Below, piece by piece: positions 1 through 64,000 of a stretch of 64,000 bases of DNA. Numbering within the stretch: position 1 is the first letter of the stretch; each line of letters begins with the position of its first letter. Below the pieces are notes generated by a model that was not told the origin of the DNA, did not search any database, and worked only from the letters and a program-made list of their open reading frames with translations. Position numbers and translations under genes: made by a program. Source of the stretch: Acidimicrobiia bacterium (lineage in GTDB: Bacteria > Actinomycetota > Acidimicrobiia > Acidimicrobiales > Poriferisodalaceae); assembly GCA_022826045.1 (NCBI GenBank), contig JAJDVQ010000028.1, positions 1-64,000 of the forward strand, read 5' to 3'.

Positions 1-1
1 G

Positions 2-3000
2 CCCGCCGGTGTTGTCACTGTCACGCCGGTGAGCGCGGACGCGTCGGTCGTTGCGGTGTCGGGGGCGTTGACGTTCACCGCGGCCGACTGGCAGACCCCC
101 CAGACGGTGACGGTGACCGCTGTCGATGACGACATCGACAATGTCGGGGACCGTCACGCGAGCATCCGCCACGACGTCAGCGGCACAGGTGCCGGTGATG
201 TGATGGCGGACGACGTGGCGGTGGCGGTCGCCGACGACGACACCCGCGGCGTGAGCGTGTCGGCAGGCTCGCTGGCGCTCGACGAGGCCGACGACCCCGA
301 TACCGGCGGGGTTCTGGAGCACCGAGGCGCCTACACAGTGCAGCTGTCCAGCGAGCCTGCCGGCGGCGATGTGACCGTCGGTCTGGCCAGCGGCGACACG
401 TCGGTCGCGACGGTCTCCCCGGCGACGCTGACGTTCACTTCTGCTGACTGGAGCACCCCCCAGACGGTGACGGTCACCGCGGTCGACGACAGCACGAACA
501 CAGCCAGCGGCCGCCGGACCAGCATCGCCCACACCGTCACCAGCGCCGGGGACTACGCCGGCATGTCAGCCGACAGCGTGTCGGTCACGGTCAGTCCGCT
601 GCGCAGCGGCCCGTGCACCGCCGTCGGCGGCGATTATGACATCGACGACGACGGCCTGATCGAGATCTGCAACCTGGCCCAGCTCAACGCGATCCGCTGG
701 GACCTCAACGGCGACGGCGCCGCTGACGTGTACCCGCCCGACAAGCACGGATTCACCGGCCACGACCCCCACGGCGCCGCCAAGCTCGCCGCCGCGTTCC
801 CCAACGCCGCCGTCGGCATGGGCTGCCCGACCAGCGGCTGCACAGGCTATGAGCTGAGCGCCGACCTGGACTTCGACACCAACGCCAACGGCCGAGCCGA
901 CCCCGGCGACGACTACTGGAACAACGGCCTCGGATGGCACCCACTCATAGGCGGAGAGAGGCTCAACTCCGCGAGAGCGCTGTATCCATTGAGGGACACT
1001 GTTGTTGTCGATGGAACCAGTGTGTGCTGCGGCGACCGTCCTCACCCGCGCGCTCGGATGTTCACAGCAGAGTTCGAGGGCAACGGGCGCACCATCGCCA
1101 ACCTGTACATCAACGACGACCTGGGTTACGTCGGACTGTTCGGCATCATCGGTCCCGGTGCACACGTTCGCAACTTCGGGCTGACCGCACCTAACGCGGA
1201 CAGCGGGGTGATCGGACGCTGGCATGTGGGAGCGCTGGCCGGCGATATCGAGCGGGGCAGGGTCAGCGGCGTCTATTCCGACCTCGACGTGTCGGGGGAG
1301 TACCAGGTCGGCGGGCTGGCCGGCTCCATCTGGAACTACGGGTCCATGATCGAAAGCTATGCCACCGGCGACGTCACCGGCAGCCACATCGTTGGCGGCT
1401 TGCTGGGGATGGCCGCCGGTCGGTCCAGTGTCGCCGCCGTTTACGCCACCGGAGACATGACGGTTACGGTCGAAGTAGTTGGCGGCCTGGTCGGTTATGG
1501 CAGGTCCGGACATCTACAGGCGGCATACGCCACCGGCTCAGTCACCGTCGGACCTAAATTCTACCCGCTTCAGCGCATCGGGGGATTGGTCGGCGAGTCT
1601 GCACACTCATGGACCGAGTCGTGGATGCGAGCGACCTATGCCACCGGACGCATTACCACTCCGAACGCTGAGATCAGGGCCGGCGGGTTGACCGGGGCTT
1701 GCAGAGGGAGCGAGAGAGAACGCAGCGAAGGCAGCAACTACTGGGACGTGGAAGCCACCGGCATGGTTCATAGCCCGGGTTGCGGTTTGGGCTTCACCAC
1801 TGCCCAGCTGCAGGCGCCCACCGGTTACACGGGCATCTACCAGGACTGGGACGTGGACGTGGACGTGGCTGTGGGCAGCTATTTCGGGAGCTTTCCCGGT
1901 CCGGGTGATGATCCGTGGGATTTCGGCACGTCTACCCAGTATCCGGTGCTGAAGTACTGCGCCGAGAAGCCGGGCATCGAGACCTCTGACGGGCAGCCCT
2001 ACTGCCCGCTGCAACCCGACAGTCAACGCGACCCTTCAACCGGGCAAGTCGGGACGGTCTCCCATCCCGTGGTGAACGTGGCTGCGGCCACCAACACACG
2101 CGAGGGCGAGACCATTGACTTCGTCATCGCAGCCAACCCGAATCCGTCGGCCGACGTGCCGGTGAACATCTCCGTCACGGCGACCGGCGACTACGGCGTC
2201 ACCGCCGAGACGAAGACTGTGACCGTCCCCGCCGGCGGCAGCCACACCCTGGGCGTCGCCACGACCAATGACAACGTGGACGAGGCCGACGGCACCGTCA
2301 CCGTGACGATCGACACGGGCACGGGCTACACGGTCTCCGCCACGGCGGGCACGGCCAGCGTCACGGTCCACGATGACGACGTGCCCGAGATCAGCATCGC
2401 AGCCGTGGACGCCGATATCACCGAGGGCAGCGCAGCGGAATTTGCGTTGACTGCTGTTCCGCTGCCGGCGTCGCCGTTGACTGTGAACGTGTCAGTGGCC
2501 CAGTCCGGCGAATTCGGTGTCTCGACGGGTTCGCGTCAGGTGACGGTCGGCACATCGGGGACGGGCACGCTGTCGGTGTCGACGTCGGGCGATTCGGTCG
2601 ATGAGGTGAACGGCTCGGTGACTGCGACGGTCCGCAGCGGTTCGGGGTACTCGGTGTCGTCGTCGGGGCGTTCGGCGTCTGTGGCAGTCCAAGACGACGA
2701 TCACGATGATGCGTGCGTGGTGGCGTTGTGGGGTGACGGCAGCGTCAGCGGGAGGTGGGCCCATAGCCGTGCGGGCTGGTTCATCGTTCCGTCCCAAGGT
2801 GATGACAGCGTCAGCGGGTCGTGGGCCGCTAGCTGCAGTTCGGCGGCGCGTGCTGGCCGGTTTGCGCGGTTCTATACGTTCTCGCTGGACAGCCCGAGCC
2901 AGGTGACGATCGATCTGGAATCGCCGCATGGGCACACCACGTATCTGTATTTGCGCGCCGGGTTGGGCCAGAGGTCGGGTGAGGCGCTGGCAAGCGACGA

Positions 3001-5161
3001 CAACCGCGGCGACAGGGACAACACGCGGATCCGCCACCAGCTTGCGGCAGGCGATTACACCATCGAGGCGACGACGCACCGCGCGCGGGTAGCGGGGCCA
3101 TTCACGCTGACGGTCGCGGTGGCTGATGACGATGATCCGGTGTTGACAGGCGATCCGTGTGTGGTGGTGTTGTCGGGTGATGGGAGCGTCACCGGGGAGT
3201 GGGCTGCGGGGTGCGTTTCTTCGGTTCGCGGCGGCCGATATGCGTTGTTCTATTCGTTCTCTGTGGACGCTTCGAACCAGGTGACGGTCGATCTGGAGTC
3301 CTCGGTTGACACGTATATGTATCTGCGCGCCGGTGTCGGTCAGAAGCAGGGCGCTGCGCTGGAGTCCGACGATGACGGCGGCGACGGGTACGACTCGCGG
3401 ATCAGCAGAACGCTGGCGGCGGGCGATTACACGATCGAGGCGACGACGTATCGCGCGTCGACACCGGGGTCGTTCACGCTGACCGTCGCTGGCATCCCGG
3501 CGCAGACGGTGGTCCAGCCGGACCTGGAGTTGCAGCAGGATCCCGAGGTCAGCATCGCCGCCAGCGCCGACATCGACGAGGGCGACGATGCGACGTTCAC
3601 TGTCACTGCGGTCCCGGCGCCCGCAGCGGCGCTGGACGTGACTGTGGCGGTCACCCAGACAGGCGATTTCGGTGTGTCGCCGGGCTCGCATACGGTCACG
3701 GTTCCGGCGTCTGGCACCGCCACGCTGACGGTCGCCACGGTCGGCGACTCGGTCGATGAGCCCGACGGTTCGGTGACGGCGACGGTCGGCGTCGGGACGG
3801 GTTACACGGTCTCGGCCAGCGGCGGTTCGGCGTCGGTTGCGGTGGCCGATGACGATGTGCCGCCGCCGGCGGTGTGCGTGCCGTCTTTGCCGTCGGACGC
3901 GGTGACGGTGTCCGTGGTGACTGGCTGGCGTGGCGAGTTCGCTCATGCTGCGCATCGGCAGCGCTGGGATCGGGTGCTGGCCGCGTTGGGTGTGGACACC
4001 GGCGAGGCGGCGATGACCGTGGCTGACGCGCAGGCGGTCAGGGCGCAGTTCGACAATGCTCGTTGGGACCGCACGGTGCGCACGCTGCAGGCCATGGCCC
4101 AATGCGACACCGACCCGCCGCCTGCGGCCGACCCTGAGGTGAGCGTCGCGGCCGACGGCGGGGTCGCCGAGGGCGGCGACGCGGTGTTCACGGTCACTGC
4201 TGATCCTGCGCCGTCGGCGGCGCTGACAGTGGACGTGACCGTTTCGCAGTCGGGCGATTTCGGCGTTGCGACGGGGTCGCGGTCTGTCACGGTTCCGGCG
4301 TCGGGCAGCGTCACGCTGACCGTCGCCACGACGGATGACTCGGCCGATGAGGCGGACGGTTCGGTGACGGTCACGATCGACGGCGGCACCGGCTACACCG
4401 TCTCGGCGACTGCCGGGTCGGCCTCTGTCGCGGTGGCAGATGACGACGACCCGGCCCCGCCGCCTGCGGTGGACCCCGTGGTGAGCGTCACAGCCGGCGG
4501 CGGGGTCACTGAGGGCGGCGACGCGGCATTCACGGTCACCGCTGTTCCGGCGCCCACAGCGCCGCTGACAGTCACCGTGTCGGTCGCGCAGTCCGGCGAT
4601 TTCGGCGTGTCGCCGGGTTCTCGGACGGTCACCGTCCCGGTCTCCGGCAGCGCCGCCCTCACCGTTGCCACGACAGACGACAGCACAGATGAGGCCGACG
4701 GGTCGGTCACCGTCACCGTTGACACTGGCACCGGCTACACCGTGTCCCAGTCGGCGGGCACTGCGTCGGCGGCGGTGGCCGACGACGACGACCCGCCGCC
4801 TCCGCCGCCACCGGTGGTGAACGCGGTTCCGTCGTTGTCGATCAGCGATGCGTCGGCGGGCGAGGGCGGCACGCTGGCGTTCACGGTGACGCTCAGCCCG
4901 GCCAGCGGCCGTTATGTGTGGGTGTCCTATTACGCGCGGCCCGCGTACGGGGCTGGGTTGTCGGCGACCTACGCGGACTTCGCGCAGGCCTACGGGATGC
5001 TGACCTTCAGACCCGGCGAGACGGCCAAGACCGTCACCGTGGCAGCGGTCGACGACAGCCGACCTGAAGGCGACGAGACGTTCGTCGTCGTGCTGTACTC
5101 CGCAGTCCAAGCAGCAGTCGCCGACCGCGAAGGCATCGGCACCATCACCGACAACGACTGA
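2..5161 (+). CDS. Large modular extracellular Calx-beta/GLUG protein, 5' end outside the window
   Basis: Reading frame 2 is open to the left edge, so the true start lies upstream and the first in-frame GTG at 29 is only internal. Order of modules: two beta-sandwich repeats ending in acidic ADDDT-like tails; a GLUG-type region (about nt 620-1960) with GGLAGS, YATGDVTG and GGLVG repeats; two Calx-beta-like repeats (about 2069-2701); two PPC-like beta domains (about 2709-3140 and 3157-3490) sharing YTIEATT and FTLTVA; a third Calx-beta-like repeat; a helical insert (about 3876-4110); two more such repeats; and a C-terminal Calx-beta domain. Repeats share GDFGVSxGS, TVTVPASG and DEADGSVT motifs. 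Such proteins are secreted adhesins or surface proteins binding calcium through acidic loops; the substrate is unknown. No C-terminal anchor is visible. The signal peptide would be off-window. Confidence 0.85.
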   Translation, partial: PAGVVTVTPVSADASVVAVSGALTFTAADWQTPQTVTVTAVDDDIDNVGDRHASIRHDVSGTGAGDVMADDVAVAVADDDTRGVSVSAGSLALDEADDPDTGGVLEHRGAYTVQLSSEPAGGDVTVGLASGDTSVATVSPATLTFTSADWSTPQTVTVTAVDDSTNTASGRRTSIAHTVTSAGDYAGMSADSVSVTVSPLRSGPCTAVGGDYDIDDDGLIEICNLAQLNAIRWDLNGDGAADVYPPDKHGFTGHDPHGAAKLAAAFPNAAVGMGCPTSGCTGYELSADLDFDTNANGRADPGDDYWNNGLGWHPLIGGERLNSARALYPLRDTVVVDGTSVCCGDRPHPRARMFTAEFEGNGRTIANLYINDDLGYVGLFGIIGPGAHVRNFGLTAPNADSGVIGRWHVGALAGDIERGRVSGVYSDLDVSGEYQVGGLAGSIWNYGSMIESYATGDVTGSHIVGGLLGMAAGRSSVAAVYATGDMTVTVEVVGGLVGYGRSGHLQAAYATGSVTVGPKFYPLQRIGGLVGESAHSWTESWMRATYATGRITTPNAEIRAGGLTGACRGSERERSEGSNYWDVEATGMVHSPGCGLGFTTAQLQAPTGYTGIYQDWDVDVDVAVGSYFGSFPGPGDDPWDFGTSTQYPVLKYCAEKPGIETSDGQPYCPLQPDSQRDPSTGQVGTVSHPVVNVAAATNTREGETIDFVIAANPNPSADVPVNISVTATGDYGVTAETKTVTVPAGGSHTLGVATTNDNVDEADGTVTVTIDTGTGYTVSATAGTASVTVHDDDVPEISIAAVDADITEGSAAEFALTAVPLPASPLTVNVSVAQSGEFGVSTGSRQVTVGTSGTGTLSVSTSGDSVDEVNGSVTATVRSGSGYSVSSSGRSASVAVQDDDHDDACVVALWGDGSVSGRWAHSRAGWFIVPSQGDDSVSGSWAASCSSAARAGRFARFYTFSLDSPSQVTIDLESPHGHTTYLYLRAGLGQRSGEALASDDNRGDRDNTRIRHQLAAGDYTIEATTHRARVAGPFTLTVAVADDDDPVLTGDPCVVVLSGDGSVTGEWAAGCVSSVRGGRYALFYSFSVDASNQVTVDLESSVDTYMYLRAGVGQKQGAALESDDDGGDGYDSRISRTLAAGDYTIEATTYRASTPGSFTLTVAGIPAQTVVQPDLELQQDPEVSIAASADIDEGDDATFTVTAVPAPAAALDVTVAVTQTGDFGVSPGSHTVTVPASGTATLTVATVGDSVDEPDGSVTATVGVGTGYTVSASGGSASVAVADDDVPPPAVCVPSLPSDAVTVSVVTGWRGEFAHAAHRQRWDRVLAALGVDTGEAAMTVADAQAVRAQFDNARWDRTVRTLQAMAQCDTDPPPAADPEVSVAADGGVAEGGDAVFTVTADPAPSAALTVDVTVSQSGDFGVATGSRSVTVPASGSVTLTVATTDDSADEADGSVTVTIDGGTGYTVSATAGSASVAVADDDDPAPPPAVDPVVSVTAGGGVTEGGDAAFTVTAVPAPTAPLTVTVSVAQSGDFGVSPGSRTVTVPVSGSAALTVATTDDSTDEADGSVTVTVDTGTGYTVSQSAGTASAAVADDDDPPPPPPPVVNAVPSLSISDASAGEGGTLAFTVTLSPASGRYVWVSYYARPAYGAGLSATYADFAQAYGMLTFRPGETAKTVTVAAVDDSRPEGDETFVVVLYSAVQAAVADREGIGTITDND

Positions 5162-5166
5162 CACCC

Positions 5167-5197
5167 CTCGGCACGCCATCGTCCGGCGGTGGCCGAG
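5167..5197. terminator. Stem-loop between convergent genes
   Basis: CTCGGC at 5167-5172 pairs with GCCGAG at 5192-5197, with an inner GCC/GGC pairing. It lies in the 41-nt gap between the convergent Calx-beta gene and pyruvate carboxylase, so it could terminate both. There is no clear U-tract. Confidence 0.4.
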
Positions 5198-5202
5198 AAG
5201 CC

Positions 5203-8200
5203 CTATCCGTCGTGTTCGCTTTCCGGGCTGCCTGATCGGCCTGCCGGACGGACCTCCGCGATCAGGTCGCCAGGCTCGAGCAGCGATCCCGAGGCTGCGG
5301 CCACCGAGATGACCGTGCCGGTGACGGGTGCCGAGATCGACGACTCCATCTTCATGGCCTCGATGACCGCGACCGTGTCCCCGGCCTCTATCTGATCGCC
5401 TTCGGACACCGACACGTTCACCGAGCCCCGGAACGGTGCCGCCACGTGACCCGGCACGCTGGGATCAGCCCGGGCGTGCTCAGGCCGATCCACGGCCACG
5501 GTGCGATCGAGCGTGTCGATGTCGCGGGGCTGACCGTTCACCCTGAAGCTCACCAGGCGAATGCCCTCGTCGTTCGGCTCGCCGATGGACCGCAGGCCCA
5601 GCAGCAGCCGCACGCCCGGGCCGAGCACCACGGCGGTGTCGTTGTCGTGAGGGTCCAGCCCGTACCAGAACAGCAGCGACGGCAGCACCGACAGGTCGCC
5701 GTAGCGGTGGGTGTTCTCGCTCTGCGCGGCCGAAGGCGTGGGAAACAGCAGCCGATTCAGCGTGGCGGCGCGGTCGGCCGCCAAGCCCGTCATGTCGTCG
5801 TCGGTGAGGTCCTTGGTCTTGGGCGCCCAGTCGCGGCCCTCGGTGGCGTGGGTCCGGAAGGGTTCGGGGAAGCCGCCCGGCGGGGTGCCGAGTTCGCCGT
5901 GCAGAAAGCCGATGACGCTGTCGGGCAGGTCGGCCCCGGCCGGATCGCCTGCCAGCTCGGCGGGCGAGACGCCCGAGGCCACGAGGTGCAAGGCGAGATC
6001 GCCGACAACCTTCGACGACGGGGTGACCTTGATGGGGCGGCCGAGCAGGTCGCTGCAGGCCGCATACAGGCGCTCGACTTCCTCGAAACGGTGCCCCAGG
6101 CCCAGCGCCCGGGCCTGCGACCGCAAGTTCGACAGCTGCCCGCCGGGTATCTCGTGGCGGTAGACGGTGCCCGTGGGCGACGGCAGGCCGGCTTCGAACG
6201 GCGCGTACACGTGCCGCACGGCTTCCCAGTAGGGCTCCATGTCGCCGATCGCGTCGAGACTGAGCCCGGTAGCCCGGTCGGTGTCGTCGGTCATCGCCAC
6301 GATCGAGGCGATGGACGGCTGGGAGGTCATCCCCGACAGGGGCGGGGCAGCACCGTCGATGGCATCCACCCCGGCGTCGATAGCTGCAAGGTAGGTGGCG
6401 AGCTGCCCGCCGCCGGTGTCGTGGGTGTGCAGGTGCACTGGCTGGGCGAACCGATCTCGCAGCGCACTGACGAGCACCTCCGCGGCTGGCGGGCGCAGCA
6501 GCCCCGCCATGTCCTTGATGCACAGGATGTGCACCCCGGCGGCGTCGAGATGCTCGGCGACGCTCAAGTAGTAGTCGAGGGTGTAGAGGTCCTCGTCGGG
6601 GCTGGACAGGTTGCCCGAGTAGCAGATGGTGCCCTCGGCCACCGCACCGGCCTCGATCACGGCTTCGATGGCGGGCCGCATCTGGTCGATGGAGTTGAAC
6701 GCGTCGAAGACTCGGAAGATGTCCATCCCGCACTCGGCCGCCTCGGCCACGAACTCGTGGGCGACCGTGTCGGGATAGGGCGAGTAGCCCACCGTGTTGC
6801 GCCCCCGCAGCAGCATCTGGGTGCAGATGTTGGGGGCCGCTGCACGTATGCGCCGCAGCCGTTCCCACGGGTCCTCGTGCAGGAACCGCAGCGCCACGTC
6901 GAAGGTGGCGCCTCCCCAGCACTCCATGCTGAGCAGCTGCGGCATGTAGTGGGCCATCTGGCGGGCACCCGCCACCAGGTCGATGGTGCGCAGCCGGGTG
7001 GCCAGGATCGATTGGTGGGCATCGCGCAGCGTGGTGTCGGTGACGGCCACGGTGCCGGCGGCCCGCAGGTCGGCTGCGAAGCCCGCAGGCCCGAGTTCGT
7101 CGAGTCGCTGCTTGGATCCGTCCGGCGGCGTGCGCGGTGTCGGTGCGAGCTTGGTGGCGGGATCGACGTGGGTCGGGGCGGGGCCGTGGGGCTGGTGGAC
7201 GGTCACGTCGGCCAGGTAGCGCAGCAGCCGTGTGGCCCGGTCGGCACCCACCGACGCCGCGGTCAGCTCAGGCCGGTCGTCGATGAACGTGGTGGTGACG
7301 GGTTCGGACTGGAACTGGGTGTCGGCCAGGATCGCTTGGAGGTACGGCTGGTTGGTCGACACGCCCCGCACCCGGTACTCCGCCAGTGTGCGCTGCATGC
7401 GCCGGACCACGGTGTCGAAATCGGGGCCGCGGCAGGTGATCTTCTCGATCATCGAGTCGAAGTGCGGGGTGATCTCCACCCCCTGGTAGACGCAGCCGTC
7501 CAGGCGCACGCCGGCGCCGCTGGCGGGTCGGTAGGCCACGATGCGTCCGGTGTCGGGTCGGAAGTCGTTGGCGGGGTTCTCGGCGGTCACCCGGCACTGC
7601 ATCGCGAAGCCGCGCATGCTGATGCGGTCCTGGGACAGCCCCAGATCGTCGAGCGTGGCACCGGCGGCGATGCGCAGCTGCGACTCGACGAGGTCGATGT
7701 CGGTGACTTCTTCGGTCACCGTGTGCTCCACCTGGATGCGGGGGTTCATCTCGATGAAGACGTGCCGACCGCTGGGCTCCACCAAGAACTCCACCGTGCC
7801 CGCGTTGACGTAGCCGATGGCCTCCGCGAAACGAACGGCGTCGGCGAGCAGTTGCTGCCGCACCGCTGGGTCGAGGTCGCGGGCGGGTGCCATCTCGACC
7901 ACCTTCTGGAAGCGCCGCTGCACCGAGCAGTCCCGCTCGTAGAGGTGCACGACGTTGCCGCCGGCGTCGGCCAGCACCTGCGCCTCGATGTGGCGCACGT
8001 CGGTCATCGCCTCTTCGAGGAAGACGGTGCCGTCGCCGAACGCGCTGTGGGCTTCCCGGCGAGCGGCCTCGACCGCCTCGGCCAAGTTCTCGGGGCGCTC
8101 CACGCGGCGCATGCCGCGCCCGCCGCCGCCTGACGCAGCCTTCACGAATAGCGGGAAGCCGATCGCTGACGCTGCGCTCGTGATGTCGGATTCGGCAGCG

Positions 8201-8625
8201 TCGTCGTCGACGGGCGGCGATTGTCGCAGCACCGGCAGGTCGGCGGCTTCGGCCGCCTCGCGTGCTCGCATCTTGTTGCCGGTCAGCCGCAGCGCCCCGG
8301 CGCTGGGCCCCACGAAGGTGATGCCCGCCGCCGCGCACGCATCGGCGAGATCCGGACTCTCGGACAGGAATCCGTAACCCGGGTAAATGGCGTCGGCGCC
8401 GACTTCCACCGCTTTGGCCACGATGGCCTCGTGGTCGAGGTAGGCCCGGACCGGCCGGCCCTCAGTGCCGATGACGTATGCCTCGTCGGCCTTGATCCGG
8501 TGCAACGCCCCGCTGCGTTCCTCCTCGACGGGAAGGATCGCCACAGTCCTGATGCCGAGCTGGGTCGCAGCGCGAAAGGCACGGATGGCGATCTCGCCCC
8601 GGTTCGCTACGAGCAGCTTCTCCAT
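5203..8625 (-). CDS. pyc: Pyruvate carboxylase
   Basis: Biotin- and ATP-dependent carboxylation of pyruvate to oxaloacetate, an anaplerotic cytosolic enzyme. The 1140-residue length matches the single-chain form. Order: biotin carboxylase with ATP-grasp (about 1-450, glycine-rich GGGGRGMR loop and EMNPRIQVEHTVTEE), HMGL-like carboxyltransferase (begins near 515 with VTDTTLRDAHQS, metal-binding HLHTHDTGG), allosteric/PYC_OADA region, and C-terminal biotinyl domain with EAMKMES, biotinyl lysine about K1092. The ATG at 8625 follows a GGGAG box. It is convergent with the Calx-beta gene and divergent from the aminotransferase, leaving a 103-nt shared promoter region. A long open frame on the opposite strand is a GC-composition shadow. 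Confidence 0.97.
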   Translation of the reverse strand: MEKLLVANRGEIAIRAFRAATQLGIRTVAILPVEEERSGALHRIKADEAYVIGTEGRPVRAYLDHEAIVAKAVEVGADAIYPGYGFLSESPDLADACAAAGITFVGPSAGALRLTGNKMRAREAAEAADLPVLRQSPPVDDDAAESDITSAASAIGFPLFVKAASGGGGRGMRRVERPENLAEAVEAARREAHSAFGDGTVFLEEAMTDVRHIEAQVLADAGGNVVHLYERDCSVQRRFQKVVEMAPARDLDPAVRQQLLADAVRFAEAIGYVNAGTVEFLVEPSGRHVFIEMNPRIQVEHTVTEEVTDIDLVESQLRIAAGATLDDLGLSQDRISMRGFAMQCRVTAENPANDFRPDTGRIVAYRPASGAGVRLDGCVYQGVEITPHFDSMIEKITCRGPDFDTVVRRMQRTLAEYRVRGVSTNQPYLQAILADTQFQSEPVTTTFIDDRPELTAASVGADRATRLLRYLADVTVHQPHGPAPTHVDPATKLAPTPRTPPDGSKQRLDELGPAGFAADLRAAGTVAVTDTTLRDAHQSILATRLRTIDLVAGARQMAHYMPQLLSMECWGGATFDVALRFLHEDPWERLRRIRAAAPNICTQMLLRGRNTVGYSPYPDTVAHEFVAEAAECGMDIFRVFDAFNSIDQMRPAIEAVIEAGAVAEGTICYSGNLSSPDEDLYTLDYYLSVAEHLDAAGVHILCIKDMAGLLRPPAAEVLVSALRDRFAQPVHLHTHDTGGGQLATYLAAIDAGVDAIDGAAPPLSGMTSQPSIASIVAMTDDTDRATGLSLDAIGDMEPYWEAVRHVYAPFEAGLPSPTGTVYRHEIPGGQLSNLRSQARALGLGHRFEEVERLYAACSDLLGRPIKVTPSSKVVGDLALHLVASGVSPAELAGDPAGADLPDSVIGFLHGELGTPPGGFPEPFRTHATEGRDWAPKTKDLTDDDMTGLAADRAATLNRLLFPTPSAAQSENTHRYGDLSVLPSLLFWYGLDPHDNDTAVVLGPGVRLLLGLRSIGEPNDEGIRLVSFRVNGQPRDIDTLDRTVAVDRPEHARADPSVPGHVAAPFRGSVNVSVSEGDQIEAGDTVAVIEAMKMESSISAPVTGTVISVAAASGSLLEPGDLIAEVRPAGRSGSPESEHDG

Positions 8626-8728
8626 GACATCTCCCGTGGACGTCTCCCGTGTCCGGTCAACATGTTCGCGCCTGATTCCGGTCCCAAATCACTTCGTTGC
8701 GGCGAGCCGTTGCCGTAGCGTGCGCTGC

Positions 8729-9901
8729 GTGACTGCATGGCTGTTGGACCCGGAAGTGCTCCATCTCAATCACGGCTCGTTCGGCGCGACTCCTGCGGAG
8801 GTGCTGGACGCACAGCAGGCCATCCGTACCCGCATCGAGGCCAACCCGACCCGGTTCTTCCTTGAAGGCGAGTACCAGGAACGGCTGGACTGCACGCGGC
8901 AGGCGGTGGCGGAGTTCGTCGATGCCGACCCCGCAGGACTCGTGTTCGTCACGAACGCCACGGCGGGTGTGAACTCGGTGCTGCGCTCGCTGGAGCCGAG
9001 CTTGTCGGTCGGCGACGAGATTCTGGTGACCGATCACGAGTACAACGCCTGCACTAACGCCGCGGTGGTGTCGGCGTCGCGTGCCGGCGCTGTGGTCACC
9101 ACCGCAGCAGTGCCGTTCCCGCTCGACGACCGCAGCGAGGTGGTCGACGCCGTGCTCAGTGCCGTCACCGACCGCACGCGCATCCTGCTCATCGACACGG
9201 TCACCTCGGCAACCGGTCTCGTGCTGCCGGTGGCCGAAATCGCGGCACAGCTCGAGCCTGACGTGCAAGTGCTCGTGGACGCCGCCCATGCGCCCGGCAT
9301 GATCGACTTCGATGTGAGGGAGCTGGGCGCTTCCTACGTCACCGCCAACTGCCATAAGTGGATGTGCTCGGCCAAGGGCGCCGCGTTCTTGTGGGTGCGG
9401 GCCGATCGGCGCGACGGCATGCACCACGCCGTCATCAGCCATGGGTACAACGGAGGCTGGCCCTCTGAAGGCGGGCATCTGCATGCCCAGTTCGACTGGA
9501 CGGGCACCCATGATCCGACGGCTTGGCTGACCATCGTCGATGCTCTGGCCGCCGTCGAAACCATGCATCCCGACGGCTGGCCGGGTGTGAAGTCGGCAAT
9601 CCGCGAGCTGTGCCTGTCTGGCCGTGACGTGCTCATCGAGACGCTCGGTATCGCTTCGCCGGCACCCGCGGACATGATCGGCGCCATTGCCAGCGTTCCG
9701 CTGCCGCCGGCCGGCAACTCGGGCTCGGCGATCTTCGACCCGCTCATGGCGGCGCTGCGCGATCGCCACCGCATCGAGGTGCCGGTGTTCACTTGGCCAG
9801 CGCCGCCCGACCGCGTCCTGCGCATCTCGGCCCACCTCTACAACCAGCCCGACGACTACGAGCTGCTCGCCAAGGCGCTCACCACGGAACTGGCCGACTA
9901 G
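8729..9901 (+). CDS. PLP-dependent class V aminotransferase (isopenicillin N epimerase / EgtE-like)
   Basis: 390 residues starting at the GTG that gives VTAWLLDPEVLHLNHGS; the frame is open further upstream but there overlaps pyc antisense. LNHGSFGATP near the start is typical of the isopenicillin-N-epimerase/hercynylcysteine lyase branch. D184 in VLVDAAHAPG should contact the PLP pyridine nitrogen and K210 in CHKW is the expected Schiff-base lysine. Members cleave or epimerise amino acids or C-S bonds; the substrate here cannot be assigned. No other ergothioneine genes are in the window, so EgtE is only one option. Confidence 0.85.
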   Translation: MTAWLLDPEVLHLNHGSFGATPAEVLDAQQAIRTRIEANPTRFFLEGEYQERLDCTRQAVAEFVDADPAGLVFVTNATAGVNSVLRSLEPSLSVGDEILVTDHEYNACTNAAVVSASRAGAVVTTAAVPFPLDDRSEVVDAVLSAVTDRTRILLIDTVTSATGLVLPVAEIAAQLEPDVQVLVDAAHAPGMIDFDVRELGASYVTANCHKWMCSAKGAAFLWVRADRRDGMHHAVISHGYNGGWPSEGGHLHAQFDWTGTHDPTAWLTIVDALAAVETMHPDGWPGVKSAIRELCLSGRDVLIETLGIASPAPADMIGAIASVPLPPAGNSGSAIFDPLMAALRDRHRIEVPVFTWPAPPDRVLRISAHLYNQPDDYELLAKALTTELAD

Positions 9902-10024
9902 GGGTCGCCAAATCGGGTGATGGCGGCGTCGCAACGGTGCAGCGCTGCGGCGGCTCAGGCCAGGTGGCAGGATCGCGGCAGGCAGGGCGAGACCCGCCCG
10001 AGGTTCGCAGCCCAGGAGGCACCG

Positions 10025-10759
10025 ATGTCATCGGCCATCGCAGCAACACCCGGCGCCAAGATGATCTTCCTCATCAAGCGCCGGCCGGAAGCCACTCGCG
10101 ACGAGCTGGTCGTGAACTGGTTCAAGAATCACATGCCCGACGTGATCGCCGGCCAAGCGCAGGCAGCCGCCGAAGGCAAGGTCCACGCCACGAAGTACAT
10201 CGCGACGCTGTTCGATCAGCGGCCCGGCAAAGACGTGCCCTGGGACGGCATGGCGCAGCTCTGGTTCGACCGGGCAATCCCGAACCCGCCCGAGCCGCAC
10301 GGCACGGTGCCCCGAGACACGTTCCAGCAGAAGGCCGAGCCGTACGTGGGGTGGGCAACCACGGAGTACGTGGTGATCGACGGCGAACTGCCCGTCGTGC
10401 CCAACACCCTCAACGAGCCGTTCCCGGCGACGCGGTCAGGCTTCTTCAAGGTGTCATTCCTGGTGCCCGCCCGGGAGGGGATCGACTACGACGAGGCGTT
10501 CCGCCATTGGCTGGAAGCGCACGCGCCCAACGTGCGGGGCGTCATGGGCGAGATCGGCGGGCTGCGCTACGTGGTGAACCACAGCCAATACCCCGCCAAC
10601 GAGGCCTACCTGGGCATGGCGGAGCTGTACTTCCGCGATCCGCAGGGCTGGGACGACTACCGGGCCACCATCACCGAGGACGGCTTCAGCGAGTTCGTCG
10701 ACTTCGGCCGCCTGGTGAACATGCACGCGACCGCGCAGATGATCGGCATCCCCGGCTGA
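10025..10759 (+). CDS. EthD-domain protein (tandem dimeric alpha-beta barrel)
   Basis: 244 residues. The ATG at 10025 is fixed by a strong AGGAGG at 10014-10019; an earlier in-frame start at 9917 has no such site. Two EthD/ferredoxin-like repeats: residues about 14-120 (KMIFLIKRRPE, WFKNHMPDV) and about 135-240 (GFFKVSFLVPA, FRHWLEAHAPNV). EthD-like barrels occur as small oxidative or cofactor-free enzymes and as accessory proteins for ring or ether degradation. The role here is unassigned. It is convergent with the SRPBCC gene 19 nt downstream. Confidence 0.8.
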   Translation: MSSAIAATPGAKMIFLIKRRPEATRDELVVNWFKNHMPDVIAGQAQAAAEGKVHATKYIATLFDQRPGKDVPWDGMAQLWFDRAIPNPPEPHGTVPRDTFQQKAEPYVGWATTEYVVIDGELPVVPNTLNEPFPATRSGFFKVSFLVPAREGIDYDEAFRHWLEAHAPNVRGVMGEIGGLRYVVNHSQYPANEAYLGMAELYFRDPQGWDDYRATITEDGFSEFVDFGRLVNMHATAQMIGIPG

Positions 10760-10778
10760 TCGGCTGTCTCCTGAGGCG

Positions 10779-11279
10779 TTACGCCTCTGCGGCCGCCTTC
10801 ATCGCTGCGAGCGTGGCGCGGATGCCGGCGCGGGCGTTGCCGGCCCGGTAGTCGAGCTCTTTCTGCCCGAACTCGACCATGCGCGGGGAAAGCTTGCGCA
10901 GCGTCCAGGTCTCGGCCAATGTCGTGCCCTCGCCGTTCGGCGCGAGCTGGTAGCGCCACAGGACGATGTTGTATTCGAGGCCGCCGGTCACGAAGGCAAA
11001 GTCCTCGTTCTCGACTCGGCGGATGATCTCGACGGGGGCCTTCCACTCCTCGCCGTCGAGCCGGTTGATGCCGACGAACATGTCGCCGACCTGTCCGGTG
11101 CCGGGCACGCCATCTGGCCCCTTGCGCCAGTACCCGCCGGTGTTCTCGTTGCTCCACTCGCCGTAGCGGTCCAGCGCCGTCACCATCTCCCACACCTTCT
11201 GCGGCGGGGCATCTATGTCGATCGACTCGCTATGGGACATCACCGGGTCGTCAACGTGCCCGGGAAGCTGCTCACTCAT
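10779..11279 (-). CDS. SRPBCC family protein (polyketide cyclase/START-like)
   Basis: 166 residues with the SRPBCC pattern: ESIDIDAPPQKVWEMVTALDRYGEW near the N-terminus, a basic strand region, and a long C-terminal helix (GQKELDYRAGNARAGIRATL). The fold is a hydrophobic-cavity helix-grip that binds lipids, polyketides or aromatic ligands. ATG at 11279 has an AAGG nine bases upstream; an internal ATG at 11240 (MSHSESIDI) is equally near the domain, so the first 13 residues are uncertain. Ligand unknown. Confidence 0.82.
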   Translation of the reverse strand: MSEQLPGHVDDPVMSHSESIDIDAPPQKVWEMVTALDRYGEWSNENTGGYWRKGPDGVPGTGQVGDMFVGINRLDGEEWKAPVEIIRRVENEDFAFVTGGLEYNIVLWRYQLAPNGEGTTLAETWTLRKLSPRMVEFGQKELDYRAGNARAGIRATLAAMKAAAEA

Positions 11280-11374
11280 GGGCCGCAGCCTTGCAGATGC
11301 CGTCAGCGTCCGCAGTGCACCGGATTGCTCAGGGTCGCCACAGCGCAGTCGGCCACGACTCGGCTGTCACCTGT

Positions 11375-12241
11375 TCAGTCGTCGTTGGCGGGGTGGAGCT
11401 CTCGCCAGTCGATCTGGTCGTCCTTCGGCAGCACGGCGTTGATTGGCGCCATGTCGGCCAGCAGGGCATCGGCAGCATCGTCGCCGATCGCTGCCCAGTG
11501 GACGCCGTCGAGCCGGTCGGTCATGGCCTCGACCTCGGCACGCCCGGTGGAGCCTGCAGCAGTGGCCTGCCCGTCGGTGTCCACCCAACCGCGGCTGCGG
11601 AGGCGCTCGTAGGCGTCTGCTGCCTCTGTCTCGGTCCAGCCGGCTTCTTCTTGAATCCACTCGCGGGGCGCCTCATCGACGGCGACCTGGGAGACCACCG
11701 ATTCGCAGCCGTCCAGACCGGCCGCTGCCAGGGCGATCAGGTGGCATCCGCTGCGGTATTCCCGCAACAGAGTGCATCCGTGCCACAGCGCAAGGTGCGG
11801 CTCGTCAGGCCAGTCCAGCGATGCCCACCCTGCAAACAGCACCCGCCCGACAGGGTCGGCCGCATCGCAAGCAGCCCGCACGGTCTCGGCGCTCCGGCGA
11901 ATCGAATCGCTGCCGACCGACTCGCCCAGCTCGCGCCTCAAGGCGGCGTCCATGCCCTCGTAGCGCGCTTCCAGCACCCGGGACGGCGTCGAGAACGTCC
12001 AGGCATCGGGGATCGCCCGCCTGACCCGCACAGGTGCGTAGTAGAAGAACAGCGATTCCACAACGCTCGCCGGCACGGGTCCCAACGGCGCCGAGCGGGT
12101 CGCGAAGTAGCTCATCCAGAAGCCCTTCAACCCTGCTGCAGCGCCGGTCTTGCGCACTTCAGGCGCCCAGTAGCAGAGCTGGTGGTACCGCTCCACGCAC
12201 TCCCACATCTGCCGCGCCCGCCGCACGGTTGTCTCAGCCAT
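11375..12241 (-). CDS. SCO6745 family protein
   Basis: 288 residues starting at MAETTVRRARQMWECVE; the open frame extends to 12502 but that part overlaps the toxin-antitoxin genes and has no family character. Hallmarks of the actinobacterial SCO6745 family are the N-terminal ARxMWxxxExYHxLCYWAPEV, then GLKGFWMSYFATRSAPLGPV, then FFYYAPVRVRRAIPDAW. The C-terminal half has a helical, winged-helix-like arrangement (AYERLRSRGWV). Proteins of this family are widespread in actinobacteria, and I know of no established biochemical function. Divergent from the toxin-antitoxin operon. Confidence 0.75.
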   Translation of the reverse strand: MAETTVRRARQMWECVERYHQLCYWAPEVRKTGAAAGLKGFWMSYFATRSAPLGPVPASVVESLFFYYAPVRVRRAIPDAWTFSTPSRVLEARYEGMDAALRRELGESVGSDSIRRSAETVRAACDAADPVGRVLFAGWASLDWPDEPHLALWHGCTLLREYRSGCHLIALAAAGLDGCESVVSQVAVDEAPREWIQEEAGWTETEAADAYERLRSRGWVDTDGQATAAGSTGRAEVEAMTDRLDGVHWAAIGDDAADALLADMAPINAVLPKDDQIDWRELHPANDD

Positions 12242-12368
12242 CGCCCGCTGTTCTAGCCGTTCGCCGCACCGCCAGCCGACCTCGCACAGCGGCTCAGGGG
12301 GAACGCACCGCCGAAGGATGGGCCTGTGGTTCGGTAAGCGCGTCGTACTGTGCCAATAGGATGCCGTC

Positions 12369-12563
12369 GTGGCTAGCACCAGCGTCCGGGTTGATGCGCA
12401 AACGCACCAGAACGTCTGCCAGCTGGCACAAGTGTTGTCCCTGACCATCGGGGAGACCGTGGCCTTGGCGGTGAAACGGCTCCGCCAAGAGCGAATGGGC
12501 ATCGAATTACGTCAGGAACTCTCGGACGAAGAGCGGATTTGGCTTGAAGCCGACCTCGGATGA
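12369..12563 (+). CDS. Antitoxin of a type II toxin-antitoxin pair
   Basis: 64 residues, GTG start with AGGA at 12358-12361. Residues 1-45 (STSVRVDAQTHQNVCQLAQ, then ETVALAVKRLRQER) have ribbon-helix-helix spacing, followed by an acidic tail (LSDEERIWLEADLG) as expected of an antitoxin that neutralises its toxin. Its stop overlaps the toxin start as ATGA, so the two are translationally coupled. RHH antitoxins normally autorepress their promoter with the toxin as co-repressor. Confidence 0.75.
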   Translation: MASTSVRVDAQTHQNVCQLAQVLSLTIGETVALAVKRLRQERMGIELRQELSDEERIWLEADLG

Positions 12564-12904
12564 CATTCGACGCAGGTGATGTCGTCGACGTTGACCTCGG
12601 CATGCCGGTTGGGCATGAAGCCGGATTTCAGCGACCAGCGGTAGTTACCACCGCCCAAACTATTTTGGATGCGGCTCCGGGTGTGCTGCAGCTCGTTCCT
12701 TTGACGACGCGCCTTCGGGGATTGAGCCTCGAGGTGGAGTTGGGACCGAGTTCCGAGAACGGACTTGACGCTCGGTCAGCAGCGCAATGCCAGCATGTCC
12801 GATCAGTGGCGGTCTCGCGACTGCAAGGACGACGCGGCAAGGTTGGCGACGTCGCGCTCGCCCAGATACGCGAGATCATCGCTCTCTTGTTCGACCTTCC
12901 CTGA
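12560..12904 (+). CDS. MazF/PemK-family toxin (endoribonuclease)
   Basis: 114 residues, ATG overlapping the antitoxin stop. The N-terminus (FDAGDVVDVDLGMPVGHEAG, then RPAVVTTAQ) is the PemK/MazF SH3-like core: conserved G-D-V-V-x-V-D, and R-P-A-V-V with the catalytic-region Arg. The second half has LQLVPLTT and a late helix (AQIREIIALLFDL) typical of the family. Expected activity is sequence-specific mRNA cleavage when antitoxin is degraded. The surrounding stretch (TA pair, broken DUF4268 gene) looks like accessory DNA. Confidence 0.85.
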   Translation: MTFDAGDVVDVDLGMPVGHEAGFQRPAVVTTAQTILDAAPGVLQLVPLTTRLRGLSLEVELGPSSENGLDARSAAQCQHVRSVAVSRLQGRRGKVGDVALAQIREIIALLFDLP

Positions 12905-12965
12905 CTCCCGTCTTCGAGTGGGCCTCTGGGGATCCAACCGAAAGCGCTGGTCCCGTCCGAGCTCC

Positions 12966-13907
12966 TCACTGAGTCATCCCCTCCAAGACAGGGTCGAAGA
13001 TGTTTCGTAGCTCGCAGAGTGCTTGCACGAGCCACCGCTGCGCCTCGGGCCACGCGGCAGTGGCGTCCTCGGAGACGAAGGCGCCATAGCTGATCGAGAT
13101 GCGTGCGCTCTTCCGAATTGCTTCAGATTCCCAATCGAGCCCGTAGCCAAGTTGTTCTTCTATCACCGCGCGTCGCGAGTTGAGTTCATCGTAGATGAGA
13201 GCCGTCCTAGCGGTATCGGGAGCTTCGATAAACACCTCCGCTCGCAGACGCCGCTTGGGACGTCTGTCGTAGAACGTCGCGTGATAGCCCACATGGTTAT
13301 TGGAGGCGAATACCATCCAAGGCTTCTTGGATGGTTTGCGGCCAGTTTCCCACCGCGTGTCACGCTGCTGAAGCGTCCGTTGAGTCTCTGCCCAGTACTC
13401 CGGGCAGAGCGCTTCGTTGTGGCTGAGACCACTCGTGCGGGAGTCCCGTACGGAGCGCGACCATTCATCGGGCTCAAGTTCGACCCGCAGGTGTGGAGCT
13501 GGCCGAGAACCATCGATGCGCCAGGCCTCGAGGATCAAACCGAAGAAGCCATAGGGAGACCTCTATACGTCGTTCAGCCATGCGAGCGCCGAGAGGTGCT
13601 CAGGTCGGAAGCCTTCGGCCAGCAGGACGGCGTGTGTCGCCTCAAGTCCGGCCGCATACGTGATCAGCTTGCCGATGTGGTCGTGATCGGTGGATCCGTA
13701 CATGTTCTCGACCACGACACGGCAGGCACGGTCGGCGTCGCTGAAGACCAGATCGGCGCTGTAGCTACCGACTGGCACCTCGGAGCCTTCCAAGGCGAGG
13801 TTCAACCCAAGGCAGTCACCAATGACGTCGGGATTCTCGGCCAGCCATGGCGTCAGGTCGTGTGCCTCGTGCGGTCAGAGTTCGCGCACGGGGACGGTCT
13901 CAAGCAT
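12966..13907 (-). pseudogene. DUF4268 domain protein with two in-frame nonsense codons
   Basis: Translation from ATG 13907 to 12966 gives 313 codons in one frame with no indel, interrupted by TGA at 13877-13875 (codon 11) and TAG at 13565-13563 (codon 115). Around the first stop it reads VREL*PHEAHDLTPWLAEN, where family members have Trp (WPHE), so TGG to TGA. Around the second it reads ALAWLNDV*RSPYGFFGL, in the linker between the N-terminal nuclease-like half (VPVGSYSADLVF, VVENMYGSTDHDHIGKLI) and the C-terminal DUF4268 half (EAWRIDGSRPAPHLRVELE). The family is restriction-endonuclease-like and often found near mobile or defence genes. Probably a recent pseudogene; sequencing error or read-through are alternatives. 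TTG codons at 13805 and 13538 would allow only fragments. Confidence 0.8.
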
Positions 13908-13980
13908 CCCGATGCCGCTCGATGAGTTCTGCGAATCAGGCAATCCCAACACTCCTAGCTGTGCAGCCGCGTGGACCGAG

Positions 13981-14487
13981 TCATCTCGTGGGCTGGTTGA
14001 TGAGGTGGGTGGCGGCATTGTCGAAGTGGGCGAACATGGCCTGAGCGATGTCGGGATCGAGTGGGGACCCGTCTGGCAGCTGCGCCGTTTCGAGCGAGGC
14101 AACCATGTGTCGCATCCAGGCATTGCGTTCGGCCGGCCCGATGGCGAAGGGCATGTGACGCATGCGCAAGCGTGGGTGGCCGCGTTCCGCGCTGTAGTCG
14201 GCGGGCCCGCCCCAGTACTGGGCCAGGAAGCCCGCCAGACGGTGCCGAGAGGGTCCCATGTCGGCGGGATACATCGGCCGGAGCAGCTCGTCCTGCTCGA
14301 CTGCGTCGTAGAAGCGATCCACCAGATCGTCGAAGAACTGCTGACCGCCGACTGCTGCGAACACTGTCGGCGGCTGCTCGACGGCCTCGGCCAGGCTGCC
14401 GCCCAGCGTCAGCCCGCCCGCACCCCACGCGGCTTCCTCGCGTGGCGGGGAGTGTTCGCCCGCTGGGGTGGTGTCGGCCTCGGTCAC
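13981..14487 (-). CDS. Group II truncated haemoglobin (GlbO-like)
   Basis: 168 residues: about 40 residues of unstructured leader, then a 2-on-2 globin. TVFAAVGGQQFFDDLVDRFY is the A/B region, LLRPMYPADMGPSRHRLAGFL the E-helix region, and YWGGPADYSAERGHPRLRMRH contains the proximal-side motif with the F-helix histidine expected at RMRH. The YWGGP and H/PRLRMRH signatures match actinobacterial trHbO. Expected haem protein for O2/NO chemistry in the cytosol. No partner gene is adjacent. Confidence 0.88.
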   Translation of the reverse strand: MTEADTTPAGEHSPPREEAAWGAGGLTLGGSLAEAVEQPPTVFAAVGGQQFFDDLVDRFYDAVEQDELLRPMYPADMGPSRHRLAGFLAQYWGGPADYSAERGHPRLRMRHMPFAIGPAERNAWMRHMVASLETAQLPDGSPLDPDIAQAMFAHFDNAATHLINQPTR

Positions 14488-14706
14488 GGCGCTCAGGCTA
14501 AGGATTCGGGCCAGTAGGCACAGACACCATAGCGGAGGAGGCGGCAGGAGATTCTGCGACGTTGCGACCTGCTGGATCGCGGGAGCAGAAGGTCATGCCG
14601 CCTCCGCATCGGGCGCATCTGCCCGCGCTGCTCCTCAGAGTGGCAGCGGGCATCCCGCGGGGCGGGGCGCGTACAGTCGTGGGGCGCGACCAGCACGGGA
14701 GACACG

Positions 14707-15657
14707 ATGGCGTTGACAGAACGGCCCCAGCGGACGACGAACGGGCGCAAGCCGGATGGGCGGCGGGCGCACCGGTCGTACCTCAGCTACATCGACAAGT
14801 CGCGCGAGTACTACGCAGCCCACGGCTACCCGCAGCCCTACCAGTGGGCGTACAGCCACGAGGTGGCATTCGCTCCGCTCCCGAAGCCGCTGTCGGAATG
14901 CACCGTCGGGCTGGTCACCACCTCGTTCTTCGAGAAGGGCCGCGAACCCGCGGGAGTGCCGGCGGCCCGGCCCAAGCAGCCCTACGCCGCCCGCTGCGAC
15001 GATGCCCTCGCAGGCCTGTACAACAGCGACCTCTTCTGGGACAAGGACAACACCCACACCGAGGACCTCGACACCTACCTGCCCATCAACCGGCTGCGTG
15101 AGTTCGAGGCCGAGGGGCGCATCGGTGCACTGTCTGAACGCTTCTACGGGATCCCCACCGACTACAGCCATCGCCGCACCCAGCGCAACGATTCGCCCCG
15201 CATCGAGGAGTGGATGCGCGAAGACGGCGTGGACGTTGCCTTCCTGGTACCGCTCTGACCGGTGTGCCACCAGACGATCGGTCTGATCGCTCGACACCTG
15301 GAAGAAGCCGGCATTCCCACGGTGGTTGCCGGAAGCGCCCGCGACATCGTGGAGGAATGCGGCGTCGCCCGGTTCGTGTTCACCGATTTCCCGCTGGGGA
15401 ACCCGACCGGCAAGCCCGGTGACGCCGACATGCAGCGCGCCATCGTGAGCACGGGGCTGGAGCTGCTCGAGCACGCGTGGATGCCGCGCACCACGGTGCA
15501 GACGCCGTTCGTGTGGGATGCGGACGACAACGACGGCTGGCGTGACCACTTCATGCGCGTCGACGACTCGAACCGGGCCGCGCTGGCGGCGGCCGGCGAG
15601 GCGCGCCGCCGTGATCAGGCCGCGGCCAAGTCTGACGGCCGCGCCCGGACGAGCTAG
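14707..15657 (+). CDS. Selenoprotein of the glycine/sarcosine/betaine reductase B (GrdB-like) family, UGA = Sec184
   Basis: ATG 14707 with GGGAG just upstream. The frame has a single UGA at 15256-15258 and then continues unbroken to TAG at 15655-15657, giving 316 residues if UGA is read as selenocysteine. Context is DGVDVAFLVPL-U-PVCHQTIGLIARHLE: a UxxC redox motif (U184, C187) directly before a conserved helix. Downstream ARFVFTDFPLGNP and TTVQTPFVWDAD continue the same family. Homology clearly spans the UGA, so this is not two genes. A hairpin follows the UGA at SECIS distance. True GrdB works with GrdA/GrdC in anaerobic amino-acid reduction; no such partners are seen, so these short homologues probably do another thiol/selenol redox reaction. 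Function unassigned. Confidence 0.9.
15261..15298 (+). promoter_or_regulatory. Candidate bacterial SECIS hairpin for the GrdB-like gene
   Basis: Begins two nucleotides after the UGA at 15256-15258. Outer arms GGTGT (15261-15265) and ACACC (15294-15298); inner perfect stem CAGAC (15271-15275) with GTCTG (15281-15285); apical loop GATCG (15276-15280). The loop lies about 18-22 nt downstream of the UGA, within the range SelB recognises in bacteria. It is embedded in the coding sequence, as bacterial SECIS elements are. Confidence 0.7.
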
Positions 15658-15775
15658 CCGGAGTGCACGGTCTCGGCCTGCGACACGCTTCCGCCCGTCA
15701 GTTGCACAGATCAACCGCCGTGCGGCCCCGACGCGCGATCCACCGACCGACCTCGATCCGAACGAAGGGCATTCC

Positions 15776-16753
15776 ATGACTCAGCGCAAGCCGCTGTTCG
15801 ATCCCGCAGACGCCGACGCGCCCGACTTTGTGCCGTCTGAGCCAGCCGGTGCCGATGTCTATTCGCACCCCTCCGAGCACGGTGAGCGCATTACCGACAC
15901 GCTCGTCCCCGACGTCATGATCGAAGCGTCGGGAGGTGTGACGGTTGCCGCCGACCTCTACGGCGACGACGGCCCGCTGGTCCTGCTGCAGCACGGCGGC
16001 GGTCAGACCCGCCACGCCTGGAAGGGGGCGGGCCAGGCCTTGGCCGACGGCGGCTACCGCGCCGTGTGCCTCGACGCCCGGGGTCATGGCGACTCGGACT
16101 GGGCGCCCGACGGCGACTACACCACCGAGGCATCGGTGGCCGACTTGGTGGCCGTCGTGGAGCACTTCGGCGAGCGGCCGGTGCTCGTCGGCGCCTCGAT
16201 GGGCGGGGGAACCTCGCTGACGGCGGTCGGCGAGGGCGCCGTGGACGCGCTGGCACTCGTGCTCGTCGACACCGCGCCGCGGATCGAAGCAGCCGGCGTG
16301 CGCAAGATCCGCGAATTTATGGCCCAAGGCACCGACGGTTTTGCTTCGCTTGAAGAGGTCGCCGAGGCCATCGCCAGCTACCAGCCGCACCGCAAGCGCC
16401 CGCGCAACCTGGACGGGCTCGCAAAGAATGTGCGCCTCTGGCCCGACGGCCGCTACCGCTGGCACTGGGATCCCGCCTTCATGCATCGGCCGCGCAGCTT
16501 CGCCGAGCGCGTCCCCCGCCAGCAGGCCGCTGCGGAGAACCTGACGCTGCCGACCTTGCTGGTGCGCGGCGGCATGAGCGACGTGCTGTCAGAGGAAGGC
16601 GCTCAGTCGTTCCTCGACACGGTGCCGCATGCGCACTACGCCAACGTGGGCGGCGCGGCGCACATGGTGGCCGGCGACCGCAACGACATCTTCGTCGAGG
16701 CGACGCTCAAGTTCCTGGCCGAATTCGTGCCCGGCGCGCAGGCGCGAGCCTGA
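15776..16753 (+). CDS. Alpha/beta hydrolase
   Basis: 325 residues; ATG 15776 preceded by GAAGGG. Alpha/beta hydrolase fold: [17 protein letters not shown] oxyanion region, [19 protein letters not shown], nucleophile elbow VGASMGGG with Ser141, cap helices, then [13 protein letters not shown] and C-terminal GAAHMVAGD with the catalytic His. Members hydrolyse esters, epoxides or C-C bonds; substrate unknown. Located 118 nt after the selenoprotein gene, same strand. The first 50 residues are an acidic extension not needed for the fold. Confidence 0.88.
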
Positions 16754-16818
16754 TCGCAGCCTTCGCGCCGTACCCTTGCGGCCCTTGGCCGACGAGGCCG
16801 AGATTCGAGAGGCACAGC

Positions 16819-17016
16819 ATGCGCGGAACAGTCAAGTTCTTCAACAGCGAGAAGGGCTTCGGCTTTATCTCCCGTGAAGGCGCCGATGACGTCTTTGTCC
16901 ACTACTCCAACATCGTCGGTGAGAATTACCGGACGCTGGAGGCGGGGCAGGAGGTCGACTTCGATATCGGACCCGGCCGCAAGGGCGACGAAGCTCAGAA
17001 CGTCAAGCCCGTCTGA
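16819..17016 (+). CDS. csp: Cold-shock domain protein (CspA family)
   Basis: 65 residues, the usual length. [18 protein letters not shown] contains RNP1 (KGFGFI) and [10 protein letters not shown] contains RNP2 (VFVHY). Single-stranded nucleic-acid-binding OB fold acting as RNA chaperone. Start has GAGAGG upstream. Lies just before a DEAD-box helicase gene, a pairing that makes functional sense for RNA unwinding, although 108 nt separate them and a shared transcript is not shown. Confidence 0.95.
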
Positions 17017-17124
17017 ACTCGATCGTCGTCGCGCACCGTCGCCTGCACTGACAGGCCGCGTCGACGCTTGCTCGGGTCGGCGGCGGTCCCGTCGATTGCC
17101 GACCCGATGTCGGCGAGGAGATGC

Positions 17125-18369
17125 ATGCCCCCCACCTTCGCCCAGCTGGGCGCGCCCAGTTTCATTGTCAGCGCGCTCGCCGAACGCGGCATCAGCCAGC
17201 CGTTTGCCATCCAGGCAGCCACGGTGGCCGATGCATTGGCCGGACGCGACGTCTGCGGCCGCGCGCCCACCGGATCCGGCAAGACGCTGGCGTTCGGGAT
17301 CCCGCTCGTGGCCCGCGTCGGCAAGGCTCAGCCGCACAAGCCGCGGGCTCTCGTGCTCGCGCCGACCCGCGAACTCGCTGATCAGATCAAGACCGAGCTG
17401 TGCACCTTCGCAGGCAAGCGCCGCATCGGCGTTGCCTATGGCGGCGTGGGCTACGGCTCCCAGATTGGTTCGCTGCGTCGCGGCGTCGACATACTCGTGG
17501 CGTGCCCGGGCCGCCTTGAAGACCTGATCTCCCAGGGCCAGGCAACCCTGTCGGCGGTCGACAAGGTCGTCATCGACGAAGCCGACCGCATGGCCGACAT
17601 GGGATTCATCCCGGCCGTGCGGCGCCTGCTGGACCAGACCGCAGCCGAGCGCCAGACCATGCTGTTCTCTGCGACGCTCGACGGAGACGTCGCGATGCTG
17701 ACACGCGACTACCAGCGCGATCCCGTGCGTCATGAGGTCGGCGACGAGACCCCAGACGCCAGGGCCGCCCACCACGTGTTCTGGAGCGTGGCCCGCACGG
17801 ACCGCACCGACATCTGCGCCGAGGCGATCGATGCCGCAGGATCGACGGTCGTGTTCTGTCGAACCCGGCACGGCTGCGATCGCGTGGCCAAGCAGCTGAA
17901 TCGCCGAGGCATTCGAGCGGCTGCACTTCATGGCGGACGCAGCCAACCCCAGCGCACCCGGGCATTGGCCGAGTTCGCCGCCGGCGAGGTGCAGGCGCTG
18001 GTCGCGACGGACGTTGCTGCGCGCGGCATTCATGTCGAAGGTGTCGGCGCGGTCATCCACTACGACATTGCTGTTGACCACAAGACCTACCTGCACCGGT
18101 CGGGCCGCACGGCGCGGGCCGGCCAAAGCGGCGTGGTGGTCTCGCTCATCCAGCCTGACCAAGTCACAGAGCTCAAGTCCATGCAACGCAAGATGGGTCT
18201 GGAGCAGCGTGTCACTGACGCCGACGTCACCGCGCTCCGGCAGCCGGCGCGCACGCAGACGCGACGTCGCACGCTGGAGCGTCCGGCGGCCGAGCATCAA
18301 ACCCGGCACCGTCCTCGCAACAACAGCCGTTCCAGACCGAAGGGACGACAGCGCTCCGCGAAGCGCTGA
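17125..18369 (+). CDS. DEAD-box ATP-dependent RNA helicase
   Basis: 414 residues from ATG 17125, chosen because GAGGAG precedes it; ATG 17107 and TTG 17068 are upstream alternatives. All core motifs are visible: Q motif (FAQLGAPS..ISQPFAIQ), I APTGSGKT, Ia PTREL, Ib CPGR, II DEAD (VIDEADRMADM), III SAT, IV VVFCRT, V ATDVAARGIHV, VI HRSGRTARAG. The C-terminal tail is basic and Arg-rich (about residues 370-414), likely for RNA binding. Role: RNA structure remodelling, possibly in ribosome assembly or cold adaptation given the adjacent cold-shock gene. Confidence 0.95.
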   Translation: MPPTFAQLGAPSFIVSALAERGISQPFAIQAATVADALAGRDVCGRAPTGSGKTLAFGIPLVARVGKAQPHKPRALVLAPTRELADQIKTELCTFAGKRRIGVAYGGVGYGSQIGSLRRGVDILVACPGRLEDLISQGQATLSAVDKVVIDEADRMADMGFIPAVRRLLDQTAAERQTMLFSATLDGDVAMLTRDYQRDPVRHEVGDETPDARAAHHVFWSVARTDRTDICAEAIDAAGSTVVFCRTRHGCDRVAKQLNRRGIRAAALHGGRSQPQRTRALAEFAAGEVQALVATDVAARGIHVEGVGAVIHYDIAVDHKTYLHRSGRTARAGQSGVVVSLIQPDQVTELKSMQRKMGLEQRVTDADVTALRQPARTQTRRRTLERPAAEHQTRHRPRNNSRSRPKGRQRSAKR

Positions 18370-18375
18370 GGCAAA

Positions 18376-18702
18376 TCAAGCGTCTGAGTCGTCGCCGGGC
18401 TCGCCGAGGGACTCGAGACTGGACGGCGCCAGGTTCGAGGCGAACTTGGACATGTTGTCGGTCAGGGCGCTGATCAGCTGCTCCACGAACTGCGGCGACA
18501 TGTTGACCCGTTGCACGACGACACCCCGCCGCGGCGACTGCTTGCCGCTGAAGTCCAGCCGGATGAAGTCGAGCGTGAACTCATAGGGCGAGTGGCGCAC
18601 CACGGCAAAGTTCGACCAGACACCTGCTTCGAGATCCGGCGGCAGCCGGATCTGCAGTTTCGTGCCGTCGGGCAGGGCTTCATGGGTGTTGCCGTCAGTC
18701 AC
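18376..18702 (-). CDS. DUF3467 domain protein
   Basis: 108 residues from GTG 18702 (VTDGNTHEALPDGTKLQIRL); the frame stays open to 18753 so the start is uncertain. Pattern of the DUF3467 family: LQIRLPPDLEAGVWSNFAVV, then HSPYEFTLDFIRLDF, then RVNMSPQFVEQLISALTDN. Function unknown; small cytosolic protein. Convergent with the helicase gene (6-nt gap). Confidence 0.75.
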   Translation of the reverse strand: MTDGNTHEALPDGTKLQIRLPPDLEAGVWSNFAVVRHSPYEFTLDFIRLDFSGKQSPRRGVVVQRVNMSPQFVEQLISALTDNMSKFASNLAPSSLESLGEPGDDSDA

Positions 18703-18771
18703 CTGCGAAAACCTACTCGGCGGCTGCGTCAGGACACTCCGCGATGCTCGCACGGGTGAGAATGTGCGCCC

Positions 18772-19755
18772 TCAGCGCTCCTCACGCCGGTACGGCAGCG
18801 TCAGCGCAGCCGGAGCGGGGCTCGGGCGGTGCCGGGCCCGGAAGCTGATCGCGATCAGCACCACGACGGTCAGCAGGAACGGCAGGATGCCGAGCAGCGC
18901 CGGCGAGATCGTGTTGACCTCCAACCCGAAGATCGACAGATCGAACGTCTGGACTCGGGGCTGCAGGGCCAGCGTGAAGCCGAACAGCAGCGAGCCGGCA
19001 GCCAGACGTCCGGGCCGCCACGCTCCGAAGATGACCAGCGCCACGGCGATCCAGCCACGGCCCGCGATGAGGCCTTCGGTCCAGCCGGCGGCCATGTAGA
19101 GCGACAGGAAGGCGCCGGCGGCGCCCGCGAAGGCACCTCCGATCAGCACAGCACCGGAGCGCAGGAGGGTCACCGAGTGGCCCACGGAGTCTGTTGTCGA
19201 GGCGGATTCGCCGACTGCTCGCAACGCGAGACCCAGCCGGGTGCGATTGAGCACGAACCAGGCCGCGATGCCCAACAAGCCCGCGAGATAGACCACTGGC
19301 GGCTGGTTGAACAGGATCGGGCCGACCCAGCGGATGTCGGCGAGCCCGGCGATGCCGAGATCGGTGAACACGGCATCGGCACGCTCGCGGACCGCATCCT
19401 GACCGATGAAGGCAGCGAAGCCCAGCCCGCCGATGGTGATCGCCAGACCGGACACCACCTGACCGGCGCCCATCACCACGCTCACCAGTGCGTGAATGCC
19501 TGCCACCGCCATGCCGACGAGCGCCGCGAATGCGAACCCGATCCAGGGCCGGTCGGTGGCGAGCGCCATCATGAACCCGCTCACAGCGCCCATCGCCATC
19601 ATTCCCTCGACACCGAGGTTCAGCACGCCTGAGCGCTCGGCGATGAGTTCGCCCAGGCCGGCCAAGTACACGAGCGTGGCGAACTGAACGGTCGCCACGA
19701 GCAGCCCGACGACGGCCGCTTCAGACACCCGATGCCTCCGGATTCGAAGACCCAC
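18772..19755 (-). CDS. ABC transporter permease, nucleoside/BMP type (second permease)
   Basis: 327 residues, about 9-10 membrane segments. LAGLGELIAERSGVLNLGVEGMMAMGA is the typical signature of the BPD_transp_2 permeases of the purine-nucleoside/basic-membrane-protein importers (YufQ/NupQ class). Last gene of a four-gene minus-strand operon; the ATG at 19755 lies 35 nt inside the preceding permease, while a GTG at 19728 would give an 8-nt overlap. Forms the membrane channel with the other permease. Confidence 0.88.
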   Translation of the reverse strand: MGLRIRRHRVSEAAVVGLLVATVQFATLVYLAGLGELIAERSGVLNLGVEGMMAMGAVSGFMMALATDRPWIGFAFAALVGMAVAGIHALVSVVMGAGQVVSGLAITIGGLGFAAFIGQDAVRERADAVFTDLGIAGLADIRWVGPILFNQPPVVYLAGLLGIAAWFVLNRTRLGLALRAVGESASTTDSVGHSVTLLRSGAVLIGGAFAGAAGAFLSLYMAAGWTEGLIAGRGWIAVALVIFGAWRPGRLAAGSLLFGFTLALQPRVQTFDLSIFGLEVNTISPALLGILPFLLTVVVLIAISFRARHRPSPAPAALTLPYRREER

Positions 19756-20959
19756 CCGACGGGGGAGCGCCGCCCGGGGCCGGCCCAGCCGGCGGCGCGG
19801 TTTCCTCAGCCGGGTGGCCGACCGGTCGCACCCAGCGGACGCGGTAGTTGAGCAGCACGGCCGCCACCAGCGCTCCGATGAGGATCATGGCCTGCAGGAT
19901 CGTTGCGATCGAACTCGTGACGCCGAGCGTCTGGATCGACTGGCCTCCCACCTGCACCGCGCCGAACACGAAGGCCACGGCCGCCACGCCGGACGGTCGC
20001 ATCAGGGCAAGCGCGGCCACGATGATCCCGGCGAAGCCGTATCCGTTGGACAAGCCGGGATCGAGCCTCGTCGCCGTTCCGGTGAGCTCGATGGCGCCGG
20101 CGAGCCCGGCCAGCCCACCCGACAGCAGCAGGGCAGCGAGCACTTTGCGTTGCAGCGAGATGCCGGCATAGCGGGCTGTGGCCGGCGACGAACCCGCCAT
20201 GCGCAGCTCGTATCCCCAGGCCGTGCGTGAGACCGCCAGCCAGAACGCGACCAGCAGCGCGACGGCGAACAGTGCACCGATGTGGGCGCGACCGAACAAA
20301 CCCGGCAACGACGCCTGGTCGGGCAACGGCTCGATGAGCGCGAAGCCCTGCGACTCGGGGTCCTTCCAGGGGCCGGTCTCGAGCCACTCCACGACCCGGA
20401 TCGAGACCTCGACGAGCATCAGCGTGGTGATGATCTCGCTGACGCCGAGGTATGCCCGTGCGAGCGCTGGTCCCACCATGAGAATGACGCCGCCCACTGC
20501 CCCTGCGATCAGCATCATCACGATGAGGAGGGGCCCCGGCAGGTCGCCGGCCGACATGGCAAAGCCCGCTGCAACGGTTGCGCCCGCCATCATCTGGCCC
20601 TCGGCCCCGATGTTCCACAGGCCCATGGAACCGGCCACGGCAACGGCCAGGCCGGCCAGCGCCAGCGGCGTGGCTCGCAGCAATGTCCGCGAGATCGAAT
20701 TGATGCCGCCCAGCGACGAGTCGACCATCCGGCCGTACACCTGGGCTGGGTCGTTGCCGGCAGCGAGCAGCAGGAGTGCCCCCGCGATGAGCGCCACGAC
20801 GATGCCGATGACGAAGGCGACAGCCTGGGCGGCAGGCACGACATCGGCACGCCGCTGCAGGACGGGCCGCACCAGGCCGCGATGCCAGCGGGCCCGGCCA
20901 CGCGACACGGTGTGCAGCGGGGCGTGCGTCGGCTCCGGCGCTGCGCCCGGATCGGTCAC
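19721..20959 (-). CDS. ABC transporter permease, nucleoside/BMP type (first permease)
   Basis: 412 residues, multiple hydrophobic helices, with GSMGLWNIGAEGQMMAGATV as the family signature and NGYGFAGIIVAALALMRPSG later. Corresponds to the YufP/NupP class. GTG start overlaps the ATPase stop (GTGA), implying translational coupling. The C-terminus is a Pro/Gly-rich tail of about 40 residues likely in the cytoplasm. Confidence 0.88.
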   Translation of the reverse strand: MTDPGAAPEPTHAPLHTVSRGRARWHRGLVRPVLQRRADVVPAAQAVAFVIGIVVALIAGALLLLAAGNDPAQVYGRMVDSSLGGINSISRTLLRATPLALAGLAVAVAGSMGLWNIGAEGQMMAGATVAAGFAMSAGDLPGPLLIVMMLIAGAVGGVILMVGPALARAYLGVSEIITTLMLVEVSIRVVEWLETGPWKDPESQGFALIEPLPDQASLPGLFGRAHIGALFAVALLVAFWLAVSRTAWGYELRMAGSSPATARYAGISLQRKVLAALLLSGGLAGLAGAIELTGTATRLDPGLSNGYGFAGIIVAALALMRPSGVAAVAFVFGAVQVGGQSIQTLGVTSSIATILQAMILIGALVAAVLLNYRVRWVRPVGHPAEETAPPAGPAPGGAPPSGGSSNPEASGV

Positions 20960-22518
20960 GAGTTGCCGCCTGAGACTGTGGAGGTGCTCCCGGCCATTGC
21001 AGCGCCCACTTCGGCTCGGGTGACCTGCGTCGGATCCATGAGCGCAGCGACCTGACCTTCGTACATCACGATCAGCCGATCCGACAGGGCGAGCAGCTCA
21101 TCGAGGTCTTCGGAGATCAGCAGCACGCCTACGCCCGCCGCCCGCTGGGCCACGATCTGCTCCTGGATTGCAGCGATGCCCGCCACGTCGAGGCCGCGGG
21201 TGGGCTGAGCCGCCACGAGCATCTTGGGCTCGCCGGTCAGTTCGCGCCCGAGCAGCAGGCGCTGGAGATTGCCGCCCGACAGGGCGCCCACCGGCTCGTG
21301 AATGCGTCCTGCCTGCACGTCGAAGCGCTCGACGAGGCGTCGGCAGAACTCCTCGCAGCGGCGCAGGTCGAGCATCATCCGGCGGCGCATCGACCGGTAC
21401 GACCGCACGACCGCGTTGTCGACCACCGACATCGCGGGCGCCAGCCCCATGCCGAGCCGGTCCTCGGGCACGTACGCCAGGCCGGCACGGGAACGGCTCC
21501 GGGGCGACGCGCCGGTGATGTCGACTCCTGCGAGCAGCATGGTGCCCGCGGTAGTCGGACGAAGGCCGGCGATGGCTTCGGCCAGCTCCCGCTGCCCATT
21601 GCCCGAGACGCCTGCGACGCCGATGATCTCACCGGCGCGTACGTCGATGTCCACTGAGTGCAGCGCTGGCAGCCCACGGTCGCTCAGCGCCGAGACGCCC
21701 GACAACTCCAGCACGATGTCGCCGCTCGGCCTCTCTGCGGGCCGCTGGATCTGGGTTGCCGCCTCGCCCACCATCATCTCTGCGAGATCGGAGCGGTCGA
21801 TGCCTGCGAGGCTGCGCGGCTGCGCCACGGTCACCCCGTTGCGCAGCACGGTCGCCTCGTCGCACACCGACAGCACCTCGTCCAGCTTGTGGCTGATGTA
21901 GACAACCGAGCGGCCCCGGTCGGCCATCGAGCGCAGCGTCAGGCCCAGATCGGCGGCCTCGGCGGGAGTCAGCACCGCGGTCGGCTCATCCATCACCAGC
22001 ACGTCCGCGTCGCGCCACAGCGCCTTCAGAATCTCGACGCGCTGGCGCTCGCCGACCGACAGCTGCCACACCGGCCGGGACGGGTCGGTCTGGAGCGAGT
22101 ATGTGGCCGCCAGGTGGGCGACCCGCTCGATGATCTGACCCATGTTCAGATAGCGGGGCGCGGAGCCCAGCACCACATTCTCGAAGACGGTGAGCGTGGG
22201 CACCAGGCGGAACTCCTGGTGGACCATGCCGATGCCTGCGGCGATCGCATCGGCCGGGGAATGGAATTGACGCTGCTGGCCGTGCACCCAGATCTCGCCT
22301 GCATCGGGCAGGTACACGCCGCCGAGCACATTCACCAGCGAGGTCTTGCCGGCGCCGTTCTCGCCGAGCAGCGCGTGGATGGTGCCTGCGCGGACTGTGA
22401 GGTTCGCGCCGTCGCACGCGACGACGCCGGGAAACTCCTTGCGGATGCCCCGCAGGTCGACGACGACGCGACCGTCGCCGGAGCCGGGGGACGCCGCGGC
22501 GCCCCCCGGCTCCGACAT
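20956..22518 (-). CDS. ABC transporter ATP-binding protein with two NBDs, nucleoside/BMP type
   Basis: 520 residues from ATG 22518; the longer frame to 22692 overlaps the lipoprotein gene. Two fused nucleotide-binding domains as in the RbsA/MglA/YufO type: NBD1 Walker A GENGAGKTS, signature LSVGERQR, Walker B VLVMDEPTAVL; NBD2 has the degenerate P-loop GVSGNGQRE and signature LSGGNLQR with AAQPTRGLD. Powers the importer made by the adjacent genes. 28 nt separate it from the lipoprotein gene. Confidence 0.95.
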   Translation of the reverse strand: MSEPGGAAASPGSGDGRVVVDLRGIRKEFPGVVACDGANLTVRAGTIHALLGENGAGKTSLVNVLGGVYLPDAGEIWVHGQQRQFHSPADAIAAGIGMVHQEFRLVPTLTVFENVVLGSAPRYLNMGQIIERVAHLAATYSLQTDPSRPVWQLSVGERQRVEILKALWRDADVLVMDEPTAVLTPAEAADLGLTLRSMADRGRSVVYISHKLDEVLSVCDEATVLRNGVTVAQPRSLAGIDRSDLAEMMVGEAATQIQRPAERPSGDIVLELSGVSALSDRGLPALHSVDIDVRAGEIIGVAGVSGNGQRELAEAIAGLRPTTAGTMLLAGVDITGASPRSRSRAGLAYVPEDRLGMGLAPAMSVVDNAVVRSYRSMRRRMMLDLRRCEEFCRRLVERFDVQAGRIHEPVGALSGGNLQRLLLGRELTGEPKMLVAAQPTRGLDVAGIAAIQEQIVAQRAAGVGVLLISEDLDELLALSDRLIVMYEGQVAALMDPTQVTRAEVGAAMAGSTSTVSGGNS

Positions 22519-22546
22519 CGGTTTCAGTTCGGTTCGGCCAGTCGGA

Positions 22547-23641
22547 TCAGGGGCTGGCGTCACCCACCACGCCTTCGACGAACCAGTCCATGCCGAGCAT
22601 CGAGCCGTCGTCCATGGTCTCGCCTGCGGCGACACGCTCGGCGCCGTCCTGATCGTTGATCGGGCCAGTGAAGACGTCCCACTCGCCTTCACGGATCTGC
22701 TCGGCTACGTCGCTGATCTGGCTGGCGACATCGCCTGGCACGTCATCGGCCAGCGGCGCCAGGTCGACGATGCCGTCGTCCATGCCGCCCCAGTACGCAC
22801 CCGGCGCGTAGGTGCCTGCAGCGACAGCCTCGATGATCTCGGTGTAGCGCGGACCCCAGTTCCACACCGGAGCGGTGATGAATGCGTCGGGTGCGAAATC
22901 TCGCATGTCGGAGTTGTAGGCAACCCAGCGGGCACCGGCATCCTGCGCAGCCACGCCCGCTGCCGTCGAGTCCTGGTGCATGGCGATGACGTCGGCGCCG
23001 GCTTCAAGCAGGGCCTTGGCCGAGTCGCCCTCAACCGCCGGGTCGAACCAAGTGAAGGTCCAGATGACGTGGACCTCGGCCGACGGGTTGGTCTCGCGCA
23101 CGCCGAGCGTGAAGGCGTTGATGCCCCGGATCACCTCGGGAATCGGGAACGCGGCCACATAGCCCAGTTGCCCGGTCTCGGTCATCGCGCCGGCCGCCAT
23201 GCCCGACAGGTAGCGGGGCTGGTACATGCGGCCGAAGAAGTTGCCGAAGTTGGTGTCGTTCATCTTGAAGCCCGAGGCGTGCTCGAACACGACATCGGGA
23301 TACTCGTCGGCGAGCTCGAGCATCGGGTCCATGTAGCCGAACGACGTGCCGAAGATGACGTCTGCATCCTCGTTCTCGATGAAGTCGACAGCGACTGCCT
23401 TGAAGTCCTCGGCGTTCTCCGGGACGCTCTCGACGAACCGCGTTGTGGCGCCCGTCTGGTTTTCCGCATATTGGCGGCCTTGGTCGTGTGCCCAGTTCCA
23501 GCCGGCGTCGCCGACTGGGCCCACCAGCACGAATGCCGCCGTGACGTCCTCGGGGTCGCTGCTGTCGCCGCCGCACGCTGCTCCCAGCAGCGCCACGCCG
23601 GCCACCGCAATGGCAAGTCGTGTCAGAGTCCTCGAACGCAT
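22547..23641 (-). CDS. BMP family ABC transporter substrate-binding lipoprotein
   Basis: 364 residues. Signal peptide MRSRTLTRLAIAVAGVALLGAAC with lipobox LGAAC (lipidated Cys at 23). BMP (PnrA/Med-like) fold: AAFVLVGPVGDAGWNWAHDQG, FGTSFGYMDPMLELA, FFGRMYQPRYLSGMAAG, then ADVIAMHQDSTA and a C-terminal WDVFTGPIND. Such proteins bind purine nucleosides or related compounds outside the membrane. First gene of the importer operon; a strong GAGGGAG box precedes the ATG and the promoter should lie in 23642-23746. Confidence 0.95.
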   Translation of the reverse strand: MRSRTLTRLAIAVAGVALLGAACGGDSSDPEDVTAAFVLVGPVGDAGWNWAHDQGRQYAENQTGATTRFVESVPENAEDFKAVAVDFIENEDADVIFGTSFGYMDPMLELADEYPDVVFEHASGFKMNDTNFGNFFGRMYQPRYLSGMAAGAMTETGQLGYVAAFPIPEVIRGINAFTLGVRETNPSAEVHVIWTFTWFDPAVEGDSAKALLEAGADVIAMHQDSTAAGVAAQDAGARWVAYNSDMRDFAPDAFITAPVWNWGPRYTEIIEAVAAGTYAPGAYWGGMDDGIVDLAPLADDVPGDVASQISDVAEQIREGEWDVFTGPINDQDGAERVAAGETMDDGSMLGMDWFVEGVVGDASP

Positions 23642-23746
23642 GATCTCCCTCTCCGTTCGCGCCGCGAGGCAGCCTCGGGGCGGTCGTCACCGAGCCTAAT
23701 CTGCCCATCTGGGCCCGCAGCCACCGTCTGCAGGCGCCCCACCAAT

Positions 23747-25030
23747 TCAGAAGGGGTTGAGTTCGAGACCGAGGAGGTGTCGGCCGAGCTGGTGGGTGAC
23801 CCGGTCTTGGTGCACGTTGATGTGCACCGGCATGGCGCGGAAGTCGCGATAGCGACGGTCGAACGCGCCGCCTTCTCGCAGCGCGGTGCCGCCCTGGGTG
23901 CGGTGCAGCAAGGACATGGCCTCGTCGAGCTGCTCCACGGCCATCGTCGTCACCGCCATCTGCCGCAGGTAGTCGGCTTCGTCGGGCACGACACCAGCGG
24001 CGATGCGACGGTCGACGTCGTTGCAGGCGGCTTCGGTTGCCGCGGCAGCGGCTGCCAGCAGCGATGCCGCCCGACCGAAGTTGACCTGCACGGTGGGCCG
24101 ATCGACCATCTTGCCGCCGATGATCACCCGCCGGCCTCCGGCCGCGTCAGCAGCCTCGGCCAGCGCCCGGCGAACGAGGCCGACGGCCATGAACGAGAGC
24201 CACAGGTCGGAGATGCCCACCCAGTCCTCGCGGTAGCGGTGATGCACCACCGGCACGGTGCGCAGCGACTCTGCACGGTTGGCGCCGAACCAGGCCACGC
24301 AATCGCTGAGATTGACGGGCACGTCGGTGTAGTGGACATCGTCGGTGGCCGAAGCCCGCAGCCCGGCGCCGTCCCACGACGGGTCGATCTTCATGCCTTC
24401 GGTGGTGGTGGGCAGGATGGTGAAGCGGATGTCCATCGGCCTCACCGGTTTGCCGTCGTCGCCGGTGATGGCGAAGGCCACCCCGCAGTAGTCGGCGTAG
24501 CGGGCGCCGGTGCCCCAGCGGCCCGTGCCATTCAGGATGGCCTGGTTGCCCTCCACCCGGCCGTAGACCGAGCTGCGGGCACCGCCGGGGAACGACACCC
24601 ACTGGCCGTTGGTCACGACGTGGGTGAGGAAGTCCTGCTGTTCGGGGCCCACCGAGCCGACGAACAGGTGGAAGACGCACAGGTGGTTCCACAGGCACCA
24701 CGCCAGGCTCGGGCAGCGGGCTGCCACGGCTTCGAGCTCGCGGCCCATTCCCAGCATGGTCTCCTCGACACCGCCGATGTTGCGCGTGGCCGACATGCGC
24801 ATGAAGTCGGTGCCGCGGATGGCTTCGACGACCTCCGCCGAGACGGACCGGGTCTGGTCTGCGGTCTCTGCCTGCGCCTCGATCGCGTCCAGGAACGGCG
24901 CGATCCGCAGGCCCTCGGTGGGTGCCGGGGAAAAGTGCTCGACCAGTTCAAGGCCTGTCAGCCCGAGATCATCGAGTTCGCCTGCTGCGGATGTCGGATT
25001 GGGCTCGTCGACTTCGAGTGCTCCCGCCAT
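23747..25030 (-). CDS. Acyl-CoA dehydrogenase-like flavin monooxygenase (group D)
   Basis: 427 residues with the acyl-CoA-dehydrogenase fold used by HpaB/HsaA-like reduced-flavin hydroxylases: helical N-domain (LAWCLWNHLCVFHLF), central beta domain (ILNGTGRWGTGARYADYCGVAF, then SWDGAGLRASATDDV) and C-terminal four-helix domain (LLHRTQGGTALREGGAFDRRYRD). No acyl-CoA catalytic Glu region is evident, favouring a hydroxylase or similar over a dehydrogenase; the substrate is unknown. Follows the amine oxidase gene on the same strand (109 nt gap); a joint role in amine or aromatic catabolism is possible. Confidence 0.72.
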   Translation of the reverse strand: MAGALEVDEPNPTSAAGELDDLGLTGLELVEHFSPAPTEGLRIAPFLDAIEAQAETADQTRSVSAEVVEAIRGTDFMRMSATRNIGGVEETMLGMGRELEAVAARCPSLAWCLWNHLCVFHLFVGSVGPEQQDFLTHVVTNGQWVSFPGGARSSVYGRVEGNQAILNGTGRWGTGARYADYCGVAFAITGDDGKPVRPMDIRFTILPTTTEGMKIDPSWDGAGLRASATDDVHYTDVPVNLSDCVAWFGANRAESLRTVPVVHHRYREDWVGISDLWLSFMAVGLVRRALAEAADAAGGRRVIIGGKMVDRPTVQVNFGRAASLLAAAAAATEAACNDVDRRIAAGVVPDEADYLRQMAVTTMAVEQLDEAMSLLHRTQGGTALREGGAFDRRYRDFRAMPVHINVHQDRVTHQLGRHLLGLELNPF

Positions 25031-25139
25031 CCGGCCACAGTAGGCGGCGGCGGGACCTGTCGGCTTGTCAGTTGTTTCCCGCTGTTGTTCGCTGCGCTCA
25101 CGGGCCGCTCGGGCCCCGGCTTCGCCTGACGGCTCAGCC

Positions 25140-27083
25140 TCAGGCGCAGTGGCCGTTGGATGACGGCGGCACGTCCAGCATCGGGTTGCGGTCGAAGAAG
25201 CCGTCGGGCACCAGCCCGAAGCCGACGTACTCGGTGGGCATCACCGGGAAGTCCTCCGGCCGCGCATCGTGCGTGATCCCGAACGTGTGCCACACCGTGA
25301 TGTCGGTGTCGACCACCGACCGGTCGCCGGCCGTGTATCGCTCCAGGCCGTCGCCGGCGTTGCGCTGGGTCGGGAAGCGTCCGGCCCCATAGCGCTCGTC
25401 GGGCCGGGTGGGCGACACCCACAGGTTGTGCCGCGCAAACGTGGCACGCTCCGAATGCGGGCTGTCGTTTGCAGCAAACATCGTGGCGGTGGGCGGCGGC
25501 AGCAGCCGGAAGGCGGTTGGATGCCCCAGCCGGTTGATGTGATCCGTGCTCTGGATGCGCCAGTAGCGGCTCGACGCCGAGTTGGCGTTGCGGCGGGCTG
25601 CCAGCTCGCTCTCGAGCACGGTTTCCCGCGCAGCGAACGCGGTGCCGTACGGGTTGTCCGGTCCCGGCGGCAGTGCCTCGGTGTTCACCTCCACCACCCG
25701 GTTGGCATTGCCGTCCACCGCCATGTCGAGCCGCACGCAGAAGATGTGCTGGTGGATCGGGGCCGACACATGCGGCGCCACCTGGCGGGCGAACGTCAGG
25801 TCGTCGCCGTCGCGGTGTGACCGCGTGGTGAGGATGCCGGTCAGCTTCACCTCGTATCGGATCGTGCCGTCCAGGTAGAAGTACCAGAAGAACCCGTACT
25901 CGTAGTTGCCGACGGTGTGGATGGCGCTCACCACCAGGCGGCGCGAGCGGCGCACCTCGGTGGTGTCGGCGTGCCAGTCGAAGTGCTTCCAGCCGATGCC
26001 GAAGTCCTCCTCGTGGATGCAGATGGCATTCGGTATGGTCACCACCGAGCCGTCGTCGAATACCTGCGTCGAGTCGAGGTAAACGATCTCGCCCAAGCAG
26101 TCGCAGCCGAGCTGCAGCGAGTTGTTCATCAAGCCGAGGCCGAACTCGCCCGAGTCGAGCGCGTGCTTGAACGTCTGCGACGGCCGGGTGTCGCCGTAGG
26201 GAACGACCATCTCGGCCAGCGACGCCCGGTCGATGATCGGCCGTACCCGGCCCCCGTCGTCATAGGCAATGCGGTGCAGCACCAAGCCCTCGGTGTCGTC
26301 CATGACGACGCGCATCGACCACTTCTGCCAGCACAGCTCGTTGTCTTCGAGGATGAAGCTGGTGCCCTCGGGTTGGGTGATCTCGATCGGGCGCAGGTCG
26401 GTGCGCATCGGCCCGAAGTCCTCGGTGACCGAGTTGACGTCGTAGTTGCCGCGCTCGGAGGCCACCGGCCATTGGTCGAAATCGGTGACGTGCAGCACTT
26501 CCAGCGTGTCGACATCGATGTGCACCATCAGTCCGTCGAGCGGGTACGCGTAGCCGTTGTCGGCGGGGTTCGGGCGCCAGAAGGCGATGCAGCGCTGCAC
26601 GCGCCGGCCGATTTCGAAGTCGAAGTCGTAGTCGCCGGTGGGCCACGGGTCGATCTGTACTTGCGACGGATCGGTGATGCCGCGCTTGGCCAGCGCAGCG
26701 GCGAACCCCGGATCCTTCCGGCAGGCGTCCATCACGGCGAACAGCTCCGCCATGCCCACTCGTGGCACCACGCCGGGATGGTGCGTCCACGAGTCCACCT
26801 CGCCGCGGGTCACCGACACCACGGCGATATGCACCTCGCCGTGCTCGTGCACCACCACCTCGAATCGCCGGTCCGTGGCGCTGCCCGGTGTCCACGCTGC
26901 CACTTCGGCCTTGGGCGGTTCCCAGATGCAGAAGCCGTGAAAGCGCGCATCCGCGCCGATGCGCCCGCTGCGACGCAACACCTCGATGGCGGCGTGGGCC
27001 TCCGCTTCGGTCATCATTGACAGCGGGTGAACCGAGGGCGTGTCCGCTCCCTCGACCGGTGTTTCCAGCAGTGTGTCGGCCAT
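25140..27083 (-). CDS. Copper-containing primary-amine oxidase (TPQ enzyme)
   Basis: 647 residues, normal length for bacterial enzymes. Oxidises primary amines to aldehyde, NH3 and H2O2 using copper and topaquinone. TPQ precursor is Tyr394 in VGNYEYG; the catalytic base is expected at Asp310 (ALDSGEFGLG), 84 residues earlier, matching the spacing in the Arthrobacter enzyme as I recall it. Copper ligands H444 and H446 (APIHQHIF), third His near THDARPEDFP. No signal peptide, so probably cytoplasmic. N-terminal N2/N3 domains are present. Confidence 0.95.
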   Translation of the reverse strand: MADTLLETPVEGADTPSVHPLSMMTEAEAHAAIEVLRRSGRIGADARFHGFCIWEPPKAEVAAWTPGSATDRRFEVVVHEHGEVHIAVVSVTRGEVDSWTHHPGVVPRVGMAELFAVMDACRKDPGFAAALAKRGITDPSQVQIDPWPTGDYDFDFEIGRRVQRCIAFWRPNPADNGYAYPLDGLMVHIDVDTLEVLHVTDFDQWPVASERGNYDVNSVTEDFGPMRTDLRPIEITQPEGTSFILEDNELCWQKWSMRVVMDDTEGLVLHRIAYDDGGRVRPIIDRASLAEMVVPYGDTRPSQTFKHALDSGEFGLGLMNNSLQLGCDCLGEIVYLDSTQVFDDGSVVTIPNAICIHEEDFGIGWKHFDWHADTTEVRRSRRLVVSAIHTVGNYEYGFFWYFYLDGTIRYEVKLTGILTTRSHRDGDDLTFARQVAPHVSAPIHQHIFCVRLDMAVDGNANRVVEVNTEALPPGPDNPYGTAFAARETVLESELAARRNANSASSRYWRIQSTDHINRLGHPTAFRLLPPPTATMFAANDSPHSERATFARHNLWVSPTRPDERYGAGRFPTQRNAGDGLERYTAGDRSVVDTDITVWHTFGITHDARPEDFPVMPTEYVGFGLVPDGFFDRNPMLDVPPSSNGHCA

Positions 27084-27320
27084 GGCTTCACGCTACGCGG
27101 TGCACAGCGCATACGCGGTCGGCGCGATGAACGTCACTAATCTCGCCCAGAGGCGGAGCCGTGGCCCAAGCGGCCCGTGAGCCCAATCGCATAGGCATGG
27201 GGAACAAGAGCGGGATCGATAGGTGCATCAGCGGGAAGTGCCGCCAATCCGCGCACGTTCAGAGGACGGTTCCGCACCCGATTGGCCGGTGACCGGTCTG
27301 ATGATTGGGGTCCGCACGTC

Positions 27321-29141
27321 GTGACCGAGGGGGATCTCCGCAGCCGGGTCGAGCAGCACCTCCAGTTCATCTACCCGGGGTTGAGCACTGATCGCCTCGT
27401 CGACGAGGTGCTCTCCACGCTCGGGATCGACGGCACTGAGGGCGCTGCCGCGGGCGGCCCGCGATGGGATGAGCACGACGTGGCGGTGATCACCTACGCC
27501 GACTCGATCACCGAGGCGGGCAGGGTGCCGATGCAGACGATGCACGAACTGCTCGACGACCTGACCGGCGACGTCGTGTCGGTCGTGCACGTGCTCCCCT
27601 TCTACCCGGCGAGCTCCGACGGCGGCTTTGCCATCACCGACCACCGCGCGGTGGACCCGCGGCTGGGCTCCTGGGACGACATCACCGACCTCGCCGAGAC
27701 CTACACGGTCATGGCCGACCTGGTCGTGAACCACGTCAGCGCCGATCACCCGTGGATGTCCCAGTTCTGCAACGGGCACGAGCCGGGCAGCCGCTACCTG
27801 CTCACCGCCGAACCCGAAGACGACCTGTCGAGCGTGGTGCGTCCCCGCACGACGCCGCTGCTGCGCGAGATCGAGACCCCTGACGGCCCCCGGCTGCTGT
27901 GGTGCACGTTCAGCTTCGACCAGATCGATCTGGACTTCGCTGAGCCCGAGGTCCTGCTTGATCTGCTGCGCACGGTGGCCCGTCTGGTCGACGCGGGCGT
28001 GCGGTGGTTCCGGCTCGACGCCATCGCCTACCTGTGGAAGGAGCTCGGAACCTCGTGTGTGAATCTGCCCCAGACGCACGAGTTCGTGAAGCTGCTGCGG
28101 ACGCTGCTCGACGCACGCTGTCCCGACTCGGTCATCATCACCGAGACCAACGTGCCGCACGACCAGAACGTGGCGTACTGGGGCGATGGCGACGAAGCCC
28201 ACCTCGTCTACAACTTCAGCCTGCCGCCGCTGGTGGCCCACACGATGCTGTCGGGCTCATCGGTGGCGATGCAGCAATGGCTGACCAAGCTCGAGACGCC
28301 GCCTCCGGGAACGTCGTTCTTCAACTTCATCGCCAGCCACGACGGCATCGGGCTGCGCCCGGTGGAGGGGCTGCTGAGCGTCGCCGAGATCAACCGGCTC
28401 ATCGCCGCGGCGCACAGCGCGGGCGGCACGCACTCGGAATTCGACACGCCCGAAGGGCCCAAGGCCTACGAGCTGAACGTGTCGCTGTGGGACCTCTTCG
28501 CCGGCGATGGCGACCCGCTGGGCGTCGCGCAGTTCCTCGCCGCGCACACGATCATGCTGAGCCTCGCCGGCGTTCCCGCCCTGTATGTGCACGCGCTGCT
28601 GGGCACCCCCAGCTACTGGACGCCGATCAGCGAGCCGCCGCGCATCGTCACCGAGCACGGCCTGCCGCCGGTGGAGCAGAACAAGCGCACCATCAACCGG
28701 CGCAAGGTCACCCTGGACGAGGCCGTCGACTTGCTCGGCGCGCAGGATGGGATCCGGCGCAGGACCCTGGTGGAGCTCGTGCACCGCATGCTCATCCGTC
28801 GTGCCCAGCCGGCGTTCCACCCTGACAGCCCGCAGGTGTCGCTGGAGGCGGGTGCCCACGTGTTCGGCGTGATCCGGGGGGGACCCGACTGGGGCCAGAC
28901 GGTGGTGTCGGTCACCAACGTCACCCGCGAACAGCTCACCATCGACATGGAGGCGCTGTCGGGGCTGTGCCCCGCCGACAGTGCTGGGGCGCGCTTCAGC
29001 GACGAAGGCTGCCTGGACTTGCTCGATGACCGGGTGTACGTGCCGGGCTCGTATGCGTCATTGACAGCCGGTCAGACAATGTGGCTGTGCCTCGAGGCCG
29101 AGCGGCGGGAGCCCGCGTCGGCACACCGGCTGCCGAGATGA
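27321..29141 (+). CDS. GH13 subfamily 18 glycoside phosphorylase (sucrose or glucosylglycerate phosphorylase-like)
   Basis: 606 residues from GTG 27321 (VTEGDLRSRVEQHL), which fits the family N-terminus; TTG 27282 would add 13 residues. GH13 (beta/alpha)8 motifs: HVLPFYPASSDGGF, ADLVVNHVSADHPW, RLDAIAYLWKE with the nucleophile Asp, ITETNVPHDQNVAYWG with the acid/base Glu, and FNFIASHDGIGLRP. Acts by reversible phosphorolysis releasing glucose 1-phosphate. The window also holds a GT81 glucosyl-3-phosphoglycerate synthase-like gene (36082-37302), which makes glucosylglycerate a reasonable substrate candidate; sucrose cannot be excluded. Confidence 0.88.
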   Translation: MTEGDLRSRVEQHLQFIYPGLSTDRLVDEVLSTLGIDGTEGAAAGGPRWDEHDVAVITYADSITEAGRVPMQTMHELLDDLTGDVVSVVHVLPFYPASSDGGFAITDHRAVDPRLGSWDDITDLAETYTVMADLVVNHVSADHPWMSQFCNGHEPGSRYLLTAEPEDDLSSVVRPRTTPLLREIETPDGPRLLWCTFSFDQIDLDFAEPEVLLDLLRTVARLVDAGVRWFRLDAIAYLWKELGTSCVNLPQTHEFVKLLRTLLDARCPDSVIITETNVPHDQNVAYWGDGDEAHLVYNFSLPPLVAHTMLSGSSVAMQQWLTKLETPPPGTSFFNFIASHDGIGLRPVEGLLSVAEINRLIAAAHSAGGTHSEFDTPEGPKAYELNVSLWDLFAGDGDPLGVAQFLAAHTIMLSLAGVPALYVHALLGTPSYWTPISEPPRIVTEHGLPPVEQNKRTINRRKVTLDEAVDLLGAQDGIRRRTLVELVHRMLIRRAQPAFHPDSPQVSLEAGAHVFGVIRGGPDWGQTVVSVTNVTREQLTIDMEALSGLCPADSAGARFSDEGCLDLLDDRVYVPGSYASLTAGQTMWLCLEAERREPASAHRLPR

Positions 29142-29218
29142 GCAGCGACTCGTTGCAACCAGTCGCGCTTGTCGTTCCGTAGTCAGTTTCAAGTTCCCCA
29201 AGACTCGGAGCAGACGAC

Positions 29219-29860
29219 ATGTCCAGAAGAGCTATTCGATTGTCGGCAGTGTTGCTGGCAGCGGTCCTCATTGCGGCTGCGTGCGGTGACGACAGCGACA
29301 GCACCGCAGCCCCCGGCACTGCCGCCGCCCCGGCGACGAGTGAAGTCCCGACGACTGCGGCCGAGACAACGCCGACGACCGAGGCAGAAGCACCTGCCGA
29401 GGAAACGGTGCCGCCGACCCAAGAAGAAGCGCTGGGCACGGTTGTGGATGTTGCGGTGGGGTCTGGTTCGTTCCCGACGCTGGTGGCGGCGGTGCAGGCT
29501 GCGGGTCTGGTGGAGGTGCTCAGCGGCCACGGGCCGTTCACGGTGCTGGCGCCGACCGAGGAAGCGTTCGCGGCTGCGTTGGCTGCGCTGGACGTGACGG
29601 CTGAGGATCTGCTCGCGGACACCGAGTTGCTTGCTGCGGTGCTGACCTATCACGTGCTGCCGGTCGAGGCGCCAGCGGAGGTCGTGGTGTCGCTCGACGG
29701 CCAGAGCGTGGCCACCGTCAATGGCGCCGAGGTCGCCATCTCGGTCGATGGCTCGACGGTGATGGTCAACAACGCCACAGTCGTCGCGACCGACATAGCC
29801 GCTTCCAACGGCGTGATCCACGTCATCGACACCGTCCTGCTCCCGCCCCCCTCGGAGTAG
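29219..29860 (+). CDS. Fasciclin (FAS1) domain lipoprotein
   Basis: 213 residues. Signal peptide with lipobox LIAAAC (Cys about 22), a Ala/Thr/Glu-rich linker of about 50 residues, then one FAS1 domain (about 75-210) with [34 protein letters not shown] and the H2-box [10 protein letters not shown], ending [14 protein letters not shown]. Surface-exposed adhesion-type domain comparable to mycobacterial MPT83. Followed by a strong terminator and then by sigK/rskA-like genes, the same association as mpt83/mpt70-rskA-sigK in mycobacteria, so control by the neighbouring sigma factor is likely. Confidence 0.93.
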
Positions 29861-29871
29861 GCCGGTACCGG

Positions 29872-29913
29872 CCTCGGCGGGCGGGCATGTGCGCTGACGC
29901 CCGCCCGCCGAGG
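29872..29913 (+). terminator. Strong hairpin terminator after the fasciclin gene
   Basis: Perfect 15-bp inverted repeat: CCTCGGCGGGCGGGC at 29872-29886 and its complement at 29899-29913, 12-nt loop. A separate perfect palindrome, GGCCGGTACCGGCC, lies at 29860-29873 and overlaps its first two bases, starting at the stop codon. No long U-tract, as is common in high-GC actinobacteria. It separates the fasciclin transcript from the sigma-factor operon. Confidence 0.75.
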
Positions 29914-29999
29914 CGCCTGGCCGCTCGTCGGCTCAGGCGCCCGTGGTCCGCGCGAGCAGCGGCATCTGGGGCATCGGGGCGCGTCGCTACCCTCTCGTC

Positions 30000-30545
30000 G
30001 TGCAGCGTTCCGCCGACGAGGCGACCGACAGCGCGGAGAAGGCGTTCGTTGAGGGCGACGTGGGGGCTCTGGAGGCGGTCTACCGCCGCTACGGAGACCT
30101 CGTCTACACGCTGTGCCGCCGGACGCTCGACGAGAGCCGCGCCGACGATGTCACCCAGGAAGTGTTCATCAGTGCCTGGAGGGGCCGCAAGCGGTTCGAC
30201 CCTGCCAAGGGCAGCCTGGCCGGCTGGCTGGTCACGATCACCAAGAACCGGATCATCGACAACATCCGCGCCGAGAAGAGGCATTCAGAACGACGCTCCG
30301 GCGAGGAACCGGCACAGATCCCGACCGGTGCCGAGATCGAGCAGATCGCCGAGCGGCTGATGATCGCCGAGGCGCTGCGCCGCCTGCCCGAGCGGACACG
30401 CCGGGTGATCGAGATGCACTACTTCGAGGGCTGGACCCATTCGGAGGTCGCGCAGAAGACCTCGCTGCCGCTGGGCACGGTCAAGAGCACCATTCATCGC
30501 GGCCTCGGCAAGATTCGCTATCAGTTGGAGTCGGCCGATGAGTGA
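30000..30545 (+). CDS. ECF RNA polymerase sigma factor, SigK-like
   Basis: 181 residues from GTG 30000; a GTG at 29943 would add 19 residues, so the start is uncertain. Region 2: YRRYGDLVYTLCRRTLDESRADDVTQEVFISAWRGRKRFDP, with LAGWLVTITKNRIID. Region 4: ALRRLPERTRRVIEMHYFEGWTHSEVAQKT, ending GTVKSTIHRGLGKI, an HTH for -35 recognition. Overlaps the anti-sigma gene by 8 nt (ATGAGTGA), so made stoichiometrically with it. Gene order with the fasciclin lipoprotein suggests a SigK-like role in a surface-protein response. Confidence 0.92.
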   Translation: MQRSADEATDSAEKAFVEGDVGALEAVYRRYGDLVYTLCRRTLDESRADDVTQEVFISAWRGRKRFDPAKGSLAGWLVTITKNRIIDNIRAEKRHSERRSGEEPAQIPTGAEIEQIAERLMIAEALRRLPERTRRVIEMHYFEGWTHSEVAQKTSLPLGTVKSTIHRGLGKIRYQLESADE

Positions 30546-31182
30546 CCGACCCGACCGCCGAGACGACGCCGAGATCGAGGCGACGCTGCGCGGGCTCGAC
30601 GCCGAGGGTCTCGAGCTGCTCCAGCCGCCGCCCGAGGTCTGGGAGGGCATCGAGTCGGCGGTGCGCGCCGACGGCGAACCCGACGGCCGGGTGGTGCCGC
30701 TCGAGCCTCGCAGGCGCAGGGCGCGGCGCATTGTGCTGTCGAGCGCGGCGGCTGCGGCGCTTGCGATCGTCGGCGTCGCAGCATGGGCCGCTACGACCGG
30801 CGATCACGATGCGGTCATAGCCAGCAGCACGCTCGCTTACGAGCCCGGCAGCTTTGATCCGCTCGGCGCCGGGGCCCGGGCCAGCGCGGAGCTCGTCGAG
30901 CGAGACGGCGGTCACCGGATCGTGATCGTCGACGCGGTCCTCCCGGCTGTCGAAGCCGAGGCGGACCTTGAGGCATGGCTCATCCGGCCCGACGACCAAG
31001 GCAATGTTGCCGACCTCGTGTCGCTCGGCGTGGTCGACCCCGCCGACCCGGGCAGCCTCGCCGTGCCGGCCGGCTACGACCCGGCCCTGTACTCGGTCGT
31101 GGACATCAGCGTCGAGCCTCGTGACGGAGACCCGGCGCACTCGGGCCGTTCAATACTGCGCGGGATGCTTGAGGGCACCTGA
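30538..31182 (+). CDS. Anti-sigma factor, RskA-like
   Basis: 214 residues. N-terminal cytosolic part without a zinc HxxxCxxC motif (LRGLDAEGLELLQPPPEVWEGIES), basic stretch (RRRRARR), one membrane helix at about 61-83 (SSAAAAALAIVGVAAWAA), then an extracytoplasmic domain resembling the RskA C-terminal domain (FDPLGAGARASAELV, DLEAWLIRPDD, PALYSVVDISVEP). Would sequester the upstream sigma factor until regulated proteolysis. The last 33 nt overlap the convergent antiporter gene. Confidence 0.85.
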   Translation: MSDRPDRRDDAEIEATLRGLDAEGLELLQPPPEVWEGIESAVRADGEPDGRVVPLEPRRRRARRIVLSSAAAAALAIVGVAAWAATTGDHDAVIASSTLAYEPGSFDPLGAGARASAELVERDGGHRIVIVDAVLPAVEAEADLEAWLIRPDDQGNVADLVSLGVVDPADPGSLAVPAGYDPALYSVVDISVEPRDGDPAHSGRSILRGMLEGT

Positions 31183-32505
31183 TTCGGGCTGGCCCTGCTG
31201 GGGCAGCGGCGCGATCAGCTTCTTGACGACGAAGATGAACACGCCGGTGAGCGACAGGTTGAGCGCCAGCGACAGCATCGCGACGGTGACGATCGGCCCG
31301 CCGATGCCGTAGCTGAGGCTCAGCACCAGCACGCCCGCGCCGACTTCGCCTCTGGGCCACATGCCGATGGCGACCGCGAGCCGTTCTCGCCAGTGCGCTT
31401 GGCGCCGGTAGCACAGCGCCGGGAACATCTTGCCCAGATTGCTCAGCGCCGACAGCACCGCCACGTGCAGGGCGATCTCGCCCCAGCTCATCTGCGGCTG
31501 GCTCGCGGTGACCGTCGCGACATAGCGGCCCTCGTACTGCCCGCCGTGCAGCGTCGGGTCGTCCACCGAGGCGGCTGGTGCGGCGGCGTGCAGCGACGCC
31601 TCGGTCGGCTCGGGATGCTGCGCGTCGGCGCCTTCGAAGATCTGCGGCAGGCTCAGCCCGACGAGCAGCATGAACACCGCCGCGACCCACGCTGCGGCAC
31701 GCCGCTCGGTCGGCCGTTCGAGCACCTCGTGCAGATCGGCCTCGGCCGTGCCGGCATCGCCCGACGCAGCCGCCGACCGCGGCCTGGCGACACAGCCCAG
31801 CACGAACGCCGGCAGCAGCACCTCGATGTGGATCGGGACGGACGGGTCGATCACCTTCGTCAGCGCGTACAGCATCTCGCTGACGCCGACGATCGCAGCC
31901 GCGTAGAACACGACCCAGCCCCAGGTGACCGGCAGCGTCACCCGGTGCAAGAAGACATAGGCAATGACGAGCAGCGCCGCCATGAGCACCACTACGCCGC
32001 CGAGCTGCCACGCCAGACCGACCAGCAGCACCTGCAGCGGGATCATCAGCAGCACGGTGTCGAGGTCGTCGAAGATCGCGAGTATCCGCGCCTTGCCGAA
32101 CAGCCAGGTGGCGCCCAGGCCTGCCGCGGCGAGCATGCTGAACAGCACCCCTGCCGAGGTCGGCGCGGCGAACCTGCCCGCCAGCAGCGTCTCCTTCCAC
32201 GCGTCCGCGCTGCCCCACACGTCGGACGGCAGCATCACGAACACGAAGTAGCCGGTGACGAAGATCCACGGGAACGACGCCGCGGTGAACGCCACGAAGT
32301 AGTCCCACCCGTACTGGCGCAGATCGGTCTTGTCGATATGGAACTCGAAACCGACGTGGATCATGATGAACGCGAGGCCGGTCATGGTCAGCACCCGGAT
32401 CGTCGTCGCCGCCCCGTCATGCAGATCGCCGGTCAGCTGCGGCAGGAACTGCGACAGCACCAGCCCCACCAGCAGCAGCATCGAATACGCCAGCACCTTG
32501 CGCAT
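31150..32505 (-). CDS. Sodium/proton (cation:proton) antiporter family membrane protein
   Basis: 451 residues, about 11-13 hydrophobic helices. MLLLVGLVLSQFLPQL, LAFIMIHVGFEF and AGRFAAPTSAGVLFSML, then ILAIFDDLDTVLLMIPLQ with the paired acidic residues (DD) expected in CPA2/NhaA-like ion sites, and a late MWPRGEVGAGVLVLSL helix. A cytosolic or periplasmic Ala/Glu-rich insert of about 90 residues (about 245-345) splits the helices. Ion specificity cannot be read from sequence. GAGAGG precedes the ATG. Confidence 0.8.
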   Translation of the reverse strand: MRKVLAYSMLLLVGLVLSQFLPQLTGDLHDGAATTIRVLTMTGLAFIMIHVGFEFHIDKTDLRQYGWDYFVAFTAASFPWIFVTGYFVFVMLPSDVWGSADAWKETLLAGRFAAPTSAGVLFSMLAAAGLGATWLFGKARILAIFDDLDTVLLMIPLQVLLVGLAWQLGGVVVLMAALLVIAYVFLHRVTLPVTWGWVVFYAAAIVGVSEMLYALTKVIDPSVPIHIEVLLPAFVLGCVARPRSAAASGDAGTAEADLHEVLERPTERRAAAWVAAVFMLLVGLSLPQIFEGADAQHPEPTEASLHAAAPAASVDDPTLHGGQYEGRYVATVTASQPQMSWGEIALHVAVLSALSNLGKMFPALCYRRQAHWRERLAVAIGMWPRGEVGAGVLVLSLSYGIGGPIVTVAMLSLALNLSLTGVFIFVVKKLIAPLPQQGQPESGALKHPAQY

Positions 32506-32613
32506 CGGTTCGTCCCTCTCCCGCTGTGTCCGCGACGACGCGCAGTATCGCGCCGACTTCCGCGGTGCGGTACGCGCCCCCGGGCGATGTCGCGCGCCCG
32601 CCGATCCCGGACA

Positions 32614-34059
32614 TCAGGCCGGAGACGGCCGCGGGTGGCCGTCGTGCGCTTTGCCGAGCGCGGATCGGTATGCGGCGAGAGTTCGCTGGCGTGCGTGGTC
32701 GTGGTTGATGATGGGCGTCGGGTAGTCCACGCCGAGTCGCAGGCCGGCGACCGCGAGCCGGGCAGGCGAGGCTTCCCAAGGAGCATGGACGATGTCGGCA
32801 CCCAGGCGAGCCAGTTCGGGGACCCATCGCCGCAGGTGGGCGCCGTCGGGGTCGTGGCGGCGGCTCTGTGCGACGGGGTTGAAGATCCTGAAGTAGGGAG
32901 CGGCGTCGGGGCCGGTGCCGGCGACCCATTGCCAGTTGCCGGCGTTCTGCGCGAGGTCGCCGTCGGCCAGCAGCCGGCGGAACCAGCGCTCGCCTCGGCG
33001 CCAGTCGATGAGCAGGTCCTTGACCAGGAATGAGGCTGCGACCATGCGCAGGCGATTGTGGAGCTCCCCGGTGGCAGCGAGCTGGCGCATGGCTGCGTCC
33101 ACGATCGGGTAGCCGGTGAGGCCTGCGGTCCATGCGTCGAAGTCGCGGTCTGCGCCGGGGCCGCGGCGCCACGCGACCCGGTCATAGGGCGCCCTGATGG
33201 CGGCGTCGGCGATGTCGGGATGCCGGTGGGTGAGGTGCGCGTACCAGTCGCGCCAGGCGAGCTGGCGCACGAACGCCTGCCGCCCCGCGGTGGCGGCGCC
33301 GACCGCGGCTACCACCGACCGGGGCGACAGCACGCCGAGATGCAGAGCCGCGCTCAGCTGCGATGTGCCCGAGGCGCCGAAGTCGTCACGGATCTCGCCG
33401 TAGCGGTCGACCTCTTCGAGCCACTCGTCGACTCGGGCGGCTGCGCTTGCTTCTGACCACGTCGGCTCGGCGGTCACCGTCGGCCCCGACGGAAGGTCGA
33501 TGCCCAGCCGCCGCAGCGCGGCCATCGCCTCAGGCAGGGACATCGCCACCTCGGACGCAGTCGCCGGGCCGCGCCGGGCTTGGGCCTCAGGTCGCAGGTG
33601 CAGCGTCTGCCAGCGGCGCCAGAACGGCGTGAACGCCTGCGACAGCGTGCCCTTGCGGGTCAGCACAGCGCCCGGCGGATGCACCAGCATTCCCCAGTGC
33701 GCATCCAGCGGGCAGCCGAGCGCGTCGGCCGCCCGCCGGTCGCGTCGCGCTGCGTAGGGCGTCACGTCTGCGTTCACGCACACTGACGACGCGTCCATCT
33801 CGGCTGCCACGCCCGCGATCGCCTCGGCGGCATCCCCGACGGCCACCCGCAGCGAAGCGCCGATGCCCTGCAGCGATCGCTCCAAAGAGGCCACCGCGCC
33901 GAGATAGGCGCGCAGTCGGTGCGGGCCGGCGGCCGCGAGCAGATGCGGTTCGAGCACCACGACCGGCACAGCGAAGGCGTGACTCGTCGCCGCAGCCCAC
34001 GCCGGGTTGTCGGCCAGCCGCAGGTCGCGCCGGAACCATGCCACAGCGATATCGCCCAT
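32614..34059 (-). CDS. phr: Deoxyribodipyrimidine photolyase / cryptochrome family protein
   Basis: 481 residues. N-terminal antenna domain (VAWFRRDLRLADNPAW), then FAD-binding helical domain: TSQLSAALHLGVLSPRSV, RQLAWRDWYAHLTHRHPD, DAWTAGLTGYPIVDAAMRQL, LHNRLRMVAASFLVKDLLIDW, GDLAQNAGNWQWVAGTG and YFRIFNPVAQSRRHDPDG. The Asn/Asp and Trp residues near FAD and the NWQW electron-transfer region argue for a CPD photolyase. Repairs UV pyrimidine dimers with blue light. Eight nt after the DUF1295 gene, likely one operon. Confidence 0.95.
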   Translation of the reverse strand: MGDIAVAWFRRDLRLADNPAWAAATSHAFAVPVVVLEPHLLAAAGPHRLRAYLGAVASLERSLQGIGASLRVAVGDAAEAIAGVAAEMDASSVCVNADVTPYAARRDRRAADALGCPLDAHWGMLVHPPGAVLTRKGTLSQAFTPFWRRWQTLHLRPEAQARRGPATASEVAMSLPEAMAALRRLGIDLPSGPTVTAEPTWSEASAAARVDEWLEEVDRYGEIRDDFGASGTSQLSAALHLGVLSPRSVVAAVGAATAGRQAFVRQLAWRDWYAHLTHRHPDIADAAIRAPYDRVAWRRGPGADRDFDAWTAGLTGYPIVDAAMRQLAATGELHNRLRMVAASFLVKDLLIDWRRGERWFRRLLADGDLAQNAGNWQWVAGTGPDAAPYFRIFNPVAQSRRHDPDGAHLRRWVPELARLGADIVHAPWEASPARLAVAGLRLGVDYPTPIINHDHARQRTLAAYRSALGKAHDGHPRPSPA

Positions 34060-34066
34060 GACGGGG

Positions 34067-34867
34067 CTAGCCGTATCCGTCGTTGGCCCCTGACGGCCGC
34101 GGGCGGCGCGGCGGCAGCGGCACGAAGGCGCTGGTGCGCGCCATGTAGTCGGCGTAGCCGGGCCGCCGTTCGCTGATGGTGCGCTCGAGCAGGGCGACGC
34201 CCGACACCCGCAACAGCAGGACTGTCATGACGGTCGGCCCGATGATCGTCCACCAAGCGCCGGCGGCGGCTGCCACCAGCCAGATGCCCCACCACACCAG
34301 GAAGTCGCCGAAGTAGTTGGGGTGGCGGCTGTAGCGCCACAGCCCGCGGTCGAGCACCCTGCCTTGTTGTTCGGGTTCGGCGCGGAAGCGTGCCAGCTGG
34401 CGGTCTGCGACTGCCTCGAACAGCAGCCCGGCCGCCCACACAGCTCCGCCGACCCAGTCCAGCCATGTCACAGCCGGATTGCCGACGGCACCCAAAACGG
34501 CCACCAGCGGCAGCGAGACCACGGTGGCGAGGGCGCCTTGGGGCCCGAACACGACCGCCAGGCTCCACAGCTCGAACGGCTGCCAGCGGGCACGCATCGC
34601 TGCATAGCGAAAGTCCTCGGGCTCGCCTCGCTTGCGCAGCGCCAGATGCACGCCGAGCCGCACGCCCCACAGCGTCACCATCGCCGCCAGCGCCAGCTTG
34701 CGGCCGCTGCCACCGCCTGAGCTGATCCATACGCCCCACGCGACGACCACGAAGACCATCGGCCACACCGGGTCCACGATCGAGGCGTCGCCCAAGCGCA
34801 GGCTCACCAGCCAGCAGCCGGCCATCAGCACCGCCGCGACGCCGGCCGCGACAGCCAGCGAAGTCAC
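34067..34867 (-). CDS. DUF1295 membrane protein (steroid 5-alpha-reductase-like)
   Basis: 266 residues, about 6-7 helices. C-terminal signature GLWRYSRHPNYFGDFLVWWGIWL and ISERRPGYADYMARTSAFVPL identify the DUF1295/isoprenylcysteine methyltransferase-like fold. N-terminal ASIVDPVWPMVFVVVAW is typical of DUF1295. GTG start overlaps the KAS III stop (GTGA). Its setting between a ketoacyl synthase and a photolyase hints at lipid or isoprenoid modification, but the reaction is unknown. Confidence 0.88.
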   Translation of the reverse strand: MTSLAVAAGVAAVLMAGCWLVSLRLGDASIVDPVWPMVFVVVAWGVWISSGGGSGRKLALAAMVTLWGVRLGVHLALRKRGEPEDFRYAAMRARWQPFELWSLAVVFGPQGALATVVSLPLVAVLGAVGNPAVTWLDWVGGAVWAAGLLFEAVADRQLARFRAEPEQQGRVLDRGLWRYSRHPNYFGDFLVWWGIWLVAAAAGAWWTIIGPTVMTVLLLRVSGVALLERTISERRPGYADYMARTSAFVPLPPRRPRPSGANDGYG

Positions 34868-35985
34868 GTGCCGACCGCGACCGGACCGAACGGCTCCCGG
34901 TACAGCATCGCTCCCCAGTGGGCGCCGGCGCCGAAGCTGGTGAACGCCACCAGCGCACCCGGCTCGACGCGGCCCGCGGCGCGCAGCTCGTGATACAGGA
35001 TCGGCAGCGTCCCCGCGGTGGTGTTGCCCCAGCGGTCGATGTTCGAGGGCGCCACGGTGTCGTCGACGCCCAGCCTGCGGCGCACTCCGTCCAGGATGCG
35101 GTCATTGGCCTGATGGGCCACCACCACATCGACATCGCTCAGCTCATGTCCGGTGCGCGCCAGCACCTCCAGCACCGCCTCGGGCATCGCTTCGACCGCC
35201 AGCCGGTACAGACCGCCGCCGTTCATCTGCGGGTGATGCATGCCGTCTTCGATCTGTACCGCGTCGGCATAAGGACGCTGCAGCGACCCCAGGCCCGGGA
35301 CCTCGATGAGATCGGCATTCGCGCCGTCAGTTCTCAGCACCGACGCCAGCAGCCCCACCGGCAGCCCTCCGTCCTGCCCGCCGCCGGCAGCGCCATGGCG
35401 CTGCACCACTGCGGCGCCTGCGCCGTCGCCGAACAGCACGCTCCATGCCCGGTGCCGGTTCGCCAGCTCCCGCTCAGCATCTGTGACGGCCCGGTCGCTG
35501 CGGCCCAGCACGATGTCCCACGCGTCGCCCCACGGCAGATAGCCCGCATGCACCTCTGCACCTACTACCAGCACCGTGTCGGCACGATCGGTGCCGATCA
35601 GCATGTCGGCCAGATCCAGCCCGAACAGGAACCCGGCGCACTGCTGGCGCAGATCGAACGTCGCCACGCCCTCGATGCCCGCCTTGTGCTGCACCGCTCC
35701 CGCAATGCCGGGGTTCTGACGGTCCGGCGTCATCGTCGCGCAGATCACCGAATCCACCTCTCCAGCGGCCACCCCTGCGTCGCGCATCGCCGCTGTCGCC
35801 GCCTCAGCACCCAGATCCGACGCTCCAGTGCCCGGCTCCACGAAGCGCCTGCTCACCACCCCCGTGCGCGACCGGATCCACTCGTCGCTCGTGTCCATGA
35901 TGCGAACCAGATCGTCATTGCCGACCACATGAGGCGGCGTCGCGATCCCTGTTCCGACAATGACAGCAGCCACGCCCGCCGACAC
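34864..35985 (-). CDS. 3-oxoacyl-ACP synthase III family protein (KAS III)
   Basis: 373 residues, GTG start. Thiolase fold with Cys116 in DLRQQCAGFLFGLDLA, His in DVVVAHQANDRIL and Asn in GNTTAGTLPI as the catalytic triad. N-terminal DEWIRSRTGVVSRRFVE is a FabH hallmark. A long insertion (about 150-215, GDAWDIVLGRSDRAVTD) makes it longer than housekeeping FabH (about 320), closer to OleA/secondary-metabolite KAS III enzymes. Expected to condense an acyl-CoA with a malonyl or acyl unit. First gene of a three-gene operon with DUF1295 and photolyase. Confidence 0.9.
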   Translation of the reverse strand: MSAGVAAVIVGTGIATPPHVVGNDDLVRIMDTSDEWIRSRTGVVSRRFVEPGTGASDLGAEAATAAMRDAGVAAGEVDSVICATMTPDRQNPGIAGAVQHKAGIEGVATFDLRQQCAGFLFGLDLADMLIGTDRADTVLVVGAEVHAGYLPWGDAWDIVLGRSDRAVTDAERELANRHRAWSVLFGDGAGAAVVQRHGAAGGGQDGGLPVGLLASVLRTDGANADLIEVPGLGSLQRPYADAVQIEDGMHHPQMNGGGLYRLAVEAMPEAVLEVLARTGHELSDVDVVVAHQANDRILDGVRRRLGVDDTVAPSNIDRWGNTTAGTLPILYHELRAAGRVEPGALVAFTSFGAGAHWGAMLYREPFGPVAVGT

Positions 35986-36081
35986 TACGGAACATCAGCG
36001 GCTCGCGATGCGCGCGAAGCCAAGCAATTCACAGCGGCGCCGCTGGCCGGCGCCAGGCCGCCAGCTTCGCTGCTCGTGTGC

Positions 36082-37302
36082 TCAGGCGTTGTCGAGTTCG
36101 ACGGCGTCGTAGAGCTGGCCGAGGACGTCGGGCACGGCGCTCTGCACGCGTGACCAGTTCGGGATGAACGGCGTGCCCATCGGGTCACCCAGGAACTCGT
36201 CGCCGGCTTCCATGATCGCTGAGGCGAACAGCTCCACGGCGGTCTCCTCGGCGTGCAGGTCGAAGTCGAAGCCGTTGAACGTGGCGTCGTTGCGGTAGTG
36301 GCTGACGAGGTCGAGCGCGTTGCGGTAATAGACGGCCTTGACGGTGCGGAAGATCTCGGTTCCCAGCGTGGTGCCGTCGATGGCCAGCTTGCGGTAGATG
36401 GCCTTGGCGATGTCGCGGCTCATCTTGTGCAGGCCCGCGTTGGCGTCGTCGAGCGACAGATCCTGATGCTTGTGATCGTAGCGCCCGCAGAGATCGACCT
36501 GGCAGATCCGGCGACCCTGGTAGATGCGGTACACCTCCGACAGCACGCCGATCTCGAGCCCCCAGTCGCTGGGGATGCGGATGCTGCGGGTCATGTCCAG
36601 CTTCATTGCGAACTCGCCAGCCAATGGGTAGCGGAAGGCGCCGAGGTAGCACAGGTAGTCGTGCTCGCCGATCGTGGCCCGCAGCGCCCGCAGCAGCGGC
36701 GTCACCAGCAGCCGCACTACCCGGCCGTTGAGCCGCCCGGAGGGACCCTCGCCGGCCCGGTAGTAGTACCCCTTGGAGAACGAGTACCCGAACGTGGGAT
36801 GCAGGATCGGGTACAGCAGGCGTGCCAGCAGACCGCGGTCGTAAGTGAGGATGTCGGCGTCGTGCAGGGCCACGTTCTCGCAGCGTCCCGAGGCGAGGAA
36901 ATAGCCGAGGCAGTACCAGACATTGCGGCCCTTGCCCGGCTCGGTCGGTGCGAGCACCCGGTCGGCGAGGACTTCGTCGATCTTGCGCAGCCGCGGGCCG
37001 TCGTTCCACAGCAGGCGGGTGCGCTGGGGCAGCCGGGAGAAGAACTGCCTGGCGTCGGCGAACTGGGCTTCGTCGGCCCGGTCGATGCCCACGATGATCT
37101 CGTCGATGTAGGCGACCTTGGCGATCTCGTCGACGATGTTGCCGAGCGCCGGGCCCTGCAGCTCGCTGTACAGCGCCGGGATGATGAGCGCGATCGGCCT
37201 GCGGCGCGAGTAGTCGAACAGCTCGCTCTCGAAGCTCTCGACGGATCGGTCGCCAAGGCGATGCAGCGTCGCGATCGACTCGTGCTGCTGGAAATCGGCC
37301 AC
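36082..37302 (-). CDS. GT81-like glycosyltransferase (glucosyl-3-phosphoglycerate synthase family)
   Basis: 406 residues, GT-A fold. IALIIPALYSEL opens the nucleotide-binding domain; VALHDADIL holds the metal-binding D148-A-D150; GFSFSKGYYYR-like YSFSKGYYYRAGEG, RSIRIPSDWGLEIGVLSE and CQVDLCGRYDHKHQDL are typical of GpgS/MpgS-like enzymes. Such enzymes transfer glucose from a nucleotide sugar to 3-phosphoglycerate. The product glucosylglycerate is a compatible solute and precursor, and a GH13_18 phosphorylase in the window could degrade it. Divergent from IMP dehydrogenase (86 nt between starts). No phosphatase (GpgP) is next to it. Confidence 0.8.
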   Translation of the reverse strand: MADFQQHESIATLHRLGDRSVESFESELFDYSRRRPIALIIPALYSELQGPALGNIVDEIAKVAYIDEIIVGIDRADEAQFADARQFFSRLPQRTRLLWNDGPRLRKIDEVLADRVLAPTEPGKGRNVWYCLGYFLASGRCENVALHDADILTYDRGLLARLLYPILHPTFGYSFSKGYYYRAGEGPSGRLNGRVVRLLVTPLLRALRATIGEHDYLCYLGAFRYPLAGEFAMKLDMTRSIRIPSDWGLEIGVLSEVYRIYQGRRICQVDLCGRYDHKHQDLSLDDANAGLHKMSRDIAKAIYRKLAIDGTTLGTEIFRTVKAVYYRNALDLVSHYRNDATFNGFDFDLHAEETAVELFASAIMEAGDEFLGDPMGTPFIPNWSRVQSAVPDVLGQLYDAVELDNA

Positions 37303-37334
37303 GTCAACCCGCTTCGCCGGCCATTTGCCTGTGA

Positions 37335-41047
<3,713 letters not shown>

Positions 41048-41060
41048 CGGAGGTTAGGAG

Positions 41061-42077
41061 TCAGGCGTTGCGGCCGGGCCAGGCTTGGGGGTTGATCATG
41101 TTGGGTGGCTGGTTGCCGTCGAGTGCGGTCATGACCTCCGACACTGCATGGGTGAAGATGCGGCGGCGGCCGGCGACCGTGGCGGAGGCCACGTGCGGGG
41201 TCACTATCACGTCGGGCCGGCCCAGCAGCGGGTGGCCTGGCGGCAGCGGCTCCGGCTCGGTCACGTCCAGCCCTGCGCCTCGCACCTTGCCTGCGTCGAG
41301 CGCCGCCAGCAGGGCGTCCTGGTCGACAAGTCCGCCGCGAGATGTGTTGACCAGGTACACGCCGTCGCGCATCGCAGCGAGGAGTTCGGCGTTCACGAGA
41401 TGGTGCGTGGCTTCGCTGAGCGGCGCGTGCACCGACACGACATGCGCGTCGGCCACTGCGTCATAGGGCGTCGCCGCCCGTTGCGCCCCCAGTTCCGCAA
41501 ATCGTTCGTCGCCCGCATAGGGGTCATACGCCACGATCTCCATGCCGACGGCCGACATCACCCGGGCCACGTAGCCGCCGATGCGTCCGAGCCCTACCAA
41601 TGCGAGCGTCGAGCCGGCCAGTTCAAGATGCCCGTGGCGTGCCCAGTAGTCGCCTTCGTCAGCCTCGAGCCGGAGGGCCGATTCCTTCAGTCCCTTGGTG
41701 ATGGCGAAGATGAGCGCGACGGCTTGCTCAGCGGTGGAGATCGTCGGGCCGTCGGGCGTGTTGCAGGCGGCGATGCCGAACTCGGTGGCGTCGTCGAGGT
41801 CGAGATTGTCAAACCCGATGCCGGCCCGGGCGATCACCTTCAGCCGCGGAGCTCGCTCGTACACGGTGCGGTCGTAGCGGATCGCAGCGCCCACGATGGC
41901 GCCGTGCGCCCGTTCGATGCCTTCGAGCGGATCGTCGCCTCGCACATCGACGATCCCGGCCCGGCCGTCCAGCAGCTCGCGCTGCAGCCGGCCGGCGGGC
42001 CGGTCGAACCAGACGATTGGCAGGCCAGCACCTGCGTCGGCGTCAGGGGAATCTGTGTCAGTCGAACCGGTGCTCAT
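41061..42077 (-). CDS. D-isomer-specific 2-hydroxyacid dehydrogenase (NAD-binding)
   Basis: 338 residues from ATG 42077 (MSTGSTDTDSPDADAG); the frame continues to 42161. Rossmann motif VGLGRIGGYVARVMSAVGMEIVAYDPY, catalytic Arg in VNTSRGGLVDQDALLAAL, Glu in LDVTEPEPLPPGHPL, His in VIVTPHVASATVAGRR. ARAGIGFDNLDLDDATEFGI is typical of phosphoglycerate-dehydrogenase-like members without an ACT domain. Reduces a 2-oxoacid or oxidises a D-2-hydroxyacid; substrate undetermined. Divergent from the P450 gene. Confidence 0.9.
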   Translation of the reverse strand: MSTGSTDTDSPDADAGAGLPIVWFDRPAGRLQRELLDGRAGIVDVRGDDPLEGIERAHGAIVGAAIRYDRTVYERAPRLKVIARAGIGFDNLDLDDATEFGIAACNTPDGPTISTAEQAVALIFAITKGLKESALRLEADEGDYWARHGHLELAGSTLALVGLGRIGGYVARVMSAVGMEIVAYDPYAGDERFAELGAQRAATPYDAVADAHVVSVHAPLSEATHHLVNAELLAAMRDGVYLVNTSRGGLVDQDALLAALDAGKVRGAGLDVTEPEPLPPGHPLLGRPDVIVTPHVASATVAGRRRIFTHAVSEVMTALDGNQPPNMINPQAWPGRNA

Positions 42078-42239
42078 GCCGTCAGTATTGCGCCGGGACG
42101 GGGCCAGGCAGGGTGCCAGTGCGAGGACCCGACCGCTGGCGGCGATGCGACGGCCCGACAACGCCCGGCAGCGTCCCTGGGAGCGCCACTACCGTCTACA
42201 CCAGCTTGGGCAGGCACCGGTGAACAGGGGTACGGGTTG

Positions 42240-43534
42240 ATGAAGGTCGACGAGGCGGTCATCCATGACACCGAGCGGTACGCCGCCGAGGGCTACCCGT
42301 GGGCCGAGTGGGATTTGCTGCGCGACGAGGCGCCCGTGTACTGGTACGTGCGCGACAACATCGTCCCGTTCTGGGCGATCACCCGCTACGAGGACGTGAA
42401 GTGGATCTCGGGTCAGAACAAGACGTTCATCAACGGGGGCGGACGACTGCGTCTCGCTGACGCCGACCGGGATGCCCGCTTCTGGACCAAGTATCGCCAG
42501 CGCGCCATCGAGATCGGCTGGGACCCCGACGAGCCGCCGGACTTCATCTTCAAGGACCGTCCCGACCACTGGGACCTGCGCCGGCTGGTGGTGCCGGAGT
42601 TCACGCCGAAGGCGATGCGCAGCAGATCCGAGTCGCTCGAACTGCACGCCCAGCGCTTCGCGGACGAGTTCATCGCCAAGGTGGACGACGAGGGCACCGC
42701 CGACGTGGTGGAAGACCTGGCGGTGAAGCTGCCGCTGGCAGCCATCTGCGAGATGGTGGGCGTGTCGGCCGACGACTGGGAGCAGGTGCACGCCTGGACA
42801 TCGGTGCTGTTCGACGATCCCGATCTGGAGAGGTTCTGCCGGCCCGGCGAGCCCCGTGACGAGATGCGGTCGCGCATGATCCGCGAGTTCGACGCATGGA
42901 TCGGCGAGCTGATCGCCCAGCGCCGCCGCGACGGCACCGACGGCCGCGACCTAGTGAGCATCCTGCTGCGGTCCGAGATCGAATCAGGCCCGCTGACGCC
43001 GCAGCAGCTCGTGGGCTACCTGCGCTTGATGATCGCTGCGGGCAACGAGACGACGCGCAACGCAGCGAGCGGGGGGGGGTGATCGCCCTGCTCGAGCACC
43101 GCGACCAGCTCGACCTGCTCAACGAGCGCATCGACGACCCCGACGCCGTCGAGACTGCCGTGGAGGAGATCCTGCGCTGGACATCGCCAGTCATCCAGTT
43201 CGCCCGCACCTGCACCAAAGACACCGAGCTGCGGGGCCACACGATCAAGGCCGGCGAGCACGTGGGGGTGTGGTACCCCTCGGCCAACCGCGACGAGCGC
43301 CAGTTCCCCGAGCCCTACCGCTTCGACATCGGGCGCACGCCCAACGATCACCTCGCCTTCGGCCACGGCGCCCACTTCTGCTTGGGCGTGCACCTGGCCC
43401 GCTGGGAGCTGCGAGCGTTCTTCCGGGTGGTGGCGCCCCTGCTCGACGGCCTGCAGCTCGACGGCGAGCAGTCCCGCATCGGCCACCTGCACGTCGGCCC
43501 CATCAAGCACCAGATGGTGACCCCGCGGTCCTGA
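42240..43534 (+). pseudogene. Cytochrome P450 (CYP125/142-like) with a frameshift in a G9 tract
   Basis: ATG 42240 with AGGGG upstream. First frame encodes the N-terminal two thirds to the I-helix AGNETTRNAAS, then runs into nine G residues and TGA at 43080. The next frame resumes exactly there with VIALLEHRDQ and carries ExxR (VEEILRWTSPVIQFART), YPSANRDERQF and the haem loop FGHGAHFCLGVHLARWE. Seven or ten Gs would restore a 430- or 431-residue P450. AGNETTRN in the I-helix resembles steroid-side-chain hydroxylases (CYP125/142). Could be a sequencing error, a true frameshift or a phase-variable gene; no other damage is visible, which favours the first or third. Confidence 0.85.
43071..43079 (+). 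repeat. G9 homopolymer inside the P450 gene
   Basis: Nine consecutive G preceded by C and followed by TGATCG. It sits at the I-helix Gly-Gly position (family usually needs seven G for Ser-Gly-Gly-Val). Its length decides whether the full protein is made, so it is a possible slippage site. Confidence 0.8.
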
Positions 43535-43612
43535 TCCGCCCGCGGCTCCGGGTATCTGGATACGACCGGTGCACTCAGATCGCACCTGAGCGCAGGACTA
43601 GCGTCGGCGGCC

Positions 43613-44455
43613 ATGACGACGACTGATGTGGTGGTGACGGGGCTGCGATTCGGGGAGGGGCCGCGCTGGCGCGGCGACCGGCTCTGGTACTCCGACTTCT
43701 ACCGGCACGGCATCTACACCGTGACTCCCGATGGCAACGAAGAACTCGTGCACACGGTTCCGACGCAGCCGTCGGGGCTGGGCTGGCTGCCCAACGGCGA
43801 CTTGCTGTTCGTGTCGATGCTCGACCGGCAGCTTCGCCGGCTCGACGCCGACGGCAACGAGTCGCTGCACGCCGACCTGTCGGGCATCGCCGGCGGTCCG
43901 TGCAACGACATGGTGGTTGCCGCCGACGGCACGGCGTACGTCGGCAACTTCGGTTTCGACGACAGTGCAGGGGAGACGTTCGCGCAGGCAACCTTGGCCA
44001 TCGTGAGTCCGGACGGCACTGCTCGACCGGGGCCCGAGGGCTTCGACTTCCCCAACGGCACCGTGATCGACCCCAGCGGGCGCCACATGGTCATCGCGGA
44101 GAGCTACGGCCGACGGATGACGGCGTTCGACATCGAAGCTGACGGCTCGCTGAGCGGACGGCGGACGTTTGCCGATCTGGGAGAGCGCGTGCCCGACGGC
44201 ATCTGCCTCGACGAGGCCGGCGGCATCTGGGTGGCCGATCCCCTCAACGCGAGCTGTTTCCGGGTGGTCGATGGCGGCGAGGTCACCGATGTCATCGAGC
44301 TGGAGTTGAACTGCTTCGCCTGCATGCTCGGCGACGACGATCGCCGCACCCTCTACATGGTCACCGCCCCCACCTCGCGCCCGCCCGACGACGCGCCGGC
44401 CCTCGGCCGCATCGAGACCGCCCGAGTCGACATTCCCGGCGCCGGCCTGCCCTAG
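43613..44455 (+). CDS. SMP-30/gluconolactonase/LRE family protein
   Basis: 280 residues, six-bladed beta propeller. GLRFGEGPRWRGDRLWYSDF contains the metal-binding Glu of the first blade (GEGP), then GGPCNDMVVAADGTAYVGN with the NDM metal ligand Asn, and VPDGICLDEAGGIWVADP with the catalytic-type Asp. Members hydrolyse lactones or esters with a divalent metal. Adjacent to the P450 (78 nt), same strand, so it may hydrolyse a lactone made in that pathway; not shown. Confidence 0.9.
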   Translation: MTTTDVVVTGLRFGEGPRWRGDRLWYSDFYRHGIYTVTPDGNEELVHTVPTQPSGLGWLPNGDLLFVSMLDRQLRRLDADGNESLHADLSGIAGGPCNDMVVAADGTAYVGNFGFDDSAGETFAQATLAIVSPDGTARPGPEGFDFPNGTVIDPSGRHMVIAESYGRRMTAFDIEADGSLSGRRTFADLGERVPDGICLDEAGGIWVADPLNASCFRVVDGGEVTDVIELELNCFACMLGDDDRRTLYMVTAPTSRPPDDAPALGRIETARVDIPGAGLP

Positions 44456-44510
44456 CCCTCACCGGCTGGAGCTGGCGCCGCCGGAGCAACCGCCAAGTGC
44501 GCCTAGATAA

Positions 44511-44555
44511 GCTAACATATTAGCTACCTAATATGTTAGCTGACTAATATATTAG
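44511..44555. promoter_or_regulatory. AT-rich palindromic operator-like cluster upstream of an ATPase gene
   Basis: Perfect 13-bp inverted repeat: GCTAACATATTAG (44511-44523) and CTAATATGTTAGC (44528-44540), 4-nt spacer, followed by the perfect 12-bp palindrome CTAATATATTAG (44544-44555). The shared half-site is CTAATAT. The block is strikingly AT-rich in GC-rich surroundings and ends 52 nt before the ATPase ATG at 44608, so an operator overlapping its promoter is the simplest reading. A remnant of a mobile-element end is possible. Confidence 0.65.
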
Positions 44556-44607
44556 GTAACTGACGTGCTAGAGTGCTGGCGTTCAGCTCTTGCGGAGGCC
44601 GCACGGC

Positions 44608-46065
44608 ATGGCGATGGACCAACTTGTCAACCGTGAGGCTGAAGCCGCTGCCCTGCACCGGCTGGCCGACGCTGGTGGCCGATCACTCGCGCTCGTGCGA
44701 GGCCGGCGGCGTGTCGGCAAGACGTACCTGCTGTCACAACTTTGGGACTCGCGCCGAGCCATGTACTTCGTGGCATCCGCCACAGCACCCGAGATCAACC
44801 GCCAGGTGCTCGTGCAGACCGCGGCACGCTGGGCCGGTGTCGGCCTGCGGCCCGAGGACCATCCCACCTGGCGGCTGGTCTTCCGTTCGCTGCTCGCACT
44901 GCGCCCGGACGAGCCGATCGTCATCATCCTCGACGAGTTCCAGTATCTCGCCGCCGGCGACGACGGGCTGCGTGAGGTCGCCTCAGAGCTGAACGCCGTC
45001 TGGGAGAGCGAGATTCAACGGCGCGCGGGCGTGCTGGTGGTGCTGTGCGGATCGGCAGTGCGAACGCTTGCGGCACTCGAGCAGGGCGGCTCGCCGCTGT
45101 ACGGCCGGCTCGACGCCTCGCTGGTGGTCGCGCCATTCGACTACTACGACAGCGCACAGATGCTGAGCGGCTATTCGCCGCGCGAGCGCATCGCTCTCTA
45201 CGCCGCCCTGGGAGGCCTGCCGGCCAATCTCGCGGCTGTGGAACCCGATGACGACGCGGCGCGCAACATCGTCAGGCTGGCGCTGGCGCCCGACGGCTTG
45301 GTGCACACTCGCATCCGAACCCAGCTCGACCAGGAGGAGGGCCTGCGCCAGACACAGCAGTACCGGGCGGTGCTCGCCAGCATCGGACTGGGCGCGCGCA
45401 CGGTGGGCGAGATCGCATCCAAGATGAGCCGCAGCGCCGACTCGTCGCTCAAGCGTTTGGTGGCTCAGCTCGAAGACATGGCGTACTTGACCTGCGAGCT
45501 GGACTTCGAGGAATCGCGGACACGCGGCCTGCGCTACCGGCTGGCCGACCCTGCTGCTCGCTTTCACTACCGCATCGCGCTGCCGAACGAATCGGCTGCG
45601 GTGGCCTTCGGCGCCGAGCACGTGTGGAGCACCCAGATCGAGCCCGAGATGTTTCCCGCCTACGTGGGCCGCCACGTCTTCGAAGACGTGGCACGGCAGG
45701 CCTACATCCGCTGGGCTGTCGAGGCAGGTCTGCCGCTGGTGCCTGAGTGGCAGCGATGGCAGGGCGCCGACCGCACCGGCGTGGGCGTCGACATCGACAT
45801 GGTCGGGCGCACGCTCGACGGCGGCCTGGTGACCGGTTCGGTCAAGTTCCGCATGCGACAGGCGACGGCGCGCACATATGTCGAGCATGACGAGGCGCTG
45901 AGGCGCTTGGCTGCGAGCGGGCGGAACTGGGCGCGCGAGGCACTGCAGCCCTCATCGCCCTACTTCTTCCTGTCTGCCGGAGGCTTTGCAGCGTCGTTCG
46001 GTGAGGCCTGCGAACCGGGCCGCGAGGTCATCACCTGGACCTTGTGCGACCTCTTCGACCGGTAG
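44608..46065 (+). CDS. AAA ATPase with DUF234-type C-terminal domain
   Basis: 485 residues; ATG 44608 supported by GGAGG at 44594-44598. N-terminal LVNREAEAAALHRLA, Walker A VRGRRRVGKTYLL, Walker B PIVIILDEFQYLAAGD, sensor VLCGSAVRT; winged-helix-like middle (LGARTVGEIASKM, SLKRLVAQLEDM); C-terminal DUF234-like nuclease-fold region (YVGRHVFEDVARQAYIRWA, then GVDIDMVGRTLDGGLVTGSVKF with possible PD-(D/E)xK residues). This archaeal-type ATPase family is scattered by horizontal transfer and has no firm function. Palindromes upstream suggest specific regulation. Confidence 0.82.
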   Translation: MAMDQLVNREAEAAALHRLADAGGRSLALVRGRRRVGKTYLLSQLWDSRRAMYFVASATAPEINRQVLVQTAARWAGVGLRPEDHPTWRLVFRSLLALRPDEPIVIILDEFQYLAAGDDGLREVASELNAVWESEIQRRAGVLVVLCGSAVRTLAALEQGGSPLYGRLDASLVVAPFDYYDSAQMLSGYSPRERIALYAALGGLPANLAAVEPDDDAARNIVRLALAPDGLVHTRIRTQLDQEEGLRQTQQYRAVLASIGLGARTVGEIASKMSRSADSSLKRLVAQLEDMAYLTCELDFEESRTRGLRYRLADPAARFHYRIALPNESAAVAFGAEHVWSTQIEPEMFPAYVGRHVFEDVARQAYIRWAVEAGLPLVPEWQRWQGADRTGVGVDIDMVGRTLDGGLVTGSVKFRMRQATARTYVEHDEALRRLAASGRNWAREALQPSSPYFFLSAGGFAASFGEACEPGREVITWTLCDLFDR

Positions 46066-46105
46066 CAGCCGGCAGTTCGTTCGCGGATCGGGATCGGTTG
46101 GGAAG

Positions 46106-47125
46106 TCAGGTGTCGGTGGCGCCGAGGCGGCGCAGGTGGCCGGCGCGGATGTCGGCGGTCTGGCCTTGGACCAGCAGGAAGAGCGCTTCGCGGGCTAGGC
46201 GCTGTGCGTGATGGGCGAGTGTGATCGCTCTGCCGCCGACCGATGAGACGAGCGCGCTGGTGGCCCGGATGCCCACATAACCGACCTGCGCACGGCGTTC
46301 GGGCATCTCGTCGACCTCTGCCCCGTAGAGCGCGCTGCGAGCCGCATCCAGCTCTGCATCCAGCGGCGAGGGCCCGAGCAGCCCGAGAGCACGGGACGCC
46401 ACGCCCAGCATGAGGGCGCCGTTGGTTCGCAGGCCTTGGCGGTAGAACGCCAGCCAGTCGCTGTAGTCGATGATCTCCACTACCTCGTCGTCGCCGACGG
46501 CGTGACCGTCGAAATGCAGTTCCACTGTCACCGAGGAGTCCACTGCGGCAAGCCGCAGCCGACGCGACGTCAGCGTGGGTGCCTCGGCGGCCGGGATGAG
46601 CATCCACACGAGCCGATCCGCCTCGTGAGCCGCAACCAGCACTGCGTCGATGTGACCCCACCCGGTGACGAACGGTGCCACGCCGCGCAGCACCCAGCCG
46701 CCGCCGGAACGCTCGGCGAACAGGCACGGCTCGGGACGCAGCACATGCGCGAACGCGACACCGCTGCGCCGCTCGCCGGTGGCCAGCGCGCGGGCCCAGC
46801 GGTCGTGCAGCGGCGATCCGGCTGGTATCCGCGCCGCATTGGCCGAGCCGCCGCCGTGCTGCGCCCACACGAACGCGGTCGTGAGGCAGCCGCCGGCCAG
46901 CGATTCGAGAATGGGCAGTCGCTCGAGCTCGTCGAAGCCGCAGCCGCCCACCTCGGTCGGCGTCCACAGCCCATACAAGCCGACGTCACGGAACAGGTCC
47001 AAATTGCGCTCGGGAATCTTCCCCGCTGTGTCCACGTCCAGCGCACGCTCGAACAGCACGCCATCCGCGAGCTGCTGCGCGTCGAGCAGCAGTGCGATGG
47101 GATCGGGCGGGGGACCGGGGCTCAC
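46106..47125 (-). CDS. Acyl-CoA dehydrogenase-like protein
   Basis: 339 residues from GTG 47125 (VSPGPPPDPIALLLDAQQ); the frame is open to 47209, which would overlap the MaoC gene by 37 nt. N-terminal helical domain (GLYGLWTPTEVGGCGFDELERL), central beta domain (GVAPFVTGWGHIDAVLVAA, then VELHFDGHAVGDDEV) and helical C-domain (ITLAHHAQRLAREALFLLVQGQT). The usual catalytic Glu of the acyl-CoA dehydrogenase C-domain is not clear, so it may be a relative acting on another substrate. Last gene of the nitrile hydratase/UGSC cluster. Confidence 0.75.
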   Translation of the reverse strand: MSPGPPPDPIALLLDAQQLADGVLFERALDVDTAGKIPERNLDLFRDVGLYGLWTPTEVGGCGFDELERLPILESLAGGCLTTAFVWAQHGGGSANAARIPAGSPLHDRWARALATGERRSGVAFAHVLRPEPCLFAERSGGGWVLRGVAPFVTGWGHIDAVLVAAHEADRLVWMLIPAAEAPTLTSRRLRLAAVDSSVTVELHFDGHAVGDDEVVEIIDYSDWLAFYRQGLRTNGALMLGVASRALGLLGPSPLDAELDAARSALYGAEVDEMPERRAQVGYVGIRATSALVSSVGGRAITLAHHAQRLAREALFLLVQGQTADIRAGHLRRLGATDT

Positions 47126-47172
47126 GGCGGTCAAGGATGCACGCGCGGCGACGCCGCCGCGCCCCAGGGCGT

Positions 47173-47667
47173 TCAGGTGCCGGTGTCGGGCTCCGCCGGT
47201 TGGCGCCACATGAGGGCGTTGCGGCGCATGATGGCGACCAGCGTGTCGTCCTGGTTGCAGGCGCGGTGCTCGAACAGGATGATGCCCTGGTCGGGCTTGC
47301 TCTTCGACGGGCGTGCCGAGATCACTTCGCTCTCCACCCGCAGCGTGTCGCCGTGGAAGACGGGTGCAGGAAAGTCCATCCGTTCGAAGCCGAGGTTCGC
47401 CACGGTGGTGCCGTGGGTGGTCTCGTGGACCGAGATGCCGACCACGACAGCGGCCGTGAACATCGAGTTCACGAGCGGCTTGCCGAACTGGGTCTCAGTG
47501 CGGGCGTATTCGAAGTCGAGATGCAGGGCAGCGGGGTTCATCGTCATGGTGGTGAACATGACGTTGTCGGCCTCGGTGATCGTGCGGCGCAGTCGATGGT
47601 GAATCACCAGTCCCGGCGTCAGCTCCTCGAACCACCGTCCGCCGTGCGGGCGGGGTGCGTCGCTCAT
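47173..47667 (-). CDS. MaoC-family (R)-specific hydratase/dehydratase
   Basis: 164 residues, hot-dog fold. [28 protein letters not shown] and [27 protein letters not shown] match the mesaconyl-CoA hydratase-like MaoC group; the D/N-x(4)-H active-site pattern appears as NPAALH. Adds or removes water across an enoyl-CoA-type double bond. ATG overlaps the stop of the upstream gene by one base, so the two are co-translated. Confidence 0.88.
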
Positions 47668-48800
47668 CAGGCTGCTCCTCCTGCAACTTCAAGGGTGCCG
47701 GCAGTGTCTGATTGGCCGACGCCGAGTGCGTCGGCCCAGGGCACCTCGCACGCTTGGTCGAGATCGATCTCGGCGTGGACGACCGGGTTCTGGTGAGGGC
47801 CGGCGCACCATGACGGCATCACCATCGTGTACAGACCCGAGCCGCCCGCCTGGAATACCACGATCCTGCTGGGGTCTTTCAGGATCGGGACCAGCTCATC
47901 GGACGGGCCGTCCCGGTCGAGGTAGAAGGCCGACCCGACATGGGCGAGCGTCGCTGCCGTGTTGGTGGCGCGCGCAGCCAACTCGGCCTGAATGTCCTCG
48001 CGGGTCAGCCCCGCGCGGGCCAGCACCGTCGTGTGGTCGGGGTTCATGATCACGGTGACAGCGCCGTGCCGCAGGTGCGCGTTGTTGCTGCCCGGGTTGG
48101 CCATGACCGCAGCGATCACGTTCAGCAGGCGACTGGCCGACTCGGGATCGTCCGCATCGCCGGTGAAGATCGTCGAGTGCGGCGCCTCGGCACCGACGAC
48201 GACCACGGCGCTGTCATCTTCGGCGTAGCCGTAGGAGGTGTGCAGCGGCGCGAACGGGCTGTTCTCGGTGTCCTCGGCGAGGCAGTAGGTGAACTTGCCG
48301 GGATGGCCGTGCAGCGCCATGTCCGACGCGCCCGGCCGGGCCCCGCCGATGTTCATCATGGCCAGCCGCAGCGCCCGCCCGATCGAAGCGTTGGCACGAT
48401 GGCCGGGCCCGAGCGCCCCGAATCCCGAAGCCACTTCGCCGCACTGGTGCCGTGCCGGCCCGCACACCACGATGAGCGGCGCGGTGCAGTGGGTGGTGCT
48501 CTGCATCTCGGTGAGATCGAACTCGGGCTGGCACACGGCCCGGACGGCGGCCACTACGACGGGGATGTGGTCGGGCAGGCAGCCGGCCATCACCGCAGCC
48601 GTCGCCACCTTCTCCACGCTCGCCACGCCGTGCGCGGGTCCCATGACGCCCAATTCGAGGTCGGGGTCGAGGCCAGAGGCGAGCGCCATCATGGCCACCC
48701 GCTCGGGGGTGGGGATGACGACCGGCAGGCCGTCGGTGAGCCCGAGCGCGTGCAGCTGCTCGAGCGCGTCGGCCTCGTTGTGGGCCTCCAGCAGTGTCAC
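47667..48800 (-). CDS. Conserved protein of unknown function, partner of the UGSC selenoprotein
   Basis: 377 residues from GTG 48800, seven nt after the UGSC stop; the frame is open to 48866 inside that gene. [19 protein letters not shown] and [25 protein letters not shown] near the N-terminus, several conserved Cys ([42 protein letters not shown]), [40 protein letters not shown], and a C-terminal [19 protein letters not shown] recall proteins with this N-terminal pattern as a widespread uncharacterised family; no activity is known to me. No signal peptide or membrane helix. Tight coupling to a UxxC selenoprotein and several conserved Cys suggest a redox or substrate-binding partner. Confidence 0.75.
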
Positions 48801-48807
48801 GACTGGT

Positions 48808-49347
48808 TCAGTTTGAGGTGGCGCCGGTGAGGATCGAGATGATCTGCGGCGCGATATCGGCGGCAACCTTGGCCATGTTGTCCTCGCCGCTGCCCGCTAC
48901 CGGGTGGGGAAGGCGGATGCGGGGGACCGTCGGCATGCCGGTGGCGTTGGCCACGAAGTCGCCCTGAGGCCAGAACGCATCGGTGACGAGTGCGATGGAG
49001 GGAATGCCCGCTCGGGCGGTGGTGATGCTGTCACGCACGGTGCCAGATGTGCAGCTGCCTCAATGGCCGTACGCGGCGATCACCGCACCGCACTCGGAGC
49101 TGATGTCGCTGAGCATGCCCTCGCCGACAACCGACGAAGCGTCGCCCTTGTCGTAACGGTTGAACGACGCCGACGGCAGCCGCTCGGCCAGTGCCTTCTC
49201 GACGTGGTCGAGAAAGCGGACGCTGTCGGGGAAGCCATTGGCGACCAGGCCGATCGTGATCGGCTGGTCGAGCGGCGTGCTGAGCGTGTAGGGCTCGGGC
49301 GCAGTCTTGGCCTCGCCTCGCGGATCGTGGAAGGTGAGGGTGCTCAT
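48808..49347 (-). CDS. UGSC-family selenoprotein, UGA = Sec96
   Basis: ATG 49347 (MSTLTFHDPRGEAKTAPE). The frame meets one UGA at 49062-49060 and continues in the same frame to TGA at 48808, giving 179 residues with Sec at 96. Around it: CGAVIAAYGH-U-GSCTSGTVRDSITTARAG, a U-G-S-C redox motif at the end of a Rossmann-like strand, which is the eponymous motif of the UGSC (seleno)protein family as I recall it. N-half GLVANGFPDSVRFLDHVEKAL and C-half IPSIALVTDAFW, FVANATGMPTVPRIRLPHPVAG are family-like on both sides. A hairpin follows the UGA. Lies between the nitrile hydratase accessory gene and the 377-residue protein, all on one strand. Activity unknown. Confidence 0.9.
49035..49052 (-). promoter_or_regulatory. 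Candidate bacterial SECIS hairpin for the UGSC gene
   Basis: Read on the minus strand after the UGA: GCAC (49052-49049), loop ATCTGGCACC (49048-49039), GTGC (49038-49035). An outer GCTG/CAGC pairing can extend it with a bulge. The loop is about 12-21 nt past the UGA. The stem is shorter than the one in the GrdB-like gene, so folding is less certain. Confidence 0.5.
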
Positions 49348-49417
49348 GGGTCCAGTCTGACACCCGCGCCGCACGCGCGCGTGCTGTGCGGCGTCGCCGG
49401 CTCGTCGAGCATGCGGC

Positions 49418-49759
49418 TCAGTGGTCGTGGCCGGCGGGACGGGAAGCGTATGCGGCGGCCCGATCGGCAACTGCATCGCCGCTCAGCAGGCCGCGCTCGC
49501 CGACGGCGTGCTCGAGCGCTGTCAGCCAGCACCGGTAGTAGTCCCACGGCTCAGCCGCTTCGTCGCTATCGACGGGCGTCTCGGCCTCGGCGATCGCTTC
49601 GATGAGGTGCTCGCGGAACTGGTCCCAGGTGAAGTGACTGCCATCGACGAGGTCGGCCGCCACACCGAACGCACGCGCCTGCCATGGCTCAGAAAAAACC
49701 AACTCGCCGTTGTCCCTCGGGGGAGCAGCAGTGCTGCCCTCCAGCAGGTCGATGCTCAT
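49418..49759 (-). CDS. Nitrile hydratase accessory protein
   Basis: 113 residues. ELVFSEPWQARAFGVAADLVD and HFTWDQFREHLIEAIAEAE, then WDYYRCWLTALEHAVGERGLLS match the small nitrile hydratase activator/accessory family, itself related to the N-terminal part of the beta subunit. Such proteins help insert the metal into the alpha subunit or form a maturation complex. Starts 18 nt after the alpha-subunit stop, as in nitrile hydratase operons. Confidence 0.85.
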   Translation of the reverse strand: MSIDLLEGSTAAPPRDNGELVFSEPWQARAFGVAADLVDGSHFTWDQFREHLIEAIAEAETPVDSDEAAEPWDYYRCWLTALEHAVGERGLLSGDAVADRAAAYASRPAGHDH

Positions 49760-49777
49760 GGAGTTTGCGCCGCCCGA

Positions 49778-50404
49778 CTACTCGCCAGCAGGATCGGCGA
49801 CCCGAGCCACGCCGATCATCGAATCGCGCGTCACCAGCTCTGCCAGGCGTTCGACGGGCCATCCGTCGGTGCCTGCTGGCCGCTCGGGCAGCACCAGGAA
49901 TCGGGTCTCAGAGCTGGAATCCCAGATGCGCACTTCGGTGCTCGGGTCGAGTTCGAGGCCCATCTCGGCCAGTACGGCCCGGGGCTCGCGCACCACGCGT
50001 GCCCGGTACTCGGGGCTCTTGTACCAGTTGGGCGGCAGGCCCAGCAGCGCCCACGGGTAGCACGAGCACAGCGTGCACACGACCACGTTGTGAACGCCTG
50101 GCGTGTTGGCCTTGACCTCAATGTGCTGGATCTCTGCCCCCCGAATGCCGAGTTCGGCTACAACGCCGTCGGCGTCGGCCAGCAGGCGACTGGCGAGCGC
50201 GGGGTCGGTCCATGCGTGTGCTACCAACTCGGCCCCGATCATCGGGCCGATGTCGTGCTCGTAACGCTGGATCGTCGCGTCAATGCGGGCGCGGTCGGCA
50301 AGTCCCTTCTCCACGAGCAGGTCTTCGAGCGCTTCGACGCGGATCTCGGGCGACGAGGCGTCGAGGTCATGATGCGGGTGTCCGTGCCCGTGGTCATCGT
50401 GCAT
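49778..50404 (-). CDS. nthA: Nitrile hydratase alpha subunit, cobalt type
   Basis: 208 residues from ATG 50404, supported by GGGAG nine bases upstream; the frame is open to 50464. Metal-binding VCTLCSC at C110-T-L-C113-S-C115 followed by YPWALLGLPPNWYKS. Thr between the first two Cys is the cobalt-type form (iron enzymes have Ser). Two Cys become sulfenic/sulfinic acids in the mature enzyme. Hydrates nitriles or thiocyanate-like substrates to amides. A His-rich N-terminus (HDDHGHGHPHH) may bind metal. Follows the beta gene by 26 nt. Confidence 0.95.
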   Translation of the reverse strand: MHDDHGHGHPHHDLDASSPEIRVEALEDLLVEKGLADRARIDATIQRYEHDIGPMIGAELVAHAWTDPALASRLLADADGVVAELGIRGAEIQHIEVKANTPGVHNVVVCTLCSCYPWALLGLPPNWYKSPEYRARVVREPRAVLAEMGLELDPSTEVRIWDSSSETRFLVLPERPAGTDGWPVERLAELVTRDSMIGVARVADPAGE

Positions 50405-50430
50405 GAATTCGTTCTCCCACTCGCTGCGGG

Positions 50431-51213
50431 TCAACCCGCACCGTTCGTCGGGTTCAGATAGCACTCATAGAGGTCGACATAGACCGATGTGTTCGGCTCC
50501 GCGTTGTCGCCCCACAGCGTCTGGGCGTCGTAGCCGACGCAGTAGACGTGCTGCGGTCGCTCGCCTAGGTCGTGGGCCGTGCTGTCTGGGAGCACCTCTG
50601 CGGGATGCAGCTTGACCACAGTGCCCGGCTTGTCCACGACGTACGCAGGCAGTCGTGTGTGGCCAGGCTGAGGGGCGGCAGGTGCTGCCACCCGGTCACC
50701 CACTGCGAATCGTGGTTCCGGGGCCAGATCGCGGCGGACACCGCGCTGATGAGGCGGCGGCACTGGGACATCTGGCGGGAGCAGTGCTGGATCTCTAGCG
50801 AACGTCGGGGCCGCCCGACCGATGGGCGACGACCGGTGCTGAAGTTCGCGGTTCGCTCCACGGTTCAGTGCAGAGGCCATCTCGTCGGGGCTGATCACGC
50901 CGTACTCGGCCAACAAGAGCTCGAAGCCAGCGAGCCAGCGGCCGTAATAGCCGTGATCGAAGTAGTCGTCGGGGTGGAGGCGCTCGAGCGCATACCGGAA
51001 CTCACCAGGGCGCTGCGCTGAGGCCGCCGTGACAGCGCCGAGCAGGCCGAAGACACGCCGCTCCCAAGCGGCGTGGAACGGCGGCTCGTCCGACTCGTAG
51101 GGCACACGGCCCCATCCGTGAGCTCCCCCGAGATCGTGAACCCCAGGCCACGTGGAATTCGGCTCGACGGAGTTGGGGTCGGCGGCACTGAGCTCGCCGG
51201 CATCGGGATGCAT
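50431..51213 (-). CDS. nthB: Nitrile hydratase beta subunit
   Basis: 260 residues from ATG 51213; the frame continues to 51297 without family features. GVHDLGGAHGWGRVPYESDEPPFHAAWERRVFGLLGA is the classical N-terminal signature, AALERL-like helices follow (YALERLHPDDYFDHGYYGRWL), and the C-terminal SH3-like domain (FAVGDRVAA, LPAYVVDKPGTVVKLHP, VYCVGYDAQTLWGDNAEP, YVDLYECYL) binds the alpha subunit. Beta precedes alpha, the order often seen in cobalt-type operons. Divergent from the HAD gene with 120 nt between starts. Confidence 0.95.
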   Translation of the reverse strand: MHPDAGELSAADPNSVEPNSTWPGVHDLGGAHGWGRVPYESDEPPFHAAWERRVFGLLGAVTAASAQRPGEFRYALERLHPDDYFDHGYYGRWLAGFELLLAEYGVISPDEMASALNRGANRELQHRSSPIGRAAPTFARDPALLPPDVPVPPPHQRGVRRDLAPEPRFAVGDRVAAPAAPQPGHTRLPAYVVDKPGTVVKLHPAEVLPDSTAHDLGERPQHVYCVGYDAQTLWGDNAEPNTSVYVDLYECYLNPTNGAG

Positions 51214-51333
51214 CGCGGAACAGCTTTGCACTTCGGGCGCCGACGGCCGCGACCATGGCGGCCGCTCCGACCGACCTCGAGACGCCGTCCCGTCCAACCG
51301 GGCCGATCAGGCGCCGGTTGTTAGGTTGCTGGA

Positions 51334-51984
51334 GTGCCTGCGTTTGTGCTTGCAGTGGACCTCGACGGCGTGTGCGGGAAGCACACCGAGGCCTTCCGCC
51401 GCGTTGTGGCCGCCGAACGCGGAGTTGCGGAGGACTCGCTGCCGCTTGTTCGCGGCTGGAACTTCAGCGAGTGGGGCCTCGCCGATGGCGAGTTCGAGGA
51501 GCTGCATCGCATCGCCGTGATCGATTACCGCATGTTCCGTGAGATGGAGCCGATGGAGGGGTGCTCTGAGGCGCTGTGGCGGCTGTCCGACGCCGGCGTG
51601 TGGATACGGATCGTCACCCACCGCCTGTATGTGAGCTGGGGCCACCGCGTGACGGTGAGCGACACGGTCGAGTGGCTCGACCGCGAGCGCATCCCCTATC
51701 GCGATATCTGCTTCGTGGCCGACAAGGCGATGGTGAACGCTGACGCCTATATCGAGGACGCTCCCCACAACGTGATCGACATCCGTGCCGCAGGCGGGTA
51801 CGCGATCACCTTCGACCAGCCCTACAACTCCCAGGTGGAAGGACCACGGGCCCACGACTGGGCCGAAGCCGAAGAGATGGTGGTGGAGTTGCTGACGGAG
51901 CACAGCGGCTACGTCTCGCGCCCGCTGCCCGGCATGGACGCCGGTTCGGATCGCCTGGAGTTGCGCACCCGGGACACCGCGTAG
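51334..51984 (+). CDS. HAD-superfamily 5' nucleotidase-like hydrolase
   Basis: 216 residues, GTG start with TTAGG upstream. HAD motif I AVDLDGVCGKH (nucleophile and general acid Asp pair DLD), motif II IVTHRL, motif III/IV FVADKAMVNADAYIEDAPHNV (acidic residues for Mg2+). Similar in size and motif order to cytosolic 5'(3')-deoxyribonucleotidases (NT5C). Ten nt before the NUDIX gene, so they are probably co-transcribed in nucleotide housekeeping. Confidence 0.85.
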   Translation: MPAFVLAVDLDGVCGKHTEAFRRVVAAERGVAEDSLPLVRGWNFSEWGLADGEFEELHRIAVIDYRMFREMEPMEGCSEALWRLSDAGVWIRIVTHRLYVSWGHRVTVSDTVEWLDRERIPYRDICFVADKAMVNADAYIEDAPHNVIDIRAAGGYAITFDQPYNSQVEGPRAHDWAEAEEMVVELLTEHSGYVSRPLPGMDAGSDRLELRTRDTA

Positions 51985-51993
51985 ACCGGCCGC

Positions 51994-52809
51994 ATGACCG
52001 ATTCCCCCACAGCACCGCCCGCGCCGATCGACGCGGCGACCGTCGTCGTCTTGCGCAACGGCACGCCCGCTGCTGCGCCAGGTCACGGATTTGACCCTGC
52101 GGCAAGCGACGCCCGAGCCCACATCGAGGTGCTCATGCTCCGGCGCAACTCACGGGGCTTCTTCGGCGGCATGTGGGTGTTCCCCGGCGGCCGGGTGGAT
52201 CCGCCGGACCGTGACACGCCCGGCGACGTGGTGGCCGAGTGCGATCCTCGCACCGCTGCCGGTCCCCAAGGCCCGTTCACTGCCGATCGACGCGGGTATC
52301 GCACTGCCACGGTGCGCGAGGCCTCCGAGGAAGCCGGCATCGACCTGTCGTCGGCCGAGCTCGTGCACTTCGCCCACTGGGTGCCGCCGCCGATCCGGCC
52401 CAAGCGATTCTCGACGCACTTCTTCGTGTGCGCGGCGCCGGACGGTCTGGGCGCCATACGCGTCGACGGCAGCGAGATCCTGGACTACGCTTGGGTCTCG
52501 CCCGCAGCGGCGCTGGCCCGGCGAGCCGTCGGCGAGATCGAGTTCGTCACGCCCACGTTCGTGACGCTCACCTGGCTGTCGGGCTTCACCCGCGCCGCCG
52601 ACGTGCTGGCGTCGGTGGACGGGCACACCTGCTATCACACCGAGATCATCCGGGCGCCGGAGTCCGATCCTGGCCACGTCGCCGTGTATGTCGGCGATGC
52701 GGCCTTCCCCGATGGCGACCTCGCCGCCCCCGGCCCACGCCGACGATGCGTCATGGTCCGCTCCGGCTGGTGCTGGGAGGAGCACGACGGCACCGCCGCC
52801 GTGGCTTAG
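51994..52809 (+). CDS. NUDIX hydrolase
   Basis: 271 residues, about 100 longer than small NUDIX enzymes. ATVVVLRNGTP, then VLMLRRNSRGFFGGMWVFPGGRVDPPD; NUDIX helix REASEEAGID (REx2EExGU) after an insertion of about 30 residues; HWVPPPIRPKRFSTHFFV is typical of the RppH/NUDT19-like group that may act on CoA or acyl-CoA derivatives. C-terminal 70 residues (YVGDAAFPDGD, MVRSGWCWEEH) complete the fold. Ends overlap the convergent phosphatase gene by 4 nt. Confidence 0.88.
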   Translation: MTDSPTAPPAPIDAATVVVLRNGTPAAAPGHGFDPAASDARAHIEVLMLRRNSRGFFGGMWVFPGGRVDPPDRDTPGDVVAECDPRTAAGPQGPFTADRRGYRTATVREASEEAGIDLSSAELVHFAHWVPPPIRPKRFSTHFFVCAAPDGLGAIRVDGSEILDYAWVSPAAALARRAVGEIEFVTPTFVTLTWLSGFTRAADVLASVDGHTCYHTEIIRAPESDPGHVAVYVGDAAFPDGDLAAPGPRRRCVMVRSGWCWEEHDGTAAVA

Positions 52810-53324
52810 GCGCTGCGCAGCCCGCGCACTCGCGGAACGAGACGCTCGATCTGATGCTCCTGAGGCGGACCGTCGGGGCCGCCGCCGGGTCGGGCAGCGC
52901 GAAAGTCAATCGCTGCCTGGGCGGGCTCGGCGCCGAACGCCACCATCGCCAGAATGCCGATCACCGACGTGCGCGCCATGCCTGCCCCGCAGTGCACGAG
53001 CACACCGTCGCCGCTGTCGAGAGAGCCGACGACTTCGCGCACCACGTCGAGCACCGCATCGTCGGCCGTGACACCGCCGTCGGGCGTGGGCAGCCACAGC
53101 GCACGCGGGCTGTCGGTATCGCCCACATGGGCGTCGAGCCATTCGCTGTATGCGGGATAGCGCAGTTCGATCTCGCGATCGGTCAGCATGCATGCCAGCG
53201 TCGATGCCCCCACTCGGTCGAGCGCAGCCTGGGGATCGGGTCCGACGGCGGAGAAGTTCGTGACGAACAGTCGGCCTCGTGCCGGCGGCGACGGCAGCGG
53301 GACTTCGTCGATGCGGTGCTGCAC
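52806..53324 (-). CDS. Dual-specificity/tyrosine phosphatase-like protein
   Basis: 172 residues. VLVHCGAGMARTSVIGILAM is the PTP loop HCxxGxxRT/S with nucleophile Cys112 and Arg118; DTDSPRALWLPTPDGG may supply the general acid Asp. Small cytosolic phosphatase; target unknown. Eight nt from the next minus-strand gene upstream (53333), so likely one operon with the two paralogous unknown genes. Confidence 0.88.
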   Translation of the reverse strand: MQHRIDEVPLPSPPARGRLFVTNFSAVGPDPQAALDRVGASTLACMLTDREIELRYPAYSEWLDAHVGDTDSPRALWLPTPDGGVTADDAVLDVVREVVGSLDSGDGVLVHCGAGMARTSVIGILAMVAFGAEPAQAAIDFRAARPGGGPDGPPQEHQIERLVPRVRGLRSA

Positions 53325-53332
53325 GGCGCGAG

Positions 53333-54484
53333 CTACGAGTCGCCTCTGCGGAACCTCGCGAAGCGACGCTTCGGTTCCTCGGGTGGCTCAGGCAGCGGCG
53401 GCCATGCCTCGGCCAGCTCCTCCTGACCGGAGCGGCGCACGGCTTCGAGCTCGTCGCGGCTGTAGGGCTCCGGTCGAGGGTCGAGCGCCCGGTAGCGGGC
53501 CTCCGCGCTGGCGAAGTTGTCGTCAGTGATCAAGCCGTCGATCAGCGTGGCCGGCTCCCAGGCCTCACGCGGGCCCAGGTAGATGTAGCCGTCGGCCACA
53601 TCGCGCAGCCGCAGCGAGCTCTCCGCTCCGTCAGTCGAGCCCGTCACCTCTGTCATGGCGACGCTGCCGAGCGTGGACGCGGCCAAGTCCAGACCGAAGC
53701 TCACCTCGGTGCTGCCCCTGCCCTCAGGGGATCGAGTCACGAGTTCCTCGACCCGCTCGGTTGCCGCCGTGTCGGCGATGGTCCCGTGAATGACGACCCT
53801 CCGGCAGCCGTCGCCCATCCAGCGCCACAGGAGGTTCCCCACCGATGTCGTCGGCTTGCCGCCGGCCCATTCGATGAGCCTGGTCGTGGTGGCGGTGACG
53901 TTCATGTACACCAGCGCCCGCTCGCCCGATCGCAGCACCTCTGCGGTGAGCACGCTGGCAGCGTGGAATGCGGACATGTCGCGGTAGTGCCCGCCGAGCC
54001 ACCAGTTCCGCAGGCCCTCCTCGGCAGCCGAACGGCCGTCGAGCAAGGCGGGATCCTCCACGTAGGTGGGCAACCCCAGCGCGACCATCCGGATAGGCCT
54101 GCGGTCGGCGTCACGGCGCTGCTCGGCCTGGTTGTGCTCCCAGACAGCACGCAGGACATCGGCATATTCCTGGTAGCCGAATCCGGCGCCGAGCAGATCG
54201 ACGAACAGGTCGGCGCAGGCCCGCTCGTCCCACTCGGGTGCGTCAACCAGCGCGTCGAGCTCGGCTTGGCGGCGAGAGTTGGTGTACTCCCAGGCCAGGT
54301 TGGCGATGCCCTGGTCGGCCAGCTCGCTCAGCGCCCCGGCCAGGAACCCGAGGTGCTGGCGCACCCCGACCTGGTCGCCGAGCATCACGATCTGGTGGCG
54401 TCCGCAGATGTCGCCGAGGTACTCGGCGGGAGACTGGAGCGCGGACGCGGGCCGCTCGTCGTCGGTGGGGGCTTCGGATGGCAC
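53333..54484 (-). CDS. Protein of unknown function, paralogue of the upstream 393-residue protein
   Basis: 383 residues. IVMLGDQVGVRQHLGFLAGAL, IANLAWEYTNSRRQAELDALV, FGYQEYADVLRAVWEHN, MVALGLPTYVE, and a C-terminal ADGYIYLGPREAWEPATL. Shares order and motifs with the neighbouring protein (54542-55723): G[D/H]xxxxRxxLFLxxLV, EYxxxxxQAxLDALV, F.YxEYxDVLxAVWExN and GYIYL. The first half resembles the ChaN/erythromycin-esterase-like (TIKI-superfamily) pattern of a glycine-rich strand followed by a helix and a Glu, but this is a guess from spacing. Function unknown. Confidence 0.6.
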   Translation of the reverse strand: MPSEAPTDDERPASALQSPAEYLGDICGRHQIVMLGDQVGVRQHLGFLAGALSELADQGIANLAWEYTNSRRQAELDALVDAPEWDERACADLFVDLLGAGFGYQEYADVLRAVWEHNQAEQRRDADRRPIRMVALGLPTYVEDPALLDGRSAAEEGLRNWWLGGHYRDMSAFHAASVLTAEVLRSGERALVYMNVTATTTRLIEWAGGKPTTSVGNLLWRWMGDGCRRVVIHGTIADTAATERVEELVTRSPEGRGSTEVSFGLDLAASTLGSVAMTEVTGSTDGAESSLRLRDVADGYIYLGPREAWEPATLIDGLITDDNFASAEARYRALDPRPEPYSRDELEAVRRSGQEELAEAWPPLPEPPEEPKRRFARFRRGDS

Positions 54485-54541
54485 CGCCCATGAGTCTGCC
54501 CGCTTTGGGGTCCGAAGCTGACAGCCGGCCGGCCGGAACCG

Positions 54542-55723
54542 CTAGAGCACCTGTGTCCAGGCCAGCTCTGCTGCGGCGGCTGTCGCGGTGACCGCGGCCT
54601 CGAAGTCCCCTGCGGTGGATCGGACATCGCGCAGACCCGGGTCGAGCGCGTACCGCCGCGCGTGCTCCACGTGCATCGTCGGCACCGGCTCGGGAAGCGG
54701 GGTGGGCGCCCGCCGCTCGTAGTCGCGTTCGAGGTAGATCCAGCCGCTGGCCAGCCCGCCGAGCGGTTCGCGGTCGAGGCTGGTGGTGCACCCCAGCCGG
54801 GCGGGCGGGCCCCGGTCGACGTCGAACGCGAGCGGCACTTCGAGGTCGTCGTTCAGCGCGAACACGGTGTCGAGCACGCCGTCGGCGGCCAGCGCGTAGT
54901 CGCACAGTTCACCGTCGGCGGGCAGCGCCTCGTGGACCAGCACGGTGACCGCGCGGTCCGCGATGGCCTCGTACACGCGATTGGCAGCGCCCACCACCCG
55001 TCCGTCGACGACTTCGGCGTCGATGGCGTCCCACACCTGGTGCGGGCGCCGCCGCACCCGCGTGAGGGCATGGGCGGTGCGTGTCAGCACGAGCGCGCGA
55101 TGACCGGGCTCGACCACCTCGCTCAGCAGCACCTCGCTCATGTGCTGCGATACCGGGCCGCGGTCGCGCAGGTGCGGCCACGCATACGCGCTGCGCAGGT
55201 CGGCCGTGTCGGTGACTGCGTCGAGGTCCAAGTCGTAGTCCAGCCCCAGCACTCGCATGGGGGCGGTGCCGGCGTCGGCGAAGCGACGGTTCACCTCCCA
55301 CACCGCGCTCAGCACGTCGAGGTACTCGCGGTAGACGAAGTTGTGGCGGATGCCCCAGCGAAGGAGCGCCTCGCGCGCGAGCACCTCGTCGAAACTGGCG
55401 CCGCAGACCACAGCGTCGAGCCGTGCCTGATCGTCGACGCAGGCGTATTCCATCGCCACGATGCCGACACCGGCGCGGTACGCCGCGGCGACCAAGTCTT
55501 GCAGAAACAGACCGGCGCGGCGGGTCGGGGTGTGGTGGCCCACGAAGACCACCTGGTGGCGCTCGAACAGATCGCTGACGTAGGTGAGCGGGTCGCTGCC
55601 GTGGCTTCTCAGCCAGTCGGCCAGCTCGTCGAGCAGGACCGGCTGGATCGGCGGCAGCTCGCGGCGGTGCCGGTACAACGCGATCCGTTCGAGCAGTGCG
55701 GGGTCGCCTCGACGGTTCTCCAC
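54542..55723 (-). CDS. Protein of unknown function, tandem paralogue of the 383-residue protein
   Basis: 393 residues. VVFVGHHTPTRRAGLFLQDLV, VGIVAMEYACVDDQARLDAVV, FVYREYLDVLSAVWEVN, MRVLGLDYDLDLDAV, HRALVLTRTAHALTRVRR, and LASGWIYLERDYERRAP. An N-terminal 45-residue stretch (LDELADWLRSHGSDP) is absent from the paralogue. His-His after the first Gly (VGHHTP) is replaced by Asp-Gln (GDQV) in the paralogue, suggesting one of the two may have lost metal-binding or catalysis. Divergent from the mshC-like gene, with 32 nt between starts. Confidence 0.6.
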   Translation of the reverse strand: MENRRGDPALLERIALYRHRRELPPIQPVLLDELADWLRSHGSDPLTYVSDLFERHQVVFVGHHTPTRRAGLFLQDLVAAAYRAGVGIVAMEYACVDDQARLDAVVCGASFDEVLAREALLRWGIRHNFVYREYLDVLSAVWEVNRRFADAGTAPMRVLGLDYDLDLDAVTDTADLRSAYAWPHLRDRGPVSQHMSEVLLSEVVEPGHRALVLTRTAHALTRVRRRPHQVWDAIDAEVVDGRVVGAANRVYEAIADRAVTVLVHEALPADGELCDYALAADGVLDTVFALNDDLEVPLAFDVDRGPPARLGCTTSLDREPLGGLASGWIYLERDYERRAPTPLPEPVPTMHVEHARRYALDPGLRDVRSTAGDFEAAVTATAAAAELAWTQVL

Positions 55724-55755
55724 CTGCTCTGACAGTACCGTGTCGGGCCGTGGGA

Positions 55756-56958
55756 ATGCGCTTGTACGACACCGCGCAGAAATCGGTCGTCGAGCTCGAG
55801 CTCGGCGATCACGTCGGCATGTACGTGTGCGGGATCACGCCCTATGACGCCACCCACCTGGGCCACGCCGCCACCTACCTGACCTATGACCTGCTGATCC
55901 GCCGGCTGGAAGATTTGGGCCACACGGTCACGATGGTGCGCAACTACACCGACGTGGACGACAGCATCCTGCCCAAGGCGGCCGAGCTCGGCGAGCACTA
56001 CCTGTCGCTGGCCGAACGGGAGATCAATCGCTTCGAAGCCGACATGACGGCGCTGGGGACACGGTCGGCGGCGCACGAGCCACGGGCCACCCGATCCATC
56101 GACGACATGATCGCCATGATCGCTCAGCTGGTCGACGCCGGGCATGGATATGTCTCCGGCGATCGTGTCTACTTCGACGTGAGCACGTTTCCCGAGTTCG
56201 GGAAGCTGTCGGGCTACAGCACCGAGGAGATGACGGCGCTCGCGGCGGAGCGCGGCGGCACGCCCGATGACCCACGCCAGCGCAACCCGCTCGACTTCGT
56301 GCTGTGGCAGGCCAGCGCAGGCGGCGAGCCCTCGTGGCCGTCGCCGTTCGGGCCGGGGCGGCCGGGCTGGCACATCGAGTGCTCTGCCATGGGCTACGCG
56401 GCGCTGGGCGAGACCTTCGACATCCATGGGGGAGGCGGCGACCTGATCTTTCCGCACCACGAGTGCGAGATCGCCCAGAGCGAGGCGGTGCATGGCGTCC
56501 CGCTGGCCCGCTACTGGATTCATGCAGGGCTGGTCTCCTACCAAGGGCACAAGATGTCGAAGTCGCTCGGCAACCTCGTGTTCATCTCCGAGCTGCGGGC
56601 CCTCATCGACCCGCGGGCCATACGGCTGGCGCTGATGGCGCACCACTACCGCGGCGAATGGGAATGGTTCGACTCTGAAGGACTCGTCGGCCAGCGCGAC
56701 CTGGACACGCTGGTGAGCGCCGCGAGCGGGGCGCCCCGAGGCGACGATGCTGCCCGAGGGTCATCGGGGCTGCTCGCGGAGGTGCAGGCTGTGCTCGATG
56801 ACGATCTCAACGCACCGGCGGCGCACGCAGCGCTGCTCGACGCCGCGGCGACGATCGAGCGTGGCGCCGCAGGCACCGCGCTGCGCTCGGAGCTGGCCGC
56901 TGCAGCGGCGCTGTGCGGCATCGACCTGGGCAGCCCACCCGTTGCAGGCGCTCCGTGA
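55756..56958 (+). CDS. mshC: Cysteine:glucosaminyl-inositol ligase (MshC-like)
   Basis: 400 residues from ATG 55756 (GTG 55750 possible). Class I cysteinyl-tRNA-synthetase catalytic core without the anticodon-binding extension. [17 protein letters not shown] has the Zn Cys and HIGH-type HLGH (34-37); [53 protein letters not shown] (KMSKS). [17 protein letters not shown] and the absence of a long C-terminus fit MshC, which joins cysteine to GlcN-inositol in mycothiol biosynthesis, an actinobacterial hallmark. A true cysteinyl-tRNA synthetase is a less likely alternative. Confidence 0.85.
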
Positions 56959-56994
56959 GGCCGGGCTTGGGGCTGCTGGGATGAGGTCGGCGAG

Positions 56995-57765
56995 ATGACG
57001 ACACTGGCCGTGGTCAACCAGAAGGGCGGGGTCGGCAAGACGACGGTCACGCTCGGCATCGCCGAAGCGGCGTGTGCTGCGGGCCGCAGCGTCTTGGTGG
57101 TCGACCTCGACCCGCAGTCCAACGCGTCCGCTGGCCTCGGTGTGTGGAATGCCTCGCCCGACATCGACAGCGTGCTCGCCGATGCTGCGCCCGCAGCGGC
57201 GCTGGCGGCCATCACCGACGCCGGCTGGCCTGACGGCGGGCCGTGCCCGCAGCTCGTGCCTGGCAGCTATGCGCTCGCGAGCCGTGAGCCGCAGATGGCT
57301 GCCGATCTGGTGGGGGCCCAGGACCGGCTGCGCATCGCGCTGGCTGGTGTGAGCCATGACCTCGTGCTGATCGACTGCCCACCGTCGCTCGGCCTGCTGT
57401 GCATCAACGGGCTCTTCGCGGCTGATCGGGCGATGGTCGTGACCGAGCCTGCCGCGTGGGCCGCCGACGGCGTCGACCTGATGCGGTCGACGATCAACCG
57501 GGTCGCACAGCGTCAAGGCACGCCGACGGTCGTCGGCGTCGTGCTGAACCGCCTGGGGCGCACTCGCGACAACGCGTACTGGGCGCAGCAGCTCGCGGAC
57601 CGCTTCGGCAGAGAGCTGCTGCCGCCGATTCCCCAGCGAGCTGCGATCGCCGAGGCCTCCGGTCAGTCGCTGCCGCTGCGCGCACTGGGACGCCGGCCGG
57701 GTGCTCCCGAAGCAGTGCTGGCCTTCGACGAGCTGTGGGCCGATCTCGAGCGCCGGCTGGGCTGA
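56995..57765 (+). CDS. ParA-family ATPase
   Basis: 256 residues. Deviant Walker A VVNQKGGVGKTT (residues 6-17), VDLDPQSNASAGLG, LVLIDCPPSLGLL (Walker B) and VVLNRLGRTRDN. Chromosome/plasmid partition or positioning ATPase. No parB follows; a decayed IS256-family transposase begins two nt after the stop, so a downstream partner may have been lost. Members of this size without ParB also position other cargo. Confidence 0.9.
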   Translation: MTTLAVVNQKGGVGKTTVTLGIAEAACAAGRSVLVVDLDPQSNASAGLGVWNASPDIDSVLADAAPAAALAAITDAGWPDGGPCPQLVPGSYALASREPQMAADLVGAQDRLRIALAGVSHDLVLIDCPPSLGLLCINGLFAADRAMVVTEPAAWAADGVDLMRSTINRVAQRQGTPTVVGVVLNRLGRTRDNAYWAQQLADRFGRELLPPIPQRAAIAEASGQSLPLRALGRRPGAPEAVLAFDELWADLERRLG

Positions 57766-57766
57766 G

Positions 57767-58537
57767 CTGCTGGTGGCTCAGGCGCGCGCTGAGGGCGCGG
57801 GGGCTGACCGGCGACGGTGGCCTGTTGACCGGTCTGGTGCGCCGGGTGCACCCGGACCGGCCTGGAGGTCGAGACGGCCGAGCATCTGGGCTGTGAGCGG
57901 CACGCTCCGGAGGGCCGTGGGACGCCGAGCTCGCGCAATGGGTCCATGCCCAAGCGGGTGAGGGCCGAGATCGGCGAGGCCGGCTTGGCGGTGCCGTGTG
58001 ACCGGGCGGGCACGTTCGAGCCTGTGACGGCGGCGCAAGCACCGCCGTCGCCTCGAGGGGCTGTCGGGCAACGTGATCAGCCTGTATGGGCAGGGGCTCA
58101 CCACCGGTGAGAGCCAGGCGCATCTCGAAGAGATCTGCGACACGTCCGTGAGCCGGGAGACGATCCCGGAAGATCACCGAGGGGATCGTGGCCGGCATGG
58201 CGGTGCGGCAGAACCGCACCGCTCGAAGCGGTCTGCGCGGTGCTGCTGATCGACGCGATCGTCGTCAAGGCCGGCGGCTCGGGGGTCGCCAACCGGCCCG
58301 TGTATGTCGCGATCGGCGTCGGTCTCGCCGGCGAACGCGATGTGGGGGGCCTGTGGCTGGACCCCGCAGGCGGGGAGGGCGCCACCCAGTGGGCGGCGAT
58401 GCCGGCCGAGCTGAGAAACCGCGGTCTGGCCGACGTGCCGGTCGTGTGCTGCGACGGGCTGCGGGGCCTGCCCCCTCGATCCGGGCGACCTGGCCCCAGG
58501 CGACGGTGCAGACTCGAGCGCCATGAGAACGTGGCGA
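57767..58537 (+). mobile_element. Degraded IS256-family transposase remnant
   Basis: Pieces of one transposase appear in order across shifting frames: LLVAQARAEG (57767), LTGDGGLLTGLVRRV (57804), LEVETAEHLGCERHAPEGRG and DRAGTFEPVT (57862-58029), LSGNVISLYGQGLTTGESQAHLEEI (about 58050-58140), then LLIDAIVVK..GVANRPVYVAIGVGLAGERD, GEGATQW and VPVVCCDGLRGL (58240 on), SIRATWPQATVQT last. Two catalytic Asp positions survive (LLIDAI, VVCCDGL) but the C-terminal third with the Glu is missing. At least five frameshifts; no intact reading frame and no inverted ends recognised. From 58538 to 58617 nothing is recognised. Confidence 0.85.
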
Positions 58538-58617
58538 ACGTGATCGCCGGGAGACTCGAAGCTCTCGATGTGCCTGCTTCGGTGGCGAGCCGCGATTTCC
58601 GCTAGCCAGGTACCGGG

Positions 58618-59670
58618 TCAGCCCAGCGGGCGGCCGAAGGGCAGCTCGTCCTGCCAGGTCTGCAGGAACGACTCAGCCCGGTAGCAGGCGGCCATGAACG
58701 GGCCGTCGTCGTGGCCGGCGGTTTCGGACATGACGGCGTTCACCGTGTCGGCCGTCGCCGAACGCAGGTCGTCGTGCGTGAGCACAGGATCGGCCCACCA
58801 GCCCAATGCCGGACCCGCGGCAGCCACAAAGTCGGCCGCAACCGGCGTGCCCGCTGCGCGCAGCACTGCCAAGGCCTTGGATGACACCGCGGCGGACGAG
58901 AAGGCGACCACCGGCGTAGAACCGGCGATGGACGCGCCATCGCCCGACATCGCACCGGGCTTCGAGCCGCAGAACAGCACGTCGACGTCGTCTTTCCAGA
59001 CCGTCCACGGTTTGGCCGGCTCGTTGTCTCCCGACAGAGTTGCCACACACATCTCGCCGTCTGCCAGCCAGGCCTCCGCAAGTGCCACCGGGTCGAGCTG
59101 GCCACCATCAATCTGATCGGCAGTACAGCCCTTCGCCGTGGCTACCCGCGCGATGCACGCCCCTGCCGCAACGGCTTCTCGCGCGATGCCCAGCCCTGCG
59201 GGGCCGAAACCCTCGATGGCGATGCGCTTGCCGTCCAGACCGCCGAGCAGGCTGGCTGCCGCCGCAGCAGCCCCGACGCCGATGAGCTCGTGGTTGAACG
59301 AGATGCCGTCGCGATCGTCGTTGCCGATGAGATTGCGCTGGTCGTGGGCCAGCACGGGTGCCAGCAGCTCGGCATCGAGCCGCAGGCCCGGGCTGGTCGA
59401 GAGCCGGCCGCTGGAGAAGTCGTCGGTCAGCTCGTCCGCCAGCGCCTCCACGGCCCCGGCGGCATCGGCAGGATCAGACTTCAGGCCGATGCTGGCGCCG
59501 CTGCGCTGCTGCTCCAGCGTGGCGAAGACATAGGTCAGATGCCGGACCAGCATCGTCGCGTTGCCGGGGATGAGGCGGCTGCCGAGGCGGGCCTCCCCGA
59601 CGTAGTGCTGGGCGCCTGGCAGGTCGAAGATGACGAAGCCGGGTGTCGATTCGAGCTGGCGGGTCTCCAC
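58618..59670 (-). CDS. Glu/Leu/Phe/Val dehydrogenase-like protein
   Basis: 350 residues from GTG 59670 (GTG 59700 is also possible). LKSDPADAAGAVEALADELTDDFSS, NDDRDGISFNHELIGVGAAAAAASLL, then a Rossmann region KRIAIEGFGPAGLGIAREAVAAGA, and VAADFVAAAGPALGWWADPV near the C-terminus. The pattern of an N-terminal substrate domain and C-terminal NAD(P) domain resembles the amino-acid dehydrogenase family, but the usual catalytic Lys motif GGxKxG is not visible. It may not be a classical amino-acid dehydrogenase. Divergent from the thioredoxin-like lipoprotein. Confidence 0.65.
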   Translation of the reverse strand: METRQLESTPGFVIFDLPGAQHYVGEARLGSRLIPGNATMLVRHLTYVFATLEQQRSGASIGLKSDPADAAGAVEALADELTDDFSSGRLSTSPGLRLDAELLAPVLAHDQRNLIGNDDRDGISFNHELIGVGAAAAAASLLGGLDGKRIAIEGFGPAGLGIAREAVAAGACIARVATAKGCTADQIDGGQLDPVALAEAWLADGEMCVATLSGDNEPAKPWTVWKDDVDVLFCGSKPGAMSGDGASIAGSTPVVAFSSAAVSSKALAVLRAAGTPVAADFVAAAGPALGWWADPVLTHDDLRSATADTVNAVMSETAGHDDGPFMAACYRAESFLQTWQDELPFGRPLG

Positions 59671-59763
59671 GGGCCAAGTCTGCCATCGACCGCCCGGCAC
59701 GCCCCGGGCATGGTCGGCGGTCTACGTCGGGTGCGGTCGGCGCCGTGCCTAGCCTTGACGGCG

Positions 59764-60399
59764 GTGCGACGAGTGGCGATCGGTCTGTGTGCAGTGCTGC
59801 TGGCTGCCGCGTGCGGCGGAGACGATGTGTCGGAACCCGTTGCGACCGACGCGGCTGCTGCAACGACCTCGCCGAGTGGTGCTGCACCCGACCGGACGCA
59901 GGTTTCCGGCACGGCGCTGCCGCAGTTCGAGCAACTGGAAGACGACCCCGCCGTCGGCCGCCAGGCGCCCCAGGTGGTCGGCGCCGACCTGCTCACCGGT
60001 GCCGAGGTTCGCATCGAGAACCAAGGGCGCCCGATGGTGGTGGCCTTCTATGCCCACTGGTGCCCGCATTGCCAGAACGAGGTCGAGGACCTCACCGGCT
60101 GGCTGGAGACGAACGAGCTGCCCGCTGGCGTGGACTTCTACGCGGTGTCGGTGCTCGAAGACGCCACACGCGGCAACCACCCGCCCGACAAGTGGCTGCG
60201 TGACGAAGGCTGGCAGCACCCCGTCGTGGCCGACACGCCGGCGATGTCGGTCGTCGACGCATTCGGCCTGGTGTCGGTGCCGTACCTCGTCGCCGTCGAT
60301 GCCGACAACGAGGTGGTGCTGCGGTTCGCCGGCAACATCCCAGGCGGCGCGCCCGAGTTGGCGGCCTTCTTCACCACACTGCTCGAGCCAGCCTCATAG
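59764..60399 (+). CDS. Thioredoxin-like (TlpA/peroxiredoxin-type) lipoprotein
   Basis: 211 residues from GTG 59764; ATG 59710 and TTG 59755 in frame are alternatives. Signal peptide VRRVAIGLCAVLLAAAC with lipobox LAAAC, Ala/Thr-rich linker, then thioredoxin fold: GRQAPQVVGADLLTGAEV, VVAFYAHWCPHCQNEV with CxxC (C-P-H-C), VSVLEDATRGNHPPDKWL, VSVPYLVAVDADNEVV with the cis-Pro, and IPGGAPELAAFF. Extracytoplasmic thiol-disulfide reductase attached to the membrane. Confidence 0.9.
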   Translation: MRRVAIGLCAVLLAAACGGDDVSEPVATDAAAATTSPSGAAPDRTQVSGTALPQFEQLEDDPAVGRQAPQVVGADLLTGAEVRIENQGRPMVVAFYAHWCPHCQNEVEDLTGWLETNELPAGVDFYAVSVLEDATRGNHPPDKWLRDEGWQHPVVADTPAMSVVDAFGLVSVPYLVAVDADNEVVLRFAGNIPGGAPELAAFFTTLLEPAS

Positions 60400-60480
60400 A
60401 GGGCCCGAACCGCAGGGCACAGATGCCATAGCGGGCGCACAAACGCGCGCATAGACCGGTGAGGCTGCCACCCTTGGCGT

Positions 60481-61827
60481 ATGGCCGAGGGCGATTCCGC
60501 GCCGCGCCGCGCCCCGAGACGCACCAGCACGGCGACTCGGCGCGTCGTTGCCGGGGCCGCGCGCGGGCGATCTGCCGGCCGTGCACTGCTTCGCCCGGTG
60601 GTCCGGCTGCACCCGCTCGGGTTTCTGCGGGGCCTGCTCGGCCCCGACGTCACCGGTGCTCGCCAGAGCCTCTCGGCACTCGCCGTCAGCAGCCTGACGG
60701 CCACCGCCGCCGGTGTGCTGCTTGCGGCCGTCACCGGAACGCTCGAGCGACTGCCGGGCCTGCTGGTGCTGGTTCCCGCGGCCATCGGCATGCGGGGCGA
60801 CATCTTCGGCGCCCTCGGCAGCCGTCTCGCCACGACCATCCACGCAGGCACCTTTCGGGCTACAGCCCGCCGCGACACGATCGTGGGCCAGAACGTCATT
60901 GCCGCGGCAGTGCTGACCTTGGTGACGGCGGTGGCGCTGGGCGTGATGACCAAGGTGCTGGCCCCGGTGTTCGGGCTCGTCGGCATCATCGGCGTCACCG
61001 ACCTCATCGTGGTGTCGGTCGTCGGGGCCGAACTGGCGTCGGTGATCGTGCTGGTAGTGACGCTCGGACTCGCGGCAATCTCCACCCGGCGCGGCTGGGA
61101 CCTCGACAACGTCAGCGCGCCCCTCATCTCGGCGGTCGGCGACGTCGTCACGCTCCCGGCCCTGTTCCTGGCGAGCTATCTCGTGGGCATCACCGCGCTC
61201 ACACCGCTCCTTGCGGTCGCCAGCATCATCGGGGCGGTGGCTGCGACGGCCTGGGCATGGCGGTCGGGACTGGAGCAGCTCTGGCAGATCGTGCGCGAGT
61301 CGATGCCCGTGCTGTTCGTCGGCGGTTTCGTGCTGATCATTGCCGGGGTCGTGATCGAGCACCGTCTCGAGGACTTCATCGACAAGCGCGCGGTGCTGAT
61401 CCTGGTGCCTGCCTGCCTGGCCGCCGCGGGCGCCATCGGCGGCATCCTGTCGAGCCGGCTGTCGAGCAAGCTCCATCTGGGTGTCATCGAGCCCCGGGCG
61501 CTGCCGCAGCGGGGCGCGCGCCTCGACATCCTCTTCGCGTTCACGCTGACCGTGCCAGTGTTCGTGCTGAACGGCCTGCTCGCGCATGGATTCGCCACGG
61601 TGTTCTCGATGTCGACGCCGGGCCTGCTGCGGCTCGTGGCGATCTCGCTGATCGGGGGGATGATCGCGACGGCCCTGGCGGGTGCCATTGCCTACTACGG
61701 CACGGTCGTGGCCACGCGCATCGGCGTCGACCCCGACACCTACGGCATCCCGCTGGTGAACAGCACCGTCGACCTCGCCGGCGCCGCCGCGCTCGTACTC
61801 GCCGTGAGCTGGGTGGGCTTGTCATGA
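60481..61827 (+). CDS. MgtE/SLC41-type divalent cation transporter
   Basis: 448 residues, about 10 membrane helices as two MgtE repeats. Repeat one: LVLVPAAIGMRGDIFGALGSRLAT (the P-x-L-x-x-x-R-G-D signature) and RGWDLDNVSAPLISAVGDVVTLPALF; repeat two: LVPACLAAAGAIGGILSSRLSS and IGVDPDTYGIPLVNSTVDLAG. The N-terminal 60 residues are basic and cytosolic; no N or CBS domains, unlike bacterial MgtE. Moves Mg2+ or similar ions. Followed by the PhoU/TrkA-C regulator. Confidence 0.9.
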   Translation: MAEGDSAPRRAPRRTSTATRRVVAGAARGRSAGRALLRPVVRLHPLGFLRGLLGPDVTGARQSLSALAVSSLTATAAGVLLAAVTGTLERLPGLLVLVPAAIGMRGDIFGALGSRLATTIHAGTFRATARRDTIVGQNVIAAAVLTLVTAVALGVMTKVLAPVFGLVGIIGVTDLIVVSVVGAELASVIVLVVTLGLAAISTRRGWDLDNVSAPLISAVGDVVTLPALFLASYLVGITALTPLLAVASIIGAVAATAWAWRSGLEQLWQIVRESMPVLFVGGFVLIIAGVVIEHRLEDFIDKRAVLILVPACLAAAGAIGGILSSRLSSKLHLGVIEPRALPQRGARLDILFAFTLTVPVFVLNGLLAHGFATVFSMSTPGLLRLVAISLIGGMIATALAGAIAYYGTVVATRIGVDPDTYGIPLVNSTVDLAGAAALVLAVSWVGLS

Positions 61828-61958
61828 GAGACGCCATGCGATCGTCTGTCGTGAATTCCTTCCTCGCCCCTCTGCCGCTGTGCCTACGCTTGGCGCAGCG
61901 GCGTCATCGTGTCCCCGAGCCGAATGGAGTTCGTCGCGCCGCTGGCTGACGATCTGAA

Positions 61959-63209
61959 ATGCGATCAGACCCCGAAGACAAACCCCGAAACCTCAAGTCC
62001 ATGCTCTCGGAGGCCAAGGACGCCTCCGAGCTCATGGTCGATCTGGCGTACGCCGCGCTCTACTTCGACGACGAAGGCATGGCCGATGCCGTGCTGGGCC
62101 TCGAAGTCGACATGTCCGCTCTCGTGCACGAGATGCGGTCGCTGGCGATGCTGGCCGTGCGCCACCCCCGCGAGGTGGACGGCATGAGTTCGGTGCTACA
62201 GGTGGTGTCGTCCATCGAGCAGATCGCCAACGCCGCAGTGGACATCTCCAAGATCGTGCTGCATCACCTAGGCATCCCGCGAGCCCTCATCGTGGATTTG
62301 GCCCAGGCGGCCGAGGTCTCGCATCGGCTGGTGGTGGCCGCCGGCAGCCACCTGGCGAACCGGCCGCTGCGCGACATGGAGCTGCCGGTGGCCGTCGGCA
62401 TGCGGGTGGTGGCCATCCAGCGGGGCCGCCACTGGCTGACCGATGTCGGCGGCGACAGCATCGTGGAGCCCGGCGACGTGCTGTTCATGCGCGGCGACCC
62501 GGCAGGCATCGTGCGGCTGCGAGAGCTGGCCGCGATGGAGCGCTGGAACCCGCCCGAGCCCGACGACGACCATGCGCTCAGCGACCTCGACCGAGCGGTG
62601 GACACCCTGGTGGAGATGAAGAACCTGTCCGAGGCGGCCATCGGGCTGGCCTATTCGGCTCTGGTGCTGGACGACCTGTCGCTGGCCCGGGAGGTGCGCT
62701 CGATGCAGGAGCGGCTCGACGGGATGAAGGCGTCGATGCAGACGTGGGTGCTGCGTGCGGCGGCCGATGTCGCCCAGGTGTCCGACGCGGACCCGGCGGG
62801 ACTGCGCGGCCTGCTGCACGTCGCCGAGGCCGCCGAGGACATCGGCGATCAGGCTCGCAACATCACCTCGCTCGTGCTCGAGGATGAAGACATACACCCC
62901 GTACTCGCGCTCGCGCTCGGCGACACCGACGATGTCGTCGTGCAAGTGCCGGTTGCACCCGGTTCACAGGCCGACGACTCGACACTCGGGTCACTCGGGC
63001 TGGCCGTGGATCCCGGCTATCACGTGCTGGCCATCCGCCGCGCCGCCAGCTACATCTACAACCCGCCCCGCACCGTGCGGCTGTGGGTGGGCGACGAGCT
63101 GATCGCCTCGGGTCCCGAGGAGGGCCGCGACCGCCTCGCTGCTATCTGCGGTTACTCGATGGACATCGACGAGGAAACCGGCCACATCGAGCTCACGCCG
63201 ATCAGCTGA
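61959..63209 (+). CDS. Tandem PhoU / TrkA-C (RCK-C) regulatory protein
   Basis: 416 residues with internal duplication. First unit: PhoU-like helices (about 15-115, ASELMVDLAYAALYFDDEGMADAVL, SIEQIANAAVDISKIV) and TrkA-C (about 130-205, LPVAVGMRVVAIQRGRHWL, VLFMRGDPAGI). Second unit: LSEAAIGLAYSALVLDDLSLAREV, ADVAQVSDADPAGL and AEDIGDQARNITSLV, then TrkA-C with GYHVLAIRRAASYIYNPP, VGDELIASGP. No channel or membrane domain, so it is a cytosolic ligand-sensing partner, most likely of the MgtE-type transporter 131 nt upstream. Confidence 0.85.
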   Translation: MRSDPEDKPRNLKSMLSEAKDASELMVDLAYAALYFDDEGMADAVLGLEVDMSALVHEMRSLAMLAVRHPREVDGMSSVLQVVSSIEQIANAAVDISKIVLHHLGIPRALIVDLAQAAEVSHRLVVAAGSHLANRPLRDMELPVAVGMRVVAIQRGRHWLTDVGGDSIVEPGDVLFMRGDPAGIVRLRELAAMERWNPPEPDDDHALSDLDRAVDTLVEMKNLSEAAIGLAYSALVLDDLSLAREVRSMQERLDGMKASMQTWVLRAAADVAQVSDADPAGLRGLLHVAEAAEDIGDQARNITSLVLEDEDIHPVLALALGDTDDVVVQVPVAPGSQADDSTLGSLGLAVDPGYHVLAIRRAASYIYNPPRTVRLWVGDELIASGPEEGRDRLAAICGYSMDIDEETGHIELTPIS

Positions 63210-63219
63210 CCGCCGACAG

Positions 63220-63249
63220 CGCAGAGCCCTTGTTCCCGGGCTGCGTTTT
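63220..63249 (+). terminator. Rho-independent-type terminator
   Basis: CGCAGAGCCC (63220-63229), 8-nt loop, GGGCTGCG (63238-63245), then TTTT (63246-63249). Stem of eight pairs with a two-base GA bulge. Ends the MgtE/PhoU transcript and faces the convergent secreted-protein gene. Confidence 0.7.
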
Positions 63250-63263
63250 GGGACCCGCTGGGA

Positions 63264-64000
63264 TCACCGGCAGATTTGGACTTTGTCGCCGCCGTCCCGG
63301 TACAGCGCGGATGTGTCGAACTTGGGGCCACTTTCCCTGTAGACGTGTACCTGTGCCCAGCCGGGTCCGTCGCGGTGGCACGTGACGTTACTCGAGTGCC
63401 ATGCGTACCTGCGCGTGAAGCCGTTGTCGTCGGCGGGTACGTTGATCGCGAGCTCGGAGCCATCACCGGTTGGAAACGAGGTCGTGCCTGGCACCGGGTG
63501 CGCTGCTCCGCTCACGAGGATGACCAGCCGGTACGGCGCGTAGTAGGCGCGGCCCACCTGCACGGTGATGCCGACCGAGTCGTACCGCACGTACGAACGT
63601 GTCCAGCATTTCTCCGAATCACTGTGGCTGGTGCTCGTCCGGCATCCTCGAGATTCTGCTCTGCCGAGATTCCCGTCTGCGGCGAACTCGGACCCAGGGG
63701 CGGGCTGTGTGCCGCCGGACTTCAGCGGTTTGTTGTTCCTCGTCCATGTGTACGTGCCGTCGTACACTATCTCGCCCGTCGCGTAGGTCTTGGTGGAGTC
63801 GTAGCCATTTGTCCCGCCGGCGGGCAGGTTCTGGGCCGCGGACTGGGGCTGGACGTACACCAGGTCGGGCTGCATCGGGTGGTAGCTGTCGTCGTCGGTG
63901 ATGGTGATGGTCTTTGTCGCAGCGCCGCCTGCCGGGTTGGTGTCGCGGATGACGACCTGCCGCTCGACGATGGTGTTGTCGTCGCACGGGCTTGCTTGCA
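63264..64000 (-). CDS. C-terminal part of a secreted modular protein, 5' end outside the window
   Basis: The minus-strand frame is open from 63264 to the right edge; an internal ATG at 63875 is not the real start because translation continues upstream as CDDNTIVERQVVIRD..AATKTITITDDDSYHP. That tail resembles the end of a Calx-beta or cadherin-like domain. Next comes KTYATGEIVYDGTYTWTRNNKP, spacing like a CBM5/12 carbohydrate-binding module, then a Cys-containing beta-rich region (RGCRTST, EKCWTRSYVRYDSVGITVQVG, SNVTCHRDG) ending QICR. Four or five Cys suggest disulfides outside the cell. Function unknown; convergent with the PhoU/TrkA-C gene. Confidence 0.7.
   Translation of the reverse strand, partial: QASPCDDNTIVERQVVIRDTNPAGGAATKTITITDDDSYHPMQPDLVYVQPQSAAQNLPAGGTNGYDSTKTYATGEIVYDGTYTWTRNNKPLKSGGTQPAPGSEFAADGNLGRAESRGCRTSTSHSDSEKCWTRSYVRYDSVGITVQVGRAYYAPYRLVILVSGAAHPVPGTTSFPTGDGSELAINVPADDNGFTRRYAWHSSNVTCHRDGPGWAQVHVYRESGPKFDTSALYRDGGDKVQICR

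Follow-up and report, generated by a model that had tools for sequence, protein, structure and literature searches.

The B subunits of D-proline reductase (PrdB) and glycine reductase (GrdB) have a partner subunit of the GrdE/PrdA type, which forms a pyruvoyl group. PrdB-type selenoproteins are already known from marine bacteria. In 2005, 42 PrdB-family selenoprotein genes with a UxxC motif were reported from the Sargasso Sea (PMC1088965), and 235 PrdB-type genes, among the most abundant selenoproteins in the GOS samples, were reported in 2008 (PMC2398784). Proline-reductase selenoproteins outside the clostridia, e.g., in Anaeromyxobacter, were catalogued in 2006 (PMC1794560), and a 2026 review gives D-proline reductase (TIGR04483, UxxC) as a selenoprotein family (PMC13188914). 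PrdB-type proteins are among the commonest selenoproteins in surveys of the surface ocean, yet they carry the name of an anaerobic fermentation enzyme; the Sargasso and GOS proteins were named by homology to proline reductase. The gene described here joins these proteins, which it resembles in its UxxC motif and its family. Surface-ocean source is a further point of likeness, and the relatives L009 to L023 of our gene include marine Acidimicrobiia. Our literature searches, which covered mainly open-access papers, turned up no study of what the stand-alone form does.

The window analyzed here is a stretch of 64,000 nucleotides from an uncultured Acidimicrobiia bacterium. The gene lies on its forward strand at 14707-15657, with an ATG start at 14707 and a TAG stop at 15655-15657, and its frame contains a single in-frame TGA at 15256-15258, which is codon 184. 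Standard annotation would break such a gene at the UGA, leaving two short ORFs, and the conventional reading indeed gave ORFs of 183 and 131 residues, as the initial annotation of this DNA had anticipated. If the TGA is instead read as selenocysteine (Sec184), the product has 316 amino acids. The translation verified both that the frame runs uninterrupted across the UGA and that it creates the previously noted U184-P-V-C187 redox motif, in which Cys187 (TGC, 15265-15267, forward strand) is the likely resolving thiol. The earlier observation of family-like sequence on either side of the UGA also held, as the alignment to TIGR04483 covers residues 54-268 and spans the TGA. We predict that the UGA is recoded as selenocysteine and that the gene encodes one selenoprotein of the PrdB/GrdB superfamily, and we assign this reading a probability of roughly 0.93.

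The initial annotation had called the gene GrdB-like. This label is right as to the GrdB/PrdB superfamily, but the closest family is PrdB and the GrdB models match weakly. The best match to a named family is to the PrdB model of NCBIfam, TIGR04483 (1.1e-26), at 93.7 bits against an equivalog cut-off of 300 bits. Pfam GRDB (PF07355) falls short of its cut-off of 22 bits with a score of 19.8, while the GrdB model TIGR01917 matches at 5.6e-10 with 38.7 bits against a cut-off of 602, and TIGR01918 matches at 2.4e-10. The homology across the active site is significant at the level of the superfamily, and the same five models match all 40 members of our alignment. Judged by these matches, PrdB of D-proline reductase is a nearer relative of the protein than GrdB is.

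PrdB of clostridia and enterococci is homologous to the window protein over residues 54-268 and has Sec at the same position; its motif is U-G-T-C-H where the window protein has U-P-V-C-H, so that both consist of UxxC followed by His. Identity to the clostridial and enterococcal proteins is 26-30%. However, the window protein adds about 50 N-terminal residues and a C-terminal tail, and its gene does not have the PrdA/PrdC gene neighborhood. GrdB (PF07355, TIGR01917) belongs to the same superfamily, and its active site, when aligned, likewise has an in-frame UGA. The GrdB models run to about 430 residues, however, and the window protein matches only the C-terminal third. Moreover, four true-GrdB genes from genomes with the PF09338 subunit (see below) have the motif U-G-T-G-T-R-C, unlike UPVC.

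In the phylogenetic tree, whose root is arbitrary and whose deep branching order is unsettled, an identical relative (L001) stands for the window gene. It falls in a strongly supported clade of long-form proteins. Nine of the members have Sec and belong to Acidimicrobiia or their order; the other three have Cys and come from Roseomonas, Haematobacter and an actinobacterial genome. Clostridial PrdB stands apart in a long-branched clade of its own. Sec and Cys have been exchanged several times: well-supported branches require the Cys label to have changed four times or more. The Roseomonas (WP_207415257.1) and Haematobacter (WP_035710215.1) proteins are named in RefSeq as 'glycine/sarcosine/betaine reductase selenoprotein B family protein', a family name for which a literature search found nothing. 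They are 41-43% identical to the window protein over about 80% of its length, N-terminal extension included, but have Cys (TGC) in place of Sec, have other neighbors and come from another phylum. The analysis adds to this known kind a long-form subfamily with Cys orthologues in Alphaproteobacteria, an alpha/beta hydrolase gene conserved as a neighbor in most of the members from Acidimicrobiia, and a related variant with a UxxU motif.

We scanned a collection with one genome per species for relatives of the gene, and obtained 25 that are 56-100% identical and belong to Acidimicrobiia or related actinobacterial metagenome assemblies. In all 25, TGA at codon 184 is the sole in-frame stop, in the context LVPL-U-PVCHQT. 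When a profile was run against a wider sample, 396 genomes from the same phylum, 77 had a family match, and the PrdB-like homologues fetched from this sample have only TGA or TGC (Cys) at the site. At the equivalent codon, the PrdB genes of Peptoclostridium, Terrisporobacter and Enterococcus carry an in-frame TGA (U-G-T-C-H), and TGC stands there in two alphaproteobacterial homologues. Homologues therefore have Sec or Cys codons at position 184, which is what the initial annotation had suggested looking for. Among close relatives, purifying selection is as strong after the TGA as before it, with dN/dS of about 0.04-0.11 on both sides. Cys187 is one of six invariant columns in the 40-sequence alignment; D120, P126, T205 and G235 are also invariant, and H108, G137, G140, R222 and P229 are nearly so.

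Downstream of the UGA is a SECIS-like hairpin whose core, CAGAC-GATCG-GTCTG, occupies 15271-15285 on the forward strand, i.e., +16 to +30 counted from the U of the UGA. This core, a 5-bp stem with a 5-nt loop, is conserved across the family at a fixed distance. All five pairs are formed in 72 of 78 TGA sequences and in none of seven Cys homologues. Over the 78 different TGA sequences, 96.4% of pairs are formed, versus 60.3% (SD 2.2) in shuffles that exchange codons for synonyms according to each gene's usage. The observed pairing is about 17 SD above the shuffles, a figure that is not to be read as a probability because the 78 sequences are related by descent. Pairing at any other offset within 150 bases reaches at most 64.1%, and several pair types are swapped at the same stem columns. 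The comparison thus reveals a hairpin within the coding sequence that would direct decoding of the UGA.

It is important to note that the case for a SECIS rests on this comparison, because the window's hairpin is unremarkable when taken alone. Folding of the region after the UGA, which had been proposed earlier, gives a SECIS-like stem with comparative support, but the z-score of the single sequence against dinucleotide shuffles is -1.46. Folding energy relative to synonymous shuffles is only weakly informative for individual sequences (mean z of -0.6 for the TGA genes), probably because the stem is short. An Rfam scan of the window gave no match. As for the hairpin first described, its 5-bp stem is real and conserved, but its outer GGTGT/ACACC arms are not. 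We rejected these arms as a conserved element, since they are present in the window and altered in most relatives. Four TGC homologues (L101, L102, L103 and L104) are found in genomes that retain selB, and they lack the complete 5-bp stem; this pattern is consistent with replacement of Sec by Cys.

The genome that contains the window gene (G000) comprises 3.64 Mb in 104 contigs and is 90.8% complete. The initial annotation had pointed to selA, selB, selC and selD as genes to search for, and all four are present. On contig C18, selB (267.6 bits, over the cut-off) is immediately preceded by selA (PF03841, 5.9e-97), and the same contig carries selC (67 bits; identified by ARAGORN as a tRNA-Sec with anticodon tca). 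The window itself has no tRNA according to ARAGORN; selC is on another contig. The fourth gene, selD (352 bits), is on contig C90. Across the phylum sample of 396 genomes, selB, counted at E-values up to 1e-60, occurs in 70 of the 77 genomes with a family match (14 of which carry the true-GrdB type of match) and in 158 of the 319 without one (Fisher p = 4e-12). Several of the seven family-match genomes without selB are incomplete.

The same genome has further Sec-containing genes. Its selD (L049, G000:C90:12620-13573) has an in-frame TGA at the active-site position (GAG-U-ACK), so SelD is probably itself a selenoprotein. There are also two divergent Sec paralogues that are 30-32% identical to the window protein, namely L047 (G000:C68:7383-8162) and L048 (G000:C45:583-1719), the latter extended at its C-terminus by about 100 residues and followed by an MFS-transporter-like gene.

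These data bear on two other explanations of the locus. If the TGA were a genuine stop, the result of a pseudogene or a sequencing error, two separate ORFs would remain, and a GTG at 15262 does provide a start for the 131-aa ORF that follows the 183-aa one. However, the identical TGA in 25 other assemblies, the conserved SECIS-like stem, the Cys found at this site in homologues, the purifying selection downstream of the TGA and the complete Sec machinery led us to reject both a pseudogene and a sequencing error, and we regard a genuine stop as extremely improbable. Sequence comparison could hardly make the selenoprotein reading firmer. A different proposal is that the protein is a true PrdB, or the B subunit of a glycine, betaine or sarcosine reductase, serving Stickland-type amino-acid reduction. 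While the superfamily homology (1.1e-26 for TIGR04483, about 1e-10 for the GrdB models) and the identical Sec position agree with this proposal, a score of 94 against an equivalog cut-off of 300 and a clade apart from clostridial PrdB do not. The partner subunit also argues against it. We searched for the GrdE/PrdA-type subunit as PF09338, and there were no matches in the window gene's genome, although at 90.8% completeness its absence is not certain. The initial annotation's remark that anaerobic partners are missing nearby can thus be extended genome-wide for this subunit. As a control, the same search finds PF09338 in 15 of the 396 phylum genomes, and in 14 of these 15 a weakly matching gene of the true-GrdB type shares the contig with it at a distance of about 3 kb or less; true-GrdB genes in the sample adjoin the subunit, whereas the window gene does not. 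We therefore consider a true PrdB or GrdB very unlikely.

Downstream of the selenoprotein gene, after 118 bases, is a gene on the same strand (15776-16753) for an alpha/beta hydrolase (Abhydrolase_1, Pfam 7e-20). This hydrolase, 72-98% identical, adjoins the selenoprotein gene in 24 of the 25 relatives, and it is a possible operon partner. Five other window neighbors were tested, and none of them occurs in the second subgroup of relatives. A truncated hemoglobin (Bac_globin, Pfam 1.5e-28), divergently transcribed from the reverse strand at 13981-14487, is present in 10 of 25 loci and is conserved in the nearest relatives only; a DEAD-box helicase is a further neighbor in the window. For the long-form members L025 and L052, no hydrolase was found in the roughly 1.5 kb of downstream sequence covered. 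In 14 relatives (L009 to L023 except L020, a subgroup that includes marine Acidimicrobiia), the selenoprotein-hydrolase pair is inside a fixed gene block with acyl-CoA dehydrogenase, MaoC, acetyl-CoA hydrolase/transferase, enoyl-CoA hydratase, zinc-type alcohol dehydrogenase and APH-type genes, though not all of these genes were observed at every locus. This acyl-CoA-type block may hint at the substrate class.

An AlphaFold2 model based on 17 sequences has a confident alpha/beta core (pLDDT of about 75-92 around the active site; overall pLDDT 68, pTM 0.71). In this model, the UPVC motif is located between a strand (177-181) and a helix (187-200) of a Rossmann-like alpha/beta domain. A sequence search of solved structures had no hits with the protein alone, with the profile it yielded no convincing relative, and Foldseek gave no match below 0.001 against the PDB. 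VIA-align returned only generic Rossmann-like or periplasmic-binding-like folds, which are uninformative on function.

On the selenoprotein reading, SelB and Sec-tRNA(Sec), directed by the downstream hairpin, decode the UGA at 15256-15258, and the product is a stand-alone member of the PrdB/GrdB superfamily. A catalytic mechanism can be proposed more tentatively. We infer that the selenol of Sec184 would attack an electrophilic substrate, that Cys187 would resolve the intermediate as a selenenyl-sulfide, and that a cellular dithiol would then re-reduce it; the neighboring alpha/beta hydrolase may process the same compound. The B subunits of D-proline and glycine reductase are proposed to use similar chemistry, there with a pyruvoyl partner. 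Both PrdB and GrdB depend for catalysis on this pyruvoyl subunit, which we did not find; as the mechanism is borrowed from them, this counts against it. The catalytic roles given to Sec184 and Cys187 are more doubtful than the decoding and, in our estimate, less likely than not.

As to function, our proposal of a selenol-dependent reductase acting with the neighboring hydrolase is likewise tentative and less likely than not. In a broader form, the long-form clade would be a distinct selenoenzyme found in bacteria that live with oxygen; it would reduce a specific carbon electrophile with no pyruvoyl subunit and share one pathway with the adjacent hydrolase. This broader form is somewhat unlikely as stated; if true, it would extend GrdB/PrdB chemistry beyond anaerobic amino-acid fermentation. 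The protein could instead be a general thiol or selenol redox protein, e.g., a peroxide or disulfide reductase, with no specific carbon compound as its substrate. A UxxC motif between strand and helix is also seen in thioredoxin-like enzymes, and both the stand-alone gene and the divergent Sec paralogues in the same genome fit such a role. However, the model is Rossmann-like, the conserved residues outside the motif and the homology to PrdB/GrdB suggest a substrate pocket, and 14 relatives are within the acyl-CoA-type gene block. We view a general redox role as a serious possibility that still has the odds against it. The function of the subfamily is testable, given that there are Sec and Cys versions, a constant neighbor, and Cys orthologues in cultured Roseomonas and Haematobacter.

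Two homologues, L071 (G114:C19:14657-15349) and L072 (G081:C4:547402-548091), begin and end the motif with TGA, so that it would read U-P-I-U. The 5-bp SECIS-like stem is missing at the usual offset from the first TGA, but counted from the second TGA, which follows 9 bases later, it is perfect (5/5 pairs, loop CGTGC). These two genes are candidates for a bacterial UxxU protein, a variant related to the window gene.
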